This document shows, piece by piece, positions 1 through 64,000 of a stretch of DNA of 64,000 nt; positions within the stretch are counted from its first letter, which is position 1, and each line of letters starts with the position of its first letter. The translations under genes and the position numbers were made by a program. Source of the DNA: Chloroflexota bacterium (GTDB taxonomy: Bacteria > Chloroflexota > Anaerolineae > Anaerolineales > Anaerolineaceae); NCBI GenBank assembly GCA_012517865.1, contig JAAYUC010000040.1, forward strand, positions 1-64,000. The letters are read 5' to 3'. The notes beneath the pieces are model-generated. The model was given only the letters and a program-made list of their open reading frames with translations, was not told the origin of the DNA and searched no databases.

Positions 1-1338
1 GAAATATTGAAGGAGGCATTGTCGGTATCCCCTGTGCCGGCAACTAATGAATAGATGAAGGTATTCCCCGCATCCGGGTCTGTGCTGGAAAGCGTGCCAA
101 CCACGGTATTGGCAGGTTGGTTTTCGGGGATGGTGTTCCCTGAGAGGGTGATATCCGTCGGGGCGTGGTTTTCAACACCGGTGGTGAAGCTCCACGTCTC
201 GCTTTGGGCTGATGAGAGGTACCCATCGGAAGCCACCGCGTACCATTCGTATTCGACGCCAAGGTCAAGGCCGGTCCACTGGACGCTGGCCGTGCCGCCG
301 CTTGCCACACCGTTCGCTGTGCCGATCAGCGTGAAGGGCGCCTCGGCAGTGCCTACCATATCGTAGCTCATGGTGAACTGCTCGTAGTTGCTTTCGCTGG
401 TCAGATATCCGCCGGGAGCCGCCGGAGAGAAGACCTGGGCATAAATTTGGTCAGTCGAAGGCTTAAAGGTCAGCAGGCGGATGTAATCAGGATAACTTCC
501 GCCGATTGTGTCTTGATAATCCGTCAGAAGCACGTGCACAGGATTCATACCTGTTCTGGTTTCCAGTCTGTAAGCCGACCCATCGCTGCTGCTGTGCATA
601 TGCCCACACAGCATCAGGAACAGGTTGGGATTGTCAGAAAGGGCGGTATAGGCAGCCTGATTGTTCCAGGAATTATCCAGGTTCAAAATGTCATGCTGGA
701 CCACAATCCCCCTGCGGCTGCTGTAGGTTTTTAACAAATTGTCCGCCCAATCCAGAGCTCCACTGGTCACCTGATACTGCAGATTGATGACAATAAAGTC
801 CATCCCGCCGGCACTGAAGAAGGAGTAGCTGTTGAAGTTATCCGTGCCGCCAGTGTAATAGCCCTGGTACCAGGATTTCCCGGTGAAACGGCTTGAACCA
901 AAGTATGTGCCGTAAGACCCTCCGGTATCGTGGTTGCCGGGCCCGACGCTGTAGGGAACGCCGACAGCATCTAACTTATCAAATGCCGCGTCGATATTTC
1001 CCCACTGGGTCGCATCGGTCGCAGTATTGACCAAATCACCCACGTGCGTGACAAAAACGAGATCGGGTTCGTCTGAAGATGGGGTAAAGCGGTTTGCAAT
1101 CCAGGTAAACTCAGCTTGCAGCGCGGTGTTATTGTATTGCGATAGGTTCTGGGTATCCGGAACCGTGATGAACAGGAAATCTTCCGCAGGAGCCTGACTG
1201 CTGACCGGCCGGCCGTAGAAAGACACATTCATGGTGTCGCCATCAGGGTCAGAAACGCTGGCCTGAAGCGTGGGAGGAACGCCCACATTGGTGGAACCAT
1301 CAGCGGGCTGCAGCAGCACCGGCGCATCAGGCGCCTGC

Positions 1339-3350
1339 GAGAAATTGGCATAGACAGTTTTGTCCCCGTTCATCACGATGGTATACACGCCGGCGGTATC
1401 GATGATATCGGCCGCGTTTGTTCCGCTCCAGTGCGTGAACTGGTAGCCGGAATTCGGAACAGGGGTGAGCGTGACCACCTGGTTTTCGCTGTAGGTATTG
1501 CCTGAAGGACTCAAATTAACCGTGCCGTGTCCGTCAGTTTCCACCGTAAGCGTGTAGGTAACAACATTCCCAACACAGTAATTTACCAACAGCTTGGGGC
1601 GGTTGGCCGCGGTGGTGGCTTCCGACGAATCAAATTGTACAGCATCAGCGGTGGAGCCGGTAAAGTTCTGCATTGTCAGGCCGTAATTTGGCAGGGATCC
1701 ACTCACCCAGCCCTGGACAACTGCCACGCCAGAACTATTCAGCGGCAGGGTTTTGCTGCCGTTGGATGTGAAACTGGTCGCGTCCGCGCTCCACAGATTG
1801 TCATCGTAGCGGTCCGTTTCCGTGCTGGCTGCTCCGCCAGTACCCCAGCTGTTTACCCCATCATAGGTGTTCCAGTTTGAACTATCGCTCGAATTGGCAC
1901 GGTCGCTGGTGCCTTCCACCCATGCGCGCCGCATATTGTAAAGGTTGAAAACCAGCGAACTGGTTTCTGTAACGTTCAGCTTAAGCGAGGCTGTTTGAAT
2001 TACTGCGGACGAAGGAATGGAGCTGACATCCCACTTGAACAATCCTGTTCGGCGGGATGTTCCGGTGGTATTGTCCACACGCACATTCGTGCTGCCGCCG
2101 TTGTTGTATAGGACGTTGGCAGCGCTCAGATAGTTATCTTCCGTTGCCTCAAGCGAAACGTCATAGCAAATCTGATTACTGACCGTCCCCTCTACCGCCA
2201 CGTTCTTTTGTTCCGCGCCGGCGCTGGTGTGCGTGATGTTCCCGGCGTAAGTACCTGTGTTTGCGCTCAACAAGCGCACGTAGATGGTCGTGGAGGGCAC
2301 GACCCCGTCTGTTGGGGTCAGGCTTAAGGTGGAACTGTACCCGCTGCCGCTTGACAGACTTATCTGGAAGCCGGTCGGCGCGGTAATCACCAGGTCTTCG
2401 GTCAGGTTCAAGCCGGAAACCGTGTACGACTGCGATTCCGAAGCCACATTGGGCAGGGTGGTAAACGGCGCCAGAGTGCCGGAAGTGGAAATGATGGGAT
2501 TTGTGGAAACGCAGTAAGTCACGTTAAGCGTAGGATGCTGATACCCTGAGGTATTTTCCCGCGAAGCAGCAATCCAGCTGCCTGTGCTGGTGCCAGAGTA
2601 ATTCTGGATGGTCAGGCCAAAGTTCGAAGCCGGATTCTCCAGCCAACTCTGGACTACATCAACGCCGGCAGCGTTCAGCGGGAAGGTTTGCAAACCTGTC
2701 CCGGCGAAATCCGAGGCAACCGCGTTCCAAAGGTTGGTATCGTAGCGGTCGCTCGTGGTATTGGCAGCCCCAGCGGTGCCCCAGTTATTCACCCCATCGT
2801 ATTTGTTCCAGGTCGCGCTGTTTGTACTGGATTGGTCATTGGAGGTGCCTTCCACCCAGGCCCGCCTCAATTGGTACAGGCTGTAGGTATACGCGCTCTC
2901 GCCAGTTGTCACATAGAAAGACAGACTCGCGTCAGTCACGGTTGCCTCTGCGGGGATGCCGGAAAGGTCCCACCGCAGCAACGGAGCCCGATACTGATCC
3001 GAGCCCCCGGCTTGATAAAAGGGGTTCAGTTGAACGGTGGGCGCTCCGCCGTAGTTGTAATTACCTTTTGTAGTACCGCTGTTCATGTACGTGTCGGCTG
3101 CCACAGCAAGGCTGGTGGTAACGCAGCTCACGCTCGCGAAATGCGCGGTAACAGATTTAGCCGCGTCCATGGTCAGGGTGGCGGGGTTATCGCTGCCGCT
3201 CAGGTCGCCTGACCAGTGGTCAAAGGCATAACCGGAATTTGGCTCAGCGGTCAGAGTCACCACCGTCCCCGATGGATAACTGCCGCCAGGAGGATTGAGA
3301 CTCACCGAGCCGTGGCCGTCGATACTGGCGCTGAGGGTGTAGTATGCGAC
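1339..3350 (-). repeat. Two copies of an InlB B-repeat-like module (about 72 aa each)
   Basis: Copy 1 is at about 3135-3350 and copy 2 at about 1339-1560. Both read YTL..DGHG.V.L.P.G..Y, then VVTLT..PNSGY.F.HWSG, then a terminal HFA or NFS. This is the bacterial WSG/InlB-type repeat. The order of copies differs: copy 1 precedes a DNRLRE domain and copy 2 follows one. Confidence 0.75.
1573..3130 (-). repeat. Two copies of a DNRLRE-like beta domain (about 200 aa each)
   Basis: Copy 1 is at about 2511-3130 and copy 2 at about 1573-2174. Shared landmarks are L.RAWVEGTS, WN.YDGVN.WGT.GA, DRYD.NLW, and LNVTYC or LVNYC at the end. The pattern fits the DNRLRE family of carbohydrate-enzyme and surface-protein modules, judged by eye. 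Confidence 0.7.
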
Positions 3351-3662
3351 TGCCGCCCCGCTGACGGGCACGTCCTTCTGATCCGCGCCTGTGGATGTGT
3401 GCGTGATATTGCCGGAAAAACTGCCTGCCGCGCCCGTAAGGCGCACCCAGATAGTGGTATCCGTCACGGTTCCGCTGCTTGGGGTCAGGTTTATCGGGGT
3501 GGTAGTAAAACCTGAAGTTTCCATCAGGGAAATCTCAAAGCCGTTTGGAGGGGTAATTACAATCTCGTCTGTAAGGTTGGTTCCAGAAACGGTGTAGCTC
3601 TGTGCCGCGGAAGGCGTGCCGATGGGCGTGAGGAAGCTTGAAAGTGTGGCCACGGTCGTGAT
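2181..3662 (-). repeat. Two copies of an Ig-like surface module (about 100 aa each)
   Basis: Copy 1 is at about 3357-3662 and copy 2 at about 2181-2505. Both contain QSYTVSG-NLT, then I-TPP/APTGFEIS or QIS, then the ending GNITHTS-GA-QK-V-V-G. They are clear divergent duplicates within the surface phosphoesterase. Confidence 0.75.
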
Positions 3663-3776
3663 GGTGGGCGTGCTGGGTGGGATTTCCTCCGCCAGCATGA
3701 AAACCATCTGGCCATAGCCGTTTACTACTGACCCGGCATTGGTAGCCCGAACTTTAAAACTGCCCTCCGCGCTGGG

Positions 3777-4394
3777 CTAGATGCCAGTCCAGCGGGCGAC
3801 ATAGCCGTTTACCGTGTTGTAGCCAGTGCTGAAAGAGACTGATTCGTTGCTGATGACGGTTACTCCCGGCGTGCTGGCGTTCGTGGCAGTCACCATTCCG
3901 GAAATGGTATAGGTGCTTTGGCGGGTACTGTTAGCCGAATCATTCCGGTTGGCAGTGGTGGCAAAGGTATAGGTCTTGTTTGGGTCCAAATTTGTGAAGG
4001 TCAGGTCCGTCCACCAACCCTCACTTGTACCCATAGCTACACCGGCCAGGTTCACCTTGCCGTTGAAGGTCTCATAAGCGTCGGTTCCCGCATTAACATT
4101 ACCGCCGTTAGTGGTTAGTGTGATTGATCCACTGACTGTAAAAGTTGCAGTTACACCTGTATCTGAACCGTCGCTATATTTCTTGAGTGTCCCAGTGGTC
4201 GTCCCTGAAGCAGGAATATTATACGTTGTGATATTCCCGACCGGGTTGGGATAAGGGTCTTTAGAGTCATTGTATGCTACCCAGGCATACTCCGTCTGCG
4301 CCGCGGCCGGCTTGACAGTCGCCAGAAATGTGCCCTGCAGCAGAAGCAGCACGACAAGCACATTGACGATTTTTGACCAACGATTTGTTTTCAT
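3777..4394 (-). CDS. N-terminal fragment (205 aa) of the secreted phosphoesterase, ending at a premature TAG
   Basis: The ATG is preceded by a good CGGAGGAATC ribosome site. The product begins with Lys/Arg residues, a hydrophobic stretch (VLVVLLLLQGTFLATV) and an AAAQ-type signal peptidase I site near residue 32. A Thr/Asn-rich beta domain follows, ending in NGYVARWTGI and then TAG at 3777-3779. The reading frame continues at once as PSAEGSFKVRATNAG, which looks like the second half of the same beta domain. CAG (Gln) to TAG is the simplest single change. As it stands, a 205-residue secreted stub would be made. Confidence is high for the frame and signal peptide, lower for whether the stop is real in the organism. 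Confidence 0.75.
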   Translation of the reverse strand: MKTNRWSKIVNVLVVLLLLQGTFLATVKPAAAQTEYAWVAYNDSKDPYPNPVGNITTYNIPASGTTTGTLKKYSDGSDTGVTATFTVSGSITLTTNGGNVNAGTDAYETFNGKVNLAGVAMGTSEGWWTDLTFTNLDPNKTYTFATTANRNDSANSTRQSTYTISGMVTATNASTPGVTVISNESVSFSTGYNTVNGYVARWTGI

Positions 4395-4463
4395 GATTCC
4401 TCCGGTTTTTCACTATCTGATTTTGATTGGCGACACAAATCCCTGCCGATTGCCGCGCGATGA

Positions 4464-4850
4464 TTACGAATAATTTGCGGCATCCTGGCAAACCGATGGA
4501 TTTATCCGGACGGCAGGCCCCGAAGGCCTCTTAATCCGGTGAGGTTGAGGTAATTTCCCAAAAGAAAAACGCAGTCCTGCAACTGCGTTTTTCTTGAACG
4601 ACCGAGAATATTCAGTATTGGTTTCCGTAGTGTTTACATGGTGAATGATTTCTGAAAGCCTCTTCCAACAGTCCGGAGGAGACATCGTTTCCGGACCGCT
4701 TCCAGCATCTACAAGAAGGCGCCATTCCTGCCGCGATAAGCGCCCGCCGGTCAGCTGAACTATCACCAGGGTATGTAATACTATTCCAGCCAGCGCCGCG
4801 GCCGGCAAGCCATTCACAAAGACGTAAGAAATCGTATTAATTATTGCCAC
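4464..4850 (-). CDS. Doubtful small membrane protein ORF (128 aa)
   Basis: This ORF opens with GTG after TGGGGAAACG, which is a poor ribosome site. It has one hydrophobic segment near residues 12-34 (GLPAAALAGIVLHTLVIVQL). I recognise no family. Its last third runs straight through the terminator at 4562-4595, so the full frame is unlikely to be transcribed. It may be an eroded gene or a chance frame. A good promoter lies about 220 bases upstream. Confidence 0.2.
   Translation of the reverse strand: MAIINTISYVFVNGLPAAALAGIVLHTLVIVQLTGGRLSRQEWRLLVDAGSGPETMSPPDCWKRLSEIIHHVNTTETNTEYSRSFKKNAVAGLRFSFGKLPQPHRIKRPSGPAVRINPSVCQDAANYS
4470..4560 (+). ncRNA. Possible structured RNA with weak resemblance to a class I c-di-GMP (GEMM) aptamer
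   Basis: On the plus strand GGCAAACC (4487-4494) is followed by a short stem CCGAT/ATC-GG, then CGGACGGCAGGCC (4507-4519) and a GGCC/GGCC hairpin. The first block matches the GEMM aptamer core, and the second resembles its GGGACGCAAAGCC block at 9 of 13 positions. An intrinsic terminator follows at once at 4562-4595, as in an expression platform. However, there is no plus-strand gene downstream for over 3 kb, and the 3' half of the aptamer is not convincing. Treat it as a lead only. Confidence 0.2.
4562..4595. terminator. Strong bidirectional intrinsic terminator
   Basis: Perfect 14-bp arms AAGAAAAACGCAGT / ACTGCGTTTTTCTT with a 6-base loop and T-rich tails on both strands. It would stop plus-strand transcripts from 4400-4560 and minus-strand transcripts from the promoter at 5079-5107. 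Confidence 0.8.
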
Positions 4851-5270
4851 CGTTTCCCCAGTCTATTTATCTGTCCTCTTTTCGCTGAATCAATGCATAT
4901 GTTTTCAATATCAACGCAGATTCAGATAAATAAACGGTGATGTATGCCTGACCCAACCCTTAAATACTTGCCCACCCCATTTGGACCAATACCACATTCC
5001 GATTGGTCGTCTTACTCCAAAATATTTCTTTGCAAAATCTTGATGGTTTACAAGAAGATGTAAAAATGACTACTTCACACTATACAGCATCTTGCCGTCG
5101 TAGTCAATATATAATTACACAATTTCAGGCAATTCTAGAACGAATCATCTGTTGTGTGAAAGTTATTACCCCGCAGAGCGCCGGACTCCAGAGCCGTACC
5201 GGATTCATTATCCACGATCAGGCAATGCGGGCTGGCAGGCTGCCTTTTACTTTCCCCATGAACATTATTA
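4851..5270. other. Gene-poor AT-rich spacer
   Basis: No convincing gene on either strand. The minus strand carries the promoter at 5079-5107. A short open stretch downstream of it (about 4920-5065, containing WYWSKWGGQ) has no start codon with a ribosome site. It could be debris of a lost gene. Confidence 0.5.
5079..5107 (-). promoter_or_regulatory. Strong sigma-70-type promoter with no clear gene
   Basis: Minus-strand TTGACT (5102-5107), 17-base spacer, TATAGT (5079-5084). Transcription would start near 5072 and meet the terminator at 4562-4595 about 480-500 bases later. The only ORF in between is the doubtful 128-residue frame, so the transcript may be non-coding. Confidence 0.5.
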
Positions 5271-5306
5271 AAAGAAAAACAGGCTGCCTTCCCGGACAGC
5301 CTGTTT
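5271..5306 (-). terminator. Terminator of apgM
   Basis: Arms AAACAGGCTG (5277-5286) and CAGCCTGTTT (5297-5306). On the minus strand the hairpin is followed by a T-rich tail. It lies 17-50 bases past the apgM stop codon. Confidence 0.75.
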
Positions 5307-5322
5307 CAATTTTAGGTCACTT

Positions 5323-6534
5323 TTACGCGCCAAACTTTTCCAGGCGCAGGGCGTGCGCTAGTGCGTAGGGCATCAGGTCCGTGGCCTCAAAGCGCGAGCC
5401 AAGGCTGCCTTTCGCGCAGGCGCGCTCCCCAAAGGTGGTGATTCCGTCCGGCAGGCAGTTCTTGCTGTACAGCAGCGTCGGGACGGGGTGCCAGGAGTGC
5501 GCGCGCAGCTTGGCGGGCGTGGAGTGGTCGCCGGTGATAATCAGCACATCCGGGTCCAGCGCAAGAATGCGCGGCAGCAGCGCGTCCACTTCTTCAATGA
5601 TATGGACCTTGGCGTCAAAATTGCCGTCCTCGCCGTAGCTGTCAGTCTTTTTGATATGCAGGAAGAAGAAATCGAACTTATCCCAATTCTGTTCCAGCAT
5701 GGTGATTTCTTCATCCATGGAAGCCGCGGCCTCCAGCACGGTCATCCCGACCACCTTGGCAACGCCGCGGTACATCGGGTACATGGCGATGGCGACCGGG
5801 TTCACGCCCCAGATTTCGCCGAATGTGGGCCACTTGGGCAGCTGGGCGAAGCCGCGCAGGACGAAGCTGTTGGCAGGGTGTTCCGCCGCCAATATTTCGT
5901 TGCCCTGGCGCACAAATTCGCGGATAAATTCCGCGGTTTTCTCGGCCTCCGGAACCGCCGCTTTGGCGATGTGGGCTTTCTTCCCGACTGCCTGTGGGTC
6001 GGTGTCGCTCACCTCGCCGCTCAGGCCTTCTCCTCGCAGAACAAAGACAAAACGGTACTCTTTCTCGACCTGGAGAATGACTTCAACGCCGGGAATGCGC
6101 ACTTTTTCCATCAGTTTTCGGCACAATTCTTCGCCGACTTCGGTCGGGATGCGCCCGGCACGGCGGTCGGTAATGACGCCGTCCGCGTCGACCGTGCAGA
6201 AATTGCCGCGAGCGGCTACGTCGCCCTTCTGCAAATCGAAATCAACGCCTAGCGCGGAGAGCACGCCGCGTCCGATTTCGTACTTAATCGGGTCGAAGCC
6301 GAACAAACCGAGGTGCGCCGCGCCGCTGCCGGGCGTAAGCCCGAAGGGAAGCGGGTGATGCGCGCCGAGCACGGATTTCGCAGCCAGCGCGTCCATGTTG
6401 GGTTTATTGGCGCTTTCCAGTTCCGTTTTGCCGCCTTCCGTCATGGGCAAGCCGCCAAGCCCGTCCATTACAAGCAGAACAATCTTGGATTTTTGGTCTT
6501 CTTTCAGCAATGGTTTGATGACGTCGAAGTCCAT
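5323..6534 (-). CDS. apgM: Archaeal-type 2,3-bisphosphoglycerate-independent phosphoglycerate mutase
   Basis: Interconverts 3- and 2-phosphoglycerate in the cytoplasm using two metal ions and a phosphoserine intermediate. The 403-residue length fits ApgM, not the longer GpmI. LVMDGLGGLP gives the first metal-binding Asp (D24). The loop GLTPGSGAAHLGLFG contains the catalytic Ser (S70). GDHSTP and HSWHPVP near the C-terminus supply the remaining metal ligands of the alkaline phosphatase fold. The ATG is preceded by AAAGGAG and a near-consensus promoter. It is a single-gene transcript with its own terminator. ApgM is best known from archaea but occurs in Chloroflexota and other anaerobes. Confidence 0.93.
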   Translation of the reverse strand: MDFDVIKPLLKEDQKSKIVLLVMDGLGGLPMTEGGKTELESANKPNMDALAAKSVLGAHHPLPFGLTPGSGAAHLGLFGFDPIKYEIGRGVLSALGVDFDLQKGDVAARGNFCTVDADGVITDRRAGRIPTEVGEELCRKLMEKVRIPGVEVILQVEKEYRFVFVLRGEGLSGEVSDTDPQAVGKKAHIAKAAVPEAEKTAEFIREFVRQGNEILAAEHPANSFVLRGFAQLPKWPTFGEIWGVNPVAIAMYPMYRGVAKVVGMTVLEAAASMDEEITMLEQNWDKFDFFFLHIKKTDSYGEDGNFDAKVHIIEEVDALLPRILALDPDVLIITGDHSTPAKLRAHSWHPVPTLLYSKNCLPDGITTFGERACAKGSLGSRFEATDLMPYALAHALRLEKFGA

Positions 6535-6570
6535 CTTTATTCTCCTTTGAAAGTAATTGACTAAGCACTA

Positions 6571-6599
6571 ATTATAGGCGCAATTCGGGCTGATATCAA
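6571..6599 (-). promoter_or_regulatory. apgM promoter
   Basis: Minus-strand TTGATA (6594-6599), 17-base spacer, perfect TATAAT (6571-6576). The predicted start is near 6564, leaving a leader of about 30 bases with an AAAGGAG site. Confidence 0.75.
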
Positions 6600-6627
6600 A
6601 GCGAATATCCTAAAATTCTGAGGAAAC

Positions 6628-7524
6628 TCACAGATGCCTGAGCTCCGTATTGTTCAAAGCTTCAATCACGCCAATAATCGCGGAGTTGTCCAGGTCTCCG
6701 CCGCCGTTCGCGCACAGGGCAGCATACAGCTGAGCAGCCAGCCCGGCGGAAGGCAGGGAAATGCCGTACTCGCGCGCGGTCTCCATCACAATATTCAGGT
6801 CTTTGCTTTGCAGGCTGGAGCGAAAGCCCGGCGCGCGGTTGCCGGCCAGCAATCGCTGCGGTTTTACATCCAGCGTCCAGCACTGCGCCGCGCCGCCGCG
6901 GATGGCGCTGACGACCTTTTCGGGGTCTGCGCCGGCCTTTTGCGCGAAAATGAGCAGCTCGCCCATCGCGACCATCTGCGCGGCGACCATAATCTGATTG
7001 CACGCCTTGGCAACCTGTCCGGCGCCCGGTCCCCCGACGTGGGTGATCGTTTTGCCGACCGCCGTCAGCGCCGGCATCACCTTCTCCAGCGCGTCCGCGT
7101 CTCCTCCTACCATGATGGAAAGCGTGCCCTGCTGCGCGCCAATATCGCCGCCGCTGACCGGCGCGTCCAGGCTTTGCACGCCCACCTCCGCCATACGACG
7201 GTAAATCTCACGGCTGGCGGCCGGTTTGATGGTGGAATGGTCCACAAAAATCAGGCCGGGATGCGCGCCGGTGATAACGCCGTTTTCACCCAGGGCCACG
7301 GCCAGCACATCAGGCGTGTCGGGCAAATTGGTAAAGACAACATCCGACCTTTCTGCCACTTCCCGCGGGCTTTCCGCGGCGCCCGCGCCAAGAGCCGCCA
7401 GCTCTTCCACCTTCTGGCGCGAGCGGTTGTGCACCACCAATGGAAAACCAGCATTCAGCAAATTCAGCGCCATTGGTTTTCCCATCAATCCCAAGCCGAT
7501 ATATCCCAAACGCAACCTGTTCAT
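6628..7524 (-). CDS. garR: 2-hydroxy-3-oxopropionate (tartronate semialdehyde) reductase-like, beta-hydroxyacid dehydrogenase family
   Basis: A 298-residue NAD(P)-dependent reductase. It has a Rossmann GYIGLGLMGKPMA at the N-terminus, the substrate-binding DAPVSGGDIGAQQGTLSIMVGG block, and GGPGAGQVAKACNQ with the catalytic Lys. It likely reduces tartronate semialdehyde to glycerate or acts on a related 3-hydroxyacid, and the exact substrate cannot be fixed by eye. I chose the ATG at 7524, after AAGGAGACAGGT, over a start 14 codons upstream. A TATAAT lies just upstream. It follows apgM on the same strand but apgM has its own promoter. Confidence 0.82.
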   Translation of the reverse strand: MNRLRLGYIGLGLMGKPMALNLLNAGFPLVVHNRSRQKVEELAALGAGAAESPREVAERSDVVFTNLPDTPDVLAVALGENGVITGAHPGLIFVDHSTIKPAASREIYRRMAEVGVQSLDAPVSGGDIGAQQGTLSIMVGGDADALEKVMPALTAVGKTITHVGGPGAGQVAKACNQIMVAAQMVAMGELLIFAQKAGADPEKVVSAIRGGAAQCWTLDVKPQRLLAGNRAPGFRSSLQSKDLNIVMETAREYGISLPSAGLAAQLYAALCANGGGDLDNSAIIGVIEALNNTELRHL

Positions 7525-7543
7525 ACCTGTCTCCTTGCGGGAC

Positions 7544-7549
7544 ATTATA
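7544..7549 (-). promoter_or_regulatory. Candidate -10 box for the GarR-type gene
   Basis: Minus-strand TATAAT about 20 bases upstream of the chosen ATG. No convincing -35 box at the usual distance. Confidence 0.4.
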
Positions 7550-7926
7550 CCCTGCCGGTAAAGCAACAGCCTCGCTCGCCAGATTATCTACACGCAGCCG
7601 CTCCTTATTACCCGGTTTCTTACATCTCTTTTTATCTGCGAGAATTCCCCCTGCTTTTCTTGAGATGCTTCCAAGGCTCATCCGGCTGCAATAGACCAAG
7701 GGAACAGCGGCGGGCAGCAAACAATCGGCAGGCGGCTGGAATAGCCCAGGCTCGTGAAGTCTGCCAGTTTCAAATCAACATCTACGCGCAATAGCGTTTT
7801 TTTTTCAAGATTCCAACGACCTCCGCGATTTCTTCGCCCCGCGGAGAGATTCGCTGAACCGGGAATTAAAACTTGATTAATTGAGGTATACTAATCGCTT
7901 GATAAATTAATTCTTTGGAGGAAAAT
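7550..7926. other. Intergenic region between divergent genes
   Basis: No gene seen. It contains a T9 run at 7797-7805 after a weak 3-bp stem, and an AT-rich stretch from 7866 with TATACT at 7887-7892 that may be the -10 box for the acyl-CoA synthetase gene. Confidence 0.4.
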
Positions 7927-10035
7927 GTGGACCCCATCTTAACCGGACTTCTCAAACCCAGAAGCATCGCCATTATCGGAGCTTCAGCCACTCCAGGCAA
8001 AATTGGCAATACAGTCATCCGCAACCTGATTGAAAGTGAATACAAGGGCGGCGTTTACCCAGTCAACCCCACGGCGGTTGAAATCCTTGGTTTCAAATGT
8101 TACCCGTCTGTCACGGACATCCCCTACGTGGTGGACGCGGCGGTCATTACCGTCCCCGCGAAACTCGTCCTTGAAGCCACCCGACAATGCGGCGAAAAAG
8201 GCGTAAAAGGTCTCATTATCATCACTTCTGGTTTTGCTGAAGTAGGCGATGTCGAACTGGAACATGAAATCGTCCGGGTGGCCAGGTCTTATGGAATGCG
8301 CATTCTCGGTCCCAATATCGTGGGAACGCTTTCCAACAGCGATAAGATGAACGCCTCCTTCGCTCCCTTCCTTCCCTTGCCCGGCAAAGCCTCTCTGGTT
8401 TCCCAAAGCGGCGCCCTGCTCATCGCCATGGACGCGGCTTCTTACACCCGCCGTGTCGGCTTCGACAAAATGGTCTCGATTGGCAACATGGCCGATGTGG
8501 ACTTCGCGGAGCTTATCGCGTATCTGAATGACGACCCGGATACCAACTGTGTCGCGCTGTACGTGGAAGGTTTCCGCGACGGCCGCGCCTTTATCGAAGC
8601 CGCGCGCAACTGCAAAAAACCGATTGTCGTGCTCAAATCCGGTGTTTCCGCCCACGGCGCGGCCGCGGCAGCCTCCCACACCGGCTCGCTAGCTGGCGCC
8701 GCCAAGATTTACAGCACCGCATTCCGCCAGGCCGGCGTCACCCAGGCGACTGACCTGAACGATTTGTTCGACCGTACCCTGGCGCTCTCCCTGCAGCCGC
8801 GCATGAAAGGTGACAACCTGCTCATCCTGACCAACGGCGGCGGCGTGGGCGTGCTCGCCACGGACTCCGCGGAAAAGTACGGTCTACCGCTGCACTTTGC
8901 CCCCGCGGATGTTCAGGAAGAAATGAAAAAGCACATGCCTGATTTCGGCTCCGCCAAGAACCCGGTGGATATGACCGGTATGGCCGGCAACGACTGGTAC
9001 TACGAGACTACCCGCAGCGCATACTCCCATCCCTGGGTGGATGGGCTGGTTGTACTCTATTGCGAAACAGCCATCACCGAACCCGAGCAAATCGCGGACG
9101 CGATTTTACGCGGCTGGCGCGATTCCGGGATTACCGATAAACCACTCACTGTATCCTTTGTCGGCGGCGAAAGAAGCGACAAAGCCATGGCCTGGCTGGT
9201 GGAGCACGGCATTCCCGCCTACAACGCGCCGGACGTGGCGGTCAAAGCCATTGCCACCCTGCGCGATGACCAGCGCATGCAGGAACTAAATCACGACGGC
9301 GGATACAAACCCGGCGAAGTGAATCCTGCCGCTGCCCGCGCAATCATTGCCGGCGCCCGCGAGAAAGGCCGCGATGCCCTGACCGAAATCGAAGCCAAAC
9401 AGGTCTTCAGTTTATACGGCCTGCCCGTCACGGCGACTGACCTTGCAACAACCGAAGAGGAAGCCGTGCGGCTTGCCGAAAAGATTGGCTTCCCAGTGGT
9501 CATGAAAATCGTTTCACCCGACATTTTGCACAAATCAGACGCGGGTGGCGTGAAAGTCAACATCAAGAGCGCTGAACAGGCAAGAGAAGCCTACCGGACC
9601 ATTCTTGACAACGCGCACAACTACAAAGCCGATGCCTTCATCGAAGGTGTTGCGGTGCAGGAAATGGCTCCCTGGGCTACTGAGGTCATTATCGGCTCAG
9701 TCAACGACGGCACCTTCGGTCCGACCGTCATGTTCGGCCTGGGCGGCATCTTTGTCGAGGTCCTGAAGGACGTCACCTTCCGCGTCGCACCGATTTCTGA
9801 AAGTGAAGCCCTCGGTATGGAAGATGAAATCCGCAGCGCCGCGATTTTGAACGGAACCCGCGGTGAAAGCCCCCGGGACAAAGAAGCTCTGGCAAAAGTA
9901 CTCGCGGCTTACGCCTATATGGTGCACGACCTGCAAGATGAAATCGCGGAATCAGACGCCAACCCGGTCATCGTTTACGAAAGGGGACAGGGCGTCAAAG
10001 TTGTGGATGCCCGCATCATCCTCAAGAAAAAGTAA
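7927..10035 (+). CDS. acd: ADP-forming acetate/acyl-CoA synthetase, fused alpha-beta subunits
   Basis: Converts acyl-CoA, ADP and phosphate to the acid, CoA and ATP, giving one ATP by substrate-level phosphorylation. The N-terminal half holds a CoA-binding domain (IAIIGASATPGKIGN near residues 15-30) and two succinyl-CoA-ligase-like domains. The phosphorylatable His lies in SHTGSLAG near residue 253. The C-terminal part is an ATP-grasp domain (KQVFSLYGLP..., then VMKIVSPDILHKSDAGGVKVN). The length of 702 residues matches the fused form. I took GTG at 7927, 5 bases after GGAGG; the TTG at 7915 lies within the ribosome site and is unlikely. It probably pairs with 2-oxoacid:ferredoxin oxidoreductase. 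Confidence 0.92.
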   Translation: MDPILTGLLKPRSIAIIGASATPGKIGNTVIRNLIESEYKGGVYPVNPTAVEILGFKCYPSVTDIPYVVDAAVITVPAKLVLEATRQCGEKGVKGLIIITSGFAEVGDVELEHEIVRVARSYGMRILGPNIVGTLSNSDKMNASFAPFLPLPGKASLVSQSGALLIAMDAASYTRRVGFDKMVSIGNMADVDFAELIAYLNDDPDTNCVALYVEGFRDGRAFIEAARNCKKPIVVLKSGVSAHGAAAAASHTGSLAGAAKIYSTAFRQAGVTQATDLNDLFDRTLALSLQPRMKGDNLLILTNGGGVGVLATDSAEKYGLPLHFAPADVQEEMKKHMPDFGSAKNPVDMTGMAGNDWYYETTRSAYSHPWVDGLVVLYCETAITEPEQIADAILRGWRDSGITDKPLTVSFVGGERSDKAMAWLVEHGIPAYNAPDVAVKAIATLRDDQRMQELNHDGGYKPGEVNPAAARAIIAGAREKGRDALTEIEAKQVFSLYGLPVTATDLATTEEEAVRLAEKIGFPVVMKIVSPDILHKSDAGGVKVNIKSAEQAREAYRTILDNAHNYKADAFIEGVAVQEMAPWATEVIIGSVNDGTFGPTVMFGLGGIFVEVLKDVTFRVAPISESEALGMEDEIRSAAILNGTRGESPRDKEALAKVLAAYAYMVHDLQDEIAESDANPVIVYERGQGVKVVDARIILKKK

Positions 10036-10060
10036 GCAGTTCTACAATTTAAACATCTTC

Positions 10061-10099
10061 AGGCCGCTGCTGGTACAATCAACAGCGGCCTGATTTTTT
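10061..10099 (+). terminator. Terminator after acd
   Basis: AGGCCGCTG / CAGCGGCCT stem followed by TTTTTT. It separates acd from the HAD gene. Confidence 0.75.
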
Positions 10100-10126
10100 A
10101 GGTTTTAAATTATCTTGAGGTGTTTT

Positions 10127-10906
10127 ATGGCCAAGGAAAAAAAGAATTATCTGATTGACATGGACGGCGTCCTGGTGCACGGGAAAAAACTGATTCCCGG
10201 CGCGGACGGCTTTATTAACAGACTGATTGAAGAAAAACGAAAGTTTCTGATTCTCACGAACAATCCGCTGTATACCACGCGCGATTTGGCACACAGGCTA
10301 CAGGTGACCGGGTTGAATATCTCTGAAGACCGTTTGTATACTTCCGCACTTGCTACGGCAGCTTTTCTGGACAAACAGCGCCCGAAGGGCACTGCTTACG
10401 TGATTGGCGAGCTGGGGCTGAGCGAAGCAATTCATGCCATCGGCTATACCCAAACATCGGTGAATCCCGATTACGTCGTCCTGGGCGAGACTTTCGCGTA
10501 CAGCATCGAGCAAATCACCATCGCGGTTCGCTTGATTAATGCCGGCGCCCGCTTTATTGCCACCAATCCCGACCCGGTTGGCAATTCCGAGCAAGGTCTT
10601 GTGCCCGCGTGCGGCGCGATGGCAGCCCTGATTGAACGCGCGACAGGAATCGCCCCTTACTACGTGGGCAAACCCAACCCCCTGATGATGCGTTCCGCGT
10701 TAAACTATCTGGATGTGCACTCAGAAAACACAATTATGGTCGGAGACCGTATGGATACCGATGTTCTGAGCGGAATTTCAAGCGGCATGGATACCATACT
10801 GGTGCTCAGCGGCACCACAGACCGCGCCGGAATGGAAAAGTTTTCGTACCGGCCCAAATGGGTGTTTGATTCAGTTGCGGATATCAACCCAAAGGAATTG
10901 GACTGA
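10127..10906 (+). CDS. HAD-superfamily phosphatase, NagD-like (type IIA cap)
   Basis: A 259-residue cytoplasmic phosphatase. Motif I is [11 protein letters not shown] (nucleophile Asp near residue 13), motif II LTNNP, motif III Lys in [10 protein letters not shown], and motif [12 protein letters not shown]. The C2-type cap lies between motifs II and III. NagD-like enzymes act on small phosphates such as nucleotides, sugar phosphates or p-nitrophenyl phosphate, and the natural substrate is not evident here. I chose ATG 10127 after TTGAGGTG; a TTG four codons earlier is part of that site. It lies 15 bases before the L,D-transpeptidase gene and may be co-transcribed with it. Confidence 0.85.
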
Positions 10907-10921
10907 CATCCCGAACATAAG

Positions 10922-11935
10922 ATGGAACCAAAGTTTTCACGCAGAGAATTCCTAAAAATCGGTCTGATTGGACTTGGCGCGACCGCGATGCTCCCCGCGG
11001 GCAAAGTTTCGGCCGCCGCCAAGACCCCGCGCATGGTGTTGGTCGGCAATCAGAACGGCGTGAGCGTGCATAAACTGCCGGATGAAAACAGCCTGATTAT
11101 CTACCAAATCGCGTACAACGAAATCGTGAATGTCTACGACGCGGTGGAAAGCCCGGCTGGTCCGTACTGGAATCCGATTTGGTACCGCGTCTGGGGCGGC
11201 TACATTTTCAGCGGCGACGTATACGAAGTGCAATACACCCTGAACAGCCTGAACACAGACATCCGCCCGACCGGTCAGCTGGCTGAGATCACGGTACCTT
11301 ATACCCGTGCGATGTTTTACAGCCCGCACGAGGGCTGGATTCCGGAATACCGCCTCTATTACGGCACCACCCATTGGGTCATGGATATCGTTACCGGACC
11401 GGATGAAAAGCCCTGGTATAAGATTAAAGACGAAAAAAACAGCGTCATGCTGGCCGTGCCGTCGGAACACTTGCGCTTCATTCCGGATAAGGAACTGGAG
11501 CCAATTTCTCCGGATGTGCCGCTCGGCAAAAAGCGCATAGAAATCTCCATCATGTTCCAGAGGTTGAGAGCTTACGAGTACGACAATTTGGTATTTGAGA
11601 CAAAAATCTCCTCCGGCGGACTGACCCCCATCGGCACGTATAACATCCAGACCAAAATGCCTTCCAAACACATGGGCAATGGGTATGTCACCAGCGATAT
11701 TCGCGCCTACGAACTCGTTGGGGTGCCCTGGAACTGCTTCTTTGAGATGAAAGAAGGCATTGCCACGCACGGCACCTATTGGCACAGCAACTTTGGCACT
11801 CCAATGAGCGCCGGCTGCATCAATATGACCATGGCGGACGCGAAATGGATTTACCTGTGGACGACTCCCGTGGCTGCGCCGGAAGATTGGCAGAAACACG
11901 GTTTCGGCACCCCTATCACCCTGACCAAGGAATAA
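10922..11935 (+). CDS. Tat-exported L,D-transpeptidase (YkuD domain)
   Basis: Forms 3-3 crosslinks in peptidoglycan or attaches proteins to it, outside the membrane. The N-terminus has a twin-arginine signal (SRREFLK) followed by a hydrophobic stretch and an A-A-A cleavage region. The middle part, about residues 40-210, is probably SH3-like and beta-rich. The YkuD domain near residues 220-320 carries HGTYW...PMSAGCINM with catalytic Cys near 299. There is no obvious ribosome site. Its stop codon abuts the stop of the convergent hemW-like gene with no spacer. Tat export suggests folding in the cytoplasm before secretion. Confidence 0.9.
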   Translation: MEPKFSRREFLKIGLIGLGATAMLPAGKVSAAAKTPRMVLVGNQNGVSVHKLPDENSLIIYQIAYNEIVNVYDAVESPAGPYWNPIWYRVWGGYIFSGDVYEVQYTLNSLNTDIRPTGQLAEITVPYTRAMFYSPHEGWIPEYRLYYGTTHWVMDIVTGPDEKPWYKIKDEKNSVMLAVPSEHLRFIPDKELEPISPDVPLGKKRIEISIMFQRLRAYEYDNLVFETKISSGGLTPIGTYNIQTKMPSKHMGNGYVTSDIRAYELVGVPWNCFFEMKEGIATHGTYWHSNFGTPMSAGCINMTMADAKWIYLWTTPVAAPEDWQKHGFGTPITLTKE

Positions 11936-13111
11936 TCAGACAAACTCCATAAAAGCCTGGTTGCCCACGATGACACCGCGGTGTGTCAGCCGCAGATGCG
12001 GGCCATCCGGGAATTCCAAAAACTCCACCAGACCCTTTTCTTCAATCCGCTTAATCTCGACCGCAAAAACCTGCCCGGCCTCCAGAGCGAAGCGCCTTGA
12101 AAATTCAGCGAGGGAAATTCCCTCGCGGGTCAGCCGCAGTCCCAGCAGCATGAATTCCTGCATTTGAGTTCGCCGGTCCAGCTCGGACCGCTGCTGGTTG
12201 GCAGCTGAGAACGGAAATTCCAGGCTTTGCTCCCAGTTTTGAATGCGGTCACAATAATCCAGAATGCCGTGCACGTTTTCTGTTCGGTAAGCATTGGCGC
12301 AACTGTGCGCGGCAGCGCCGATACCAAGGTAGGGCGTGGTCTTCCAATACGCTTGATTATGTTTGGACTCATACTCCTCTGCCAGTGCCCAATTGGATAT
12401 TTCGTATTGGCGGTAGCCAGCGCCGGCCAGCAAGTCCCGCGCAAAATCATACATGTCACCCGCCAGGTCATCGTCAGGCGGCGGTAAAAGTCCGCGGGAA
12501 ATCTGCTGCTGCAAGAGGGTTCCCTCTTCAACAATCAGGCTGTAAACGGACAAATGCTCCGGCCTGAATTGCACTGCGGTCTGAAGAGTCTGCCGCCAGG
12601 TTTCCAGCGGCTGACCGGGAAGGCCAAAGATAAGGTCGAAATTGAGTTGGTCGAAACCCGCCGCGCGCGCCCAGGCGATGCTCTCTTCCGCCTCCTCGCT
12701 GGTGTGAATTCTGCCCAGCAATTTCAGCTCTGCGTTCGAAAATGATTGAACGCCAAAACTTAAACGTTTGATGCCGGCAGAGTGGAAATCCTTCAACTTT
12801 TGAAGGTTTACCGTTCCGGGGTTTGCTTCCAGGCTTATTTCGGCGTCATCCGCGAGGCCAAACGCGCGCTCAATTTCTCCAAGAAGAGCATCCGCCATTC
12901 CGGCATCCATCAGAGACGGCGTGCCTCCTCCAAAGTAAACTGTCTGCGCTGGCGAAGCAGACCCGCGCGCTGCCTCTCCGAGCATGCGAATTTCCTGCCG
13001 TGCCGCGTTCATATACCGCGGCAGAAGTTTTGACTGGCCGGCATAAGTGATAAAATCACAATAATGACAACGCCGCGCGCAGAACGGCACATGGACGTAG
13101 ATGCTAAACAT
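11936..13111 (-). CDS. hemW: HemW-like radical SAM protein
   Basis: A 391-residue radical SAM enzyme related to oxygen-independent coproporphyrinogen III oxidase. PFCARRCHYCDF gives the [4Fe-4S] cysteines C11, C15 and C18; the CxxxCxYCDF form is typical. SAM-contact features YFGGGTPSL and the HemN C-terminal domain follow. HemW proteins are thought to be heme chaperones, so annotation as a true oxidase would be unsafe. The ATG has no Shine-Dalgarno. An extended -10 (TGTTAGAAT) ends 6 bases before it, suggesting a leaderless mRNA. Confidence 0.85.
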   Translation of the reverse strand: MFSIYVHVPFCARRCHYCDFITYAGQSKLLPRYMNAARQEIRMLGEAARGSASPAQTVYFGGGTPSLMDAGMADALLGEIERAFGLADDAEISLEANPGTVNLQKLKDFHSAGIKRLSFGVQSFSNAELKLLGRIHTSEEAEESIAWARAAGFDQLNFDLIFGLPGQPLETWRQTLQTAVQFRPEHLSVYSLIVEEGTLLQQQISRGLLPPPDDDLAGDMYDFARDLLAGAGYRQYEISNWALAEEYESKHNQAYWKTTPYLGIGAAAHSCANAYRTENVHGILDYCDRIQNWEQSLEFPFSAANQQRSELDRRTQMQEFMLLGLRLTREGISLAEFSRRFALEAGQVFAVEIKRIEEKGLVEFLEFPDGPHLRLTHRGVIVGNQAFMEFV

Positions 13112-13117
13112 GCCACA

Positions 13118-13126
13118 ATTCTAACA
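13118..13126 (-). promoter_or_regulatory. Extended -10 promoter for hemW, likely leaderless
   Basis: Minus-strand TGTTAGAAT. Six bases separate it from the ATG, so transcription should start at or next to the start codon. No good -35 is visible. Confidence 0.4.
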
Positions 13127-13152
13127 GTCATATCCCGACGCGACCGCCTGAC

Positions 13153-13181
13153 TTGCGGGTTTTACGCGGGCTGTGTATACT
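13153..13181 (+). promoter_or_regulatory. Promoter of the zinc-ribbon/LysM gene
   Basis: TTGCGG (13153-13158), 17-base spacer, TATACT (13176-13181). The start site would be near 13188, which supports the ATG at 13201 and excludes an in-frame start at 13153. Confidence 0.55.
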
Positions 13182-13200
13182 AACCCTCCTGGAAACTACT

Positions 13201-14352
13201 ATGGCTCAAGAAAAAAATACACAAAACACGAAAATATGTCCTGTTTGCGGCACGCGCCTGAGCGAGACAGCGTCCCGCTGTTTGGTTTGTGGAACACAAC
13301 TTTCCGCAACGGCTGCAGTAAAAAAAGGCTCTGGTATTCCCTCGCGCAAACTCCCAGAAATCTGCATCAATCTGCCGGTCGCGATTGGGTTGGGCTTTGT
13401 CTTTCTGGCGCTGGCCGGGTTATTGGTCTTCTTCATCATCAGGTCGACGAGCGCGGCGCCTGCCGCCCCTGGTCAGGTCATCGAGGCGACACCTACGCTG
13501 ACCCCTACGCAAACCCAGACTCCGACGCAAACGCTCACCCCCACGCCCCTGCCTACCTGGACGCCGCTGCCGCCGATTGAATATACGGTGAAGAACACAG
13601 ATTATTGTTCTTCCATCGCGGCTGTCTTTGGGGTTTCCATCCAAAGCATCATCCGTCAGAACAATCTGGACGCGAACTGCACCATTAAAGAAGGCGACGT
13701 GCTCCTGATTCCGCAGCCAACCCTCACGCCTTCACCGCAGCCTACCGCTACCTCTTCAGGCCTGGAACCGACCGAATCGGACTGCCAGACCATCACCATC
13801 AAGGTAGAAGCCGGTTGGACCTTAAGCAGTATTGCCCTGAATTACAACGTTACCATGGCGTCTATCCGGGAATACAACCGCATGACCAACGACGTGGTTT
13901 ACGAAGGTTTGAATCTGATCATTCCTTTATGCGAGCGTAAACCCACTGCCGGCCCAACACCCACCCCCACGCCCGCTCCGCCCTACCCGGCGCCAAATTT
14001 GCTGCTCCCGAGCTCCGGCGCGGCCTTTAGCGCCCAACAAGACGCGATCACCTTACAGTGGGCGGCGGTGGCTGACCTGCGGGAAAACGAGCTTTATCGC
14101 GTGACAGTGGAAGACCTGACTGCGGGGAACGGCCGCATTTTGGTGGAATACGTGCGGGAAACCCGGTTCATCCTGCCTACCAGCTTCAGGCCGGCGGATA
14201 CAACCCCGCACATTATTCAATGGTCAGTCGCGGTGGCGCGCCGGATAAACAGCGGCGCCTCCAACCCGATTTACGAAGAAGCAGGCTACACCAGCGAAAA
14301 ACGCGTTTTCTCTTGGATTGGCACCGGAGCAGCCACCACGCCTAATCCGTAA
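13201..14352 (+). CDS. Membrane protein with zinc ribbon, Thr/Pro-rich linker and two LysM domains
   Basis: A 383-residue protein of unusual build. The N-terminus has two CxxC pairs (CPVCG at about 13-17 and CLVCG at about 27-31), a zinc ribbon. One membrane helix follows at about 60-84 (LPVAIGLGFVFLALAGLLVFFII), then a long TPTPTQT linker. LysM 1 (YTVKNTDYCSSIA) lies near 125-172 and LysM 2 (IKVEAGWTLSSIA) near 200-245. A second Pro-rich linker and an Ig/Fn3-like C-terminal domain complete it. The zinc ribbon should be cytoplasmic and the LysM domains outside, bound to peptidoglycan. It may tie the wall to a cytoplasmic partner; this is inference. Confidence 0.8.
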   Translation: MAQEKNTQNTKICPVCGTRLSETASRCLVCGTQLSATAAVKKGSGIPSRKLPEICINLPVAIGLGFVFLALAGLLVFFIIRSTSAAPAAPGQVIEATPTLTPTQTQTPTQTLTPTPLPTWTPLPPIEYTVKNTDYCSSIAAVFGVSIQSIIRQNNLDANCTIKEGDVLLIPQPTLTPSPQPTATSSGLEPTESDCQTITIKVEAGWTLSSIALNYNVTMASIREYNRMTNDVVYEGLNLIIPLCERKPTAGPTPTPTPAPPYPAPNLLLPSSGAAFSAQQDAITLQWAAVADLRENELYRVTVEDLTAGNGRILVEYVRETRFILPTSFRPADTTPHIIQWSVAVARRINSGASNPIYEEAGYTSEKRVFSWIGTGAATTPNP

Positions 14353-14365
14353 GCGTCAAGACTGG

Positions 14366-15310
14366 CTATTCCAAATTTTCAAGATAATACGTCGCTGAAA
14401 TGGCGGCAGCGGCACCCATTCCGGCAGAAGTAACCACCTGCCGGTAATGGGGGTCGGCAATTTCACCGGCGGCAAAGACGCCCGGGATGTTTGTGCTCAT
14501 TTTCGCGTCAACCTTGACATATCCCTGTTCATCCAGGGCGATTTGCCCTTCTATTAAACTGGTGTTCGGGCTGTGACCGACAAAGACAAACACAGCTCCC
14601 GTGGGAATTTCGCGTTTTTCACCAGTTTTCACGTCTCGCACCATCAGACTGCGGACTTTTTCATCGCCCCGGATTTCATCCACGACGGTGTTCCACAAAA
14701 AGGATATTTTTGGATTGGCGCGGGCGCGTTTTTCGAGGATGGCGCCGGCGCGAAGCTCATCTCTGCGGTGGATGACAGTGACGCTGTGGGCAAAACGTGT
14801 CAGAAAAATCGCTTCTTCCAGGGCGGTATCCCCGCCGCCGATGACATGAATGTCTTTATTGCGCGTGAAAAAGCCGTCGCAAGTTCCGCAGTAGGAGACA
14901 CCCCGGCCGGTAAACTCTTCCTCGCCAGGGATATGCAGCTTTTTCGGGTCAGCACCCATTGCCAGGATGACCGAATCAGCGCTGAGGCTGCCGCTGTAGG
15001 TCTGAATCTGGAAAGGACGCACCTGCAGGTTCAGCGAAAGTACCTGGTCGTACTCAACGATTGCCCCAAAGCGCACAGCCTGCTGCTCAAAGAGCTTCCC
15101 AAGTTCAACGCCCTGAATCCCATCCGGAAAACCCGGGTAATTCTCAATCACATCCGTTTGGGAAGCCTGCCCATAAAGCAGCATGCCGGAAAAAATCACG
15201 GGTTTCAGGTCGGCCCGGGCTCCATAAAGCGCGGCCGCAAAACCTGCCGGCCCTCCGCCGATAATCACAAGTTGATGATGCGTGTTAGCTTCCATGCCCG
15301 AATTGTTCAC
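14366..15310 (-). CDS. trxB: Thioredoxin reductase
   Basis: An FAD enzyme that passes electrons from NADPH to thioredoxin. The N-terminal FAD motif is IIGGGPAGFAAALYGAR. The redox-active pair is C141-G-T-C144 followed by DGFF. The NADPH domain has GGGDTALEEA (158-166) and HRRDELRA (181-188), which are typical of NADPH use. The C-terminal FAD contact is GVFAAGEIAD. Its GTG start overlaps the aminotransferase stop (GTGA), implying translational coupling. An ATG five codons later is an alternative start without a well-placed ribosome site. Confidence 0.93.
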   Translation of the reverse strand: MNNSGMEANTHHQLVIIGGGPAGFAAALYGARADLKPVIFSGMLLYGQASQTDVIENYPGFPDGIQGVELGKLFEQQAVRFGAIVEYDQVLSLNLQVRPFQIQTYSGSLSADSVILAMGADPKKLHIPGEEEFTGRGVSYCGTCDGFFTRNKDIHVIGGGDTALEEAIFLTRFAHSVTVIHRRDELRAGAILEKRARANPKISFLWNTVVDEIRGDEKVRSLMVRDVKTGEKREIPTGAVFVFVGHSPNTSLIEGQIALDEQGYVKVDAKMSTNIPGVFAAGEIADPHYRQVVTSAGMGAAAAISATYYLENLE

Positions 15311-16659
15311 TCCAATCCCTTCAGAATTTCCTCGTCCGCCAGACTCAAAGCGGCATCAATAACCTTAAATCCTTCGCGGAGCTGCGCGTCGGTGATAATT
15401 AATGGCGGGATGAATAAAAGCATGTGGAAAGTGTTATACATAAACACGCCGTTTTCCAAAATAAAACTCTTCACCTTCTTCATAACAGGGCTCAGGGGCT
15501 TGGCGGCCGGGCTGAGCGGCTCTTTTATGGCGCGGTCCCTGACCAATTCTGCCGCGCCAAACAAGCCAATGGAACGCACATCTCCAACACAGGGGTGCTT
15601 TTCTTTCATCTCCGCCAGCAGTTGTTTTAGCGTCTCCCCGCGCTGGGATGCGTTCTGCAGCAGCCCCTGCTCTTCAATCACCTCGATATTGGCGAGCGCC
15701 GCAGCCAGAGAAACCGGGTGGCCGTTGTAGGTCATCCCGCCCACAAACTGGCGTTCATCATAAATTGCCGCGATTTCTTCCTTCATGGCCACAGCCCCCA
15801 GCGGCGCGTAGCCCGAGGTCAGGCCTTTGGCCATGGTGATGATATCCGGAACAACATTCCAATGCTCGGACGCGAACCATTTGCCGGTTCGCCCAAAACC
15901 GCACATCACTTCATCGGTAATGAGCAGTATTTTGTACTTATCGCAAAGCGCGCGCACTCCCTGCAGGTATCCCTCAGGCGGGACAAGAATACCATTTGTG
16001 CCTGTCACAGTCTCAATCAAAACCGCGGCAATGGTCTCCGGGCCTTCAAAACGGATGATTTCTTCAAGGTGATCAAGATAGGCCTGGCTAAAGACCGTAG
16101 GTTCCACGCTACGGCCGTCCGGGAAAAAGGGCGAACGGTAGGGATAAGGATCAAGAAAATGCACCACCCCGGGCATCGTGAGAGGTTCCCAATGCAAACG
16201 CCGGTAATCTCCGGTCAGGGCCATCGCCCCCATGGTCGCTCCATGATACGAGCGGTAGCGGGTCAGAATTTTAAACCTGCCGGTGTAATCCCGCGCGATT
16301 TTTACCGCGTTTTCATTCGCGTCCGAACCGCCCAGTGTGTAGAGAAAGCGGGTGAGCCCCGGCGGGGTGATGGAGGCGAGCTTTTCGCCCAGAAGCGCCC
16401 TTGGTTTGGTGGCCATATGAGGGCCGGCAAAAGTCAATTCGCGGATTTGTCGAATCATCGCTTCCTGCACATGCGTGTTGCCGTGGCCGATATTGACGCA
16501 CATCACGGTGGAGTTGAAATCCAGATACCGTTTACCGCTGGTATCCCATAAATAAACCCCTTCCGCTTTTTCGACAGGAAGGATATCCGCTTTGCGTTGG
16601 GCTGTCCATGTCCAGAGGTTGTGTTTCATCGATTTCGAAAGGATTTCATCACTTTTCAT
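15307..16659 (-). CDS. Class III PLP-dependent aminotransferase
   Basis: A 450-residue omega-type aminotransferase. It has the PLP contact ITDEVMCGFGRTG (Asp249), the Schiff-base lysine K278 in TMAKGLTSGYAPLG, and the phosphate-binding YHGATMGAMALTG loop. Family members use 4-aminobutyrate, taurine, beta-alanine, ornithine or glyoxylate, and I cannot choose among them by eye. Overall it most resembles the taurine/beta-alanine:pyruvate group. It is the first gene of a two-gene unit with trxB, a pairing without obvious metabolic sense. Confidence 0.85.
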   Translation of the reverse strand: MKSDEILSKSMKHNLWTWTAQRKADILPVEKAEGVYLWDTSGKRYLDFNSTVMCVNIGHGNTHVQEAMIRQIRELTFAGPHMATKPRALLGEKLASITPPGLTRFLYTLGGSDANENAVKIARDYTGRFKILTRYRSYHGATMGAMALTGDYRRLHWEPLTMPGVVHFLDPYPYRSPFFPDGRSVEPTVFSQAYLDHLEEIIRFEGPETIAAVLIETVTGTNGILVPPEGYLQGVRALCDKYKILLITDEVMCGFGRTGKWFASEHWNVVPDIITMAKGLTSGYAPLGAVAMKEEIAAIYDERQFVGGMTYNGHPVSLAAALANIEVIEEQGLLQNASQRGETLKQLLAEMKEKHPCVGDVRSIGLFGAAELVRDRAIKEPLSPAAKPLSPVMKKVKSFILENGVFMYNTFHMLLFIPPLIITDAQLREGFKVIDAALSLADEEILKGLE

Positions 16660-16725
16660 AACTTATCCGCGCTCCACGTTGGCCTTTGTCCAATCAATGT
16701 TAACACAATTCGCCGCTTTATCGCA

Positions 16726-16731
16726 TATAAT
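16726..16731 (+). promoter_or_regulatory. -10 box for the M20 peptidase operon
   Basis: Perfect TATAAT. A TTAACA lies 20 bases upstream, which is longer than ideal. The ATG follows with an AAAAGGAAACC ribosome site. Confidence 0.45.
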
Positions 16732-16757
16732 CAACGGGAGTTTTTAAAAGGAAACCT

Positions 16758-18134
16758 ATGACGCATTTATCTGAATCCCTGCAATTTTTTACAAACCACT
16801 ACGATCATTTTCTGCAGCAATATCAAGCTTTGGTCCGGATACCATCTGTTTCAACCGACCCCGAACACAAGCCGGACTTGCTGGACGCCTGCGAGTTCCT
16901 GGCTGCCAGGCTTCGCGGACTGGGCGCGGAACGGGTGGAAATCTTCCCAACCCAAGGGCACCCCATTCTCTTCGCCGAGAAACGTTCCGCGCGGGAAGGC
17001 GCTCCCACGATTCTGATTTACGGGCATTATGATGTGCAGCCTGTAAATCCAATCGAAGAATGGGGCACCCCGCCGTTTGAACCAACCATTTCAGGAGAAT
17101 ACCTGATTGGCCGCGGCGCTTCGGATATGAAGGGGCAGGTAATGGCTTCGCTGGCTGCCGTTGAGAGCGTTTTAGCAGCAGGTCATCTGCCTGTGACTCT
17201 CAAATTTCTGCTTGAAGGTGAAGAGGAAATCGGTTCTCCCTCCCTGGATGGTTTTATTGAAACCCACGCGGATTTGCTCGCGTGTGATATCGTTCTCAAT
17301 CCCGACTCCGGCATGGTGACCAAAGACGCCCCCACCATTGTGTACGGACTGCGCGGCTTGCTTTACCTGGAAATGCGCCTGGACGGACCAAAAGCAGATT
17401 TGCATTCCGGCCTGTTCGGTGGAAATGTGGCGAACCCCGCCAACGTGCTTGCCGCGATAATCGCCAAACTGCACAACCCGGACGGCACCGTGGCGGTCCC
17501 TGGTTTCTATGACAAAGTGCTGCCAATCACGCCAGAAGAAAAAATGCGCATCGCCTCTGTGCGTTCTGATGAAGACGCGCTGCTGAGAATCACCGGCGTG
17601 CCGCAGCTCTACGGCGAGCAGGCTTACTCCCCATTGGAAAGAACCGGTGCCAGACCAACGCTTGATGTGAACGGCATGTATGCCGGTTTCATCGGCGAAG
17701 GCAGCAAAACCATCATTCCCGCCTATGCCAAAGCAAAAATCTCCTGCCGGCTGGTCCCGGACCAGGACCCCGATGAAATCTTTGAACTTATCCGGGCTTA
17801 CATCACCAGCCTGACCCCGGAAGCTGTGCGCCTCTCAATTATTAAGCATTCCGGCGCTCCAGCTTACCTCGCGGACGACGCGCCGGGTCTTGAGCAGCTC
17901 GCTGCGGCGTTGGAGCAGACCTGGAATACAAAGGTAAGTTATAAACGGGAGGGCGGCAGTATCCCGGTTGCCACAACCATGCTAAAGTATCTTGGAGTGA
18001 AATCCCTCTTGACAGGGTTTGGACTTCCCGACGACCAGATTCATTCGCCGAATGAACATCAGCACCTTCCCACCTGGAAGTTGGGCGTGCAGGCATTGAT
18101 TCGTTTCTTCCTGAGCTTTGACCATGCCAGCTGA
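16758..18134 (+). CDS. M20-family metallopeptidase (dipeptidase)
   Basis: A 458-residue two-zinc peptidase of the ArgE/DapE/CPG2 family, probably a cytoplasmic dipeptidase. Zinc ligands are visible: YGHYD (H90, with D92 catalytic), D123 in GASDMKGQ, the catalytic Glu pair in EGEEEIGS (153-160), and a terminal His in DDQIHSPNEH. The dimerisation domain lies in between. It starts a run of three overlapping genes with DUF1385 and a ComEA-like gene. Peptide use fits an amino-acid-fermenting lifestyle. Confidence 0.88.
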   Translation: MTHLSESLQFFTNHYDHFLQQYQALVRIPSVSTDPEHKPDLLDACEFLAARLRGLGAERVEIFPTQGHPILFAEKRSAREGAPTILIYGHYDVQPVNPIEEWGTPPFEPTISGEYLIGRGASDMKGQVMASLAAVESVLAAGHLPVTLKFLLEGEEEIGSPSLDGFIETHADLLACDIVLNPDSGMVTKDAPTIVYGLRGLLYLEMRLDGPKADLHSGLFGGNVANPANVLAAIIAKLHNPDGTVAVPGFYDKVLPITPEEKMRIASVRSDEDALLRITGVPQLYGEQAYSPLERTGARPTLDVNGMYAGFIGEGSKTIIPAYAKAKISCRLVPDQDPDEIFELIRAYITSLTPEAVRLSIIKHSGAPAYLADDAPGLEQLAAALEQTWNTKVSYKREGGSIPVATTMLKYLGVKSLLTGFGLPDDQIHSPNEHQHLPTWKLGVQALIRFFLSFDHAS

Positions 18135-19044
18135 AAACGCGCCTGAACTAAAAATGCCTTCCTACGGAGGACAGGTCGTCATCGAAGGGGTGATGATGCG
18201 CGGGAAAAAAGCTGTCGCGATGGCTGTCCGCTCCCCACAGGGGGATATTGTGCTCTTTGACGAGCTTCTTCCGGCAGTTTATCGTTCCGCTTGGTTTAAA
18301 ACCCCCTTTGTGCGCGGCGTGCTGGGCTTGTGGGATTCCCTGATGCTCGGTATGCGTTACCTGACCAAAGCGGCCAATGTGCAGACCGGTGAAGAGGAAA
18401 AAATCGAAGGCGGCACGCTTTTTTTCACCGTGCTCCTGGCGGTTGTCCTGGGGGTCGGCATGTTCTTTTTACTGCCCGCCCTTGCAGCCGGCTGGCTGGA
18501 TAAGAGCCTCGGACTCGGTCCCTGGTGGAGCAACCTTTTGGAAGGTTTTGTGCGGCTCATCATACTCATTGGCTATCTGTTGCTTGTGGGTAGGATGGCG
18601 GATATCAAGCGGACCTTTATGTATCACGGGGCGGAACACAAAACGATTAACGCCTACGAAGCAGGCGTGGAATTGACTCCTGAAAATGTTGCCCTTCAAA
18701 CCAAAGTGCACCCGCGCTGCGGCACCTCTTTCATTCTTACGCTGGTCATTTTCTCCGTTCTGATTTTCGCGCTCCTGGGCCCGCTGCCGCTTCACTGGCG
18801 TCTCATTTCCCGCGTCCTCATGCTTCCGGTTGTGGCTGGGATAGCCTATGAATATATCCGTTGGGCCGCGAAAATGATGGACAAAAGCGGCTTTGTGCGC
18901 GCGCTTATCCAACCCAACCTGCTTCTGCAAAAGCTGACGACCAAAGAACCGACGAATGAAATGCTGGAAGTAGCCATCGCAGCCTTCCAGCGCATGTTCG
19001 CGTTGGAACAAGAGACCGGAGAGGCGCAATCTCCGAGCATATGA
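18124..19044 (+). CDS. DUF1385 (YqhQ-like) membrane protein
   Basis: A 306-residue protein with the family signature GGQVVIEGVMMRGKKAVAMAVR at residues 14-35 and the TFMYHGAEHKTINAYEAG block. Membrane helices are near 100-125, 140-165, 205-225 and 235-255. The function of this widespread family is unknown. The ATG at 18124 overlaps the M20 stop by 11 bases; a TTG two codons earlier is also possible. The gene ends in an ATGA overlap with the ComEA-like gene. Confidence 0.88.
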   Translation: MPAENAPELKMPSYGGQVVIEGVMMRGKKAVAMAVRSPQGDIVLFDELLPAVYRSAWFKTPFVRGVLGLWDSLMLGMRYLTKAANVQTGEEEKIEGGTLFFTVLLAVVLGVGMFFLLPALAAGWLDKSLGLGPWWSNLLEGFVRLIILIGYLLLVGRMADIKRTFMYHGAEHKTINAYEAGVELTPENVALQTKVHPRCGTSFILTLVIFSVLIFALLGPLPLHWRLISRVLMLPVVAGIAYEYIRWAAKMMDKSGFVRALIQPNLLLQKLTTKEPTNEMLEVAIAAFQRMFALEQETGEAQSPSI

Positions 19045-19631
19045 AAACCTGGCAAGCGGTTTTTCTTGGGTTTATCGGCGGTCTGCTGCTCGCCGGCGTC
19101 ATCCTCCTGTTGATACTGCCCCAAAGAGGGGAACCCATTCAACTTGTCACCTTGACGCCAGACTTTCACGCTCAAACTTCTCACACGATTGCGACCATAG
19201 AGGTCTACGTTGCCGGAGCCGTGGCAAACCCGGGAGTTTACACGCTGCCCGCCGGCTCGCGCGTGCATCAAGCGGTTTCCGCGGCCGGCGGCGCTGCTGC
19301 GGACGCGGATTATGAAAGGATTAACCTATCCGCCTTCCTGGCTGACGGTCAGCGCGTGTATTTTCCCCGCGCAGGAGAAGACGTGCCGCAGGAGGAAACT
19401 TCCAGGTCCGCGGCCGAAATTGCTGGGTCGCAGACACTGGTGAACATCAACAGCGCGGACAAGGAAGCTCTGATGTCGCTGCCCGGAATTGGGGAAAGCA
19501 AAGCTGAAGCAATTCTCGCCTACCGCGCGGAACACGGTCCATTTACAAGTCTTAGCGAAATCCTGAACGTCCCGGGGATTGGACAGGCAATTCTGGATGA
19601 AATTTCCAGTTTAATCGTGCTTGGTCCCTGA
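19041..19631 (+). CDS. ComEA-like DNA-binding protein (SLBB plus helix-hairpin-helix)
   Basis: A 196-residue protein with one N-terminal membrane anchor (residues 5-27). An SLBB domain (VEVYVAGAVANPGVYTLP...) follows at about 52-110. A paired HhH domain (VNINSADKEALMSLPGIGESKA and LNVPGIGQAILDEI) covers about 132-190. This is the layout of ComEA, the surface receptor for incoming DNA in natural transformation. No ComEC is nearby in the window. The start forms ATGA with the preceding gene. Confidence 0.88.
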   Translation: MKTWQAVFLGFIGGLLLAGVILLLILPQRGEPIQLVTLTPDFHAQTSHTIATIEVYVAGAVANPGVYTLPAGSRVHQAVSAAGGAAADADYERINLSAFLADGQRVYFPRAGEDVPQEETSRSAAEIAGSQTLVNINSADKEALMSLPGIGESKAEAILAYRAEHGPFTSLSEILNVPGIGQAILDEISSLIVLGP

Positions 19632-19671
19632 AATGTCCTGCACACAGGCTGTGACGGGGAAACAAGGCGGG

Positions 19672-19677
19672 TATAAT
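19672..19677 (+). promoter_or_regulatory. -10 box giving a leaderless yqeY transcript
   Basis: Perfect TATAAT followed by only seven bases (ACCTGTC) before the ATG. No Shine-Dalgarno exists. The -35 region is weak. Transcription should start at the A of ATG. Confidence 0.6.
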
Positions 19678-19684
19678 ACCTGTC

Positions 19685-20137
19685 ATGGATAATAACCAAA
19701 AGCTTAAAGAAGATTTGCAAAATGCCATCAAAAGTCAGGACCCGCTGCGGAAGCGCGTGCTCCGGCTGCTGATATCGACCATCCAGCTTGCAGAAGTGGC
19801 CAAAGGTTCGCCGCTCAGCGACGCGGAATTTATGGCTGTCGTCCAGAAGGAAATCAAAACCAAGCTGGACACAATTGCTGACGCCGAGAAAGCCGGCCGG
19901 TCCGAAATGGCAGCTGAATCCCGCCTGGAAATCAAAGTACTGGAAGCCTACCTCCCCCAACAACTCACGGAAGCCGAATTAGTCTCTTTGGCTGAGGAAG
20001 TAATCCGCGAAGTCGGCGCCTCATCGCCAAAAGATATGGGCCAGGTACTGAAAGTACTGATTCCAAAACTGGCTGGCCGCGCTACCAATCAGGATGCGAG
20101 CAGGGTTGTAAAGGACTGTCTCAGCAAGCTTGCGTAA
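19685..20137 (+). CDS. yqeY: YqeY/GatB-like protein
   Basis: A 150-residue protein resembling the tail domain of GatB, the amidotransferase that makes Gln-tRNA. Typical features are the N-terminal LKEDLQNAIKSQDPLRKRVLRLL, EIKVLEAYLPQQL and the C-terminal KDMGQVLKVLIPKLAGRA. Its exact role is unknown, though a link to tRNA-dependent amidation is suspected. It leads an apparent operon with the HD hydrolase, ybeY and a coiled-coil protein. The ATG lacks a ribosome site and lies 7 bases after a TATAAT. Confidence 0.88.
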   Translation: MDNNQKLKEDLQNAIKSQDPLRKRVLRLLISTIQLAEVAKGSPLSDAEFMAVVQKEIKTKLDTIADAEKAGRSEMAAESRLEIKVLEAYLPQQLTEAELVSLAEEVIREVGASSPKDMGQVLKVLIPKLAGRATNQDASRVVKDCLSKLA

Positions 20138-20139
20138 CC

Positions 20140-22260
20140 ATGGCAAATAAGCAGGAAAATAAAAGCAAACCGGCTGGCTTTACGCAAGGCGCCTTGCGCC
20201 TGTTCATTCTGCTTGCCGCGAGTTTATTAGTTTTTGGCTCTCTGGTGCTGCCGGGGCTTATCAGTCAATCCAATGTTCCTGCCGGCGTGGGCGAGGTAGC
20301 CACCCAGGAAATCCTCGCGCCGTATTCCATCACCTATGAAAGCAAAGTCCTCACCGAGCGCGCCCGCACCCAGGCTGCCGCCGCGGTTTCTCCTGTTTTT
20401 TTACCCGCGGACCCCAGTATTTCAAGGCATCAATACGAAACCCTAAACAGCATTCTGTATTACATTTCCGCGGTCCGCAACGACAGCTTTTCCACCCGGG
20501 AACAAAAACTGATGGACCTCGCTGCCATCAGTTCCATCAAGCTGAACAGCACCACAGCCGAGCAGATACTTGATTACAGCGAACAAAACTGGCAGGCAAT
20601 TGAAGCTGAAGCCCGCCGCGTTCTGGAACAGGTCATGCGGGATACTATCCGCAACGACAATGTGTCGCAAATCCGCAGCAACTTGCCGGCTGTGATTGAT
20701 TTTTCTTTCCAGCAGGACGAAGCGCAGGTAGTCATTGCCCTGGTTTCGCCGCTGATTACGCCAACCAGCCTGTTTAGCGAAGAAGAAACCAACGAAGCGC
20801 GGGAGCAGGCGCGCGCGGAAATTGAACCGATTTCCCGCCGCATCATCGCCGGCGAAGTCCTGGTTCGGCGGGGTCAAATCATTCGCGAAGAAGATTATGA
20901 AGCTCTCAATGTTTTCGGCCTTGCCAAACCTGTCAATCAAACAGACCGAATTATCACCAGCGGCGTAATAACAGGAACAATTGCCGTGCTGGCAGCTCTT
21001 TATTTTCTCCGCAGACAGGAACAGCCTTTCTTTTCGGTTAAAGCGCTGTTGGTCATCGCGAGCATGTTCATCATCTTCCTCGCGTTGGGTCGCTTTATGG
21101 TGATGGGCCGTACCATTGTCCCTTATCTCTACCCGGTCGCCGCCTTTGGTTTGACTCTGTCAATCATTTTCAACCTGGAAGTAGGCGTCGTGATGAGCCT
21201 TTTCCTGAGTGTTTTGATGGTCTTCGATAATGCTCGCGAAGCTGAGCTGGGCGTCTTCTATATCCTTCCAGCCATTGTGGGCATGCTCACCATCGGCCGC
21301 GCACGGCGCATCAGCGCTTTTCTCGCGGCAGGCCTCCTCACCGGCCTCTCCGCGCTGGCAGTGGTAGTGGCATTCCGCTTGGGTGATACTTATACTGACC
21401 TGATTGGTCTGACATCCCTGTCTGCCTCGGCGCTCATCAACGGGCTGGCTTCGGGCAGCCTGGCTCTCCTTTTGCAATACATCGTTTCTCAGGTGCTGGA
21501 CATCCCCACCGCGCTGCAGCTTCTGGATGTCTCCCGTCCGGACCATCCTTTATTGCAGTACATTCTTCGCAACGCTCCCGGGTCCTATCAGCACAGCCTG
21601 CTGGTATCCAACCTGGCAGAGCAAGCCGCGGAAGCGATTGGCGCTGACCGCATGTTGGTGCGCGTTGGCGCCCTGTTTCATGATGCCGGCAAAGCCAATA
21701 ACCCGCAGTTTTTCATTGAGAATCAAGTCAAGGATAAGCTGGATTCCCACGACAACCTGGACCCGGTCACTGCCGCTGCCACCATCATCCAACACGTCCA
21801 CGACGGCGTCGCCCTGGCGAAGAAGTACCGCCTGCCTTCGCGGGTGATTGATTTCATCCGCGAGCACCACGGAACAATGCTTACGCTCTACCAGTATTCC
21901 CAGGCCGCGGCCGGAGCCGACGACCCGGAGAGCATAAACAAAGCTCTTTTTACCTATCCCGGCCCCAAACCGCAGTCCAAAGAAACCGCGATTTTAATGC
22001 TTTCAGATGGTACGGAAGCCCGTTCACGCTCGGAAACGCCGCGCACCGACGAGGAAATCCGCGCGCTCATCCGAAAAACGATTGACATGTACAAAAACGA
22101 GGGTCAGCTTGATGCGACCGACCTGACATTGAAAGACCTGAGCACCATTGAGGAATCCTTCTTCAAAACCCTGCAGCGGTCTTATCATCCCCGCATCCAG
22201 TACCCAAACCTGAAACTCAACGGAAACTCCGCGGTAAAAGGCAGCAATTCCGCGGATTAG
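20140..22260 (+). CDS. pgpH: PgpH/YqfF-type 7TM HD hydrolase, likely cyclic-di-AMP phosphodiesterase
   Basis: A 706-residue membrane enzyme. The N-terminal helix (about 18-40) is followed by an extracytoplasmic 7TMR-HDED domain (about 50-265), then six or seven helices (about 270-455). A cytoplasmic HD domain covers about 475-680. The HD motifs are SYQHSLLVSNL, ALFHDAGK and FIREHHG. PgpH in Listeria hydrolyses c-di-AMP to pApA, controlling turgor and wall stress. It starts 2 bases after yqeY and is followed by ybeY, as in the classical phoH-pgpH-ybeY order, but phoH is absent. Confidence 0.9.
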   Translation: MANKQENKSKPAGFTQGALRLFILLAASLLVFGSLVLPGLISQSNVPAGVGEVATQEILAPYSITYESKVLTERARTQAAAAVSPVFLPADPSISRHQYETLNSILYYISAVRNDSFSTREQKLMDLAAISSIKLNSTTAEQILDYSEQNWQAIEAEARRVLEQVMRDTIRNDNVSQIRSNLPAVIDFSFQQDEAQVVIALVSPLITPTSLFSEEETNEAREQARAEIEPISRRIIAGEVLVRRGQIIREEDYEALNVFGLAKPVNQTDRIITSGVITGTIAVLAALYFLRRQEQPFFSVKALLVIASMFIIFLALGRFMVMGRTIVPYLYPVAAFGLTLSIIFNLEVGVVMSLFLSVLMVFDNAREAELGVFYILPAIVGMLTIGRARRISAFLAAGLLTGLSALAVVVAFRLGDTYTDLIGLTSLSASALINGLASGSLALLLQYIVSQVLDIPTALQLLDVSRPDHPLLQYILRNAPGSYQHSLLVSNLAEQAAEAIGADRMLVRVGALFHDAGKANNPQFFIENQVKDKLDSHDNLDPVTAAATIIQHVHDGVALAKKYRLPSRVIDFIREHHGTMLTLYQYSQAAAGADDPESINKALFTYPGPKPQSKETAILMLSDGTEARSRSETPRTDEEIRALIRKTIDMYKNEGQLDATDLTLKDLSTIEESFFKTLQRSYHPRIQYPNLKLNGNSAVKGSNSAD

Positions 22261-22284
22261 GCATCAACCTGCCAGGAGCGCCTG

Positions 22285-22746
22285 ATGATAAATTTTTCAA
22301 TCCCCCTAAAACATCGCCCCAGGATAAACACAGACCGGTTCTTGCTCGCCTTTCAAAAAACTGCCGAAAAGTTTGGCAGACAGACCCAGGAAGCAGTCAC
22401 CCTGAAAATCACGGATAATGCCGCCATACGCAAACTCAACAAAACTTACCGCGGCCTGGATGAAGCCACCGATGTGCTTTCCTTTGAAAATGATTACATT
22501 GACCTTGAAACTGGCGCTCGCTTCATCGGTGATATCGTCATTTCTATGGAGACCGCTCAATCGCAGGCCGCAGAGCGCGGCTTCAGCCTTCAGGAAGAGC
22601 TGGAGATGCTTTTTGTGCATGCCCTCCTCCACCTTTACGGCTATGACCACCTGGAAGAAGCCGACCTGACGGAGATGAGCGGCCTGCAGGATGAAATTCT
22701 GCAGGAAATTGGAAATCCTGTCCTGGGAAGTATCAGCCGTGAATGA
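22285..22746 (+). CDS. ybeY: Endoribonuclease/rRNA maturation factor YbeY
   Basis: A 153-residue zinc metalloprotein needed for 16S rRNA 3' end processing and ribosome quality control. The zinc motif HALLHLYGYDH (consensus H-x3-H-x5-H) lies near residues 113-123. The N-terminal half is the usual divergent part with LNKTYRGLDEATDVLSF. The ATG is preceded by CAGGAGCGCCTG. The gene overlaps the next one by 8 bases. Confidence 0.93.
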   Translation: MINFSIPLKHRPRINTDRFLLAFQKTAEKFGRQTQEAVTLKITDNAAIRKLNKTYRGLDEATDVLSFENDYIDLETGARFIGDIVISMETAQSQAAERGFSLQEELEMLFVHALLHLYGYDHLEEADLTEMSGLQDEILQEIGNPVLGSISRE

Positions 22747-23560
22747 GAACAGCGCGATTCCCCAGGTCAACCGTTGGAGACTGCAAATCGTCTTGAGCAT
22801 CCTGGGCATGCTCATGGCTGCCGCCCTGGCAGCTGGAAGTCTGATTGCCCGGGCTCATATCATCCGATACACGGAAACATTCGGCGAATCACTGCAGGAG
22901 ACTCTCAAAACCACCAACAGCGGCCTGGAGTTGATTATCCAGTCCCTGGACAATGTGGAAGGAAGCTTTGATGAGCTCCAGAGCTCCCTGGACACACTGG
23001 AGACATCCGTCGAAGGCCTGTCTCCCTTCCTGATGAATCTCAGCCAGCTCATTGGCACAGACCTGGCGGAAATTTCCTCGGAAGGCGCGGTTACCCTGAG
23101 TTCCGCTGCGGAAAGTTCCAAACTTATCGATTCGACCCTGCAGTTCCTGGCGAGAATCCCTCTGCTGCGGCTGGACTACGTTCCAGAGGTGCCGCTGCAC
23201 GTCACGCTTGAAAAGCTTTCTACCGATGTAGACAGCGTCTCTCCGCTCCTTGAAAAAATTACTGCCGACCTGCAGGTCTCTGCCGGCGATATCGAGCAGC
23301 TTGGACGTGATGTGGGCGCGCTTGCCGTCCAAACGGCGGAAATCAAGAAAAGCCTGGCGGACGCCGGCCCGATACTGGACAATTACCTGAGAATCCTTAC
23401 GGAGGTGCAATCTTCCACCCGCTCGCTCTTTGCAAAGCTGCCAGCAGGCATCAACCTTGGGAGCATTTTCGTGGCGAGCTTTGCACTTTGGGCCTTCCTT
23501 ACTCAGGTCTTGCATCTGCTGGAGGGATTGGAAAAGCTTAAGTCTGGTAAAATCCGATGA
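22739..23560 (+). CDS. Unknown two-helix membrane protein with extracytoplasmic coiled coil
   Basis: From the GTG at 22739, overlapping the ybeY stop, the product has 273 residues. It carries membrane helices near residues 15-37 and 240-262 and a long coiled-coil segment between them, rich in Leu, Ser, Asp and Glu heptads (TLETSVEGL, KLSTDVDSVSPLLEKI, IEQLGRDVGAL). I recognise no family. The layout resembles proteins that span the wall zone or sense it. An in-frame ATG at 22691 lies deep inside ybeY and is less likely. Confidence 0.6.
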   Translation: MNENSAIPQVNRWRLQIVLSILGMLMAAALAAGSLIARAHIIRYTETFGESLQETLKTTNSGLELIIQSLDNVEGSFDELQSSLDTLETSVEGLSPFLMNLSQLIGTDLAEISSEGAVTLSSAAESSKLIDSTLQFLARIPLLRLDYVPEVPLHVTLEKLSTDVDSVSPLLEKITADLQVSAGDIEQLGRDVGALAVQTAEIKKSLADAGPILDNYLRILTEVQSSTRSLFAKLPAGINLGSIFVASFALWAFLTQVLHLLEGLEKLKSGKIR

Positions 23561-23621
23561 GACTTTGGGGCTATCCAGATATGCCCGGGTCTCACAATAC
23601 AATCATTGATAAGGAGAGTGT

Positions 23622-24548
23622 ATGCACAAAGATTTTTTGGACATCATCGATTACAGTCAGGAAGAGCTGCAAGCGCTGTTAGACCTCGCTGTGCGGCTAA
23701 AACGGGAGTACCACGAAGGCGGTAACGAGCCCGTTCTCAAGGGGAAAGTACTGGCGATGATTTTTCAAAAGCCTTCTCTGCGGACAAGAGTAAGCTTCGA
23801 TATGGCGATGCGCCACCTGGGCGGAGACGCGCTCTACCTTTCGCCCAACGAAATCGGATTGGGCAAGCGCGAATCGGTTGCGGATATCGCCCGCGTGCTG
23901 GCCGGATATGTGCACGGCATTATGGCGCGCGTTTTCGAACATCAACACGTGCTTGAGCTGGCGCATTGGGCAAACATCCCTGTCATCAACGGATTGAGCG
24001 ACTTCAGCCACCCCTGCCAGGCGCTGGCAGACGCCCTCACTATCTACGAAAACTTTGGCAGACTGCAGGGCATCAACGTCGCCTATGTCGGAGACGGCAA
24101 CAACGTCGCTGTTTCCCTGATGCAAATCAGCGCGAAAATGGGCGCGAATTTCACCATCGCCAATCCGGAAAACTATGACATGCCCGCCTCAGCGGTGCAA
24201 ACCGCCGTGGAAATTGCCGCAGCCAGCGGTTCGCGCCTGCGTTTCCTGAGAGACCCGCACGAAGCTGTCCGCTTTGCCGATGTGATTTACACCGACACAT
24301 GGACAAGTATGGGGCAGGAAGAAGAAGCCGCTGAACGCGAACGCGTCTTCCCGCCTTATCAGGTCAACGACCAGTTGGTATCGGAAGCCAATCCTGACGT
24401 GATTGTGATGCACTGTTTGCCGGCGCACCGCAACCATGAACTCACAGACAGCGTCGCCGATGGACCGCACTCGCGCATTTTCCCGCAGGCGCACAATCGG
24501 CTGCATGCCCAAAAGGCAATCTTGTACACGCTCATGAAAGGAGCATAA
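23622..24548 (+). CDS. argF: Ornithine carbamoyltransferase
   Basis: A 308-residue enzyme making citrulline from ornithine and carbamoyl phosphate, or the reverse in arginine degradation. The carbamoyl-phosphate site [13 protein letters not shown] lies near residue 47; it has Leu where many enzymes have Thr. [11 protein letters not shown] and the ornithine-site [13 protein letters not shown] are present. It starts after AAGGAG and lies 1 base before ornithine aminotransferase, so both may share one mRNA. The pair channels ornithine two ways. Anabolic or catabolic direction cannot be read from the sequence. Confidence 0.93.
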
Positions 24549-24549
24549 A

Positions 24550-25752
24550 TTGAATTCCCAGGATTTTATCGAACTCGAAGACCAGTACGGTGCGCATAAT
24601 TACAAGCCTTTGGATGTTGTCCTGAGCAAAGGAAAAGGCGTTTGGGTCGAAGATGTTGAGGGTAATCGCTATCTGGATTGCCTGAGCGCTTATTCAGCCC
24701 TCAATCAAGGGCACTGCCATCCAAGGATTGTTCAGGCCATGATCGACCAACTCCAACGCATCAGCCTGACCTCGCGCGCGTTTCGCAATGATAAGCTGGG
24801 AATTTTTTACAAAAAGCTCTCGGATATGACCGGCTACGAGATGAGCCTGCCAATGAACAGCGGCGCGGAAGCGGTCGAAACTGCCATCAAAGTCGCCCGC
24901 AAATGGGGCTACGCGGTGAAGGGCATCCCAAAGTATGACGCTGAAATCATCGTGGCTGCCGGTAATTTCCACGGCCGAACTGTGACTATCGTCTCATTTT
25001 CTACAGAACCGCTCTACAAAGACGCGTTTGGTCCCTTTACGCCCGGATTCAAAGTCGTACCGTTTGGAGACCTGGGAGCCCTGGAAGCCGCTATCAGCCC
25101 CAACACCGCCGCGGTGATGTTGGAACCCATTCAGGGCGAAAACGGCGTCATCATCCCTCCGGAAGGTTACCTTCGCGGCGCGGCTGAACTTTGCAAGCGG
25201 AACAACGTCCTTTTCATCGCCGATGAAATCCAGACCGGACTTGGGCGCACCGGCAAGCTTTTTGCCTCCCAATACGAAGATGTGCGCCCCGACATCACCA
25301 TCATTGGCAAGGCGCTTTCCGGGGGGTTGTATCCGGTTTCAGCGGTGCTGGCGGATAAAGATGTTTTGGGATTGATCGTACCTTCCGAACACGGCTCCAC
25401 TTTTGGCGGCAGCCCGCTCGCCGCCGCGGTCGGAATTGCCGCGCTGGAGGTAATTGAAGAAGAGAAACTTCCAGAGCGCGCCTTTACGCTCGGCAAGTAT
25501 TTTATGGACCATCTAAATGAAATCAACTCCCCGCACATCAAGGAAATTCGCGGGAAGGGATTGCTGATTGGCGTAGAATTAAAGCCTGAGGCAGGCGGAG
25601 CAAGGCGGTTCTGTGAATCGCTGCGCAGCGAAGGCATCCTTGCGAAAGAAACCCACACGCATGTGATTCGCTTCGCGCCTCCGCTGGTAATCGACCAGGA
25701 AACGCTCGATTGGGCGCTGCCAAAAATCGCAAAGGTGCTCAGACAACCTTAG
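24550..25752 (+). CDS. rocD: Ornithine aminotransferase
   Basis: A 400-residue class III PLP enzyme converting ornithine and 2-oxoglutarate to glutamate semialdehyde and glutamate. [21 protein letters not shown] at the N-terminus is characteristic of ornithine-oxo-acid transaminases. [15 protein letters not shown] carries the PLP Asp, and [15 protein letters not shown] the Schiff-base Lys near residue 255. It uses a TTG start 6 bases after AAAGGAG. Its position after argF supports ornithine as substrate. Acetylornithine aminotransferase is the main alternative. Confidence 0.88.
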
Positions 25753-25765
25753 AAAGCAGCAAAAG

Positions 25766-27208
25766 ATGAACAGGTTTGCCAAGATTGTCGCTACCCTTGG
25801 TCCGAGCAGCTCGGATGAAGCCACACTGCGGGAATTGATTGCCGCCGGTATGGACGTCGCCCGTCTGAATTTTTCTCATGGAACCCATGAAGACCACGCG
25901 GAAAAAGTAAAGCTGCTACGAAAGCTATCCGACGAACTTGGCAAACCTATCTCCATCCTGATGGATTTGCAGGGTCCAAAACTGCGCATTGGAAAACTGG
26001 ATAAGGACTTTATCGCGCTTAAGTCCAATCAAATTGTGGCCCTGAGCTCTTCCGAGAACCCGGAAAATGTGCGCGAAGGAACCATATTCATTCCATTTGA
26101 CGTCCCCAAACTGCATGAGGCACTGGTTCCCGGCAACCACATCCTGATGGATGATGGGCAATTGGAGTTTGAAGTCACCGAGCTGGACGGCGAAAACATT
26201 TATGCCAGGGTGATTTTGGGCGGAAACCTGAAATCCCACAAAGGCGTGAACCTGCCGGGCTCCAAGCTCGACATTCCCTGCCTGACCCCTAAAGATTTGG
26301 AGGACCTGCAATTTGGTCTCGACATCGGCGTCGACCTTGTGGCCATTTCCTTCGTCAAGCAAGCCTCGGATATCGTCACGGTCCGTGAGACTATGCGCAG
26401 CATGACCAAAATGCGGCGCCTTCCCCCGATTATCGCCAAATTAGAACGTCCGGAAGCCGTCGCCAATCTGGAATCCATCATTGACGCGACAGACGGCGTG
26501 ATGGTCGCCCGCGGAGATTTGGGCGTGGAAATGTCGCCCGCGGTGGTACCATCCGCTCAAAAAGCCATCATCCGGGCCGCGAACCACAAAGGCAAGTTTG
26601 TGATCACTGCCACGCAGATGCTTGAATCCATGATTAACAATCCGCGCCCCACGCGCGCCGAAGCTGCGGACGTCGCGAACGCGATTTTTGACGGGACCGA
26701 CGCCGTCATGCTTTCCGCGGAATCCGCGGCCGGCAAGTATCCGGTCCAAAGCGTGCGCATGATGGAAGCCATCATCCGCGAATCGGAAAAGCACCTCAGC
26801 GAATGGGGACATCTCGACAGCGTGGTCAGTTCAGACCAACTGGATGAGGCGATTTCCATCGCGCGGGCAGCCAAAGACCTGACAGCTGACGCCAGAGTTT
26901 CCGCAATTGTGGTGTTTACCATCTCCGGGGCAAGCGCCATGTGGATGTCCAAAACAAAACCCTCCGTGCCCATCTATGCCTTCACGCCAGAAATTCGCAC
27001 GTACCAGTGGCTGGGCATAGCCTGGGGCGTCACCCCGCTGCTTGTCCCGCACGCCGACACGCTGGAGACGATGATTAAACATGTTGAGACAGCTATCACC
27101 TCCTCCACGCCGCTTTCCGCCGGCGACCAGGTTGTGGTCATTAGCGGCTTCCCGGTTGGAGAATTTGGCAAACCCAACCTCACCCTACTCTACACGCTGA
27201 GAGGATGA
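25766..27208 (+). CDS. pyk: Pyruvate kinase
   Basis: A 480-residue glycolytic enzyme making pyruvate and ATP from phosphoenolpyruvate. RFAKIVATLGPSS at the start, NFSHGTHEDH, MDLQGPKLRIGKL, IIAKLERPEAV (catalytic Lys), ARGDLGVE and ATQMLESMINNPRPTRAEAADVANA are all present. The usual SGETAxGKYP reads SAESAAGKYP here. It lacks the extra C-terminal PEP-utilizer domain of some Gram-positive enzymes. It lies 13 bases after rocD and ends at a strong terminator. Coexistence with PPDK allows PEP-pyruvate interconversion in both directions. Confidence 0.95.
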   Translation: MNRFAKIVATLGPSSSDEATLRELIAAGMDVARLNFSHGTHEDHAEKVKLLRKLSDELGKPISILMDLQGPKLRIGKLDKDFIALKSNQIVALSSSENPENVREGTIFIPFDVPKLHEALVPGNHILMDDGQLEFEVTELDGENIYARVILGGNLKSHKGVNLPGSKLDIPCLTPKDLEDLQFGLDIGVDLVAISFVKQASDIVTVRETMRSMTKMRRLPPIIAKLERPEAVANLESIIDATDGVMVARGDLGVEMSPAVVPSAQKAIIRAANHKGKFVITATQMLESMINNPRPTRAEAADVANAIFDGTDAVMLSAESAAGKYPVQSVRMMEAIIRESEKHLSEWGHLDSVVSSDQLDEAISIARAAKDLTADARVSAIVVFTISGASAMWMSKTKPSVPIYAFTPEIRTYQWLGIAWGVTPLLVPHADTLETMIKHVETAITSSTPLSAGDQVVVISGFPVGEFGKPNLTLLYTLRG

Positions 27209-27262
27209 AACGCGTTCCATCAGGCAGGCAGCACACTATTCAAAAATCAACAAGCCATAACC

Positions 27263-27310
27263 GCGCCCCCAAAAGTTGGATAATCAATCCATCGGAGGAG
27301 GCGCTTTTTT
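27263..27310 (+). terminator. Terminator after pyk
   Basis: GCGCC/GGCGC outer stem with a nested TGGAT/ATCCA stem, then TTTTTT. It ends the argF-rocD-pyk unit. Confidence 0.7.
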
Positions 27311-27587
27311 GTTGTGGAAATCTTCAGCCAAAAATACCTTATCGGATTCCGCCAATCGCGTTTCAAACACCCGGATTATTCCAAAACAACCATTGCAATT
27401 CATTGATGAATATGTTAGACTATTAATATTGGTACATATTAATATGCTACTCATCTATATAAGCGGGAGTATATAATAAACCAAAGCGTGCCATCGGAAG
27501 GAAGCAGGAGGCCGCGGCGCACGCGCAGACAGTTTTTTTATCGCCAGGCGGCGGTTGGAGTAGAAACAGAGTTCAGGAGGCACTGTC
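27311..27587 (+). promoter_or_regulatory. Regulatory region upstream of the SIS gene
   Basis: No gene seen. It holds a 9-bp perfect inverted repeat TATTAATAT-6-ATATTAATA (27421-27444), a TATAAT (27472-27477), a GCGTGC/GCACGC stem (27486-27491 and 27519-27524) and a T7 run at 27533-27539. The T run lies 8 bases past the stem, too far for a standard terminator. The SIS gene then has a good CAGGAGGCAC ribosome site. CTATTAAT at 27420-27427 also occurs at the GntR promoter. Confidence 0.5.
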
Positions 27588-28583
27588 ATGTTGAAATTTG
27601 ATGAGGAAAAAATCGTAAAGAGCATTAATGGCGCGCTGGCGATGCGCCCGAAGATTGAAGCGGTCGCGGATGAGCTGTACGACAGGGGCTTTGACGCGCT
27701 TTTCTATATGGGCATCGGCGGCACCTATGCCTCGGGCATGCAGGTGGTGGATTCCGTGGAAGGACACAGCACCCTGCCCATTTATCTGCTGCACGCGGCC
27801 CGTTACGTAACCCACGGCAACAAACACGTCACAGATAAATCTGTGGTCGTGATTGCCTCCGACAGCGGAACAACCCAGGAAATGATTGAAGCCGTGGAAA
27901 AAGCCAGAAAAACGGGCGCGCTAATCGTCGGTTTTGTGGAATTCACGGACTCACCGCTGGCAAAACTCAGTAACCGACTCATCTCTTACCCGCATAATGA
28001 ACAGCTGAAACTCTTCATGTTCGCGCACCGCCTGATGCACAGGAACGGAGAGTTTGGCTCATACGAGAAATTCTATTCCGAGCTTGACGCGCACCTGGCG
28101 GCAGCTTTTGTGGACGTCTCCAAACGCGCAGATGCCTTCGCGCTCTCCTTCGCGCAAACCCACAAAGATGACCCAATGCATTATTACGTCGCGGCTGGCA
28201 ATCAGTATGGCGCGATTTACTCTTACGCGATGTGTTATGTTGAAGAACAGCACTGGCTGCGATCCAAGTCCATCCACGCCTCGGAATTTTTCCACGGCAC
28301 GCTGGAAGTTATCGACCGCGATACCAATGTCACCGTTTTTGTGGGCGAAGATGAAGAACGCCCCCTGGCCGAACGCGTGGCGCGTTTCTTACCGCGGATT
28401 TGTGCCCGTTACACTATCATCGATACCAAGGATTACCCCCTGGAGGGCATCAGCCCCGAATTTCGCGGCCTGATTTCGTATCAGGTGAGCCATGCCATCA
28501 CGGAACGCATAGACGCGCATATCGAAAAACTGAACTGCCATCCGATGGACATCCGCCGGTACTATCGGCGCCTGGACTACTAA
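27588..28583 (+). CDS. SIS-domain sugar-phosphate isomerase or deglycase, FrlB-like
   Basis: A 331-residue protein with two SIS domains. The first holds YMGIGGTYASGMQ near residues 44-56 and ASDSGTTQEMIEAV near 90-103. The second includes HASEFFHGTLEVIDRDT, the segment that resembles fructoselysine-6-phosphate deglycase FrlB and related enzymes acting on amino-sugar phosphates. No kinase or transporter gene for such substrates is adjacent, so the substrate remains open. It is transcribed alone, between two terminators. Confidence 0.75.
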   Translation: MLKFDEEKIVKSINGALAMRPKIEAVADELYDRGFDALFYMGIGGTYASGMQVVDSVEGHSTLPIYLLHAARYVTHGNKHVTDKSVVVIASDSGTTQEMIEAVEKARKTGALIVGFVEFTDSPLAKLSNRLISYPHNEQLKLFMFAHRLMHRNGEFGSYEKFYSELDAHLAAAFVDVSKRADAFALSFAQTHKDDPMHYYVAAGNQYGAIYSYAMCYVEEQHWLRSKSIHASEFFHGTLEVIDRDTNVTVFVGEDEERPLAERVARFLPRICARYTIIDTKDYPLEGISPEFRGLISYQVSHAITERIDAHIEKLNCHPMDIRRYYRRLDY

Positions 28584-28635
28584 ACTCTTATTGTTCTCGG
28601 AAGTATTATGCGCGAGGCCATCTATAAAGCGTAAA

Positions 28636-28668
28636 GCGCGGGCTGGTTGCTAACCAGCCCGCGCTTTT
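28636..28668. terminator. Very strong bidirectional terminator
   Basis: Perfect 13-bp stem GCGCGGGCTGGTT / AACCAGCCCGCGC with a 3-base loop, between convergent SIS and korB genes. T-rich tails lie on both sides. Confidence 0.85.
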
Positions 28669-28717
28669 GTATTCTTTACAGACGGGCCATGTTTTGTCAG
28701 ACGCGCGAACCAATCTG

Positions 28718-29761
28718 CTATTGATAGGCAAAGTTAATGCGCTCAAGCGCTTCAGGCGCCGGCCGCAGTCTGTCCGGGGTCAGGCGATTGAGCGGTTCTT
28801 CCACAAAGTCGAATTCATCAAAAATATTCGTTTCGGCGTTCTCAATGTAAATCAGACCGGTGGCGAAGTAGTGGTTCTTATAAGACTCCGTCAGCAAATC
28901 GAGAGCCGCGTGCTTGTCTGTGGGGTCATAATCCCGGTCAATCTTCTTTAGGAGGATGCTGGAACCATCGTGCAGCCGCACTTCGCGCGTTTCCCCTTCC
29001 TGAAAATCCTGAATGTGGATGGCCTGTGCCCGGGGAACATAGGTGATATCCTGAATTGGCGCCTCATTTTCCCTTCCCCAGGTATAGGACTGCAGGGCAT
29101 CGTCGCGGTTGTTAAAGGTAACGCAGGGACTGATGACATCAATGACCGCGATGCCGTTGTGCACGATGGCCGCTTTCAGGAGTTCTTTCATCTGCTTGAT
29201 ATCACCGGAGAAGGCTCTGGCGACAAATTTGGCGCCGCTGATAAGGGCTTCCATGCACAAGTCGAGCGGCGGCAGGAAATTTTTCCCCTGATGTTTCAGT
29301 TCCAACCCCAAATCTGAAGTGGCGGAAAACTGACCTTTGGTAAGGCCGTACACCCCATTGTTTTCGATGATGTAGACCATGGGAACATTTCTTCGGATGA
29401 TATGTTTGAAATGTCCCAATCCAATGCTGGCAGTATCGCCGTCACCGGATGTACCCATCGCCTTGACGCGCCGGTCCGCGAAACATGCCCCGGAAACAAG
29501 CGTGGGCATGCGTCCGTGCAGCCCATTAAAACCGAATGAACGCGATAAGTAGTAATTCAGGCTCTTGCTGGAACACCCGATGCCGCTGAACTTCGCAATC
29601 ATTTCGGGTACGATGCCCAGTTCGTAGACAGCCTGCTGAATCTGGTTGGAGACGGTATTATGACCGCAGCCCGGACACAGTGTGGAAGGTTTACCGCGGT
29701 AATCAATAGGCGAAAGCCCTACAAAGTTTCGTTCCAGCTTCGTGCTTTGGACATTATCCAT
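28718..29761 (-). CDS. korB: 2-oxoacid:ferredoxin oxidoreductase, beta subunit
   Basis: A 347-residue thiamine diphosphate subunit. Fe-S cysteines appear in LCPGCGH (C29, C32) and in GIGCSS. The ThDP motif is GTSGDGDTASIG followed by IIENNGVYGLTKGQ. With KorA it oxidatively decarboxylates a 2-oxoacid to the acyl-CoA and reduces ferredoxin. It overlaps korA by 8 bases. The sequence best fits the two-subunit 2-oxoglutarate or general 2-oxoacid type, and pyruvate cannot be excluded. No delta ferredoxin subunit is adjacent. Confidence 0.92.
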   Translation of the reverse strand: MDNVQSTKLERNFVGLSPIDYRGKPSTLCPGCGHNTVSNQIQQAVYELGIVPEMIAKFSGIGCSSKSLNYYLSRSFGFNGLHGRMPTLVSGACFADRRVKAMGTSGDGDTASIGLGHFKHIIRRNVPMVYIIENNGVYGLTKGQFSATSDLGLELKHQGKNFLPPLDLCMEALISGAKFVARAFSGDIKQMKELLKAAIVHNGIAVIDVISPCVTFNNRDDALQSYTWGRENEAPIQDITYVPRAQAIHIQDFQEGETREVRLHDGSSILLKKIDRDYDPTDKHAALDLLTESYKNHYFATGLIYIENAETNIFDEFDFVEEPLNRLTPDRLRPAPEALERINFAYQ

Positions 29762-31586
29762 TTTGCTGCTCCTTGGCGAGAATTTGCTGCTTTACCCAGA
29801 TGGCTGTCATCGGCAGGCCGTCAACTTCAGAAACCGAAATCAGTTTGGGAGAATAATCGTGCAATTCTTGAATCAAGATTCCATACAGCTGCCCGTCCCG
29901 ATTCAGCTCCAAAACATACACGCGCTCGTGGCTTTCCAGGAATTCCTGCACCTCACAGCACGCTGGAAGCGCCCGGATGCGCAGGTAATCCACCGGAAGT
30001 CCGGCTTCTTCCAATTGGTCCTGCCCTTCAATGATGGCCGGGTCGGTGGAGCCCATCGCGATAATGCCGATGCGGGCATTTGGTTTTTTCCGGACAACCG
30101 GAACAGGCAGGAATTCACATGAACTTTGCAGTTTCCGCTTTATCCGCTGAATCATCGCCGCCCAGTTCTGGGGGTCCTCGCTGTAGTTGCCATACTCATC
30201 ATGTCCGGTCCCGCGGGTGAAGTACGGGGCGGCAGGGTTTTGGTTCCCCATCACGGTGCGCCAGGGTATGCCGTCCCCCTCGATATCTTTGTATCTGCCC
30301 CAGGTGCCTTCAAAGCGAGCCATGTCTTCTTCCCATAGAATCCTTCCGCGGTCCATGGGGAGCTGCGGGTATTCGAATTTCCGGGTAATCCACTGGTTCA
30401 TGCCCAGGTCCAGGTCGCTCATCACAAAAACAGGGGTCTGGTAATGTTCGGCCAGGTCAAAGGCTTTCCAGCCAAACTCAAAGCATTCGTTCACGCTGCC
30501 GGGGATCAGGATAATGTGGTTAATATCGCCGTGCCCCAGGCGATATACCATAGCCAGGTCTCCCTGAGCGGTGCGCGTCGGCAGGCCGGTACTGGGGCCC
30601 ACACGCTGCACATCCCAGATTACAACCGGAGTTTCGGTAAAGTACGCCAGGCCCACATTTTCTGTCATCAGGCTCAGGCCGGGGCCGGAAGTCGCGGTCA
30701 TCGCGCGCAGCCCGGCCCAGCCCGCTCCGATAGCGGAACCTGCCGCGGCCAATTCGTCCTCAACCTGCAGGATGATACAGGTGTTCTTGCCGGTCACAGG
30801 ATCTTTCCGCAGTTTCGGATTTTGCGCGAGCATAGACTCCACCAGGCTTGAAGCCGGCGTGATTGGATACCACGCGCAAAATTGCACGCCGCCAAAGAGG
30901 GAGCCCAGCGCCGCAGCGTTATTTCCGTCAGTAAGGATGTAATCGGAAAGCGGGGGCAGCGCGCGTACGGAATAGCGGTCCTGTTTGGTCAGATTGGCAG
31001 CCGCCCATTCGTACCCCGACCGGATGATATTCCGATTGGATTCCAGCGCTGTCTGTCTGCTGCCAAAGTGTTTGCCAAGCGCGTACTCAATATTTTCCAT
31101 CGGAATGCCCAGTACCTGACCAACAATGCCGACATAGGCCATGTTTTCCATGTATTCACGCAGGTTCCGCGGAACTTCCGCCTGCCTGACCAACTGGCGA
31201 ATAGGCATCGGATAATAAATCAGGTCAGGATTGGCGTCCGCCGGCTTCTGCAGGTGGTCAGCATAAAAAACCACGCCACCTTTTGGCAGATAGGTCAGGT
31301 CCTTGGCAAAAGTGTCCGCGTTCATCGCGACAATAATGTCATCATACGGCACCCGACCGAGATAGCCCTTTTCCGAAGCCCGAATCACAAACCAGGTCGG
31401 AAGCCCTTTGATGTTTGATGGGAAGATATTCTTCCCCGAGGTCGGAATCCCCATGTTAAACAGCGCGCGGTACAAAATGGTGTTCGCTGTCGCGCTTCCG
31501 GACCCGTTAACCGTGCAAATCGTCATGCAAAAATCATTCACACGCGAGCTTTGTCCAGTCTGTTCGTTTTCATTTGGATAATCCAT
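29754..31586 (-). CDS. korA: 2-oxoacid:ferredoxin oxidoreductase, fused gamma-alpha subunit
   Basis: A 610-residue protein with the gamma domain first (GSGSATANTILYRALFNMG near the N-terminus) and the alpha domain from about residue 215 (GNNAAALGSLFGGVQFCAWYPITPASS). The YPITPSS-like motif and GLSLMTENVGLAYFTETPVVIWDVQR are typical. I chose the ATG at 31586, after AAGGAG about 11 bases upstream; a TTG 11 codons earlier is possible. It follows the GntR regulator by 25 bases and is likely under its control. Confidence 0.9.
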   Translation of the reverse strand: MDYPNENEQTGQSSRVNDFCMTICTVNGSGSATANTILYRALFNMGIPTSGKNIFPSNIKGLPTWFVIRASEKGYLGRVPYDDIIVAMNADTFAKDLTYLPKGGVVFYADHLQKPADANPDLIYYPMPIRQLVRQAEVPRNLREYMENMAYVGIVGQVLGIPMENIEYALGKHFGSRQTALESNRNIIRSGYEWAAANLTKQDRYSVRALPPLSDYILTDGNNAAALGSLFGGVQFCAWYPITPASSLVESMLAQNPKLRKDPVTGKNTCIILQVEDELAAAGSAIGAGWAGLRAMTATSGPGLSLMTENVGLAYFTETPVVIWDVQRVGPSTGLPTRTAQGDLAMVYRLGHGDINHIILIPGSVNECFEFGWKAFDLAEHYQTPVFVMSDLDLGMNQWITRKFEYPQLPMDRGRILWEEDMARFEGTWGRYKDIEGDGIPWRTVMGNQNPAAPYFTRGTGHDEYGNYSEDPQNWAAMIQRIKRKLQSSCEFLPVPVVRKKPNARIGIIAMGSTDPAIIEGQDQLEEAGLPVDYLRIRALPACCEVQEFLESHERVYVLELNRDGQLYGILIQELHDYSPKLISVSEVDGLPMTAIWVKQQILAKEQQNG

Positions 31587-31611
31587 CTCTGTGCTGCTCT
31601 CCTTATAATGC

Positions 31612-32289
31612 TTATTCAAAGCGCTGAGATAACTCTGTCTTTTTTCGCTGCTTTACCAAATCCATGTGTTCCACCAGCCAGCGGTAACCGAGATCATAAT
31701 CCCGCGCGGCTATGGCGTCGGTAATACGTTGGTGATAATTCCAGACATTTTCCAGGTAGAAGCGGTCGGCCTGCAGATTGCGTTCAGCCTCTTCATTGAA
31801 TTTCCAGAATGTTTCCAAAACGCTTTTGGCGACGGGGTTTTCCAGGTGAGAGAATATTGTCATGTGGAATTCCTGATGCTCTTTGCCAGGAATTTGGGGA
31901 GGCTCTTTGGAGATCCGCTCCAGCGCCCTGCTGACAATTCGCTGTAAGGCGTCTCGGTTCTGGCTGGTGAGCAGCGGCACGGCTTCATACCAATAGCTGA
32001 TTTCAATATGCTTGCGCAAGTCCCGGAAGGCATCCGCCAGGCCCGGCTGAATTTTTGAGCCATACCTCAGCCCTGTTTCCAATAATTGGTCAAAGCTGAA
32101 TTCCCGCTTTTGGATGCCGACTTTGGTTTTCACATCCACAAACCCCAGCGTCCGCGCCACCTCCAGCTGTTCGCGTACGCTGGCAACACTAATCCCCAGG
32201 ACATGGCTGAGTTCAGCGATGCTGGGGATTGGCGCCTGCGCGCGGTGCGCTTCAGCGAGGTAATCGAGCAAACTGCTCTTGTTATTCAT
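31612..32289 (-). CDS. GntR-family regulator, FadR/FCD subfamily
   Basis: A 225-residue repressor-type protein. The N-terminal winged helix has IPSIAELSHVLGISVASVREQLEVARTLGFVDV (about 21-53). The C-terminal FCD domain (about 75-215) includes EFHMTIFSHLENP and VWNYHQRITDAIAARDYDLGYRWLVEHMD, with His residues that often bind metal and a small carboxylate. It is the first gene of the operon with korA and korB, so its ligand may be a 2-oxoacid or product. Matching half-sites flank its promoter, suggesting autoregulation. Confidence 0.88.
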   Translation of the reverse strand: MNNKSSLLDYLAEAHRAQAPIPSIAELSHVLGISVASVREQLEVARTLGFVDVKTKVGIQKREFSFDQLLETGLRYGSKIQPGLADAFRDLRKHIEISYWYEAVPLLTSQNRDALQRIVSRALERISKEPPQIPGKEHQEFHMTIFSHLENPVAKSVLETFWKFNEEAERNLQADRFYLENVWNYHQRITDAIAARDYDLGYRWLVEHMDLVKQRKKTELSQRFE

Positions 32290-32310
32290 CAGTGCTTCTT
32301 TTATTTATAT

Positions 32311-32319
32311 GATTAATAG
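32311..32319 (-). promoter_or_regulatory. Half-site in the GntR leader (minus-strand CTATTAATC)
   Basis: GATTAATAG on the plus strand, downstream of the promoter. It is the exact reverse complement of the sequence at 32375-32383. Candidate operator for the GntR protein. Confidence 0.35.
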
Positions 32320-32333
32320 TATTTCTACGGCTC

Positions 32334-32363
32334 ATTATAGCCTCTTTTTCAGGTATCCGTCAA
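32334..32363 (-). promoter_or_regulatory. Promoter of the GntR-korA-korB operon
   Basis: Minus-strand TTGACG (32358-32363), 18-base spacer, TATAAT (32334-32339). The leader is about 38-40 bases. Confidence 0.7.
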
Positions 32364-32374
32364 GATCAATAGGG

Positions 32375-32383
32375 CTATTAATC
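32375..32383 (+). promoter_or_regulatory. Half-site upstream of the GntR promoter (CTATTAATC)
   Basis: It lies 12 bases upstream of the -35 box and pairs as an inverted repeat with 32311-32319. The same CTATTAAT occurs at 27420-27427 before the SIS gene. Confidence 0.35.
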
Positions 32384-32597
32384 TGATTATTTCGCATATT
32401 TCGGCCCTGTTAGATAATTATCCACGTAAGGGGGCCCTTTCCGGCGCGCAGCCGCGCTGAACCTTCATCGCACCGAAACGATCTTCCCACCAAACGCGTA
32501 TTTTGCGCGTGAGGCTGTCCAAATGCGTATTTTCGGTCGTTACACCTGCTCATGCGGTACAATAACCAGGAATTTATTATCGGATTCATATTAATCC
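32384..32597 (+). promoter_or_regulatory. Upstream region of the ABC exporter genes with a 13-base direct repeat
   Basis: AAACGCGTATTTT (32492-32504) and AAATGCGTATTTT (32521-32533) differ at one base and are spaced 29 bases apart. TACAAT (32558-32563) is a possible -10 box. The repeats could bind a regulator of the exporter. No small ORF here looks real. Confidence 0.4.
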
Positions 32598-34352
32598 ATG
32601 GGTATCAGCGAATTTTCAATCCCTTTTCGTTACAGAACGAACAAGGCAAATCCGTTTGTCTGGCTTCTTTCGCATACCCTCCATCATTGGGCGGTATTTC
32701 TTGCCGCGCTGATTGGCGCGGTTGGCAACGCCGCGCTGGCATCCGTACCGGCTGTGCAATTTGGCATTGTTTTCACCAACCTGACCAGCGGTTCACCGGA
32801 TAAAAATGTTTTTATTCGCGCCGCGCTAATCATCACCTACACGCAAGTCCTACGCGGGCTCTTTCAGCTGATGCGCAATTTTGGCTTTGAGGCGACCGCG
32901 CAAAAAATTGAACGCGACGTGCGCGACGAATTCTATATCAACCTGCTTGGTAAAAGCATGACCTTCCACACCCTGCAATCGGTAGGGGATTTGATGGCCC
33001 GCGCCACCAACGATATCCGCGAGGTCAATTTCCTCTTTAGTCCGGGCATCAATATGGTCTTCGGCTCTATCAATTTCCTTTTTATTCCGATGGTTATCGG
33101 TTGGGGGATAAATCCAGCCCTGCTGCTTACCCCACTCCTGTTCCTCATCACCTATTTTCTTTCCATCCTGGTCTACCTGAAAAAGCTAAAACCCATTACC
33201 ACCAAAGTGCGCAGCAGTTTTGGGATGATGAACAGCCGCCTGGCTGAAGCGATCGATGGTGTGGAAACCGTCAAAGCCGCCGCCCAGGAAGAAAATGAAA
33301 TCGCGCTTTTTCAACGCAACGTCGGTGCTTACCGCAACGCATCCGTGGAACAAGGAGATATGGAAGCACGCTTTTTGCCGCTGCTGCTGCTCGCCATGGC
33401 AATGGGCTTCGGGCTGCTCCACGCGCTGGTCCTCTTCCAAAAAGGCACGATCGCGTTGGGGGATGTGATTAAGTATTTCAGTGCTCTTTCGCTGCTAGGC
33501 TTCCCCACTAACACTTCCATCCATTCTTATTCACAAATTTCTCTTGGAATTGCCAGCGCGAGGCGTCTGCTTTCCATCATGAATGCCGAGAACGACCTGG
33601 ATAAAAACGACAGCGGCCGTGCCGATCCGCTGCGCGGCGACGTTTCCTTCTCGGACGTCAGTTTTTCTTACGATGCCCACAGTACCGCGTTGCAGCATAT
33701 CAGTTTTAAGGTGCAGGCCGGCCAGACTGTCGCGATTGTCGGGCAGACCGGTTCCGGGAAGACCACACTGGTGCGCTTAATCAACCGCACTTACGACCCG
33801 GATTCAGGCTCCGTGCAAATAGACGGCATTGATTTGCGCAGTTGGAAGCTGGATGCGCTGCGCAGCCAGATTTCAATCATCGAACAAGACATCTTCCTTT
33901 TCTCCAAGTCCATTTTTGAGAATATTGCTTTTAGTAAACCAACAGCCAGCCGGGAGGAGGTAGAAGCGGCGGCAAAAAAGGCCCAGGCACACGCGTTCAT
34001 CACCGCCCTGCCCCAAGGCTACGACACCATTATCGGAGAGCGCGGCGTGACGCTCTCAGGCGGGCAAAGGCAGCGCATCGCTCTGGCGCGCGCGTTTCTC
34101 ACTGACCCAAAAATTCTGATTCTGGACGATTCCACCAGCGCGATAGACAGTCAGACTGAAGATGAAATTCAACGCGCGATTAAGGCAGCCTCTGAAGGGC
34201 GCACCACTTTCATCATTACGCACCGCTTATCCCAAATTCGCTGGGCTGATCTCATCATCGTGATGCGCCGCGGCACCATCGCGGATTTTGGTACGCATGC
34301 CGAACTGATGCGGAAGTCCCCTTCTTACCGCAATATTTTTACCGAGGCATAA
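32598..34352 (+). CDS. ABC exporter half-transporter, degenerate-site partner
   Basis: A 584-residue fusion of a six-helix membrane domain (about 1-310) and an ATPase domain. Walker A is GQTGSGKTT near 381-389 and the signature is a canonical LSGGQRQR near 483-490. Walker B reads ILILDDSTSAID, with Asp in place of the catalytic Glu. Together with the next gene this predicts a heterodimer of the BmrCD or TM287/288 type with one inactive ATP site. Substrates of such exporters range from drugs to lipids. The ATG lacks a ribosome site, so the exact start is uncertain. Confidence 0.9.
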   Translation: MGISEFSIPFRYRTNKANPFVWLLSHTLHHWAVFLAALIGAVGNAALASVPAVQFGIVFTNLTSGSPDKNVFIRAALIITYTQVLRGLFQLMRNFGFEATAQKIERDVRDEFYINLLGKSMTFHTLQSVGDLMARATNDIREVNFLFSPGINMVFGSINFLFIPMVIGWGINPALLLTPLLFLITYFLSILVYLKKLKPITTKVRSSFGMMNSRLAEAIDGVETVKAAAQEENEIALFQRNVGAYRNASVEQGDMEARFLPLLLLAMAMGFGLLHALVLFQKGTIALGDVIKYFSALSLLGFPTNTSIHSYSQISLGIASARRLLSIMNAENDLDKNDSGRADPLRGDVSFSDVSFSYDAHSTALQHISFKVQAGQTVAIVGQTGSGKTTLVRLINRTYDPDSGSVQIDGIDLRSWKLDALRSQISIIEQDIFLFSKSIFENIAFSKPTASREEVEAAAKKAQAHAFITALPQGYDTIIGERGVTLSGGQRQRIALARAFLTDPKILILDDSTSAIDSQTEDEIQRAIKAASEGRTTFIITHRLSQIRWADLIIVMRRGTIADFGTHAELMRKSPSYRNIFTEA

Positions 34353-34355
34353 ACT

Positions 34356-36161
34356 ATGGGTTTCTCCACCGGACTCGCCAGTGAATCTTACGACCGACAG
34401 TACAGCAATAAGACACTGTTGGCGCGCATCTGGGCATACGCCCGGCCGGAGCGGAAGCGCATTGTAATCATTTTGCTGACAGTCCTGCTGCAAGGCGGAC
34501 TTGGCGCGCTTCCGCCGGTCATCGTGGCAAAAGTTCTGGACGAGGGCATTGCCGGCATCCCAAACTCCCAGGCCTTTTACCTGCTGACCGCGCTGGTAAT
34601 TTTTCTGGAGCTGCTCGGCTACCTCTTTTATTACACCAATCACCGCCTTCTGGCACGGGTGATTGCGGATATCAACCGAAGCTTATCCACCGACGCGTTC
34701 GCTGCTTCCATGCGGCAGGATATGGCTTTCCATGATGTATTTTCCTCCGGGAAGATCGTTTCGCGCATTACCACAGATACGCGCGATTTCTCCACACTGA
34801 TTACGCTTACGATGGACGTCGCCAATAGCCTGGTGCAGTCCGTGGTTACCGCCTTTATTCTTTTGACTGCCGAGTGGCACTTAGCCCTTCTGTTCTTCCT
34901 GACAATTCCGGTTTTTGTGCTGTTTGTTTCGCTCTACCGTAAGCTGGCGCGGCGTGTTTCAAGGCAGGGCATGCGCGCGATGGCAAACGTGAACGCGACC
35001 ATTAAAGAAACAATCTCCGGGATTGCCGTCGCCAAGAACTTCCGCCAGGAAGAAACGATTTATGAGGAATTCAGACAATCCAATGCCACATCCTTCCGGA
35101 TGAATATCAGACGTGGACTTGTCCTCTCCACGGTCTTTCCGACAACGCGCACGCTGGGCGCGCTGGCAACCGCCATGTTGGTGTACTTTGGGGCAATATC
35201 TGCCGCTCAGGGCATCATCACTGCCGGGGCGTGGTACCTGTTCATCCTCAGCACCGAGCGCTTTTTACAGCCTATCCTCAGCATCACGTCATATTGGACG
35301 CAGGTCCAGACCGGTTTGTCAGCAGCTGAGCGCATTCTCGCTCTCATCGACGCCGAACACACGGTCATTCAGAAGGGCAGCTACCAGCCTGAGAGTTACC
35401 GCGGCAGAATTGACTTTAACCACCTCAGCTTCAGTTACGCGAACGGGAAGCCAATCCTCAGGGATTTTAACCTCCACATTCGCGAGGGTGAAAACATCGC
35501 GATTGTCGGGCATACCGGCGCCGGAAAAACTTCAATTGCCAGATTAATCGCGCGGTTCTACGAATTTCAAGATGGTGAGCTGCTGATCGACGGCAAAGAT
35601 ATCCGCAGTTACGACCTACACGCGCTGCGCCAACACATGGGTTTGGTCACCCAGGTGCCTTTCCTGTTTGAGGGGACCGTCGAAGAGAATATCCGCTTCG
35701 CCAAACCGGATATTACCCGTGCGGAAATTCTCTCCCTCGCCAGAAAGATAGGCGGCGGTGAATGGCTGGATACCTTTGCGGACGGATTGGATACGCGCGT
35801 GGGAGAGCGCGGCGCGCACATCTCCATGGGGCAGCGTCAGTTGGTTGCCCTGCTGCGGGTTCTGGCGCAGAATCCGGCGGTGTTTATCCTGGACGAGGCT
35901 ACCGCGAGCATTGACCCCTTTACCGAAAAGCAAATCCAGACAGCTCTGAATTTGATTCTAAAGCAATCCACCAGCGTGCTTATCGCGCACCGCCTCTCCA
36001 CTGTGCAAAGCGCGGACCGCATTATTGTGCTGCGCGACGGCGAAATCATCGAAGAAGGCACGCACGCTCAGCTGCTCAGCCAAAGAGGGCATTACTCCGA
36101 GTTATACAACACCTACTTTCGGCATCAAAGTCTGGAGTACGTGGAACAGGCCGGAAGATGA
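34356..36161 (+). CDS. ABC exporter half-transporter, catalytic-site partner
   Basis: A 601-residue half-transporter that begins 3 bases after its partner. The membrane domain covers about 30-330. Walker A is GHTGAGKTS near 385. The signature is the degenerate ISMGQRQL near 488. Walker B is canonical FILDEATASID near 510. The canonical ATP site pairs this Walker A/B with the partner's LSGGQ, while the opposite site has both defects. This complementary pattern is strong evidence for an obligate heterodimer. Confidence 0.9.
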   Translation: MGFSTGLASESYDRQYSNKTLLARIWAYARPERKRIVIILLTVLLQGGLGALPPVIVAKVLDEGIAGIPNSQAFYLLTALVIFLELLGYLFYYTNHRLLARVIADINRSLSTDAFAASMRQDMAFHDVFSSGKIVSRITTDTRDFSTLITLTMDVANSLVQSVVTAFILLTAEWHLALLFFLTIPVFVLFVSLYRKLARRVSRQGMRAMANVNATIKETISGIAVAKNFRQEETIYEEFRQSNATSFRMNIRRGLVLSTVFPTTRTLGALATAMLVYFGAISAAQGIITAGAWYLFILSTERFLQPILSITSYWTQVQTGLSAAERILALIDAEHTVIQKGSYQPESYRGRIDFNHLSFSYANGKPILRDFNLHIREGENIAIVGHTGAGKTSIARLIARFYEFQDGELLIDGKDIRSYDLHALRQHMGLVTQVPFLFEGTVEENIRFAKPDITRAEILSLARKIGGGEWLDTFADGLDTRVGERGAHISMGQRQLVALLRVLAQNPAVFILDEATASIDPFTEKQIQTALNLILKQSTSVLIAHRLSTVQSADRIIVLRDGEIIEEGTHAQLLSQRGHYSELYNTYFRHQSLEYVEQAGR

Positions 36162-36204
36162 AAACGCGAACGCGCCCCAACAGCCCCGCGCACAGCCGCG
36201 CAGC

Positions 36205-36232
36205 TTGACTTTATCCTCCATCAGGCTAAAAT
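36205..36232 (+). promoter_or_regulatory. Promoter of the glycine cleavage operon
   Basis: TTGACT (36205-36210), 16-base spacer, TAAAAT (36227-36232). The predicted start near 36239 lies about 10 bases before the glycine aptamer. Confidence 0.65.
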
Positions 36233-36248
36233 TAAACCAGAACATTGG

Positions 36249-36330
36249 CTGGGAAGAGACCTGACCTCAGGCACCGAAGGGGCAAACCCGTATTAAAGGG
36301 CGAAACTCTCAGGTAAACAGACCCTGCCAA
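36249..36330 (+). ncRNA. Glycine riboswitch, single aptamer
   Basis: The core elements are all in order: GGGAAGAGACC, then CACCGAAGGGGCAAACCC, then AAAGGGCGAAACTCTCAGGTAAA and CAGACCCTGCC. This is the conserved glycine aptamer. Only one aptamer is visible, not the common tandem pair. It precedes gcvH-gcvPA-gcvPB, its classic target, where glycine normally turns expression on. Confidence 0.9.
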
Positions 36331-36370
36331 TAAATCCTCTGAAGTAAAATAAAAAATGGTTTACGACAGA

Positions 36371-36388
36371 GGCACAATCAGTTGTGCC
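36371..36388 (+). promoter_or_regulatory. Hairpin between aptamer and gcvH, candidate expression platform
   Basis: GGCACAA-TCAG-TTGTGCC, a 7-bp stem without a following T run. It sits 14 bases upstream of the AAGGAG ribosome site. A translational switch is more likely than a terminator, but the alternative pairing is not shown. Confidence 0.4.
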
Positions 36389-36415
36389 ATTGTAACTATT
36401 TGATAAGGAGAAAAA

Positions 36416-36799
36416 ATGAACTTTCCAGCTGAACTTAAGTACGCTCAAACAGATGAATGGGTAAGAGTAGAAAACGGCATTGCCATCGTCGGAATCTCTG
36501 ATTACGCCCAGGATGCTTTGGGTGACGTGGTTTATTTTGAATTCTCAGTGGAAGCCGGAGACCAGGTAAAAGCCGGCGGACAGCTCGGCCAGGTAGATTC
36601 CGCCAAAGCCAGTTCGGAAGTGATCTTGCCAGTAAGCGGCGTCGTAACAGAAATCAATGAAGCCGTTAGCGACAACGCGGAAATCATCAACAACGATCCC
36701 TACGGGGAAGCCTGGCTGGTAAAGATCAAGATGGATAATCCGGCTGAATTGGAAAACCTTCTGACTGCGGAAGCTTACCAGGCATATCGTCTGGGGTAG
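36416..36799 (+). CDS. gcvH: Glycine cleavage system H protein
   Basis: A 127-residue lipoyl carrier that shuttles the aminomethyl group between P, T and L proteins. The lipoylation site is K64 in VDSAKASSEVILPVSG. The start follows TAAGGAGAAAAA. It is the first gene of the operon behind the glycine riboswitch. T and L proteins are not in the window. Confidence 0.95.
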   Translation: MNFPAELKYAQTDEWVRVENGIAIVGISDYAQDALGDVVYFEFSVEAGDQVKAGGQLGQVDSAKASSEVILPVSGVVTEINEAVSDNAEIINNDPYGEAWLVKIKMDNPAELENLLTAEAYQAYRLG

Positions 36800-36804
36800 A
36801 GCCA

Positions 36805-38160
36805 ATGTTCACACCTCACACCCCAAAAGATGTCGAGGTGATGCTGAAGACCATCGGAATCGAAAAAGTCGAAGATCTTTTCACCGAGATCCCAGAAAAA
36901 TACCGCTTCCCTGAGCTTAAGCTTCCCCTCGGTTTGACCGAAATGGAAGCTGCCGAAGAGTTGGAAAGCATCGCCAACGCGAACGGCAGCACTAAAACGT
37001 TGCTGAACTTCATTGGCGCCGGCGCGTATGACCACTATGTGCCTGCGGTTGTGGATATGCTTCTCCGGCGCGGTGAGTTCTACACCGCGTACACGCCTTA
37101 CCAGCCGGAAATTTCCCAAGGCACTTTGCAAGCCATTTTTGAATACCAAAGCTTGATTTGCGAGCTGACAGGCATGGACGTTGCCAATGCCTCGCACTAC
37201 GACGGCGCGACAGCCGCCGCTGAAGCGGTGATTCTGGCCTATCACCATTTCAAGGGCAAGCGCACAAAGTTCCTGTTATCCCGCGCGGTTAACCCCCAGT
37301 ATCGTGAGGTAGTGCGCACGTACATGCGCGGAAACCAGGCTGTCAGCATCCTGGGGGACGACCCGGAGACCGGCATCGACGCGTCCATGGACAAATTAAT
37401 CGCCCAAATTGATGCCGAAACCGGTCTGGTGATGGTTCAGTACCCCGATTTCTTTGGACGGGTCATAGACTATAAACCGCTCATTGAGGCAGCCCACAAC
37501 GCGGGGGCGCTGGTGGCCGTGGCTGTCAACCCAACCGCGCTGGGCATCCTTACCCCTCCAGGTGAAATTGGCGCGGACATCGTCTTTGGAGAAGGTCAGC
37601 CGCTCGGAATTCCGCTCTCCTTCGGCGGTCCGTACCTCGGCATCTTTGCGGTCACCAATGACTTGCTGCGCAAGATTTCCGGTCGTCTGGTCGGCGAGAC
37701 GGTGGATAATGCCGGCCGGCTGGCATATGTGCTCACCCTGACAGCCCGGGAACAGCACATCCGCCGAGAGAAAGCTTCTTCGAATATCTGCACGAACCAG
37801 GGATTAATGGCGCTGGCTTCCACAATCTACCTCAGCTTGCTCGGAAAGAAGGGGTTTGAAGCTGTCAGCAACCTGTGTTACCAAAAAGCGCACTACGCCG
37901 CTGCCCAAATCAGCGCGATACAGGGCTACAAACAGGTGTTTTCTGAGACACCATTCTTCCATGAATTCGTTATTCGCAGTCCCCAACCGGCAGCGCATTT
38001 GCTGGAGGACCTGAGGGCTTACGACATCCTGGGCGGTTACGACCTGAGTAAGGATTACCCCGAACTGGACAACTGCTTGCTAATCGCTGTCACGGAGAAA
38101 ATCGCCAAGGAAGACATCGATCTTTTGCATGACGCGTTGATAGAGGTGACTCATGACTGA
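36805..38160 (+). CDS. gcvPA: Glycine dehydrogenase (decarboxylating), subunit 1
   Basis: The 451-residue N-terminal half of the split P protein. FIGAGAYDHYVPAVVDMLLRRGEFYTAYTPYQPEISQG and NASHYDGATAAAEA are typical. It lacks the PLP lysine, which is in the partner. Together they decarboxylate glycine and load the aminomethyl group onto GcvH. It starts 5 bases after gcvH and overlaps gcvPB by 8 bases. The split form is usual in Gram-positive, Chloroflexota and archaeal lineages. Confidence 0.95.
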   Translation: MFTPHTPKDVEVMLKTIGIEKVEDLFTEIPEKYRFPELKLPLGLTEMEAAEELESIANANGSTKTLLNFIGAGAYDHYVPAVVDMLLRRGEFYTAYTPYQPEISQGTLQAIFEYQSLICELTGMDVANASHYDGATAAAEAVILAYHHFKGKRTKFLLSRAVNPQYREVVRTYMRGNQAVSILGDDPETGIDASMDKLIAQIDAETGLVMVQYPDFFGRVIDYKPLIEAAHNAGALVAVAVNPTALGILTPPGEIGADIVFGEGQPLGIPLSFGGPYLGIFAVTNDLLRKISGRLVGETVDNAGRLAYVLTLTAREQHIRREKASSNICTNQGLMALASTIYLSLLGKKGFEAVSNLCYQKAHYAAAQISAIQGYKQVFSETPFFHEFVIRSPQPAAHLLEDLRAYDILGGYDLSKDYPELDNCLLIAVTEKIAKEDIDLLHDALIEVTHD

Positions 38161-39607
38161 GCCCACAATCTTTGAACTGTCCTCCCCCGGCCGTCAGGGC
38201 GTGCGTTTTCCGGTCTCAGATGTGCCTGAAGTGGAAGTGCCCGCGGAATTCCGCCGGAAGGACCTTCCACTTCCGGAACTGGCGGAAATCGACGTTGTCC
38301 GCCACTTTACGCGCATCTCCCAGAAGAATTACGCCATTGACCTTGGCTTTTATCCGCTTGGGTCCTGCACGATGAAGTACAACCCCAAAATTAACGAAGA
38401 GACTTCGCGGCTGCCAGGCTTTGCGTTCACCCACCCTTTGCAGCCCGAAGACACAGTGCAGGGCAATCTTTACCTGATGTACACCCTGCAGGAATGGCTA
38501 AAGGAGATTGCTGGATTTGCCGGCGTTTCCCTTCAGCCTGCTGCTGGCGCGCACGGCGAGTTGACTGGTGTGTTGATAATACAGAAGTACCACGCAGACC
38601 GCGGAGACACCCAGCGCACGCGCATTCTCATCCCGGATTCAGCGCACGGCACCAATCCTGCCTCTTCCGCGATGAGCGGATTCGAAGTGGTGCACTTGCC
38701 GTCAGACGCGCGCGGAAATGTGGATTTGAATGCTCTGCGCGAGCTGTGCGACGAGCGCCTGGCTGGCCTGATGCTCACCAACCCGAACACCCTGGGACTG
38801 TTTGATGAGAACGTGACAGCTGTCATCGAAATGGTGCATTCCGCCGGCGGGCTGGTTTACGGAGACGGCGCCAACCTCAACGCGCTGCTCGGCATCGTGC
38901 GGCCTGGCGACCTGGGTTTTGACATCATGCACATCAACCTGCACAAGACCTTCTCTACCCCTCACGGCGGCGGCGGACCAGGCTCCGGTCCAGTAGCGGT
39001 AGCCCCTGCGCTGGTGGAATACCTGCCTGACCCTGTGGTAGCGATTATTGAGCCCGGCAGCGAAGACCTGCCGCCCCTTTATGGCTACGCGCACCCCGCC
39101 AAATCTATCGGCCGGGTCAAAGCTTTTAATGGCCACTTTGGCATGCTTGTCCGCGCCTATACCTACATTTCCATGCACGGCAAAGAGGGCTTGCGCAATA
39201 TCGCCGAAAAATCAGTCTTGAATGCCAATTATTTGCTGGCCAAAATAAAAGGTGTCTATCACCTGCCCTACGACCGCCGCTGCATGCATGAATTTGTGGT
39301 CGAAGGCATGTGGCCAGACGCCCCCGGCATTCGCGCGTTTGATATTGCCAAGCGGCTGATTGACTATAATTTCCATCCGCCGACAAACTACTTCCCGCTG
39401 ATTGTGCACGAAGCGTTGATGATTGAGCCGACGGAAACAGAATCGCTCGAAACCCTTGACGCCTTCGCGGACGCGATGCTTAAGATTGCAGTTGAAGCGC
39501 GTGAAAATCCGGACCTGCTGCATGAAGCTCCGCACAATGCTCCTGTCGGGCGCTGTGATGAGGTGCGCGCTGCCAAACAATTAATCCTGCGCGCTCGAAA
39601 AGCCTGA
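38153..39607 (+). CDS. gcvPB: Glycine dehydrogenase (decarboxylating), subunit 2
   Basis: The 484-residue PLP-carrying half. The Schiff-base Lys lies in HINLHKTFSTPHGGGGPGSGP near residue 263. GFYPLGSCTMKYNPKINEE and AHGTNPASSAMSGFEVV are family hallmarks. It is translationally coupled to gcvPA and followed by a bidirectional terminator. Confidence 0.95.
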   Translation: MTEPTIFELSSPGRQGVRFPVSDVPEVEVPAEFRRKDLPLPELAEIDVVRHFTRISQKNYAIDLGFYPLGSCTMKYNPKINEETSRLPGFAFTHPLQPEDTVQGNLYLMYTLQEWLKEIAGFAGVSLQPAAGAHGELTGVLIIQKYHADRGDTQRTRILIPDSAHGTNPASSAMSGFEVVHLPSDARGNVDLNALRELCDERLAGLMLTNPNTLGLFDENVTAVIEMVHSAGGLVYGDGANLNALLGIVRPGDLGFDIMHINLHKTFSTPHGGGGPGSGPVAVAPALVEYLPDPVVAIIEPGSEDLPPLYGYAHPAKSIGRVKAFNGHFGMLVRAYTYISMHGKEGLRNIAEKSVLNANYLLAKIKGVYHLPYDRRCMHEFVVEGMWPDAPGIRAFDIAKRLIDYNFHPPTNYFPLIVHEALMIEPTETESLETLDAFADAMLKIAVEARENPDLLHEAPHNAPVGRCDEVRAAKQLILRARKA

Positions 39608-39620
39608 TTGCAATGGATGA

Positions 39621-39652
39621 AAAAAGCCGGAGCTTGCGCCCCGGCTTTTTTT
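39621..39652. terminator. Bidirectional terminator between gcvPB and xth
   Basis: AAAAAGCCGG / CCGGCTTTTT with a 10-base loop and T tails both ways. The tail overlaps the xth stop codon. Confidence 0.8.
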
Positions 39653-40412
39653 AATTCAGTTCCAACGTGACCGGACAGTGGTCTGAACCCATAATCTCAT
39701 CCAGGATGACGGTATCGCGCACCCTGGTCATCAGCGGCGCGCTGACTAAAAAGTAATCCAGCCGCCAGCCAATGTTCTTTGCGCGCGCGTTCATTCGGTA
39801 TGTCCACCAAGTATAACCCTGTGAGAGGGGATAAAGGTGCCGATAAACGTCAATAAAGCCGTGTTCCAGGAATTTATCTATCCACACCCGTTCTTCAGGC
39901 AAAAAACCGGTGTTTTTCTCGTTGTCCTTTGGCCGCGCCAGGTCAATCTCATTATGGGCTGTATTGAAATCGCCGGTGATAATAACATTCTCGCCGTGCT
40001 CGTGATGCTCGTCGCAAACATCCAGAAGCCGGGCGTAGAAGCCCAGTTTAAAAGGCACCCGCTGATTTTCTTCGCCGCCATTGGGGAAATAAATATTGTA
40101 CAGAAGGAAATCAGGATACCGCAGGCGGGTGACGCGCCCCTCGCTGTCAAATTCCTCCACGCCCAGGCCGGTGCTGATTTCCAGAGGGGCAATTTTATAA
40201 AATACTGCCGTCCCGCTGTAACCAGGCCGCTCGGCAGGATTCCAGAAGGATTGATATCCGGGCAGCTCGCGCTGGTCTTCGGTCAACTGCTCCGGCTTCA
40301 CCTTGATTTCTTGCAGGCACAGGATATCCGGCTGATGTTCTTTTACCCAATCAAAGCCCTGTTTGGCCAGGACAGCGCGGTAGCCGTTTACATTCCAAGT
40401 CGTTATCTTCAT
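39651..40412 (-). CDS. xth: Exodeoxyribonuclease III (AP endonuclease)
   Basis: A 253-residue DNA repair enzyme that cuts at abasic sites and digests 3' ends. MKITTWNVNGYRAVL, LCLQEIKV (catalytic Glu), ITGDFNTAHNEIDLA and the terminal GSDHCPVTLEL are all conserved. The ATG follows CTGGAGTGAAAGC. It is divergent from the M23 peptidase gene, with 51 bases between them. Confidence 0.94.
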   Translation of the reverse strand: MKITTWNVNGYRAVLAKQGFDWVKEHQPDILCLQEIKVKPEQLTEDQRELPGYQSFWNPAERPGYSGTAVFYKIAPLEISTGLGVEEFDSEGRVTRLRYPDFLLYNIYFPNGGEENQRVPFKLGFYARLLDVCDEHHEHGENVIITGDFNTAHNEIDLARPKDNEKNTGFLPEERVWIDKFLEHGFIDVYRHLYPLSQGYTWWTYRMNARAKNIGWRLDYFLVSAPLMTRVRDTVILDEIMGSDHCPVTLELN

Positions 40413-40445
40413 GCTTTCACTCCAGTGTTTGCGTGCGGAAGGCTA

Positions 40446-40454
40446 TGGTAAACT
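40446..40454 (+). promoter_or_regulatory. Extended -10 box for the M23 peptidase, possibly leaderless
   Basis: TGGTAAACT ends 9 bases before ATG 40464. No Shine-Dalgarno and no clear -35 box. Confidence 0.3.
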
Positions 40455-40463
40455 TAGCGTTTG

Positions 40464-41888
40464 ATGATAACAGCAAGAAAACAACATACACCTTCACCCC
40501 GCGGAATTTTATTATTCCTGCTGATTTTACCAATAATCGGCGCATTGTTTACTCCCGCGCCCGCGCGCGCCCAAGCCGCGCAGCTGCCGATCTATATTGT
40601 TAAATCAGGGGACACCCTGTACGGCATAGCCGGACAATTCTTCACGACGATTGACGAAATCCTCGCGGTAAATAACCGGACTATCGGAGATACCCTCCAT
40701 CCAGGCGACCGGCTTTTCATCCCCGGGCTTCAGGGGCTGCAGGGAGTGCTGACCACCGATTTCGTTCCGCTTGGCGCCAGTCTGCGCAGCCTCAGCCGCC
40801 GGACCCAGTCCGATATGGCCAGCCTGGTGCGGTTGAATAAATTCACCAGCCAATCCGAACTGTTTGTCGGCCGGAAAATCTCCCTGACCACCTCGGAAGC
40901 AACCCAGGACCTGCGAACTATGCCTTCGCTTCTTCCAGGTCAATCCTGGCTGGAACTCGCAATTCTGACGGGAGAGAATCCCTGGTCGCTTGCCCGACTC
41001 AACCGCCTTACGTCTCCAAACGACGCGCTCCCTCAGGACGCCTACTACGCCCACTCCTCCCAAAACAGTCCAAACAGCCTGGCCATCCCGGGCATCACTT
41101 CCCTGGTAATTGATAATCTTCCGCTGGTGCAGGGAGGAACTTTTGTACTCAAGGTAACCAGCGAGAAGCCTGTCACGCTCTCAGCGGATTTGGCAGGCGT
41201 CCAGCCGGTTTTCTTTACGCAGGAGGACGGCAGCCAGATTGCGTTTGGTGGAATACACGCTCTTTTGGAACCCGGCGCGTATCCCCTGACCATTGAAGTG
41301 ACCGATACCAACGGCACCAGTTACCGCTTCGACCAGTGGACCATCGTCGGTTCAGGTAATTTTGAGGTGGACGAGACCCTGAAGGTAGACCCTGAAACCG
41401 TGGACGGCGATAACATCGCCAGCGAAGACGCGCTCTTCAAGCAGATTGTCACCACCCTGTCGCCTAAGCAGCTGTGGAACGGCATGTTTCAGTACCCGAC
41501 CAAGGGCGGGGACTGCGTGAACTCCCGCTTTGGCAGCCGGCGCACCTATTCCGGCACGGAAAAGGTGTATTACCACACCGGCCTGGATATCGGCTGGTGC
41601 TACGGCATAGACGTCTTTGCCCCGGCAGCCGGCACAGTTGTAGCTGCCCTGCCAAACCAGATTGTCCGCGGCAATACCATCGTGATTGACCACGGTCTCG
41701 GCGTGTTTTCAATTTACATGCACCTGCAGGATATGCTGGTGGCAGAAGGCGACCAGGTAGAGCCCGGACAGCTCATTGCCCATATCGGAAATACCGGCAG
41801 AAGCAACGGCCCGCACCTGCACTTTGAAATTGACATCAATGGAACGCCTGTCAATCCTGTTACCTGGCTGAACCGCGAGTTTCCATAA
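40464..41888 (+). CDS. Secreted M23-family metallopeptidase with LysM domain
   Basis: A 474-residue peptidoglycan hydrolase. The signal peptide (about 1-38) ends in ARAQA. A clear LysM (YIVKSGDTLYGIAGQF...) covers about 43-88, and two weaker LysM-like units follow (about 97-140 and 155-200). An Ig-like beta region lies at about 210-290. The LytM domain at about 340-470 carries HTGLDIG and HLHFEI as zinc motifs. Such enzymes cut peptide crosslinks or activate amidases. A TTG one codon upstream is the alternative start. The transcript may be leaderless. Confidence 0.88.
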   Translation: MITARKQHTPSPRGILLFLLILPIIGALFTPAPARAQAAQLPIYIVKSGDTLYGIAGQFFTTIDEILAVNNRTIGDTLHPGDRLFIPGLQGLQGVLTTDFVPLGASLRSLSRRTQSDMASLVRLNKFTSQSELFVGRKISLTTSEATQDLRTMPSLLPGQSWLELAILTGENPWSLARLNRLTSPNDALPQDAYYAHSSQNSPNSLAIPGITSLVIDNLPLVQGGTFVLKVTSEKPVTLSADLAGVQPVFFTQEDGSQIAFGGIHALLEPGAYPLTIEVTDTNGTSYRFDQWTIVGSGNFEVDETLKVDPETVDGDNIASEDALFKQIVTTLSPKQLWNGMFQYPTKGGDCVNSRFGSRRTYSGTEKVYYHTGLDIGWCYGIDVFAPAAGTVVAALPNQIVRGNTIVIDHGLGVFSIYMHLQDMLVAEGDQVEPGQLIAHIGNTGRSNGPHLHFEIDINGTPVNPVTWLNREFP

Positions 41889-41894
41889 AAAAAA

Positions 41895-41912
41895 GCAGGC
41901 ATTTCTGCCTGC
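41895..41912 (-). terminator. Terminator of tRNA-Leu
   Basis: GCAGGC-ATTTCT-GCCTGC. On the minus strand it is followed by eight T residues and starts just after the tRNA CCA end. Confidence 0.8.
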
Positions 41913-41913
41913 A

Positions 41914-41998
41914 TGGTGCGCTGGGGGGGACTTGAACCCCCACGGCTTGCGCCACATGGCCCTCAACCATGCCTGTCTGCCAATTCCAGCACCAGCGC
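41914..41998 (-). tRNA. trnL: tRNA-Leu (anticodon GAG)
   Basis: The acceptor stem GCGCTGG pairs with CCAGCGC; the discriminator is A and CCA is encoded. The anticodon arm CATGG-TTGAGGG-CCATG gives GAG. The long variable arm is typical of leucine tRNA. The T loop GGTTCAAGT is standard. It reads CUC and CUU codons. Confidence 0.95.
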
Positions 41999-42060
41999 GT
42001 GGATAGAAATTATATCTGTCCTGGACTTATTGTCAAGGATTTCTGTGAGAGAGGAAGTAG

Positions 42061-43074
42061 ATGAGAATTAAAATCGTTTTGGACGCAATGGGGAGTGACA
42101 ACCGCCCGCAGCCGGAAATTGAAGCTTCCGTCCAGTGCGCTGAAAACCTCGGCGTCGCTATCATCCTCGTCGGGGATGAGAATGTTCTGAAACCCCTGCT
42201 TGCAGCCCAGCCCGGCGATAAATCCCATGTCAGCATTGTCCACGCGCCCGAAGCCCTGGAAATGAGCGACCACATCCAGGAAGCGCGCGCCAAGAAGAAC
42301 AACACGATGCAGGTGGGAATGAACCTGGTACGCAGCGGCGAAGCCCAGGCTTTTGTCACCGCGGGGAACACCGGCATGGCAATGTACTTCGCCACCAAGA
42401 CCTTTGGTCTCATTCCTGGCGTCATCAGACCCTGTCTCTGCGCCGCATTCCCGGTAAAAAACGGGAAATGCGTGATTTTGGACATAGGTGCCAACGCCGA
42501 ATGCCGGCCTGAATTTTTGGTACAATTTGCCCGCATGGGCAGCGTTTACGCTAGCCTGCTCTTCAACCGCGCCAATCCCAGAGTGGGTCTGCTCGCGAAT
42601 GGAGAAGAAGAAGGCAAGGGCAACGAACTAGTCAAAGCAGCCGGCCCCCTGATGCGTGCTGAAGTTCCGGGCTTCGTTGGGAACATTGAAGGCAAAGAGT
42701 TGTTCGCCGGCGAAGTGGATGTGGCGGTGACGGACGGCTTTACAGGCAACATCCTCCTGAAGTCCACCGAAGCGGTGGCCCGGCTCATTCTCGAAACGCT
42801 CAAAGAAGAGCTGATGCGCAGCACGCGTACCAAGCTCGGCGCGCTGCTGGCCAAACCCGCCTTTAAATCTGTCAGGCAAATGCTCGACCCTTCCGAAGTC
42901 GGCGCCGCGCCCTTGTTAGGTATAAACGCGTTGGTTTTTGTCGGGCACGGCCGCTCGGACGCGAAAGCGGTTTTTAGCGCGGTTAAACAGGCAAAAATCA
43001 CGGTGGAATCCGGTTTGTTGGATTCCCTACGCCAGTCTATCCCACTGAATAGCAATGGAGAAACACTTTCATGA
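42061..43074 (+). CDS. plsX: Phosphate acyltransferase PlsX
   Basis: A 337-residue enzyme making acyl-phosphate from acyl-ACP for phosphatidic acid synthesis. KIVLDAMGSDNRPQPEI at the start, TAGNTGMAMYFA, LDIGANAECRPE and VAVTDGFTGNILLKSTE are typical. It starts after GAGAGGAAGTAG and overlaps the next gene by 4 bases. In bacteria with PlsX/PlsY this supplies the first acyl group of membrane lipids. Confidence 0.93.
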   Translation: MRIKIVLDAMGSDNRPQPEIEASVQCAENLGVAIILVGDENVLKPLLAAQPGDKSHVSIVHAPEALEMSDHIQEARAKKNNTMQVGMNLVRSGEAQAFVTAGNTGMAMYFATKTFGLIPGVIRPCLCAAFPVKNGKCVILDIGANAECRPEFLVQFARMGSVYASLLFNRANPRVGLLANGEEEGKGNELVKAAGPLMRAEVPGFVGNIEGKELFAGEVDVAVTDGFTGNILLKSTEAVARLILETLKEELMRSTRTKLGALLAKPAFKSVRQMLDPSEVGAAPLLGINALVFVGHGRSDAKAVFSAVKQAKITVESGLLDSLRQSIPLNSNGETLS

Positions 43075-43790
43075 AACTTGTCATTAACGAAAAATTGATT
43101 AAGAAAAACAAAACCATCGGTCAGGTGACCACCTTTGCCAGTCTGGCAGTGCTGGCAGTCGGCCTTGTCTTTGCCTTCGGGAAAGACATGACCCGCATCC
43201 TTTATTCTTACGTTGCCTTGATTGTAGGTTTTGTGCTCTCGCAGGTAGGCATGTACTTTTCGACGCGTTTCGGCCGCAGCCCGCGCTTCGACGAATTATT
43301 CACAGGCGTCTTTGAGAAACTCCGCCATGATTACACCTTTTATGTCTTTTCCAGCCCTGTGCCGTATTTGCTGCTTGGTCCCTGCGCCATCTGGGTGCCG
43401 ATTCCGCTGACCGCGAGCGGCAAAATTTCATACGAAAACGGCAAATGGAAACAGCAGGGCGGCAACTTTATGATGAAAGTGTTCGGACAGGAAGGGATTG
43501 GCAGACCGGTGCAGGAAATCAACGCCAACACTGCCATGATTCGCAAATACCTGGCCGAGAAAGGCATCCCGGAAGAAGAGCAGCCGCCAATAAAGCACAT
43601 CATGGTGGTTCTGATGAAAAACACGATGATTGGGGAAATCAGCGAAGCTCCAATCCCGGTGGTAAATCTGGAGGACCTCAAACGGTCTATCCGCAGAGTG
43701 GACCGCGATGAATGCGAAGCGCCTCTGACGGAAGAACAGATTGCCCGCCTGACAGCCGCCCTGAACGATTATTCAAAGAAAAACTCCTGA
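43071..43790 (+). CDS. Unknown membrane protein with two N-terminal helices
   Basis: A 239-residue protein coupled to plsX by an ATGA overlap. Two helices lie at about 19-38 and 45-65. The soluble part includes FDELFTGVFEKLRHDYTFYVFSS and PCAIWVPIPLTASGKISYENGKW, which hint at a beta-rich domain. I recognise no family with confidence. Pairing with plsX suggests but does not prove a membrane-lipid role. Confidence 0.65.
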   Translation: MKLVINEKLIKKNKTIGQVTTFASLAVLAVGLVFAFGKDMTRILYSYVALIVGFVLSQVGMYFSTRFGRSPRFDELFTGVFEKLRHDYTFYVFSSPVPYLLLGPCAIWVPIPLTASGKISYENGKWKQQGGNFMMKVFGQEGIGRPVQEINANTAMIRKYLAEKGIPEEEQPPIKHIMVVLMKNTMIGEISEAPIPVVNLEDLKRSIRRVDRDECEAPLTEEQIARLTAALNDYSKKNS

Positions 43791-43806
43791 GAAATCAGGA
43801 GTTTTT
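43779..43806. terminator. Bidirectional terminator containing both convergent stop codons
   Basis: Perfect 12-bp palindrome AAAAACTCCTGA-GAAA-TCAGGAGTTTTT. The plus-strand TGA (43788-43790) ends the membrane protein, and the minus-strand TGA (43795-43797) ends rluB. Confidence 0.85.
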
Positions 43807-44538
43807 ATCATCTTTTTCCAAACCCGCGTACTGACGCAGGCGCCTCACTTCCGCCGCGGTCAGGTAGCGCCATTCCCCGCTTCTTAAAGACCCCAACTTG
43901 AGCGTGCCAATCCGAACGCGTTTTATTTGCGCCACCGGCAGCCCAATGCGCGCGCCGGTTTTTCGGATTTGGCGTTTTTTGCCTTCCCGCATCGTGATTC
44001 TCAGCCAGCTTCCACCGCCGGCATTATTAATCACTTCCACTTTGGCGGGCAGCGTGCGGTATCCATCCTCCAATACCACCCCGCGCCGCCAGATTTCCAG
44101 CTGTTCCTCGTCGGGCTGTTTTATCACAAAGACTTCGTATTCTTTCTCGTGCTTGTAGCGCGGATGCGTGAGGCGGTTCGCAAGCTCTCCGTCATTTGTC
44201 ATCAAAATCAGGCCTTCGCTGTCCAGGTCCAACCTGCCCAAGGCATACAAAGGTTCCTTGATGCCAATCAGGTCATTGACCGTTGGTTTGGGATGGCTCT
44301 CGTCGATGTCTGACAGGTAACCTTTGGGTTTGTTCAGGGCGATATAGATTTTCTCCTGCTTCAGGCGCAGCAATTTCCCATCAAGCGCGATTTTGTCCCT
44401 TGCCGGGTCAGCCTTATCGCCCAGGTGAATCACTTTGCCGTTCACGCTCACCCGCCCTGCCGAAATCAAGGCCTCGCAGGCTCTTCTCGAACCCAATCCG
44501 GCTGCCGCCAGTATTTTCTGCACGCGTTCTTCTGCCAT
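43795..44538 (-). CDS. rluB: Pseudouridine synthase of the RluB/RsuA family
   Basis: A 247-residue rRNA modification enzyme. An S4 RNA-binding domain (about 1-60: RVQKILAAAGLGSRRACEALISAGRV) precedes the catalytic domain with ALGRLDLDSEGL, whose second Asp is the nucleophile. The C-terminal EGKKRQIRKTGARIG contacts RNA. RluB-type enzymes modify 23S U2605. Its ATG shares one base with the scpB stop (TGATG), a pairing common in many bacteria. Confidence 0.9.
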   Translation of the reverse strand: MAEERVQKILAAAGLGSRRACEALISAGRVSVNGKVIHLGDKADPARDKIALDGKLLRLKQEKIYIALNKPKGYLSDIDESHPKPTVNDLIGIKEPLYALGRLDLDSEGLILMTNDGELANRLTHPRYKHEKEYEVFVIKQPDEEQLEIWRRGVVLEDGYRTLPAKVEVINNAGGGSWLRITMREGKKRQIRKTGARIGLPVAQIKRVRIGTLKLGSLRSGEWRYLTAAEVRRLRQYAGLEKDDKNS

Positions 44539-45128
44539 CAGTCTTTTAATATCCTTTGTTCTTTTGGCTCATCCGACTGCCGAAGCGCTTTTAGCTCTTC
44601 AAAATTCACTTCAGGCAGCTGCTCCAGTGATTCCAAACCGAAATGCTGCAAGAAATCCGGCGTAATTCTATACAGAATTGGTCGTCCGGGAGCTTCGGAC
44701 CGGCCTCTTTCTTCAATCAACCCTTTGGCAAGCAGGCTTTTTACGACTGTATCGCTGTTCACACCGCGAATCGCCTCAATCTCAGGGCGGGTGGCTCCCA
44801 GCTGATAGGCGATAATCGCCAGCACTTCCAGCGCCGGTTGGGAAAGGCGCGAGCTGACTTCAAGGCCAAGAAATTGCTCGATCAGAGCGGCATGTTCCGC
44901 CGCGGTCACCAATTGGTATTGGTTTCTGACTTTCTGCAAGCGAATGCCGTGCCTCTCAGCGTAGTGTTCCGATAGAATCCCAGCCAGGCTTTCCACTTCA
45001 GCACTGGAAATCCCCAAAGTTTTGGCCAGGTCTTCCACCGCGCTTAGTCCGGGCGCGGCGAAAAGCAGCGCTTCCAGACGGCTGAGGTTGGTTTTAATTT
45101 CAGGATTAAGTTCCACTTCGTTGCTCAT
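44538..45128 (-). CDS. scpB: Segregation and condensation protein B
   Basis: A 196-residue winged-helix subunit of the SMC condensin, needed for chromosome segregation. RLEALLFAAPGLSAVEDLAKTLGIS and QPALEVLAIIAYQLGATRPEIEAIRGVNSD are characteristic. ScpA is not in the window. It is cotranscribed with rluB. Confidence 0.92.
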   Translation of the reverse strand: MSNEVELNPEIKTNLSRLEALLFAAPGLSAVEDLAKTLGISSAEVESLAGILSEHYAERHGIRLQKVRNQYQLVTAAEHAALIEQFLGLEVSSRLSQPALEVLAIIAYQLGATRPEIEAIRGVNSDTVVKSLLAKGLIEERGRSEAPGRPILYRITPDFLQHFGLESLEQLPEVNFEELKALRQSDEPKEQRILKD

Positions 45129-45157
45129 GCTATAATAGTCTCACTTTAAGCCATATG

Positions 45158-45165
45158 ATTATACT
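45158..45165. promoter_or_regulatory. Overlapping divergent -10 boxes for scpB and the epimerase
   Basis: ATTATACT gives TATAAT on the minus strand (45158-45163) and TATACT on the plus strand (45160-45165). Leaders would be about 25 and 31 bases. Neither has a strong -35, so initiation on one strand may exclude the other. Confidence 0.4.
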
Positions 45166-45204
45166 CTACTTAACCCGGGGGAAAATCCCCGAAGGGACAT
45201 GTCC

Positions 45205-46161
45205 ATGCGCGTTGTACTCACCGGTGCGGCCGGCTTTTTAGGTTCGCACCTTGCTGACAGGCTGATACAAGAAGGTCATGAAGTGATTGGCCTGGACAAC
45301 TTCATCACAGGAGATGAAGAAAACATTGCCCACCTGTTTGACAGTGGGTCTTTTCGATTAATCCGGCAGGATGTCTCAACCTTTATTGATATCCCGGAGA
45401 ACCTGGATTTTGTGCTGCATTTCGCTTCTCCCGCCAGCCCAAATCCCGCTTCACCCTTTGGATATCCCAACCTTCCCATCCAGACGCTAAAAGCTGGCGC
45501 TTTGGGCACGTTGAATACGCTTGGACTGGCGAAAGCTCACAAAGCCCGCTACCTACTGGCTTCCACCAGCGAGGTGTATGGAGACCCGCAGGTCCATCCC
45601 CAGGCGGAGAGTTATTGGGGCAATGTCGACCCCGTAGGCCCCCGTTCCGTCTACGACGAAGCCAAACGTTTCGCTGAGGCGCTGACGATGGCCTACCGCC
45701 GTTTTCACGGCTTGAATACACGCATTGTCCGCATTTTTAACACCTTTGGCCCCCGAATGCGCCTGGACGACGGGCGCGTTGTTCCCAATTTCATTCAACA
45801 GGCGCTGCGCGGCGAACCACTGACCATTTATGGCGGCGGCCAGCAAACCCGCAGTTTTTGCTATGTCAGCGACCTGATGGAGGGCATCTATCGGCTGATG
45901 CTTTCTGAGGAGCACGACCCGGTCAATATCGGCAACCCCGACGAAATCAGCATTCGCGAGTTTGCGCTGCTCATCAACGAATTAACTGGAAACAAAGCCG
46001 GGCTGGTAACCCGCTTCGCCGACGGCCTGGGGGATGACCCCCAACGCCGCCAGCCTGATATCACCCGCGCCAGGACGCTGCTGGGTTGGGAGCCGCTGGT
46101 AGACCTTAGAACCGGGCTGGCAGAGACCATCGAATATTTCCGCGGAAAAGTGCTGAAATGA
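45205..46161 (+). CDS. NAD-dependent epimerase/dehydratase, UDP-glucuronate decarboxylase-like
   Basis: A 318-residue extended short-chain dehydrogenase. [16 protein letters not shown] binds NAD, the catalytic YDEAKR lies near residue 148, and the sugar-binding [14 protein letters not shown] and [14 protein letters not shown] resemble UXS enzymes, which make UDP-xylose. I prefer the ATG at 45205, 8 bases after AAGGG, to the ATG at 45199 only 2 bases after it. It overlaps gtrA-like by 4 bases, which suggests envelope glycan synthesis. Confidence 0.82.
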
Positions 46162-46640
46162 ACCAAAGAAACGCTCCGGAGGCTGTGCGCTTTGGGAAAT
46201 TTCTGCTGGTGGGCGCGCTCAACACTCTAATTGACTTCGGTTTAATGAATTTCTTTTCCGGGCTGCTGCATTTGCCGCTGGTCCTTTCCCAGGCGCTTTC
46301 GTTTATTCTCGCGGTGCTCAACAGCTATATCCTCAACCGCCTCTGGATTTATCCAGAAACCCGCGCGAATTCTCTCGCCGGGCAGTTCTCCAAATTCGCG
46401 ATTATCAACGCTGCCGGTCTCGCGCTGCGCACGGTTTCCATTCCTCCTGTCGACGGCTGGTTCAGACAATTCGTCATTTCAAACCAAGTAAATTTTTTGG
46501 GCTTCTCCCCTCAAACACTCAGCCGAAATCTGGCGCTCGGGGTGGTTCTTCCCATCACGCTGGTACTCAACTACGTCGCGAATCGTTTCTGGACCTTCGG
46601 AGATGTCGCGAGAAGTCGAACTTTGGTCAGGAAGGTGTAG
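46158..46640 (+). CDS. GtrA-family membrane protein
   Basis: A 160-residue protein with four membrane helices (about 12-32, 38-58, 75-95, 125-147). [20 protein letters not shown] and [17 protein letters not shown] are family hallmarks. GtrA proteins are thought to move lipid-linked sugars across the membrane. Coupling with the UXS-like epimerase supports a role in surface glycan building. Confidence 0.88.
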
Positions 46641-46646
46641 ACGCGC

Positions 46647-47228
46647 ATGGGCACGCTCAGAGTCATCAGCGGAAGCGCGAAAGGGCTGCGGCTAAAAACC
46701 GTGCCCGGCGATACGACGCGCCCGATTACCGACCTGGTAAAAGAAGCTCTCTTTAATATTCTGGGGGATGAGGTGTTGGGCATTCATGTCCTGGATTTGT
46801 TCGGCGGCACTGGCGCCGTCGGCATAGAAGCGCTCAGCCGCGGCGCGCAGTCAGCGCTTTTTCTGGATAAAAGCCGGGAAGCGGTCCGCACAATGCAGGA
46901 GAACCTGCGCGAGACGAAGCTGATGGAGAGAGCCCAGGTATTGCATATGGATGCTTTTACATTCCTGGCACAGCCGCCCAGCTGTTCCTTCGACTTGATT
47001 TATATCGCCCCGCCGCAGTATAAAGGCATGTGGCAAAAAGCCATGGACTTACTGGACCAACAGCCCGGTCTGCTGAGCCCCGACGGGCAGATTATTGTGC
47101 AGATTAATCCTGTGGAATGGGAAGAGCGCGCGTACCAGCATTTTTCGGAATTTGACTCCCGCAAGTACGGCGATACGCTGTTGGTGTTTTTTGAACACGC
47201 TCAGCTGGAAAACGACATCACCAGCTGA
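46647..47228 (+). CDS. rsmD: 16S rRNA (guanine-966-N2)-methyltransferase RsmD
   Basis: A 193-residue SAM methyltransferase. LRVISGSAKGLRLKT, DTTRPITDLVKEALFNIL and VLDLFGGTGAVGIEALSRGA fit RsmD closely. Motif IV, normally DPPY or DPPF, reads IAPPQY near residues 118-123, so the catalytic Asp is replaced by Ala. This may be a lineage variant or a loss of activity. Its 3' end overlaps the convergent Nudix gene by 28 bases. Confidence 0.85.
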   Translation: MGTLRVISGSAKGLRLKTVPGDTTRPITDLVKEALFNILGDEVLGIHVLDLFGGTGAVGIEALSRGAQSALFLDKSREAVRTMQENLRETKLMERAQVLHMDAFTFLAQPPSCSFDLIYIAPPQYKGMWQKAMDLLDQQPGLLSPDGQIIVQINPVEWEERAYQHFSEFDSRKYGDTLLVFFEHAQLENDITS

Positions 47229-47707
47229 TCGCGTTCATCGTATTGATACAGCCCCCAAAATGGTCGCGCGCCGGCCTGAAATCGTGCCGCTTTGCCAATT
47301 AATACCGGTAAATCCTCCACCAAAGGGCAGCCCGGAAGCTCATCTGGCGCGAACCAGCCCAACTCGCCTTCCGAGCTCTCGATAAGCTCGCCGCGCAGCT
47401 CCTCCGCCTTGAAAACAAAGAATCCGATGCCAATGCGCCCTTGCGTGTTCACCATGATTTGACCGCAAAAGTTCCAGCGGGCGGCGGTCAGGCCGGTTTC
47501 TTCTGCCAGCTCTCTTTTGGCGGCATCCAAAATGCTCTCACCTGCTTCCACGTGCCCCCCGATTCCATTCCACAGGTTCGCCCAAATGCGCTTGTGCGGA
47601 GCGCCTTTTAACAAGAGAACCTTTCCATCCGGTGAGAATGAAAAAACAAGCACCCTGGGAATGATTGTATACCGGTCGGCGGTGGCGCCTTGCGCTTCTG
47701 CTCCCAT
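47201..47707 (-). CDS. Nudix hydrolase
   Basis: A 168-residue hydrolase with a perfect Nudix box from G51 to L73 (GHVEAGESILDAAKRELAEETGL pattern, with the RE-x2-EE core). The substrate is a nucleoside diphosphate derivative; MutT-like 8-oxo-dGTPase activity is possible but unproven. The ribosome site GAGGTGAGG directly abuts the T tail of the pfk terminator, leaving no room for a promoter. Expression would then need terminator readthrough. Confidence 0.88.
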   Translation of the reverse strand: MGAEAQGATADRYTIIPRVLVFSFSPDGKVLLLKGAPHKRIWANLWNGIGGHVEAGESILDAAKRELAEETGLTAARWNFCGQIMVNTQGRIGIGFFVFKAEELRGELIESSEGELGWFAPDELPGCPLVEDLPVLIGKAARFQAGARPFWGLYQYDERDQLVMSFSS

Positions 47708-47724
47708 AACCTCACCTCAAAAAA

Positions 47725-47759
47725 TACAGCTCATAAAACGACCCGTTTTATGAGCTGTA
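47725..47759 (-). terminator. Strong terminator between pfk and the Nudix gene
   Basis: Perfect 16-bp arms TACAGCTCATAAAACG / CGTTTTATGAGCTGTA with a 3-base loop, then TTTTTT on the minus strand. Confidence 0.85.
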
Positions 47760-47774
47760 CTATGGGTCGCTGCC

Positions 47775-48947
47775 TTAAACCAGGAACATCGGCAGGTTGT
47801 GAATATCCTGAATGTGCGGTCGATAGTTTTCTTTATCGTAATACTTGTCCACATCCACATGGCGTTTGCCCTGGATGGAGGAATCAATCGGAACGGTATT
47901 GTAGACGCCGTTGTTAATGGCGACCATCTTGCCAAAATCGCCTTTCAGCGTCAGCTGCATCGCCAGGGTGCCGTAGTTCAGAGCGACCATTCGGTCAAGC
48001 ATGTCCGCCGGGCCGCTGCGCACAAGGTAGGCCAGCTTTTGGAACATGATATGCTGCCCGGTGAGTGCCTTGATTTGTTCGCCGAGCAATTCGCCAATGC
48101 CGCCCAGCTTCTTGTGACCGTAGGCGTCTTCTTCGCCTGATTCCACGATGATGCCGCCGTCCGAAATCGCGCCTTCTGAAATGACGCACATGGAGTAATT
48201 GGAAGGATTATGCTTCTTGTCGTAGACAAGGAAATCCGCCAGTTTGTGGAAGTTAAAGGGAACTTCGCAAATAATCGTGCGGTCCGCAAAACTGAGATAA
48301 CCGGTCACCAAGCTGGTTTCACCGGAATTTCGCCCAAAGAGTTCAACAATGCCGATGCGTTCATGCGAACCAACTGAAGAGCGGAAGTTTGTAATAAGCG
48401 AGACAGACTGCGTGATGGAAGTGGAAAAGCCAATGCAGTAATCCGTGCCGTACACGTCGTTGTCCATGGTTTTGGGAATTGCGACAATCGGGAAGCCTTC
48501 TTTGTACAGGCGGGCCGCGTAGCTGAGCGTGTCATCACCGCCAATTGTGATGAGGGAATCAATCCCGAGATAGTCCAGCACCTTCAGGATGTAATCCGTG
48601 TAATCTTTTGTGCCGTCGGGCTTTATGACTTTTCCATAAGGGCTGCCCACAAGAAATTCGGGGGTATCCTTAGGACGCACGTTGGAAGGATTTGTCCGCG
48701 AGGTATGCAAAAAAGTGCCGCCTGTTCGGTCTACTGTGCGGACAGAATTGACATCTAACGGCTGAACCAGGTCCGCGGTGCTCTTGGGGTCATCAAGGTT
48801 GAAGCGCAGCAGCCCGCCCCACCCAAGGCGGATGCCCATCACTTCGTAATCGTGTTCAACAGCATTCAGAACAACAGATTTTATTGCCAAATTTAAACCG
48901 GGAACGTCGCCGCCTCCGGTCATAACCCCTATGCGTTTTTTTGCCAT
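47775..48947 (-). CDS. pfp: Phosphofructokinase, pyrophosphate-dependent type
   Basis: A 390-residue enzyme phosphorylating fructose 6-phosphate. The two positions that separate donors are visible. GGDDT at 136-140 has Asp where ATP enzymes have Gly, and PKTMDND at 158-164 has Lys in place of Gly. Both changes predict pyrophosphate as donor, making the step reversible. The start at 48947 follows GTGGAGGTTTATT; a GTG five codons upstream lies in the ribosome site. It lies 30 bases after the GT-C-like gene. Confidence 0.88.
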   Translation of the reverse strand: MAKKRIGVMTGGGDVPGLNLAIKSVVLNAVEHDYEVMGIRLGWGGLLRFNLDDPKSTADLVQPLDVNSVRTVDRTGGTFLHTSRTNPSNVRPKDTPEFLVGSPYGKVIKPDGTKDYTDYILKVLDYLGIDSLITIGGDDTLSYAARLYKEGFPIVAIPKTMDNDVYGTDYCIGFSTSITQSVSLITNFRSSVGSHERIGIVELFGRNSGETSLVTGYLSFADRTIICEVPFNFHKLADFLVYDKKHNPSNYSMCVISEGAISDGGIIVESGEEDAYGHKKLGGIGELLGEQIKALTGQHIMFQKLAYLVRSGPADMLDRMVALNYGTLAMQLTLKGDFGKMVAINNGVYNTVPIDSSIQGKRHVDVDKYYDKENYRPHIQDIHNLPMFLV

Positions 48948-48977
48948 AATAAACCTCCACACATAAATTTCAAATAA

Positions 48978-50207
48978 TTACGGCTCTACCTCACGCAGCG
49001 GCCTGGGACTGTTCATCGCCCACCACCGCGTCCATTCCAAACTGAGTAGAGCTGCTATTGGCAGCGCTGTAATTACCCAGGTCGACTCGGTAGAGGACCA
49101 GTTTTGAGAGCGCAAGAAGGATTCCAAGCTGCTGTAAATATAAAACGCAAGGAACAACCAAAAAATAATTTTACCAAAAATTTTCCATTTCTCTTGCAGA
49201 AACGCGTAGAACAAAAATAAACCCGGCCACGCGAAGAGCAGAAAAGCCGCCGAGCCGGAAGGATTATACAGACTCAGCAGGCTGAGGCTGAGAAGCAGTT
49301 TCCAACGAGCCTGCCGTTCATCTTTTTCTGTCAGGCCGTACCATTCCACCAGCAGCGCGAAAAGCAATACCACATGCAGAGCCACTGCCAGCGGGACAAC
49401 CGCACCCGGGAAGAATGCCGCGACACGCATCAATGGGGTGTCCAGCCAATCCAGCCTGGGCTGCGCGCTAATGAAACTGGCGAACCACTGCGGTATCCAA
49501 CCCGGGAATAAAATCAGCGAAGTGACGCTCAAAAAAACAAGGCCGACCAAAAAAACCGGCAGAATATCGGTTTGTTTTTGGGAGTTCAACCAGATAATCA
49601 AAAAAATCGCGATTAGCAGTCCGATTGGCAGCATGCCAACGCAAAGAAACAACAACACTCCGGCCGCGGTTCCTCTGCCTGCCATCGCGCTGCGGCAGGC
49701 AGCGAAAAGAGCGAGAATGAACAGCGGAAGAATGCTCGCGGAAAGAATGAGTTTGAAAAAGGGATAGGAACAGGTGATGACCAGCGCCAGAATCACTTTT
49801 TCCAGGCTGGTCAAACGGGCTCCGGTCAGGTCAATCCCAATCCAGATGCTGAAGAAAATCGCTGCGGCCGTCAGGCTCATCCAGATTGCCCGCGCGAGCG
49901 TATAAGGCAGAAAACTGAATGGGATGTAGAGATAGATGAACCACACCAGGTCAATAAACCTGCCCTGACTGAAAGCCGGCGCTGTGTATCCGGTGTCCGC
50001 GTACAGCGCGGCAGCTTTTTCGTAAGCCTCCTGAGAATACGGCGAGCTTCCGTCCCGCATCCATCCGCCGGCTGCCGACCAGCGCGGCAGGAATTCATCC
50101 TGGTACAGAAATTGCTCTGAGAGCCGTAGATTCAGCAATACCAGGCCGGCCGCAAGGGCCAGCGCCAGAAGAGGAACCCAATATTGAGCGGTCTTTTTAA
50201 GCAGCAC
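48978..50207 (-). CDS. Multi-pass membrane protein, GT87/DUF2029-like (possible GT-C glycosyltransferase)
   Basis: A 409-residue protein with about ten hydrophobic helices. After the first helix, LYQDEFLPRWSAAGGWMRDGSSPYSQEA resembles the acidic first loop of GT87 mannosyl- or arabinosyl-type transferases that use lipid-linked sugars. Otherwise conservation is hard to judge by eye. It starts with GTG after AAGAGGTAAAC. Its role may be envelope glycosylation. Confidence 0.6.
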   Translation of the reverse strand: MLLKKTAQYWVPLLALALAAGLVLLNLRLSEQFLYQDEFLPRWSAAGGWMRDGSSPYSQEAYEKAAALYADTGYTAPAFSQGRFIDLVWFIYLYIPFSFLPYTLARAIWMSLTAAAIFFSIWIGIDLTGARLTSLEKVILALVITCSYPFFKLILSASILPLFILALFAACRSAMAGRGTAAGVLLFLCVGMLPIGLLIAIFLIIWLNSQKQTDILPVFLVGLVFLSVTSLILFPGWIPQWFASFISAQPRLDWLDTPLMRVAAFFPGAVVPLAVALHVVLLFALLVEWYGLTEKDERQARWKLLLSLSLLSLYNPSGSAAFLLFAWPGLFLFYAFLQEKWKIFGKIIFWLFLAFYIYSSLESFLRSQNWSSTESTWVITALPIAALLSLEWTRWWAMNSPRPLREVEP

Positions 50208-50312
50208 GTTTACCTCTTGGTTAACTATCGGATTTTACTCGCTGGCAATCCTGCGGTCAAATCGAAGCTGCTGTTTTTAATGTTCAATCTTTCTAAATAC
50301 CCTGGAAAAGGA

Positions 50313-50318
50313 TATAAT
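50313..50318 (+). promoter_or_regulatory. -10 box upstream of the sigma factor gene
   Basis: Perfect TATAAT with no good -35. The start site would be near 50325, giving a leader of about 118 bases that contains a small ORF. Confidence 0.45.
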
Positions 50319-50353
50319 AGCAACCTTGCTGCCAAAACCAGAAGGAACGAATA

Positions 50354-50455
50354 ATGTTCACCAAATACTTGTATTTGGCTGAAAAATACTGTACTCTATG
50401 GGTTAAGTGCGATAAATTGTATAGAAAAGGTACCAAAACTGAATGGCAAGAATAA
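50354..50455 (+). CDS. Small leader ORF (33 aa) overlapping the sigma factor start
   Basis: ATG 50354 is preceded by GAAGGAACGATA, a better ribosome site than that of the sigma gene itself. The peptide is rich in Tyr, Lys, Trp and Cys ([13 protein letters not shown]...). It stops at TAA 50453-50455, 13 bases inside the sigma gene and in another frame. The arrangement suggests translational coupling. It could also be a chance frame. Confidence 0.4.
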
Positions 50456-51645
50456 ACAACGATAATCAAGTCTTGGATGACGATCGCGAATCCTCCGCGT
50501 TGGAAAGACTGTTGGAATTTGGACGAAAAAAAACCTATGTAACATATGATGACATCCTCCAATTCTTCCCCGATGCGGAGCAGGACCTGGACCAACTCGA
50601 GGAAGCTTACACTGCCCTTTTGGGAGCTGGAATCAATTACACTGAGGAAACTTCCTCGCAGGAAGAACCCAGCGAAACAGAACTTTCTGATGTGATTGGC
50701 GAAGAAGGCGCTCTGGATGACCTCGCGAACATCGACACCGATGACACAATCGGCCTCTATCTGAAAGAGGTCAGTCGGGTTCCGCTGCTTCACGACATTG
50801 AAGAAGAGCAGGAACTTGCCCAGCGCATCGAGCGCGGGCGCCTCGCCCGAGAAGAACTGGCAAAAGGAAATATCGGACCCAAAAAGCGCATGGAGCTGCG
50901 CGCTTTGATTGAAGACGGCTGGGCTGCCCGCGAGCACCTCATCACCGCCAATTCCCGCCTGGTCATCAGCGTGGCCAAAAAATACATGGGGCGCGGCGTT
51001 CCTTTCCTGGATTTGATTCAGGAAGGCAATATTGGCCTCATCCGCGCGACAAAGAAATTTGAATACCAGCGCGGGCACAAGTTCAGCACCTACGCCACCT
51101 GGTGGATTCGCCAGGCAGTCACGCGCGCCATTGCCGATCAGGGCCGCACAATCCGCGTGCCTGTGCACATGGGCGACCAGATTAACAAACTCCTGCGGGT
51201 GCAGCACCAGCTTACACAAAAATTAGGACGAGACCCAAGCGTAGAAGAGCTGGCGGAAGCCCTCGAAGTTCCTCCGAAAAAGGTCGAAAATATGATTCAG
51301 GTCGCGCGCAGACCGCTTTCTCTGGAGACCCCGACCGATGATGAAGAGGATTCGGTGCTGGGTGACTTTATCGAAGATGATGAAGCCCCGCCTCCGGATG
51401 ATACCGCCACCTATAACCTGCTGCGGTCGCATTTAGATGAGGTGCTGGAAACTTTGCCGCCCCGCGAAGTCCGCATCCTGCAGCTGCGTTACGGTTTGCT
51501 GGACGGTCAGGCTTACACGCTTGAAGAGGTTGGCCGCAAGATGGGCGTCACCCGCGAACGCGTGCGCCAGATAGAAGCTCAGGCGCTCACCCGCCTGCGC
51601 CACCCCAGCGTGCGCCGCAAGCTGCGCGATTATCTTGGAGAATAA
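50443..51645 (+). CDS. rpoD: Primary RNA polymerase sigma factor (sigma-70/RpoD)
   Basis: A 400-residue housekeeping sigma factor. A region 1.1-like segment lies at about 20-66. Region 1.2 has [17 protein letters not shown]. Region 2 has [34 protein letters not shown] and [28 protein letters not shown]. Region 3 follows, and region 4 has [15 protein letters not shown] with the helix-turn-helix [25 protein letters not shown]. The promoters seen in this window fit its expected TTGACA/TATAAT preference. Confidence 0.95.
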
Positions 51646-51651
51646 CTAAAC

Positions 51652-51679
51652 GCTGCAGCCGGATTCATCTGGCTGCAGC
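51652..51679 (+). terminator. Hairpin after rpoD, weak terminator
   Basis: GCTGCAGCC / GGCTGCAGC stem followed by TTATTAATT, which is not a full T run. Partial readthrough into the next gene is likely. Confidence 0.4.
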
Positions 51680-51700
51680 TTATTAATTCAGGCGGTTGTC

Positions 51701-52573
51701 ATGGAAAGTGTATCCCCTGTGAATGAGAAATCCGAACCAATCAGCGCTGCAGAATCCTCCGCGCCCATCACCCCCAATACGCCGGACCCCCATGCAGCGA
51801 CTCAACCAGTGCGGATTGCTCCGGTTCAGGATTTATCCACCGGAATAAAACCGGAACCGGAACCGACAACGGATCTCGAAGACACCAAACCCATCCTGGT
51901 CCGCGAACCAACGGTTGACGGCGCAGCAGCGAATGCTGCCCCGACAACCCTTGATATGGAAGCGCTGCCTGCCTGGCTGATTGCCTTCGCGCAGCAGGAA
52001 ACCGCAGCGGAAACAGCGATTAACCCAGCCGAAGATACAAAAGAAATTCCATTGGAAGTTCCGCAAGCGGCAGCGGACGACACAGGCCAGGTTTTTGTTC
52101 TGCCGGTCACTGCTGATCAGCCTGAAATTGCAGAAAGCGGATGGACGCTGGAAAACGTTACCGAGCCAGCCGCTCCCCTGAATAAGGTCGAAGAGGGGGA
52201 AGGACTGCCAGAGCCCGCATCACCGCTGCCAGATACTGACAGCGCAGAGGAGTTTGGGACGGAGACGCCCGACCCGAACCCGACTGAGCCGCAGGAAACT
52301 GCGGAGGCAGACCTGATGCTTAAGGATGAATTCGCCCGGGCGCTGGATGAAGGAAATACAGCCGCGGCTGCCACAATTATCGAAGAAATGGAAAAAAACC
52401 CGGAATTCCGCAAAGATGCTATCCGTGTTTTGCGTTCGCGCCTGGATACCCGCCCCGAGAGTCTGCCGTTGTGGGATTTCTTCGCGCGCCTTTCCGCGGC
52501 GGATGACCAACCCGGGTTGTCGCAAAAAGCCCGTGAAACCGCAGAAGAAGTAAAGAAAACAATTGGAGAATAA
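51701..52573 (+). CDS. Unknown acidic protein with disordered N-terminus and helical C-terminus
   Basis: A 290-residue protein. The first 200 residues are rich in Pro, Glu, Ala, Asp and Thr and look disordered. The last 85 (LMLKDEFARALDEGNTAAAATIIEEM...LWDFFARLSAADD) resemble a pair of helical tetratricopeptide-like repeats. No signal peptide or membrane helix is seen, so it is likely cytoplasmic. It lies between rpoD and ndk; its stop codon precedes the ndk start by one base. Confidence 0.6.
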   Translation: MESVSPVNEKSEPISAAESSAPITPNTPDPHAATQPVRIAPVQDLSTGIKPEPEPTTDLEDTKPILVREPTVDGAAANAAPTTLDMEALPAWLIAFAQQETAAETAINPAEDTKEIPLEVPQAAADDTGQVFVLPVTADQPEIAESGWTLENVTEPAAPLNKVEEGEGLPEPASPLPDTDSAEEFGTETPDPNPTEPQETAEADLMLKDEFARALDEGNTAAAATIIEEMEKNPEFRKDAIRVLRSRLDTRPESLPLWDFFARLSAADDQPGLSQKARETAEEVKKTIGE

Positions 52574-52574
52574 C

Positions 52575-53024
52575 ATGGAACGATCCCTGGTCTTGGTTAA
52601 GCCGGACGGCGTGCAGCGCGGATTAATTGGCAAAGTAATCACTGCGCTGGAGGAGCGCGGGTTGAGGCTGACAGCCGCCCGCTTTCTGAAGGTCAGTCAG
52701 GAACTGGCTGAGGCCCATTATGCCGTCCACGCCGGAAAACCATTTTACGATGCCTTGATTGCCTTCATTACCTCATCGCCGGTGATGGCGATGGTCTGGG
52801 AAGGACCGGACGCGATTGCCGCTATCAGGCAGACCATGGGAAAAACACGCGGAACCGAAGCCGCACCCGGCACCATCCGCCACGATTACGCGCTGCAGGC
52901 GCGCTTCAACATTACCCACGCTTCGGACTCACCTGAGAACGCGGAGGCTGAGATTGCTCTGTGGTTTAAGCCGGAAGAAATTGTTGCCTGGTCCCGCGAT
53001 ATAGAGAAATGGATTTACGAATGA
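52575..53024 (+). CDS. ndk: Nucleoside diphosphate kinase
   Basis: A 149-residue enzyme transferring phosphate between nucleoside tri- and diphosphates. RSLVLVKPDGVQRGLIGKVI is the N-terminal signature. The active-site His, expected in NITHASDSPENAEAEIALWF, is present. MVWEGPDAIAAIRQTMG is standard. ATG 52575 follows GGAGAATAAC, so the ribosome site lies within the preceding gene's end. Confidence 0.95.
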   Translation: MERSLVLVKPDGVQRGLIGKVITALEERGLRLTAARFLKVSQELAEAHYAVHAGKPFYDALIAFITSSPVMAMVWEGPDAIAAIRQTMGKTRGTEAAPGTIRHDYALQARFNITHASDSPENAEAEIALWFKPEEIVAWSRDIEKWIYE

Positions 53025-53758
53025 CAGAACATAATTTGCCGGATTTAGTGGTTGTTTATCGCGCCAAAGGGCTCATTGAAGGCGAAATAATCAAGGGTTT
53101 TCTGGAAGCCCAGGGCATCAGAGCCAGCGTGAGCCAGGAAGCCGCCGGTAAAATCTACGGCCTCACAGTCGGAGACCTGGGCATCGCGGAGATACTTGTC
53201 CGGGCTGAGGACAAGGATAAGGCCGTCGCGCTCTTGCGGGAAGTGGAGGCGGGGGAATTCGCTAATGAAATCCTTATCAGCGGGGATGCCGAACAAAACG
53301 CGTTGGGTCCGCAGTCCCTTCCGGACGAAGCCGAGCTGCAGCATCGAAAAAAGGTATTAATCCTTTGCACAGGCAATTCAGCCCGCAGCCAGATAGCCGA
53401 GGCGGTTGTAAATAACGACTGCTGGGACAAATGGGTGGCATACAGCGCGGGAACGAACCCCGCCCTCGCGGTCAATCCTTATGCCATCAGAGTGCTGGAA
53501 GAAGCCGGCATTTTTCATCAGGGTGAGCCCAAATCAGTAGAGGTGTTCCGCGATAAAGAATTTGACCTCATTATCACAGTCTGTGATAATGCCCGCGAGA
53601 CCTGCCCGCTGTGGTTGGGGAAAGGCAACCGCTTGCATATCGGCTTTGAGGACCCAGCCGCGGTGGAAGGGACCGACGAAGAAAAGTTAGAGGCTTTCCG
53701 CAAGACCCTCAAACTCATCCGGGCTGCCATTCCGCCAGTTCTGAATGAATACGCCTGA
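53021..53758 (+). CDS. arsC: DUF2007 domain fused to arsenate reductase (ArsC, LMW phosphatase fold)
   Basis: A 245-residue fusion. Residues 8-75 resemble DUF2007 (VVVYRAKGLIEGEIIKGFLEAQGI). From 110 on is a thioredoxin-type ArsC: P-loop C116-TGNSA-R122, then the redox pair C188 and C195 in VCDNARETC, and the IGFEDPA motif near 207. This Cys triad fits arsenate reduction better than protein tyrosine phosphatase activity. The ATG forms ATGA with ndk; an ATG four codons earlier is possible. No arsR or arsenite pump is nearby. Confidence 0.85.
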   Translation: MTEHNLPDLVVVYRAKGLIEGEIIKGFLEAQGIRASVSQEAAGKIYGLTVGDLGIAEILVRAEDKDKAVALLREVEAGEFANEILISGDAEQNALGPQSLPDEAELQHRKKVLILCTGNSARSQIAEAVVNNDCWDKWVAYSAGTNPALAVNPYAIRVLEEAGIFHQGEPKSVEVFRDKEFDLIITVCDNARETCPLWLGKGNRLHIGFEDPAAVEGTDEEKLEAFRKTLKLIRAAIPPVLNEYA

Positions 53759-53834
53759 TTCGCTCGTATCCTTGCAGCCCGAACAATTCGCCGCCGTTCA
53801 GGCGGCTGATTGTTTTCCAGTCACACCGCGCTGT

Positions 53835-53863
53835 TTGACAAAGGGGATTCTATCCGTTATAAA
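53835..53863 (+). promoter_or_regulatory. Near-consensus promoter giving a leaderless transglycosylase mRNA
   Basis: TTGACA (53835-53840), 17-base spacer, TATAAA (53858-53863), then six bases and ATG 53870. Transcription should start at the ATG, and no Shine-Dalgarno exists. Confidence 0.75.
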
Positions 53864-53869
53864 ACCTGC

Positions 53870-56359
53870 ATGAAAAGAAACGGCGCGTCCCGTTTTATCC
53901 TGGCTCTCCTTTCAGCGCTGCTGCTGAGCGGCTGTTCCGCGCCAGCGCTCCAAACCCCGCCGAATCTCCCTACGCGAACCTCCACCACTGCCAGCACGCC
54001 CACGTTAACGGCGGTACCACAGGAGCCCGCCAGCGCTCCCACCGCAGCCCCAACCCCAGCAGAAGCCCGACTTGCAGAAGCGGATGCCGCCCTTCAATTC
54101 GGGGACTACCCCGCGGCATTGGAGGCCTATGCTAAAGCCAAAAGCTCGGGCTCGGCGGCACAGCGCGCGGCCGGCCTATACGGGCAGGGGCTCACCTATT
54201 ACAAACTTGAAGACTACTTTCAGGCCAAGCCACTTTTACTGGAGCTTATCGCGAATTATCCCGACACGCTGCCAGCCATCAGGGCGCACTATGTGCTTGC
54301 ACAAATCTTAAAATCTGAGAACAACCTGACTGAAGCTGTAAACTATCTGACTTTGTACCAACAATCCCGGCCGGGCATTCTGGACGCCTTTATTTTTGAG
54401 CAAATCGGCGACCTGCGAGCACAGAACGGAGAAAACGAACTGGCACTGGCAGCCTACTCAAACGCGTATCTGGCCTCAGATGCCAGCAGCAATGCTGCCG
54501 TTGCCGTCAAAGTCGGCGGAATGTACGAGAAATTGGGTCAGTTAAACCAGGCCGCGGCAATTTATCGGGACGTATACGCCCGGACCGAGGATATCTACCT
54601 CAAATCCCAGCTCGATTTGCTTCTGGGTCGGGTGTATATCGCGCAAGGCGCGGTGGAAGAAGGTTTTAACTACTATCAGCACGCGGTGAATAACTACCCC
54701 GAAACTTACGACGCGTTTTCAGCCGTCTTAGCGCTTTTGGAGGCTGAACAGAGCGTCGATGAACTCCAGCGCGGTTTAATCAACTACTTCAGAGGGCAGT
54801 ACGACCTGGCCAACGAGGCTTTTTCCCGCTACCTGGCAGGGGAAGGCCTTGAGAAAGACAAAGCGCTCTATTACCAGGCGCTGGCGGTCAGGGCGAAAGG
54901 CCTGGAATTAGCCGCCCTCAATTCCGAAGAGCGTTTCACATTAAATCAAAGCGATGGAACCCCGCAGGACCAGACCGCGGTTGCCCTTTGGAAACAACTG
55001 ATCAGCGATTATCCAAAGAGCAGCTACCTTTCTCACGCCATTGAGGACATTGTCTACACGCAGTATGCCTACATGAACCGCACCGACCTCGCGGCGCAGA
55101 CCGCGCTGGACTATGTTTCCCAGCAGCCGCAGGCTGTATACGCCCCAAGCTTGCTTTTTACCGCCGGCCGATACCTCGAAATCCAGGGAAAGCTGGAAGA
55201 AGCCGCTCAGGTTTGGGAAAGAATCGCGGTCAATTATCCTTCCTCGGACCAGTCTTTTCAGGGCGCATTCTTCGCTGGCATCCTGCACTTCCGGCGCGGA
55301 GACCTGACAGCTGCCGTGAATTCATTGAATCGCGCGGTTTTACTGGCTCTGGATCCGCTGGAAACAGCCGGGGCATACCTCTGGCTTGGGAAAGTAAGCC
55401 AGTCCCAGGGAGACACTGAAAAAGCCCACGAGTACTGGAATTCAGCCTCAGCCGCCGACCCAGCAGGTTACTACGGGCTGCGCGCTCTGGAATTATTGGA
55501 AGGCCGGGAAGCATTCACATCGCCCGAAACGCTGAACCTGCGCATCGACATGACCAGCGCGCGCGAGGTGGCCGCCGCCTGGATGCGAACCTCCTTTAAC
55601 CTGCCCCCGCAAGTGAACCTTGATTACAGCGCGGAATTGTGGAGCGATGCCCGCTTTACGCGCGCAGTGGAATATTGGAGCCTTGGGCTGTATACGCAAG
55701 CCAGACAGGAATTCGAGTCTCTCAGGACAGCCAATCGCCTGGATGTGGTCAATAGCTTCCGCCTGTTGAAGACTTTTCAGGATTACGGTTTCTATGCCTC
55801 CGCGATTGAAACCAGCCAGACCATCGCGACCCTGGCAGGTTACAGCAATATCGCCCTGGCGGAAAATCTGCCAGCCTACTTTGCCTACAGCTATTACGGC
55901 GCGTATTACCTTCCCTGGGTGCAAAAAGCCGCTGATACCTACGGAGTTCCAGTATTGATACTGCTGAGCCTAATCCACCAGGAAAGCCGCTTCCAACCCT
56001 TTGCCGTGTCCTCAGCCGGAGCGCAGGGCTTGCTGCAGTTGATGCCGCAGACCGCCGCAACAATCGCCTCGGAAATCAACTATCCGCCAAATTTCAGCCC
56101 GGAAGACCTGGGTGTGCCGCTTTACAATCTGACCCTTGGCGCCAATTATCTTGCCAGGCAGTTTTTCGTCTTTGATGGGGATGCATATGCCGCGTTAGCA
56201 GCCTACAACAGCGGCCCGGGGAATGTGCGCGAATGGAAACAAATCTCCGGTGATGACCAGGACCTTTTTGTCGGCTCTATTCGTTACCTGGAATCGCGCA
56301 CATACGTGCGGAAAATTGCTGAAATATTCGCGCAGTACGCGCGCCTTTATGGGAAGTAG
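53870..56359 (+). CDS. Lipoprotein lytic transglycosylase with TPR-like repeats (Slt family)
   Basis: An 829-residue exported enzyme that cuts glycan strands of peptidoglycan. The signal peptide ends in a LLSGC lipobox near residue 23, predicting a lipid anchor, followed by a Thr/Pro-rich linker. Helical tetratricopeptide-like repeats cover about 65-630. The SLT domain near 680-820 has LSLIHQESRFQPFAVSSAGAQGLLQLMPQTA, with the catalytic Glu, and AALAAYNSGPGNV. The ATG at 53870 is favoured because a longer frame from 53810 would contain the promoter. Confidence 0.9.
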   Translation: MKRNGASRFILALLSALLLSGCSAPALQTPPNLPTRTSTTASTPTLTAVPQEPASAPTAAPTPAEARLAEADAALQFGDYPAALEAYAKAKSSGSAAQRAAGLYGQGLTYYKLEDYFQAKPLLLELIANYPDTLPAIRAHYVLAQILKSENNLTEAVNYLTLYQQSRPGILDAFIFEQIGDLRAQNGENELALAAYSNAYLASDASSNAAVAVKVGGMYEKLGQLNQAAAIYRDVYARTEDIYLKSQLDLLLGRVYIAQGAVEEGFNYYQHAVNNYPETYDAFSAVLALLEAEQSVDELQRGLINYFRGQYDLANEAFSRYLAGEGLEKDKALYYQALAVRAKGLELAALNSEERFTLNQSDGTPQDQTAVALWKQLISDYPKSSYLSHAIEDIVYTQYAYMNRTDLAAQTALDYVSQQPQAVYAPSLLFTAGRYLEIQGKLEEAAQVWERIAVNYPSSDQSFQGAFFAGILHFRRGDLTAAVNSLNRAVLLALDPLETAGAYLWLGKVSQSQGDTEKAHEYWNSASAADPAGYYGLRALELLEGREAFTSPETLNLRIDMTSAREVAAAWMRTSFNLPPQVNLDYSAELWSDARFTRAVEYWSLGLYTQARQEFESLRTANRLDVVNSFRLLKTFQDYGFYASAIETSQTIATLAGYSNIALAENLPAYFAYSYYGAYYLPWVQKAADTYGVPVLILLSLIHQESRFQPFAVSSAGAQGLLQLMPQTAATIASEINYPPNFSPEDLGVPLYNLTLGANYLARQFFVFDGDAYAALAAYNSGPGNVREWKQISGDDQDLFVGSIRYLESRTYVRKIAEIFAQYARLYGK

Positions 56360-56433
56360 GACTTTTCGCGAATCTTCGCAGCAGCCAGTTTTTTATTTAG
56401 ATGATTCTCACCTAATAATGAATTTCGAAAGGA

Positions 56434-56470
56434 ACAAAAAACAGGCGGCATCGATGCCGCCTGTTTTTGT
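56434..56470. terminator. Bidirectional terminator between transglycosylase and ppdK
   Basis: Fully palindromic AAAAACAGGCGGCAT-CG-ATGCCGCCTGTTTTT with further flanking AC/GT pairing. T tails on both strands. Confidence 0.85.
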
Positions 56471-56485
56471 CTCATAACCGTAAGT

Positions 56486-59329
56486 TTACTTGTTTTTCAA
56501 TGCTGCCTGCGCGGCGGCCAGTCTTGCCAGAGGCACGCGGAACGGTGAGCAGCTGACGTAGTTGTTGCCGATGATGTGGCACCACTCAATCGAGCTGGGA
56601 TCGCCGCCGTGTTCACCGCAGATACCAACCTCGAGATTCGGGCGGACGCTGCGGCCGTCTTCGATGGCTTTCTGCATCAGCTTGCCGACGCCCTCACGGT
56701 CTAACTGCTGGAAGGGGTTCTTAGGCAGAATGCCTTTTTCAACATAGCGCACGAGGAAGTTGCGTTCAGCGTCATCACGGCTGTAACCAAAGGTCATCTG
56801 GGTCAGGTCGTTCGTTCCGAAGGAGAAGAATTCAGCATATTCGGCAATTTCCGCCGCTGTCACCGCGGCGCGCGGGATTTCAATCATAGTGCCGAATTTG
56901 TATGCAACTTCAATGCCCTTCTCTGCCATCACGTCCTTGGCAATCTTTACCAGGGTGGGCTGAACTTCCTTGAGTTCATTTACGTGCCCGGTCAGGGGGA
57001 TCATGATCTCGGGTTTGGCAACAATGCCAGCCTTGGCGGCATCACAGGCTGCTTCAAAAATCGCGCGGACCTGCATCTTCATGATGTCGGGGTAGACAAT
57101 ACCCAGGCGGATACCGCGCAGACCCATCATCGGGTTGCTTTCATGCAGCGCGCTGACGACTTCCAGCATCTTTTCCTTCTCAGCCAAACCTTCAGTTTTG
57201 CCGAGAGCTTTCATGGTAGCGACTTCGGTGAGGAGCGATTCCATTGAAGGCAGGAATTCGTGCAGCGGCGGGTCAATCAGGCGGATGATAACCGGATAAC
57301 CGTTCATCGCCTCGAATAGGCCGTAAAAATCCTCACGCTGGAGAGGCAGAATATATTCCAGAGCGCCAAAGTAAGCACGCGCGCCCGGGTCTTCCGCCAG
57401 AGCTTTCTTCTCCGCCTCGATTGTCGCGGCCAATTCCGCTTTTTCATCATCCTTCAGCACGCGGCCTTCCAGGCGTCCGGCTTTCAGGGCGGATTCCAAC
57501 TGTTCGAGCGAGTTCAGTTTCTTCTGAGTCGGCTCGGCGTTCATGATCATGTCCTGAACGTGCGGCAGGCGGGTCACTTCAAAGAACATGTGCTCCGTGC
57601 GGCAGAGGCCGATACCCTTCGCGCCGTACGCGCGGGCGCGGCGGGCATCCTTGGGGTAATCCGCGTTGGCCCAGACCTGCAGGCGGGAAATCTCATCCGC
57701 CCAATCTAGCAGCGCCATCAGTTCTTTTTGCTGCGTGACATCCGGGGTGGTAAGCGGCAGTTTGCCGACAAATGCTTCGCCGGTGGTGCCATCAACCGAA
57801 ATCCAGTCGCCTTCTTTAATGACAATACCGTTGGAGGTCATCTGGCGTTTTTCCAGGTCAATCACGGCCATGGAAGCGCCAACCACGCAGGGAACGCCAA
57901 ACTGGCGCGCAACCACCGCGGCATGCGACGTCGCGCCGCCTTCGCTGGTGAGGATACCCTTGGAGGCCAGCATACCGTGCACATCATCCGGCTTGGTGAA
58001 AGGACGCACCATAATGACATCCTGACCTTCGTCGCGATGTTTTCTTTCAGCGAGATCGGCGTCAAAATAGACCTGACCAACAGCGGCGCCAGGAGAGGCA
58101 GCCACACCCTTAGCCAGCAAGCCTTTTTCCCTTTTAGCTTTCTCTTTGTCTTCCAGAGAGAATTGCGGATGGAGCATCTGGTCCACCTGTTCGGGAGTCA
58201 CGCGTTTGATGGCTTCTTCCTTGGTAATGAAGTTTTCATTGACCATATCGTAAGCAATCTTAATCGCGGCTTTGGCCGAGCGTTTGCCGTTACGGGTCTG
58301 GAGCATCCACAGTTTGCCGCGTTCAATGGTGAACTCGACATCCTGCATTTCTTTGTAATGGTTCTCCAGCTTCCTGGTGATATCCATGAAAGTGTTGTAA
58401 GCGTCAGGAATTTCGTACTTGAGGCCTTCAATCTTGGAGGTGTTGCGGATGCCGGCAACCACATCTTCGCCCTGGGCGTTGAGCAGATATTCGCCGAACA
58501 TCTTGTTTTCGCCTGTCTGCGGGTCGCGCGTGAAGGCAACGCCGGTACCAGAGTCATTGCCCATGTTGCCAAACACCATGGTTTGGATATTGACCGCGGT
58601 GCCCAGCGAATCGGGAATGTTTTCGCGTCGGCGGTAATCAATGGCGCGTTTGGAATTCCAGGAGTTGAAAACCGCTTTGATGGCGTACTGCATCTGCACC
58701 AGCGGGTCCTGCGGGAATTCAAAACCCATTTCGCGTTTGACGACCTCTTTGAATTGGCCGGTCAGATACTGCCAGTCCGCAGCGTCCAATTCCGTATCCA
58801 GCTTCACGCCTTTTTTCTCTTTGTAGCTGTCCAGAACTTCATCGAATGCTTCATCCGGGATGCCGAGCACGACGCTGCCGAACATTTGCACTAAGCGGCG
58901 GTAAGAATCCGCCACAAAACGCTCATTTCCGGTCAAAGCGATCATGCCCTGTGCGGTCTGGTCATTCATACCGATGTTAAGAACAGTGTCCATCATGCCG
59001 GGCATGGAGAACTTGGCGCCCGAACGGCAGGAAACCAGCAGAGGGTTTTTGGGGTCGCCAAAGACTTTCCCGGCTTTCTTTTCCACTTCCTTCAAAGCGT
59101 CCAACGCCTGTTCCCACATTCCTTCGGGGAATTCATTCGTTTCCTGATAGGCATTGCAGGCTTCGGTGGTAATGGTAAATCCAGGGGGGACGGGCACGCC
59201 AATGCGCACCATTTCCGCCAGGTTGGAGCCTTTGCCACCCAATAGTCCGCGCACCCCGTCCCAACTGCCAGCGTACGCTTCAGCCTGTTCAACTTCGTCA
59301 AACAGGTACACCCATTTTTTTGTTGTCAT
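56486..59329 (-). CDS. ppdK: Pyruvate, phosphate dikinase
   Basis: A 947-residue enzyme interconverting pyruvate, ATP and phosphate with PEP, AMP and pyrophosphate. The N-terminal ATP-grasp domain has LLGGKGSNLAEMVRIG and SCRSGAKFSMPGMMDTVLNIG. The swivelling His domain has LTSEGGATSHAAVVAR, with the phosphorylated His. The C-terminal PEP-binding TIM barrel has RTEHMFFEVTRLP, GTNDLTQMTFGYSRDD and GICGEHGGDP. The ATG follows AGGAGGCTGT. It complements the PPi-type phosphofructokinase by linking pyrophosphate to glycolysis. Confidence 0.96.
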   Translation of the reverse strand: MTTKKWVYLFDEVEQAEAYAGSWDGVRGLLGGKGSNLAEMVRIGVPVPPGFTITTEACNAYQETNEFPEGMWEQALDALKEVEKKAGKVFGDPKNPLLVSCRSGAKFSMPGMMDTVLNIGMNDQTAQGMIALTGNERFVADSYRRLVQMFGSVVLGIPDEAFDEVLDSYKEKKGVKLDTELDAADWQYLTGQFKEVVKREMGFEFPQDPLVQMQYAIKAVFNSWNSKRAIDYRRRENIPDSLGTAVNIQTMVFGNMGNDSGTGVAFTRDPQTGENKMFGEYLLNAQGEDVVAGIRNTSKIEGLKYEIPDAYNTFMDITRKLENHYKEMQDVEFTIERGKLWMLQTRNGKRSAKAAIKIAYDMVNENFITKEEAIKRVTPEQVDQMLHPQFSLEDKEKAKREKGLLAKGVAASPGAAVGQVYFDADLAERKHRDEGQDVIMVRPFTKPDDVHGMLASKGILTSEGGATSHAAVVARQFGVPCVVGASMAVIDLEKRQMTSNGIVIKEGDWISVDGTTGEAFVGKLPLTTPDVTQQKELMALLDWADEISRLQVWANADYPKDARRARAYGAKGIGLCRTEHMFFEVTRLPHVQDMIMNAEPTQKKLNSLEQLESALKAGRLEGRVLKDDEKAELAATIEAEKKALAEDPGARAYFGALEYILPLQREDFYGLFEAMNGYPVIIRLIDPPLHEFLPSMESLLTEVATMKALGKTEGLAEKEKMLEVVSALHESNPMMGLRGIRLGIVYPDIMKMQVRAIFEAACDAAKAGIVAKPEIMIPLTGHVNELKEVQPTLVKIAKDVMAEKGIEVAYKFGTMIEIPRAAVTAAEIAEYAEFFSFGTNDLTQMTFGYSRDDAERNFLVRYVEKGILPKNPFQQLDREGVGKLMQKAIEDGRSVRPNLEVGICGEHGGDPSSIEWCHIIGNNYVSCSPFRVPLARLAAAQAALKNK

Positions 59330-59443
59330 ACAGCCTCCTAAGGTAAATCGTAAAATATTACGCAGAATAATCGTGGTATCTCAGAGCCTGAAATAATCCA
59401 AATAAAAATTCTACCATAACTTATTTCCGTCCAGAATTTGTAG
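59330..59443 (-). promoter_or_regulatory. AT-rich upstream region of ppdK
   Basis: A possible promoter on the minus strand is TTCTGG, 17 bases, TAGAAT preceded by TGG (extended -10) near 59410-59440. No gene is seen here. Confidence 0.35.
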
Positions 59444-59683
59444 ACAGTATTCAGTGGGAAACATTGCTTTGCGCGCTGCAAACCAGTTCTGGAGCTGCTT
59501 GAAGACAAGAAGGGGAGCTGCGGCGCTTTTTTCGCGGAGGAGAAGCGCTTCCAGGCGGGCAAACCCACCATCTGGCACTATTCTCCCGAAGACTGGGGCA
59601 GCGCGTCTGGCAAAAGAATAAATCCCTGGCTGACGGCAAGGGCGTTGGGCGTGCTTAATGCAGCCGGAAGGATTGCAATCTAA
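59444..59683 (+). pseudogene. Remnant C-terminal fragment of an unrecognised protein
   Basis: The plus strand has an open frame of 79 codons with no usable start and with protein-like composition. Recognisable segments are CKPVLELLEDKKGSCGAFF, GKPTIWHYSPEDWGSASGK and NPWLTARALGVLNAAGRI. The last resembles the C-terminal ends of prenyltransferase/squalene-cyclase-like alpha-toroid proteins (xPWLTxRALxVLKAAG). That assignment is weak. The frame starts just after a TAG in AT-rich sequence and ends inside the 3' end of the nitroreductase gene. It looks like the stump left after a deletion. Confidence 0.45.
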
Positions 59684-60219
59684 AGATTATCCGGTTTCCA
59701 CGGATTTCCATAGGTGTCCAGAAATACCAAGGCCGGGTCGTACTGCGTCCGGGCGGGTTTTTCTTCGGCCGGATAACCGATGAATACCAGATTGAGCGGC
59801 AGCACTCCCTCAGGCAATTCCAGGACCGCGGAGACCGCTTTTTGAAGCCTGGCAATCGGCGTCACCCCGCACCACACGGCGCCCAAACCCAACGCGGAAG
59901 CCGCTAACAGCAGGTTTTCTGTCGCGGCGCTGCAGTCTTGCTGCCAAAAGTTTTCGCTGACCATCCTCCGCAGAGAGCGCACGTCCCCGCACACGCTGAT
60001 AGCTGTCGGCGCGTTCATCCTGGCAAAAGGGAGCGCTTTGCGCAGTCTTTCCAGGCGCTGCGGATCCCGAATGACAACAAAGCGCCACGGCTTCAGGTTC
60101 ATCGCGGAGGGCGCGGCCATCGCCGCGCGCAGCAGCTGCTCAATGAGAGCGTCTTCAACCGGTGCGTCGGTAAATTTCCGAATGCTTCGGCGTTTATAGA
60201 TAAAATTCAAAGCGTCCAT
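59680..60219 (-). CDS. Nitroreductase-family FMN oxidoreductase
   Basis: A 179-residue flavoprotein. FIYKRRSIRKFTD at the start binds FMN phosphate; AAMAAPSAMNLKPWRFVVI and LGLGAVWCGVTP are family hallmarks. Substrates may be nitroaromatics, quinones or flavins, and the true one is unknown. The ATG at 60219 is preferred to a TTG five codons upstream that overlaps the hydrolase gene. It is the last gene of a run with the hydrolase, CCA enzyme and hpt. Confidence 0.85.
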   Translation of the reverse strand: MDALNFIYKRRSIRKFTDAPVEDALIEQLLRAAMAAPSAMNLKPWRFVVIRDPQRLERLRKALPFARMNAPTAISVCGDVRSLRRMVSENFWQQDCSAATENLLLAASALGLGAVWCGVTPIARLQKAVSAVLELPEGVLPLNLVFIGYPAEEKPARTQYDPALVFLDTYGNPWKPDNL

Positions 60220-60226
60220 CCGCCAT

Positions 60227-60988
60227 TTACCCAACCACTATAAGCAGGGCGCCAAGCGTGCGCGGGGCGGCCAGCATCGGCATGTGCCCGACCTCAGGGA
60301 TAATCACAAACTTGGCGTGCGGATTGGAGTGCGCCATCATTCGTGCGGCTGCCTGCGGCACGATCAGGTCTTCCGCGCCAGCCGCGATTAAAAGCGGACC
60401 GGGAAAACCTGCCAGCACATGCAAACGGTCAGGCCGGCGGGAAATCGCGATAATCGCGTTAATTAGGCCTTCCGGGTTTGTTTTGGCAATAATTTCCCGT
60501 GAGACTGCCTGAACAAACGAGCGGTCGGACAGTCTCAGGCTGAGAGTTTCCGCGAATTCCGCAGTGCCTACAGCCCGAATGTTTTCAACCTCCTGGACGC
60601 GCTGCGCTTTTCTGGCAGGGCTGTCTTCTCCAGCATTGGTAGCGATCATAACCAGTCCCGCCAGGCGTTCCGGGTATTTTTCCGCCAAAGCAAGCGCGAC
60701 ATAACCGCCCATGGAATGACCGCCTAAGACCACTTTTTCCAGCCCGAGCTTATCAATCAGCTCCACAATGTCATCGGCGTACTGCTCTATGGTTCCATCA
60801 GCGGCTCCAAGCTCGCTGCCGCCGTGCCCGCGCAAATCCGGGAGAATGAACTGGGCCTGTTCTTTGTACAGCCCGGCAATATTTTGCCATATGCTGTGAT
60901 TCAAACCAAGACCGTGCAAAAGGACTATCGGTTTCCCCGTTCCCAGGGTTTCCACTTCCATAGCGATTTGTTTGAGTTGAATTTTCAC
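60227..60988 (-). CDS. Alpha/beta-fold hydrolase
   Basis: A 253-residue hydrolase. VLLHGLGLNHSIW forms the oxyanion region. GGHSMGG holds the nucleophile S92. GAEDLIVP and VGHMPMLAAP supply the acid and the His. Likely an esterase, lactonase or 3-oxoadipate enol-lactonase-like enzyme; the substrate is unknown. Its ATG overlaps the stop of the CCA-adding-type gene by 4 bases. Confidence 0.85.
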   Translation of the reverse strand: MKIQLKQIAMEVETLGTGKPIVLLHGLGLNHSIWQNIAGLYKEQAQFILPDLRGHGGSELGAADGTIEQYADDIVELIDKLGLEKVVLGGHSMGGYVALALAEKYPERLAGLVMIATNAGEDSPARKAQRVQEVENIRAVGTAEFAETLSLRLSDRSFVQAVSREIIAKTNPEGLINAIIAISRRPDRLHVLAGFPGPLLIAAGAEDLIVPQAAARMMAHSNPHAKFVIIPEVGHMPMLAAPRTLGALLIVVG

Positions 60989-62490
60989 AGATCCCTCGCG
61001 TTATCTTTTCTATGCAGGTATTGTTCCACAAATTTTACCGCTTCCGCTCTGCTGTATATCTCACCAGCCGCCTGAGCTTCGCGCAGTTCTTCCAGCAGCC
61101 TGCCAATCAGCGCCCCTGGCTGCAATCCAAATTCGCGCTGCAAGTCATCCCCATTCAGCAGCATTGTCGGCGCAACCACCTGCCCTTGCTTCGAAAACCA
61201 AGCCTCAAGCAGGGCAAGGACAGCTTGCAGTTCCCGCTGCCAATTTGCAGGTTCCAACGTGCTTTCAAAGGCAGCCAATACATCCGCCAGGCTGAGCAGC
61301 GCCACATCCACGCCTGCCTCCCCCAGGTCTCGAAAATAACGATATACAGCGCGGTCGGTCAGTTCGGTGCCTTCCTTGGAAAAAAAGTGCAGCCGCATGT
61401 GATTCGCCGTGACAAGCTGCAGGTATTCCATTTCCAGGCGTCCGAGCATCAAAGCCTGCGCGCGCTTCGAAACCAGTGCAGCGCTGACGCGGTCGTGCCC
61501 GATAAAGCGCGTTTTCCCGCGGGCATCTTCAGTCTGAGCATGCGGTTTGCCGCTGTCATGGTACAGTGCCGCCAGCAGCAAAAGCGACCAGCGTGAGCGA
61601 TTTCCCTGTACCGGATGTATGAACCACTCTTTAAGGCGGCTGGCAAAGGGTTGTAACGTTTCGCAAGCCTGCCGAAGAAATTCATTCGCCCCTGGCATTC
61701 TGCCAAAACGAAAGAAGTCCCAAAATGCCTTAAGGTAGAAGACCACCCGCAGCGTGTGAGTCCACAGGTCGTGCACGTGCGGCGGAAAAGCCGGCACCTG
61801 CCTGGCCGCGATTAACTCCGGGAATAATTGCTCGACAGCTCCCAGGGCTTCCATCTGTCGGAAGGCATTTTCCAGGTCTTCCAGGTCAAATATCTTAAAT
61901 AACTCGTCTCGCACCCTCTCACCAGAAACGCGCTCAAGGCCCGGAACGGAATTTCGCATTAATGCAAAGGTTTCCGGCTCGGCAGTTAACTGGTAAGCCA
62001 GACTTAACCGCACACCCCGTAGTACGCGCAGCGGGTCCAGCTCCATGGACCGGAAAGAGGCGGCTCGCAGACGTTTATCGCGCAGGTCGCGCTCCCCACC
62101 AAGCAAATCTATAAGTTCATCCGGGTGATTGAGATCAATGGCAAGGGTATTGATGGTGAAATCGCGGGAGCGCAGGTCTTCCAATAAGCTGCCCCCAGTG
62201 AAGCTGACAAAATCCAAAATGAATTCCTCGGCTTTGCCCTGGTCCAGAATCAGGCGGGCGGTCTGGCGTTCATCATCAAGCGTGAAACCCACCGCGCCCA
62301 ACTTCCGCCGAACCTTTTTTGCCAGGAGCAGGGAATTATCCGGTACCAGAAAGTCGAAATCATTGACCTTAAGACCCAACAGCGCGTCCCGGACGGCACC
62401 TCCCACCAGATAAACCGGCACCCCGGCCGGCTGGCAGGAAGCGACCACCTCAAAGATCGCGCGGCTGCGGTCGTCAGCAAGGAGGCTCAT
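60985..62490 (-). CDS. cca: CCA tRNA nucleotidyltransferase / poly(A) polymerase family protein with HD domain
   Basis: A 501-residue class II nucleotidyltransferase. VYLVGGAVRDALLGLKVNDFDFLV gives the G-G and D-x-D catalytic motifs (D44, D46). DLRSRDFTINTLAIDL and DPLRVLRGVRLS are typical motifs B and C. An HD domain (LAALYHDSGKPHAQ) lies in the C-terminal half. Family members add CCA, or only A or CC, to tRNA 3' ends. The tRNA-Leu in this window already encodes CCA, so a repair role is possible. Confidence 0.88.
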   Translation of the reverse strand: MSLLADDRSRAIFEVVASCQPAGVPVYLVGGAVRDALLGLKVNDFDFLVPDNSLLLAKKVRRKLGAVGFTLDDERQTARLILDQGKAEEFILDFVSFTGGSLLEDLRSRDFTINTLAIDLNHPDELIDLLGGERDLRDKRLRAASFRSMELDPLRVLRGVRLSLAYQLTAEPETFALMRNSVPGLERVSGERVRDELFKIFDLEDLENAFRQMEALGAVEQLFPELIAARQVPAFPPHVHDLWTHTLRVVFYLKAFWDFFRFGRMPGANEFLRQACETLQPFASRLKEWFIHPVQGNRSRWSLLLLAALYHDSGKPHAQTEDARGKTRFIGHDRVSAALVSKRAQALMLGRLEMEYLQLVTANHMRLHFFSKEGTELTDRAVYRYFRDLGEAGVDVALLSLADVLAAFESTLEPANWQRELQAVLALLEAWFSKQGQVVAPTMLLNGDDLQREFGLQPGALIGRLLEELREAQAAGEIYSRAEAVKFVEQYLHRKDNARDL

Positions 62491-63031
62491 ACTTGGAAAG
62501 GTCCACTACCCCGATGAAAGGCAGGTTTCGATAAAATTCATCCATATCGAGTCCGTAACCAAAGACAAATTTGTCCTCAATCGCGAACCCACGGTACCTC
62601 ACCGGCACTTCCACCTCCCGGCGGGAGACCTTATCCAACAGGGTACATACATACAGCGACGCCGGGTCGCGGGTTTTTAGCAAATCAATCACCGATGCCA
62701 GTGTTCTTCCGCTGTCAATGATGTCTTCGACGATTAATACGTGCCGTCCGGCGATGCTGGTGTTCAAATCCAACGTAATCCGCACCTCTCCGGAGGAACG
62801 CCGGGCTCCCGCCCCATAAGACGAGACTGCCATAAATTCAAACGCCAGCGGCACGGAAATTTGCCGCACCAGATCGGTCATGAACATTACCCCTCCGCGC
62901 AGAATGCAAATGACCAGGAGTTCCTTGCCGGCATAATCCCGCGAAATTTCGGCTCCCAATTCCTTAATCCGCGCCGAAAGTTGGTCTTCCGTAATTAAAA
63001 CTTCACTTAGGAAATTACTGTAATTCTGCAT
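62474..63031 (-). CDS. hpt: Hypoxanthine phosphoribosyltransferase
   Basis: A 185-residue purine salvage enzyme making IMP and GMP from hypoxanthine or guanine and PRPP. LLVICILRGGVMFMTDLVRQI and the PRPP loop HVLIVEDIIDSGRTLASV are diagnostic. DKFVFGYGLDMDEFYRNLPFIG is the C-terminal base-contact region. The ATG at 63031 follows AAGAGGCAGGGT. It overlaps the cca gene by 17 bases. Confidence 0.94.
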   Translation of the reverse strand: MQNYSNFLSEVLITEDQLSARIKELGAEISRDYAGKELLVICILRGGVMFMTDLVRQISVPLAFEFMAVSSYGAGARRSSGEVRITLDLNTSIAGRHVLIVEDIIDSGRTLASVIDLLKTRDPASLYVCTLLDKVSRREVEVPVRYRGFAIEDKFVFGYGLDMDEFYRNLPFIGVVDLSKYEPPC

Positions 63032-63041
63032 ACCCTGCCTC

Positions 63042-63614
63042 TTAATCTCTGGGAACCTGGTGGCAGCGGCGGCAGCGCGCCTCGTACAACTCAGACGCGC
63101 CGACAATCACAATCGGGTCGTTGTAGTGCGCAGGTTTGCCGTTCACCAACCTTTGCGTGCGGGAAGCCGGCTCACCACAAACCATGCAAATCGCGCTGAG
63201 TTTGTCCACATATTCAGCCTTTACGATGAGAACCGGCATGCAGCCAAAGGGTTCGCCGCGGAAATCGGTGTCCAGGCCGGTCACGATCACGCGTATGCCT
63301 CTGTCCGCCATCTGACTCACCACATCCACAATGCCGTCATCAAAAAACTGGGCTTCATCAATGCCGACCACCGTGGTTTCTGGTTCAAGATGCGCCAGTA
63401 TTTCAGCGGAAGTGCTGATTGGCAGCGCGGCAAAGTCTGCCCCGGAATGCGAAGTGACTTTCGCGAAGGCGTACCGGTCGTCAATGACCGGTTTAAAGAC
63501 CTGCACTTTCTGACGCGCGATTGTTGCCCGCCTGAGCCTTCTGATCAACTCCTCTGTCTTGCCACAGAACATCGAGCCTGTAATGACTTCCACTGAACCA
63601 TATTGATGCGCCAT
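63042..63614 (-). CDS. tdk: Thymidine kinase
   Basis: A 190-residue type II thymidine kinase. The P-loop is [15 protein letters not shown]. The lasso and base site include [14 protein letters not shown]. Two CxxC pairs ([13 protein letters not shown] and CRRCH) bind structural zinc. ATG 63614 follows TTGGAGGATAC, which directly abuts the T tail of the upstream terminator, leaving no room for a separate promoter. It precedes hpt by 10 bases, forming a nucleoside salvage pair. Confidence 0.94.
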
Positions 63615-63630
63615 GTATCCTCCAATTAAA

Positions 63631-63656
63631 AAAGGCAGGTTTTGAACCCTGCCTTT
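63631..63656 (-). terminator. Terminator between the alpha-CTD-like gene and tdk
   Basis: AAAGGCAGG-GTTCAAAA-CCTGCCTTT then TTT on the minus strand. It lies 17 bases upstream of the tdk ATG. Confidence 0.75.
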
Positions 63657-63687
63657 AAGTTTAACGGAAAAACTCCGGTTGTGCGAG

Positions 63688-64000
63688 TTAAACTTCGATC
63701 TCGGAAGCCGCCGCGGGCAGTTCATAGCCCAGCTGGCGCAGCTGCTTCTTGAGGTCAATCAGAGATTTTCGCCCGAAACCTTCAACTTCGAGCAGAGCTT
63801 TTTCGCCGCCCTCGAGACGAGCGAGCACATCGCCAACCGTGGTCATTTCCGCGGCTGCCAGCGCGGCAATCGCTTTCGGGGTGAGAGCGAGTTCAGTCAG
63901 CGGACGGCTCAGGGAAGTTTTGGCTTCGGCCTGGGCTTTCAAATCCGCGACATAATCCTGGCGAACCTGCAGACGCTTGTAGAAGCGGTCCACCTGACCT
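63688..64000 (-). CDS. Partial protein ending in an RNA polymerase alpha C-terminal-like domain
   Basis: The minus-strand frame runs off the right edge. The last 70 residues read [33 protein letters not shown] then [27 protein letters not shown]. This is the helix-hairpin-helix fold of the alpha C-terminal domain. The preceding [19 protein letters not shown] is helical and not obviously part of a standard alpha subunit. It could be the end of rpoA or of a separate alpha-CTD-containing protein. Upstream sequence is needed to decide. Confidence 0.7.

Follow-up and report, generated by a model that had tools for sequence, protein, structure and literature searches.

A giant secreted phosphoesterase gene at the start of the window (the whole stretch of 64,000 nucleotides that was analysed) is interrupted by a single in-frame amber codon, which is probably a recent nonsense mutation inactivating an accessory gene. 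The window belongs to a 51-contig draft genome of 1.92 Mb with an estimated completeness of 99.8%. The interruption had been claimed in a sequence-only reading that left the strand unstated; it is confirmed here and lies on the minus strand, where the plus-strand CTA at 3777-3779 reads as TAG. The parts of the interrupted frame are:

3777..3779, minus strand: in-frame amber codon TAG, codon 206 of the frame, seen in the sequence; relatives carry CAG, CAA or another sense codon
3777..4394, minus strand: upstream open reading frame of 205 aa, with a signal peptide and most of the N-terminal beta domain and the TAG at its end; homologous to the N-termini of L067, L068 and L102
4398..4403, minus strand: ribosome-binding site GGAGGA, intact, just 5' of the ATG, read from the sequence
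3..3776, minus strand: the same frame beyond the TAG in the sequence, 1258 codons with no stop, running off the contig end

The upstream open reading frame starts with an ATG at 4394, has a model-predicted signal-peptide helix at residues 5-23 and ends in ...VARWTGI before the stop. Beyond the TAG the frame resumes as PSAEGSFKVRATNAG... and stays open to base 3, with no second stop or frameshift across the 1258 downstream codons, in agreement with the roughly 3.7 kb of open frame to the window edge described previously. Contig C8 and the window share their first base, so this open end is the end of the contig as well as the edge of the window. The contig end thus truncates the gene, and C8 lacks its last part, which in Levilinea amounts to about 700 codons. 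The window start (positions 1-3) falls within a cadherin-like repeat at the C8 end, and the assembly probably broke there at a repeated domain. The rest of the C-terminus was sought on the other contigs of the genome and not found, the matches being to other giant proteins.

Taken as a whole, the gene encodes a secreted multidomain metallophosphoesterase of at least 1464 codons, in which the following domains were located:

3687..4289, minus strand: N-terminal beta domain interrupted by the TAG (residues 36-236), from a 15-sequence alignment and a model with mean pLDDT 83
3129..3341, minus strand: InlB B-repeat-like domain (residues 352-422; Pfam PF18998, E = 8.5e-28 for the whole protein), with a second copy further downstream
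1584..2141, minus strand: DNRLRE domain (residues 752-937; NCBIfam NF033679, E = 5.4e-26, two stretches), with a second, earlier copy also matched
591..1076, minus strand: calcineurin-like metallophosphoesterase domain (residues 1107-1268) with intact active-site motifs, from Pfam PF00149 and a motif alignment
3..185, minus strand: start of a cadherin-like repeat (residues 1404-1464), cut by the contig end, matching the C-terminal repeats of L067/L068

The PF00149 (Metallophos) match has an E value of 1.3e-6 and scores 29.5 bits against a cut-off of 21.5. The metal-binding motifs had been described as intact, and GD, GNHD, H and GHMH (general pattern GD, GNHD, H, GHxH) are indeed all present, and all are kept in eight aligned homologous domains of relatives. 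A sequence search of the PDB with the phosphoesterase domain found nothing. The N-terminal domain gave no match at E < 0.001 in a PDB fold search, and the weak matches, a lead at most, include CBM6/CBM35-like beta sandwiches. The name cadherin-like was read from the sequence with no profile match behind it; the same repeat start also matches giant proteins in G028 and G005. Large secreted repeat proteins occur elsewhere in the genome, namely L113 (C51), L114 (C27) and L115 (C40), of 664, 1203 and 1103 codons. Their C-termini have a common short tail, for example LFLPILVK, ITFLPLLIK and IYLPIAFK, with similar tails in relatives (FIFLPLIIR, YRIMLPVIIR and YFIPLLYR), which is possibly a sorting or anchoring signal.

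L067 and L068, from two Levilinea genomes of the same family, are uninterrupted open reading frames, one of 2223 and one of 2270 codons; identity to the window protein is 57% across the first 236 residues and 55-57% across residues 639-1406. A further relative in that family, G064, encodes a co-linear single open reading frame with 49% identity over residues 2-1418. Since this identity of 49-57% in full-length relatives spans the stop, the two halves represent one gene rather than a chance pairing of two open frames. At the column of the TAG, the 18 rows from relatives represent 16 distinct homologous domains, since the pairs L068/L109 and L111/L112 each cover one stretch twice and count once. 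Glutamine occupies this position in eight of the 16 (four CAG, four CAA), in the remaining eight it is Ser (2), Arg (2), Asn, Thr, Lys or Ala, and a stop occurs in none. The codon is CAG in L067 and L068, the nearest relatives, and CAA in the co-linear G064. CAG is one transition from TAG, so the single CAG-to-TAG change proposed earlier is borne out at exactly that codon, and the comparison, with a sense codon in every distinct domain, supports a recent pseudogene.

The intact downstream frame also bears on the age of the change. About 3% of random substitutions in this frame would create a stop; given that no other stop or frameshift is found in the 1258 codons, neutral drift since the mutation has a 95% upper limit of about 100 substitutions (2.7%), which ignores indels and is therefore generous. 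Changes unique to the window lineage were also counted against those unique to G064, with Levilinea as the outgroup. The two lineages are near equal before the stop (32 vs 33), over residues 207-346 (17 vs 19) and over residues 641-1406 (112 vs 111). The phosphoesterase domain (window 375-1217) is faster on the window lineage, with 53 vs 28 unique changes and 50 vs 22 on another alignment. Altered or relaxed constraint on this domain is possible, and no tie to the stop is drawn.

The 205-residue product might be a complete short secreted protein with the TAG as its natural end, given the start codon, ribosome-binding site and signal peptide of its open reading frame. The relatives argue against this, as their beta domain extends beyond the site by about 30 residues, among which G211, F213, Y227, F232, M233 and L234 are conserved columns of the 15-sequence alignment. 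In the AlphaFold model of the N-terminal domain, built with the TAG read as Gln (mean pLDDT 83), the stop lies at the end of the strand formed by residues 200-207, and strands 213-219 and 231-235 are still to come. The frames before and after the TAG therefore form one continuous beta domain, as had been proposed. Orthologues ending naturally at the TAG had been named as the observation that would overturn the split, and no relative ends at this column; with the relatives continuing past the site, a natural C-terminus has next to no likelihood and is ruled out. Equally remote is a genome-wide decoding of TAG as a sense codon, through an amber suppressor, pyrrolysine or a change of code, for which one in-frame TAG is the evidence in favour. 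Both release factors are encoded, with a TIGR00019 match above cut-off on C15 (RF1) and a second match on C24, called RF2-like by its lower score only. No CUA anticodon was found in the 44 tRNA matches of the genome assembly, where two matches not called by ARAGORN (C41:61661 and C33:88448) were read by eye as UAA (Leu) and GUA (Tyr-like), and a search of the genome for PylS found none. TAG ends 12 of the 56 open reading frames in the window that were selected mechanically as non-overlapping and of at least 100 codons. It also parts unrelated genes in the same frame, marking the boundary between a 7TM-HD protein and YbeY at 22258 and that between a GtrA-family protein and an RsmD-type methyltransferase (PF03602) at 46638, and the window's other pairs joined by a same-frame TAG either mark a clean boundary between genes or have a longer open reading frame opposite them. 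The other giant secreted proteins (C51, C27 and C40) are single open frames with no in-frame TAG. TAG is an ordinary stop in this organism, and the suppressor tRNA and further in-frame TAG codons suggested as signs of recoding did not appear; within the limits of the assembly, both an amber suppressor and a change of code are excluded.

An assembly or consensus error in an intact gene ranks second after the nonsense mutation and is unlikely. A one-base change in an otherwise undamaged frame of a 51-contig draft looks like such an error, and the TAG creates CTAG, a word avoided in the window (nine occurrences, vs 34 expected from trinucleotide counts and 110 in dinucleotide shuffles). However, a rare CTAG is just as compatible with a young mutation, the site lies 3.7 kb inside the contig and away from any homopolymer or tandem tract, and substitution errors are in general rare in consensus sequences; the base is probably real. 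The palindrome GATC is likewise scarce (62 vs 275 expected), both words being depleted about four-fold in the window, and other contigs of the genome are short of CTAG too (7 vs 28). Of the nine CTAGs in the window, one is created by the amber codon and five lie before base 8700. Vsr repair was considered as a cause of the CTAG avoidance and set aside, as no Vsr match was found. Readthrough at a useful level by near-cognate decoding, yielding some full-length protein, has been proposed generally for lone in-frame stops in bacteria and is improbable here. In its favour, the downstream frame is intact and overall evolving no faster than the intact orthologue, and many in-frame stops have a downstream dN/dS below 1 (Belinky et al. 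2021, PMC7918605). That study regards lone in-frame stops without other decay as often tolerated and as poor pseudogene markers in bacteria, which counts against the nonsense mutation, as does the faster phosphoesterase domain, unexplained by the equal counts elsewhere. The argument for selected readthrough rests on a stop conserved between orthologues (PMC7918605), and is inapplicable here because the stop is conserved in no relative examined, including all 16 distinct homologous domains. The 57 nt after the TAG fold into no unusual RNA structure (z = 0.78, with 153 of 200 shuffles folding at least as well). With RF1 present and no suppressor tRNA found, the readthrough put forward in the sequence-only reading is disfavoured. 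It is very improbable that low-level UAG readthrough supplies a trace of full-length phosphoesterase, the stop then damping the expression of a costly surface protein instead of abolishing its function. Phase-variable loss, another earlier suggestion, is contradicted by the sequence at the site, which has no homopolymer or repeat tract, and a point substitution is no phase switch. Nothing suggests a new genetic code or programmed readthrough.

Under the favoured nonsense mutation, a single-base substitution of CAG (Gln) to TAG would have placed a premature stop at codon 206, where RF1 would terminate translation. The predicted product is an exported fragment of 205 residues, without the last two strands of its first domain and without any catalytic or repeat domain. 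Since the downstream open reading frame lacks a signal peptide, and a ribosome-binding site is not evident, it should be neither made nor exported. Together, the predicted truncation and the expected lack of a downstream product would make this gene a newly formed pseudogene or, in this strain, a loss-of-function allele.

The distribution of the family marks the secreted phosphoesterase gene as accessory. Searches of 28 other genomes of the same genus found no orthologue, with matches to the repeat domains only, and matches to the N-terminal domain occur in eight of 146 other family genomes searched and in one further genome of a class-wide sample. No homologue was found in phages, plasmids or IMG/VR. 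In another genus, the homologous locus L108 of G051 (G051:C49:73000-78668) carries a frameshift near 3860-3970, which may be an assembly fault. A TAG is also present at this locus (L079/L108), just before the first domain copy in the signal-peptide zone; G051 (L079) was rejected as a second TAG-interrupted homologue since its TAG precedes the domain and is a different codon. The frameshifted locus is apparently an independent decay and suggests that the family has been lost repeatedly.

If the base is real, the gene captures the loss of an accessory enzyme, at the surface or secreted, in a small-genome bacterium of the Anaerolineaceae type. The observation would gain greater weight only if full-length protein were made despite the stop. 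It also advises caution, as a lone in-frame TAG, in a frame with no other damage, is by itself no pointer to recoding; this amber-split gene is ordinary biology.

Among known systems, genes recoded with pyrrolysine or at amber codons resemble the present case in their in-frame TAG only; here there is no PylS and no CUA tRNA, RF1 is present and TAG is an ordinary stop. The resemblance is closer to nonsense-mutation pseudogenes and the lone in-frame stops of PMC7918605, which likewise combine one substitution with an otherwise intact gene, intact relatives and no other lesion; those stops differ from the present one, which is conserved in no relative examined. The genes of Levilinea saccharolytica KIBI-1 (L068) and of a Levilinea MAG (L067) share with the window gene the signal peptide, the N-terminal beta domain, the DNRLRE domain, the InlB-type repeat and the calcineurin-like phosphoesterase, at 55-57% identity in matched blocks. 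They differ in being uninterrupted over about 2,220-2,270 codons with Gln (CAG) at the site, and in a repeat region that is partly of another order and number.

Follow-up and report, generated by a model that had tools for sequence, protein, structure and literature searches.

The lytic transglycosylase gene slt (53870-56359, plus strand) is preceded by a candidate promoter of the housekeeping type that is predicted to produce a leaderless mRNA and to make slt its own transcription unit. The transcript would begin at position 53870, the A of the start codon, or possibly one or two nucleotides earlier; we assign this reading a probability of about 0.87. Coordinates refer to the window, the whole 64,000-nt stretch of DNA analysed, which belongs to the 1.9-Mb genome of an uncultured Anaerolineaceae bacterium in a 51-contig assembly (nearest named relative found, UBA6073). 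The gene encodes a protein of 829 amino acids with a lipoprotein signal, TPR repeats and a C-terminal SLT domain (PF01464, E 5.9e-27), in agreement with the identity given in the initial annotation.

The -35 box TTGACA (53835-53840), read letter for letter, is the perfect consensus. It is followed by the 17-nt spacer AAGGGGATTCTATCCGT (53841-53857), whose last four bases, CCGT (53854-53857), fall within a conserved TCCGK block, and by the -10 box TATAAA (53858-53863), all on the plus strand. Six bases, ACCTGC (53864-53869), separate the -10 box from the start codon ATG (53870-53872). This gap is too short for a Shine-Dalgarno box, and the 18 nt preceding the ATG contain no Shine-Dalgarno-like sequence. 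Thus both the near-consensus promoter six bases before the ATG and the lack of a ribosome site, as initially annotated, hold to the letter. Eleven of the twelve consensus positions are matched, six in the -35 box and five in the -10 box. The only mismatch is at position 6 of the -10 box, where the consensus has T; as the consensus scanner demands this T, it did not list the promoter. Of the features of a sigma-70/sigma-A site, TTGACA and the spacing of 17 +/- 1 bp are present, and of the two key positions of TATAAT, A2 is kept but T6 is not: this position is A in the window and G in most relatives. The promoter appears to work like a sigma-A promoter rather than to be a textbook member of the class.

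Transcription normally starts at about the seventh base after the -10 box, and the A of ATG 53870 is exactly the seventh base past its end. The distance of 6 nt from the -10 box to the start falls within the range of about 5-9 nt that defines leaderless genes. ATG 53870 opens the lipoprotein signal MKRNGASRFILALLSALLLSGC, with the lipobox cysteine as residue 22, so this AUG is probably the true protein start. The sole other in-frame start upstream is TTG 53810. It counts against our reading, but choosing it would place the -35 box within the coding sequence.

The upstream gene (53009-53758, plus strand) encodes a protein in which a DUF2007 domain is fused to a low-molecular-weight phosphatase domain. 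It lies on the same strand as slt, 111 nt away, and contains another sigma-70-like site (53562-53590). Both facts would suit an slt mRNA that begins farther upstream, by read-through from the phosphatase-like gene or from an unseen promoter, and reaches the ATG through a leader. However, such a leader would carry no Shine-Dalgarno box, relatives keep the promoter at a constant distance from the ATG, and a terminator-like hairpin GCCGCC-GTTCA-GGCGGC followed by TGATTGTTTT (53790-53806, plus strand) lies between the phosphatase-like gene and the slt promoter. We therefore consider the farther-upstream start improbable. Similar hairpins are located 28-45 nt upstream of the -35 box in five of the 22 loci of the genus (L001-L003 among them, as well as the two nearest relatives), and no such hairpin precedes the slt -35 box in the other 17. 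In this genome the hairpin favours a separate slt transcript.

The slt protein or a relative was found in 114 of the 121 genomes searched, the source genome included. The upstream regions of 90 loci were examined, 30 found automatically and 60 taken by place; slt starts were assigned solely on the protein, by lipobox position and with a preference for ATG. Eight loci without a usable start or upstream sequence were dropped (L005, L023, L102, L107, L115, L117, L118, L119). The remaining 82 regions were scored for a promoter with at least 10 of 12 consensus matches and a spacer of 16-18 nt, ending 4-10 nt before the start. All 22 regions from the same genus, among them that of the window, have this layout, as do 17 of 33 from elsewhere in the family and 9 of 27 from ten other families of the order. 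The layout is also present in 7 of 7 additional genomes of family f12. In L005, one of the dropped loci of the genus, the -35 region consists of Ns, yet TATAAG remains six bases before the ATG. On the other hand, 34 of the 82 orthologues of the order miss the threshold, which, together with the missing T6, is a point against our interpretation. Outside the order the layout was found in none of the five orthologues with a usable start, and thus the arrangement seems to be order-specific.

In single genomes spurious matches to such patterns are common, and an AT-rich stretch may resemble a promoter by chance. Here, however, dinucleotide-preserving shuffles of the same upstream regions reach the threshold in 26 of 16,400 cases (0.16%), against 22 of 22 real regions in the genus. 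Moreover, TTGACA-N16..18-TATAA has nine matches in the whole 1.9-Mb genome and the reversed pattern none, which makes chance a poor explanation of the string as such. A chance origin has next to no probability, and we regard the slt promoter as a non-random element.

The gap between the -10 box and the ATG is 6 nt in 32 and 7 nt in eight of the 48 orthologues with the conserved layout (40 of 48 together); it is 9 nt in five, and 4, 5 and 8 nt once each. In 9 of the 22 genus relatives no in-frame start is possible farther 5' than the predicted leaderless ATG. Per-position counts were made on 53 promoters (21 from the genus, 23 from the rest of the family and nine from other families); since these were picked by score or pattern, the conservation of the -35 and -10 columns is partly due to this selection. 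TTGACA is invariant in all 21 genus promoters with a 17-nt spacer. Conservation is confined to the -35 box, the 3' end of the spacer, with the family consensus T-C-C-G-G/T, and the -10 box; there is little of it upstream or between the -10 box and the ATG.

The same positioning recurs across the genome. The sample consisted of the window and 40 further stretches of the genome (692,257 bases, 542 open reading frames of at least 120 amino acids, 474 of them with a usable first ATG), and a -10 box was called leaderless-positioned if a TATAAT-like hexamer (at least 5 of 6 matches) ended 5-8 nt before the ATG. Such boxes precede 36 of 474 first ATGs (7.6%) and 11 of 2,823 internal in-frame ATGs (0.39%), with a peak at 6-7 nt. 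A Shine-Dalgarno pentamer at 4-10 nt occurs at none of these 36 starts, compared to 146 of the 438 other first ATGs. The starts in this sample were called mechanically, with GTG and TTG starts excluded, and mis-called starts dilute both groups. Thus the genome-wide count proposed in the initial annotation as a check came out in its favour, and the candidate leaderless class makes up roughly 7-8% of the ATG starts of the genome. The anti-Shine-Dalgarno sequence of the organism itself could not be read, as the assembly contains no bacterial 16S rRNA.

Two genes served as controls within the genus. Upstream of uvrB, a -10 box at a distance of 5-8 nt was found in 20 of 22 rows (19 of 20 genomes; two rows repeat the same start), and no row has a Shine-Dalgarno box. 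Conversely, ppdK, which is situated next door to slt, has a Shine-Dalgarno box in 26 of 26 rows and a -10 box in none. Six uvrB rows and one ppdK row were excluded because the N-terminus had no match or the upstream sequence was too short. At L043:10600-12639 of the source genome (G000) and at L319-L346, encoding a protein that we take to be UvrB, TATAAT, TAAAAT or TACAAT occurs six or seven bases before the ATG with no clear -35 box. Since the two controls behave consistently across the genus, being leaderless or having a leader appears to be a stable property of each of slt, uvrB and ppdK.

Given the conserved layout, the genome-wide class and these controls, the slt mRNA is very probably leaderless, with its first base at 53870. 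The initial annotation had fixed the gene start at this position, and the constant geometry, the lack of a Shine-Dalgarno box and the relatives in which the ATG is the 5'-most start support it well. In the proposed mechanism, RNA polymerase would bind TTGACA and TATAAA at the optimal spacing of 17 bp (an element of 29 bp in total) and open the DNA. Transcription would begin 7 nt past the -10 box, on the A of the ATG or one or two nucleotides before it; both the exact site and the activity of the promoter are what we infer. The mRNA would have neither a 5' leader nor a Shine-Dalgarno box, so that the ribosome would have to initiate at the AUG that forms the 5' end. The slt gene would be transcribed on its own, behind the terminator-like hairpin.

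A leaderless start at slt would be an instance of a known way of starting genes that has already been predicted in Chloroflexi. In the work of Zheng et al. 2011 (PMC3160421), 4 of 12 Chloroflexi genomes were predicted to contain leaderless genes marked by a TAtaaT signal, on average 4.7% of genes, compared with about 7-8% of first ATGs here, a value from a sample and by another method. As in those predictions, slt has a TAtaaT-type -10 box immediately before the start codon and no Shine-Dalgarno box. Unlike the predictions as described there, its -35 box is perfect, its -10 box ends in A or G, and conservation of an individual gene is traced through an order. In Deinococcus-Thermus, a -10 box (TANNNT) a few bp before the open reading frame, mostly without a -35 box, drives leaderless expression experimentally, and addition of a -35 box at 17 bp raised expression (as reported in Zhong et al. 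2025, PMC12340547). The slt -10 box is likewise a few bp before the open reading frame, with a leaderless mRNA predicted. In contrast to the cases reported in PMC12340547, slt naturally has a -35 box at 17 bp similar to the one introduced there, and its -10 box does not end in the T of TANNNT. Translation of leaderless mRNAs by 70S ribosomes is known from other bacteria (reviewed in PMC9031893), and slt resembles such mRNAs, at the level of sequence only, in having the AUG at or near the predicted 5' end and no Shine-Dalgarno box. The 70S-type initiation suggested in the initial annotation does not follow from the sequence but is transferred from experimental work on other bacteria. In the literature searched we found nothing on promoters of Anaerolineaceae and, among the papers listed, nothing on a leaderless lytic transglycosylase or on leaderless start sites in Dehalococcoides, although such work may exist in print.

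The combination of boxes at slt is the unexpected part. Among the 36 leaderless-positioned -10 boxes of the genome, 34 end in T, and the slt box does not; slt is also the only one of these genes with a perfect -35 box. The slt orthologues show the opposite pattern to the rest of the class, TTGACA being nearly invariant and the -10 box mostly TATAAG. TATAAG occurs in 35 of 44 slt promoters of the family, the genus included, although seven of the 44 had been found through the TATAAG pattern itself. In the 73 genomes of the family TTGACA-17-TATAAG has 34 matches, and 24 of them are at slt (22 assigned by tblastn, one, L159, as a truncated copy sharing the protein start of L160, and one, G066, by position). 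Of the other ten, seven are not slt and three have no locus. As the string is rare and concentrated at slt, the G at the end of the -10 box is a gene-specific, conserved departure. The perfect -35 box, the -10 box usually ending in G and the conserved TCCGK block thus occur together almost only at slt.

The simplest reading is that the promoter is tuned down by a poor -10 box and held by a perfect -35 box. Another possibility is that the housekeeping sigma factor is not the sole reader. A gene-specific activator or another sigma factor could recognise TCCGK-TATAAG, with the leaderless start, compatible with it, as a positional side effect. In its stronger form, TTGACA-spacer-TCCGK-TATAAG-N6-ATG would be a gene-specific, order-wide element whose -10 box is purposely kept from becoming TATAAT for a dedicated regulator or alternative sigma factor. 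The rarity of TTGACA-17-TATAAG outside slt and the unusual conservation of the 3' end of the spacer point in this direction. However, no second target was found, the block's remaining occurrences with an ATG resemble random or antisense coding matches, and some relatives carry the ordinary -10 variants GATAAT or TATAGT. A dedicated factor is thus possible, but both versions are rather unlikely. If one did exist, transcription and translation would start at the same base, and the factor alone would set the amount of a wall-cutting enzyme.

Several related candidates were rejected. A search for a regulon with TYCGKTATAAG-N4..10-ATG yielded a second recurrent type, TTCGTTATAAGCNGGNATG, which reads ...PAYNE... 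in antisense, presumably a glycosyltransferase-2 coding motif; the open reading frames behind the matches are mostly short, and these were rejected as promoters. A general class of TATAAG promoters was rejected as well, as the ten matches outside slt are fewer than the 29 of the reversed control and the version with TATAAT is present in all 73 genomes (1 to 26 matches each). A dyad operator TGTCAA-N4-TTGACA over the -35 box was seen in 6 of the 56 slt promoters inspected and at scattered sites, some of them slt loci, in 37 of the 73 genomes of the family; it is absent at slt in the genus of the window and hence is not part of the explanation. The six slt loci where it overlaps the -35 box (L141, L142, L153, L161, L170, L055) belong to other genera of the family, and in at least five of them an additional TTAACATG-like element lies upstream. 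The dyad could represent either an operator or divergent promoters that overlap. Several TTGACA-17-TATAA promoters of the family (L171, L184, L226 and others) contain GAAC-N4-GTTC-like palindromes in the spacer, which we take to resemble SOS/LexA boxes.

The start of slt is settled as far as sequence can settle it. Gene callers that expect a Shine-Dalgarno box would misplace leaderless starts of this kind. The conserved departure to TATAAG at one gene per genome poses a testable puzzle on the regulation or the strength of a promoter; for this phylum we found little promoter mapping. Leaderless starts in Anaerolineaceae would be a stable trait of individual genes over deep divergence, down to orthologues of about 37% identity, rather than drifting accidents.
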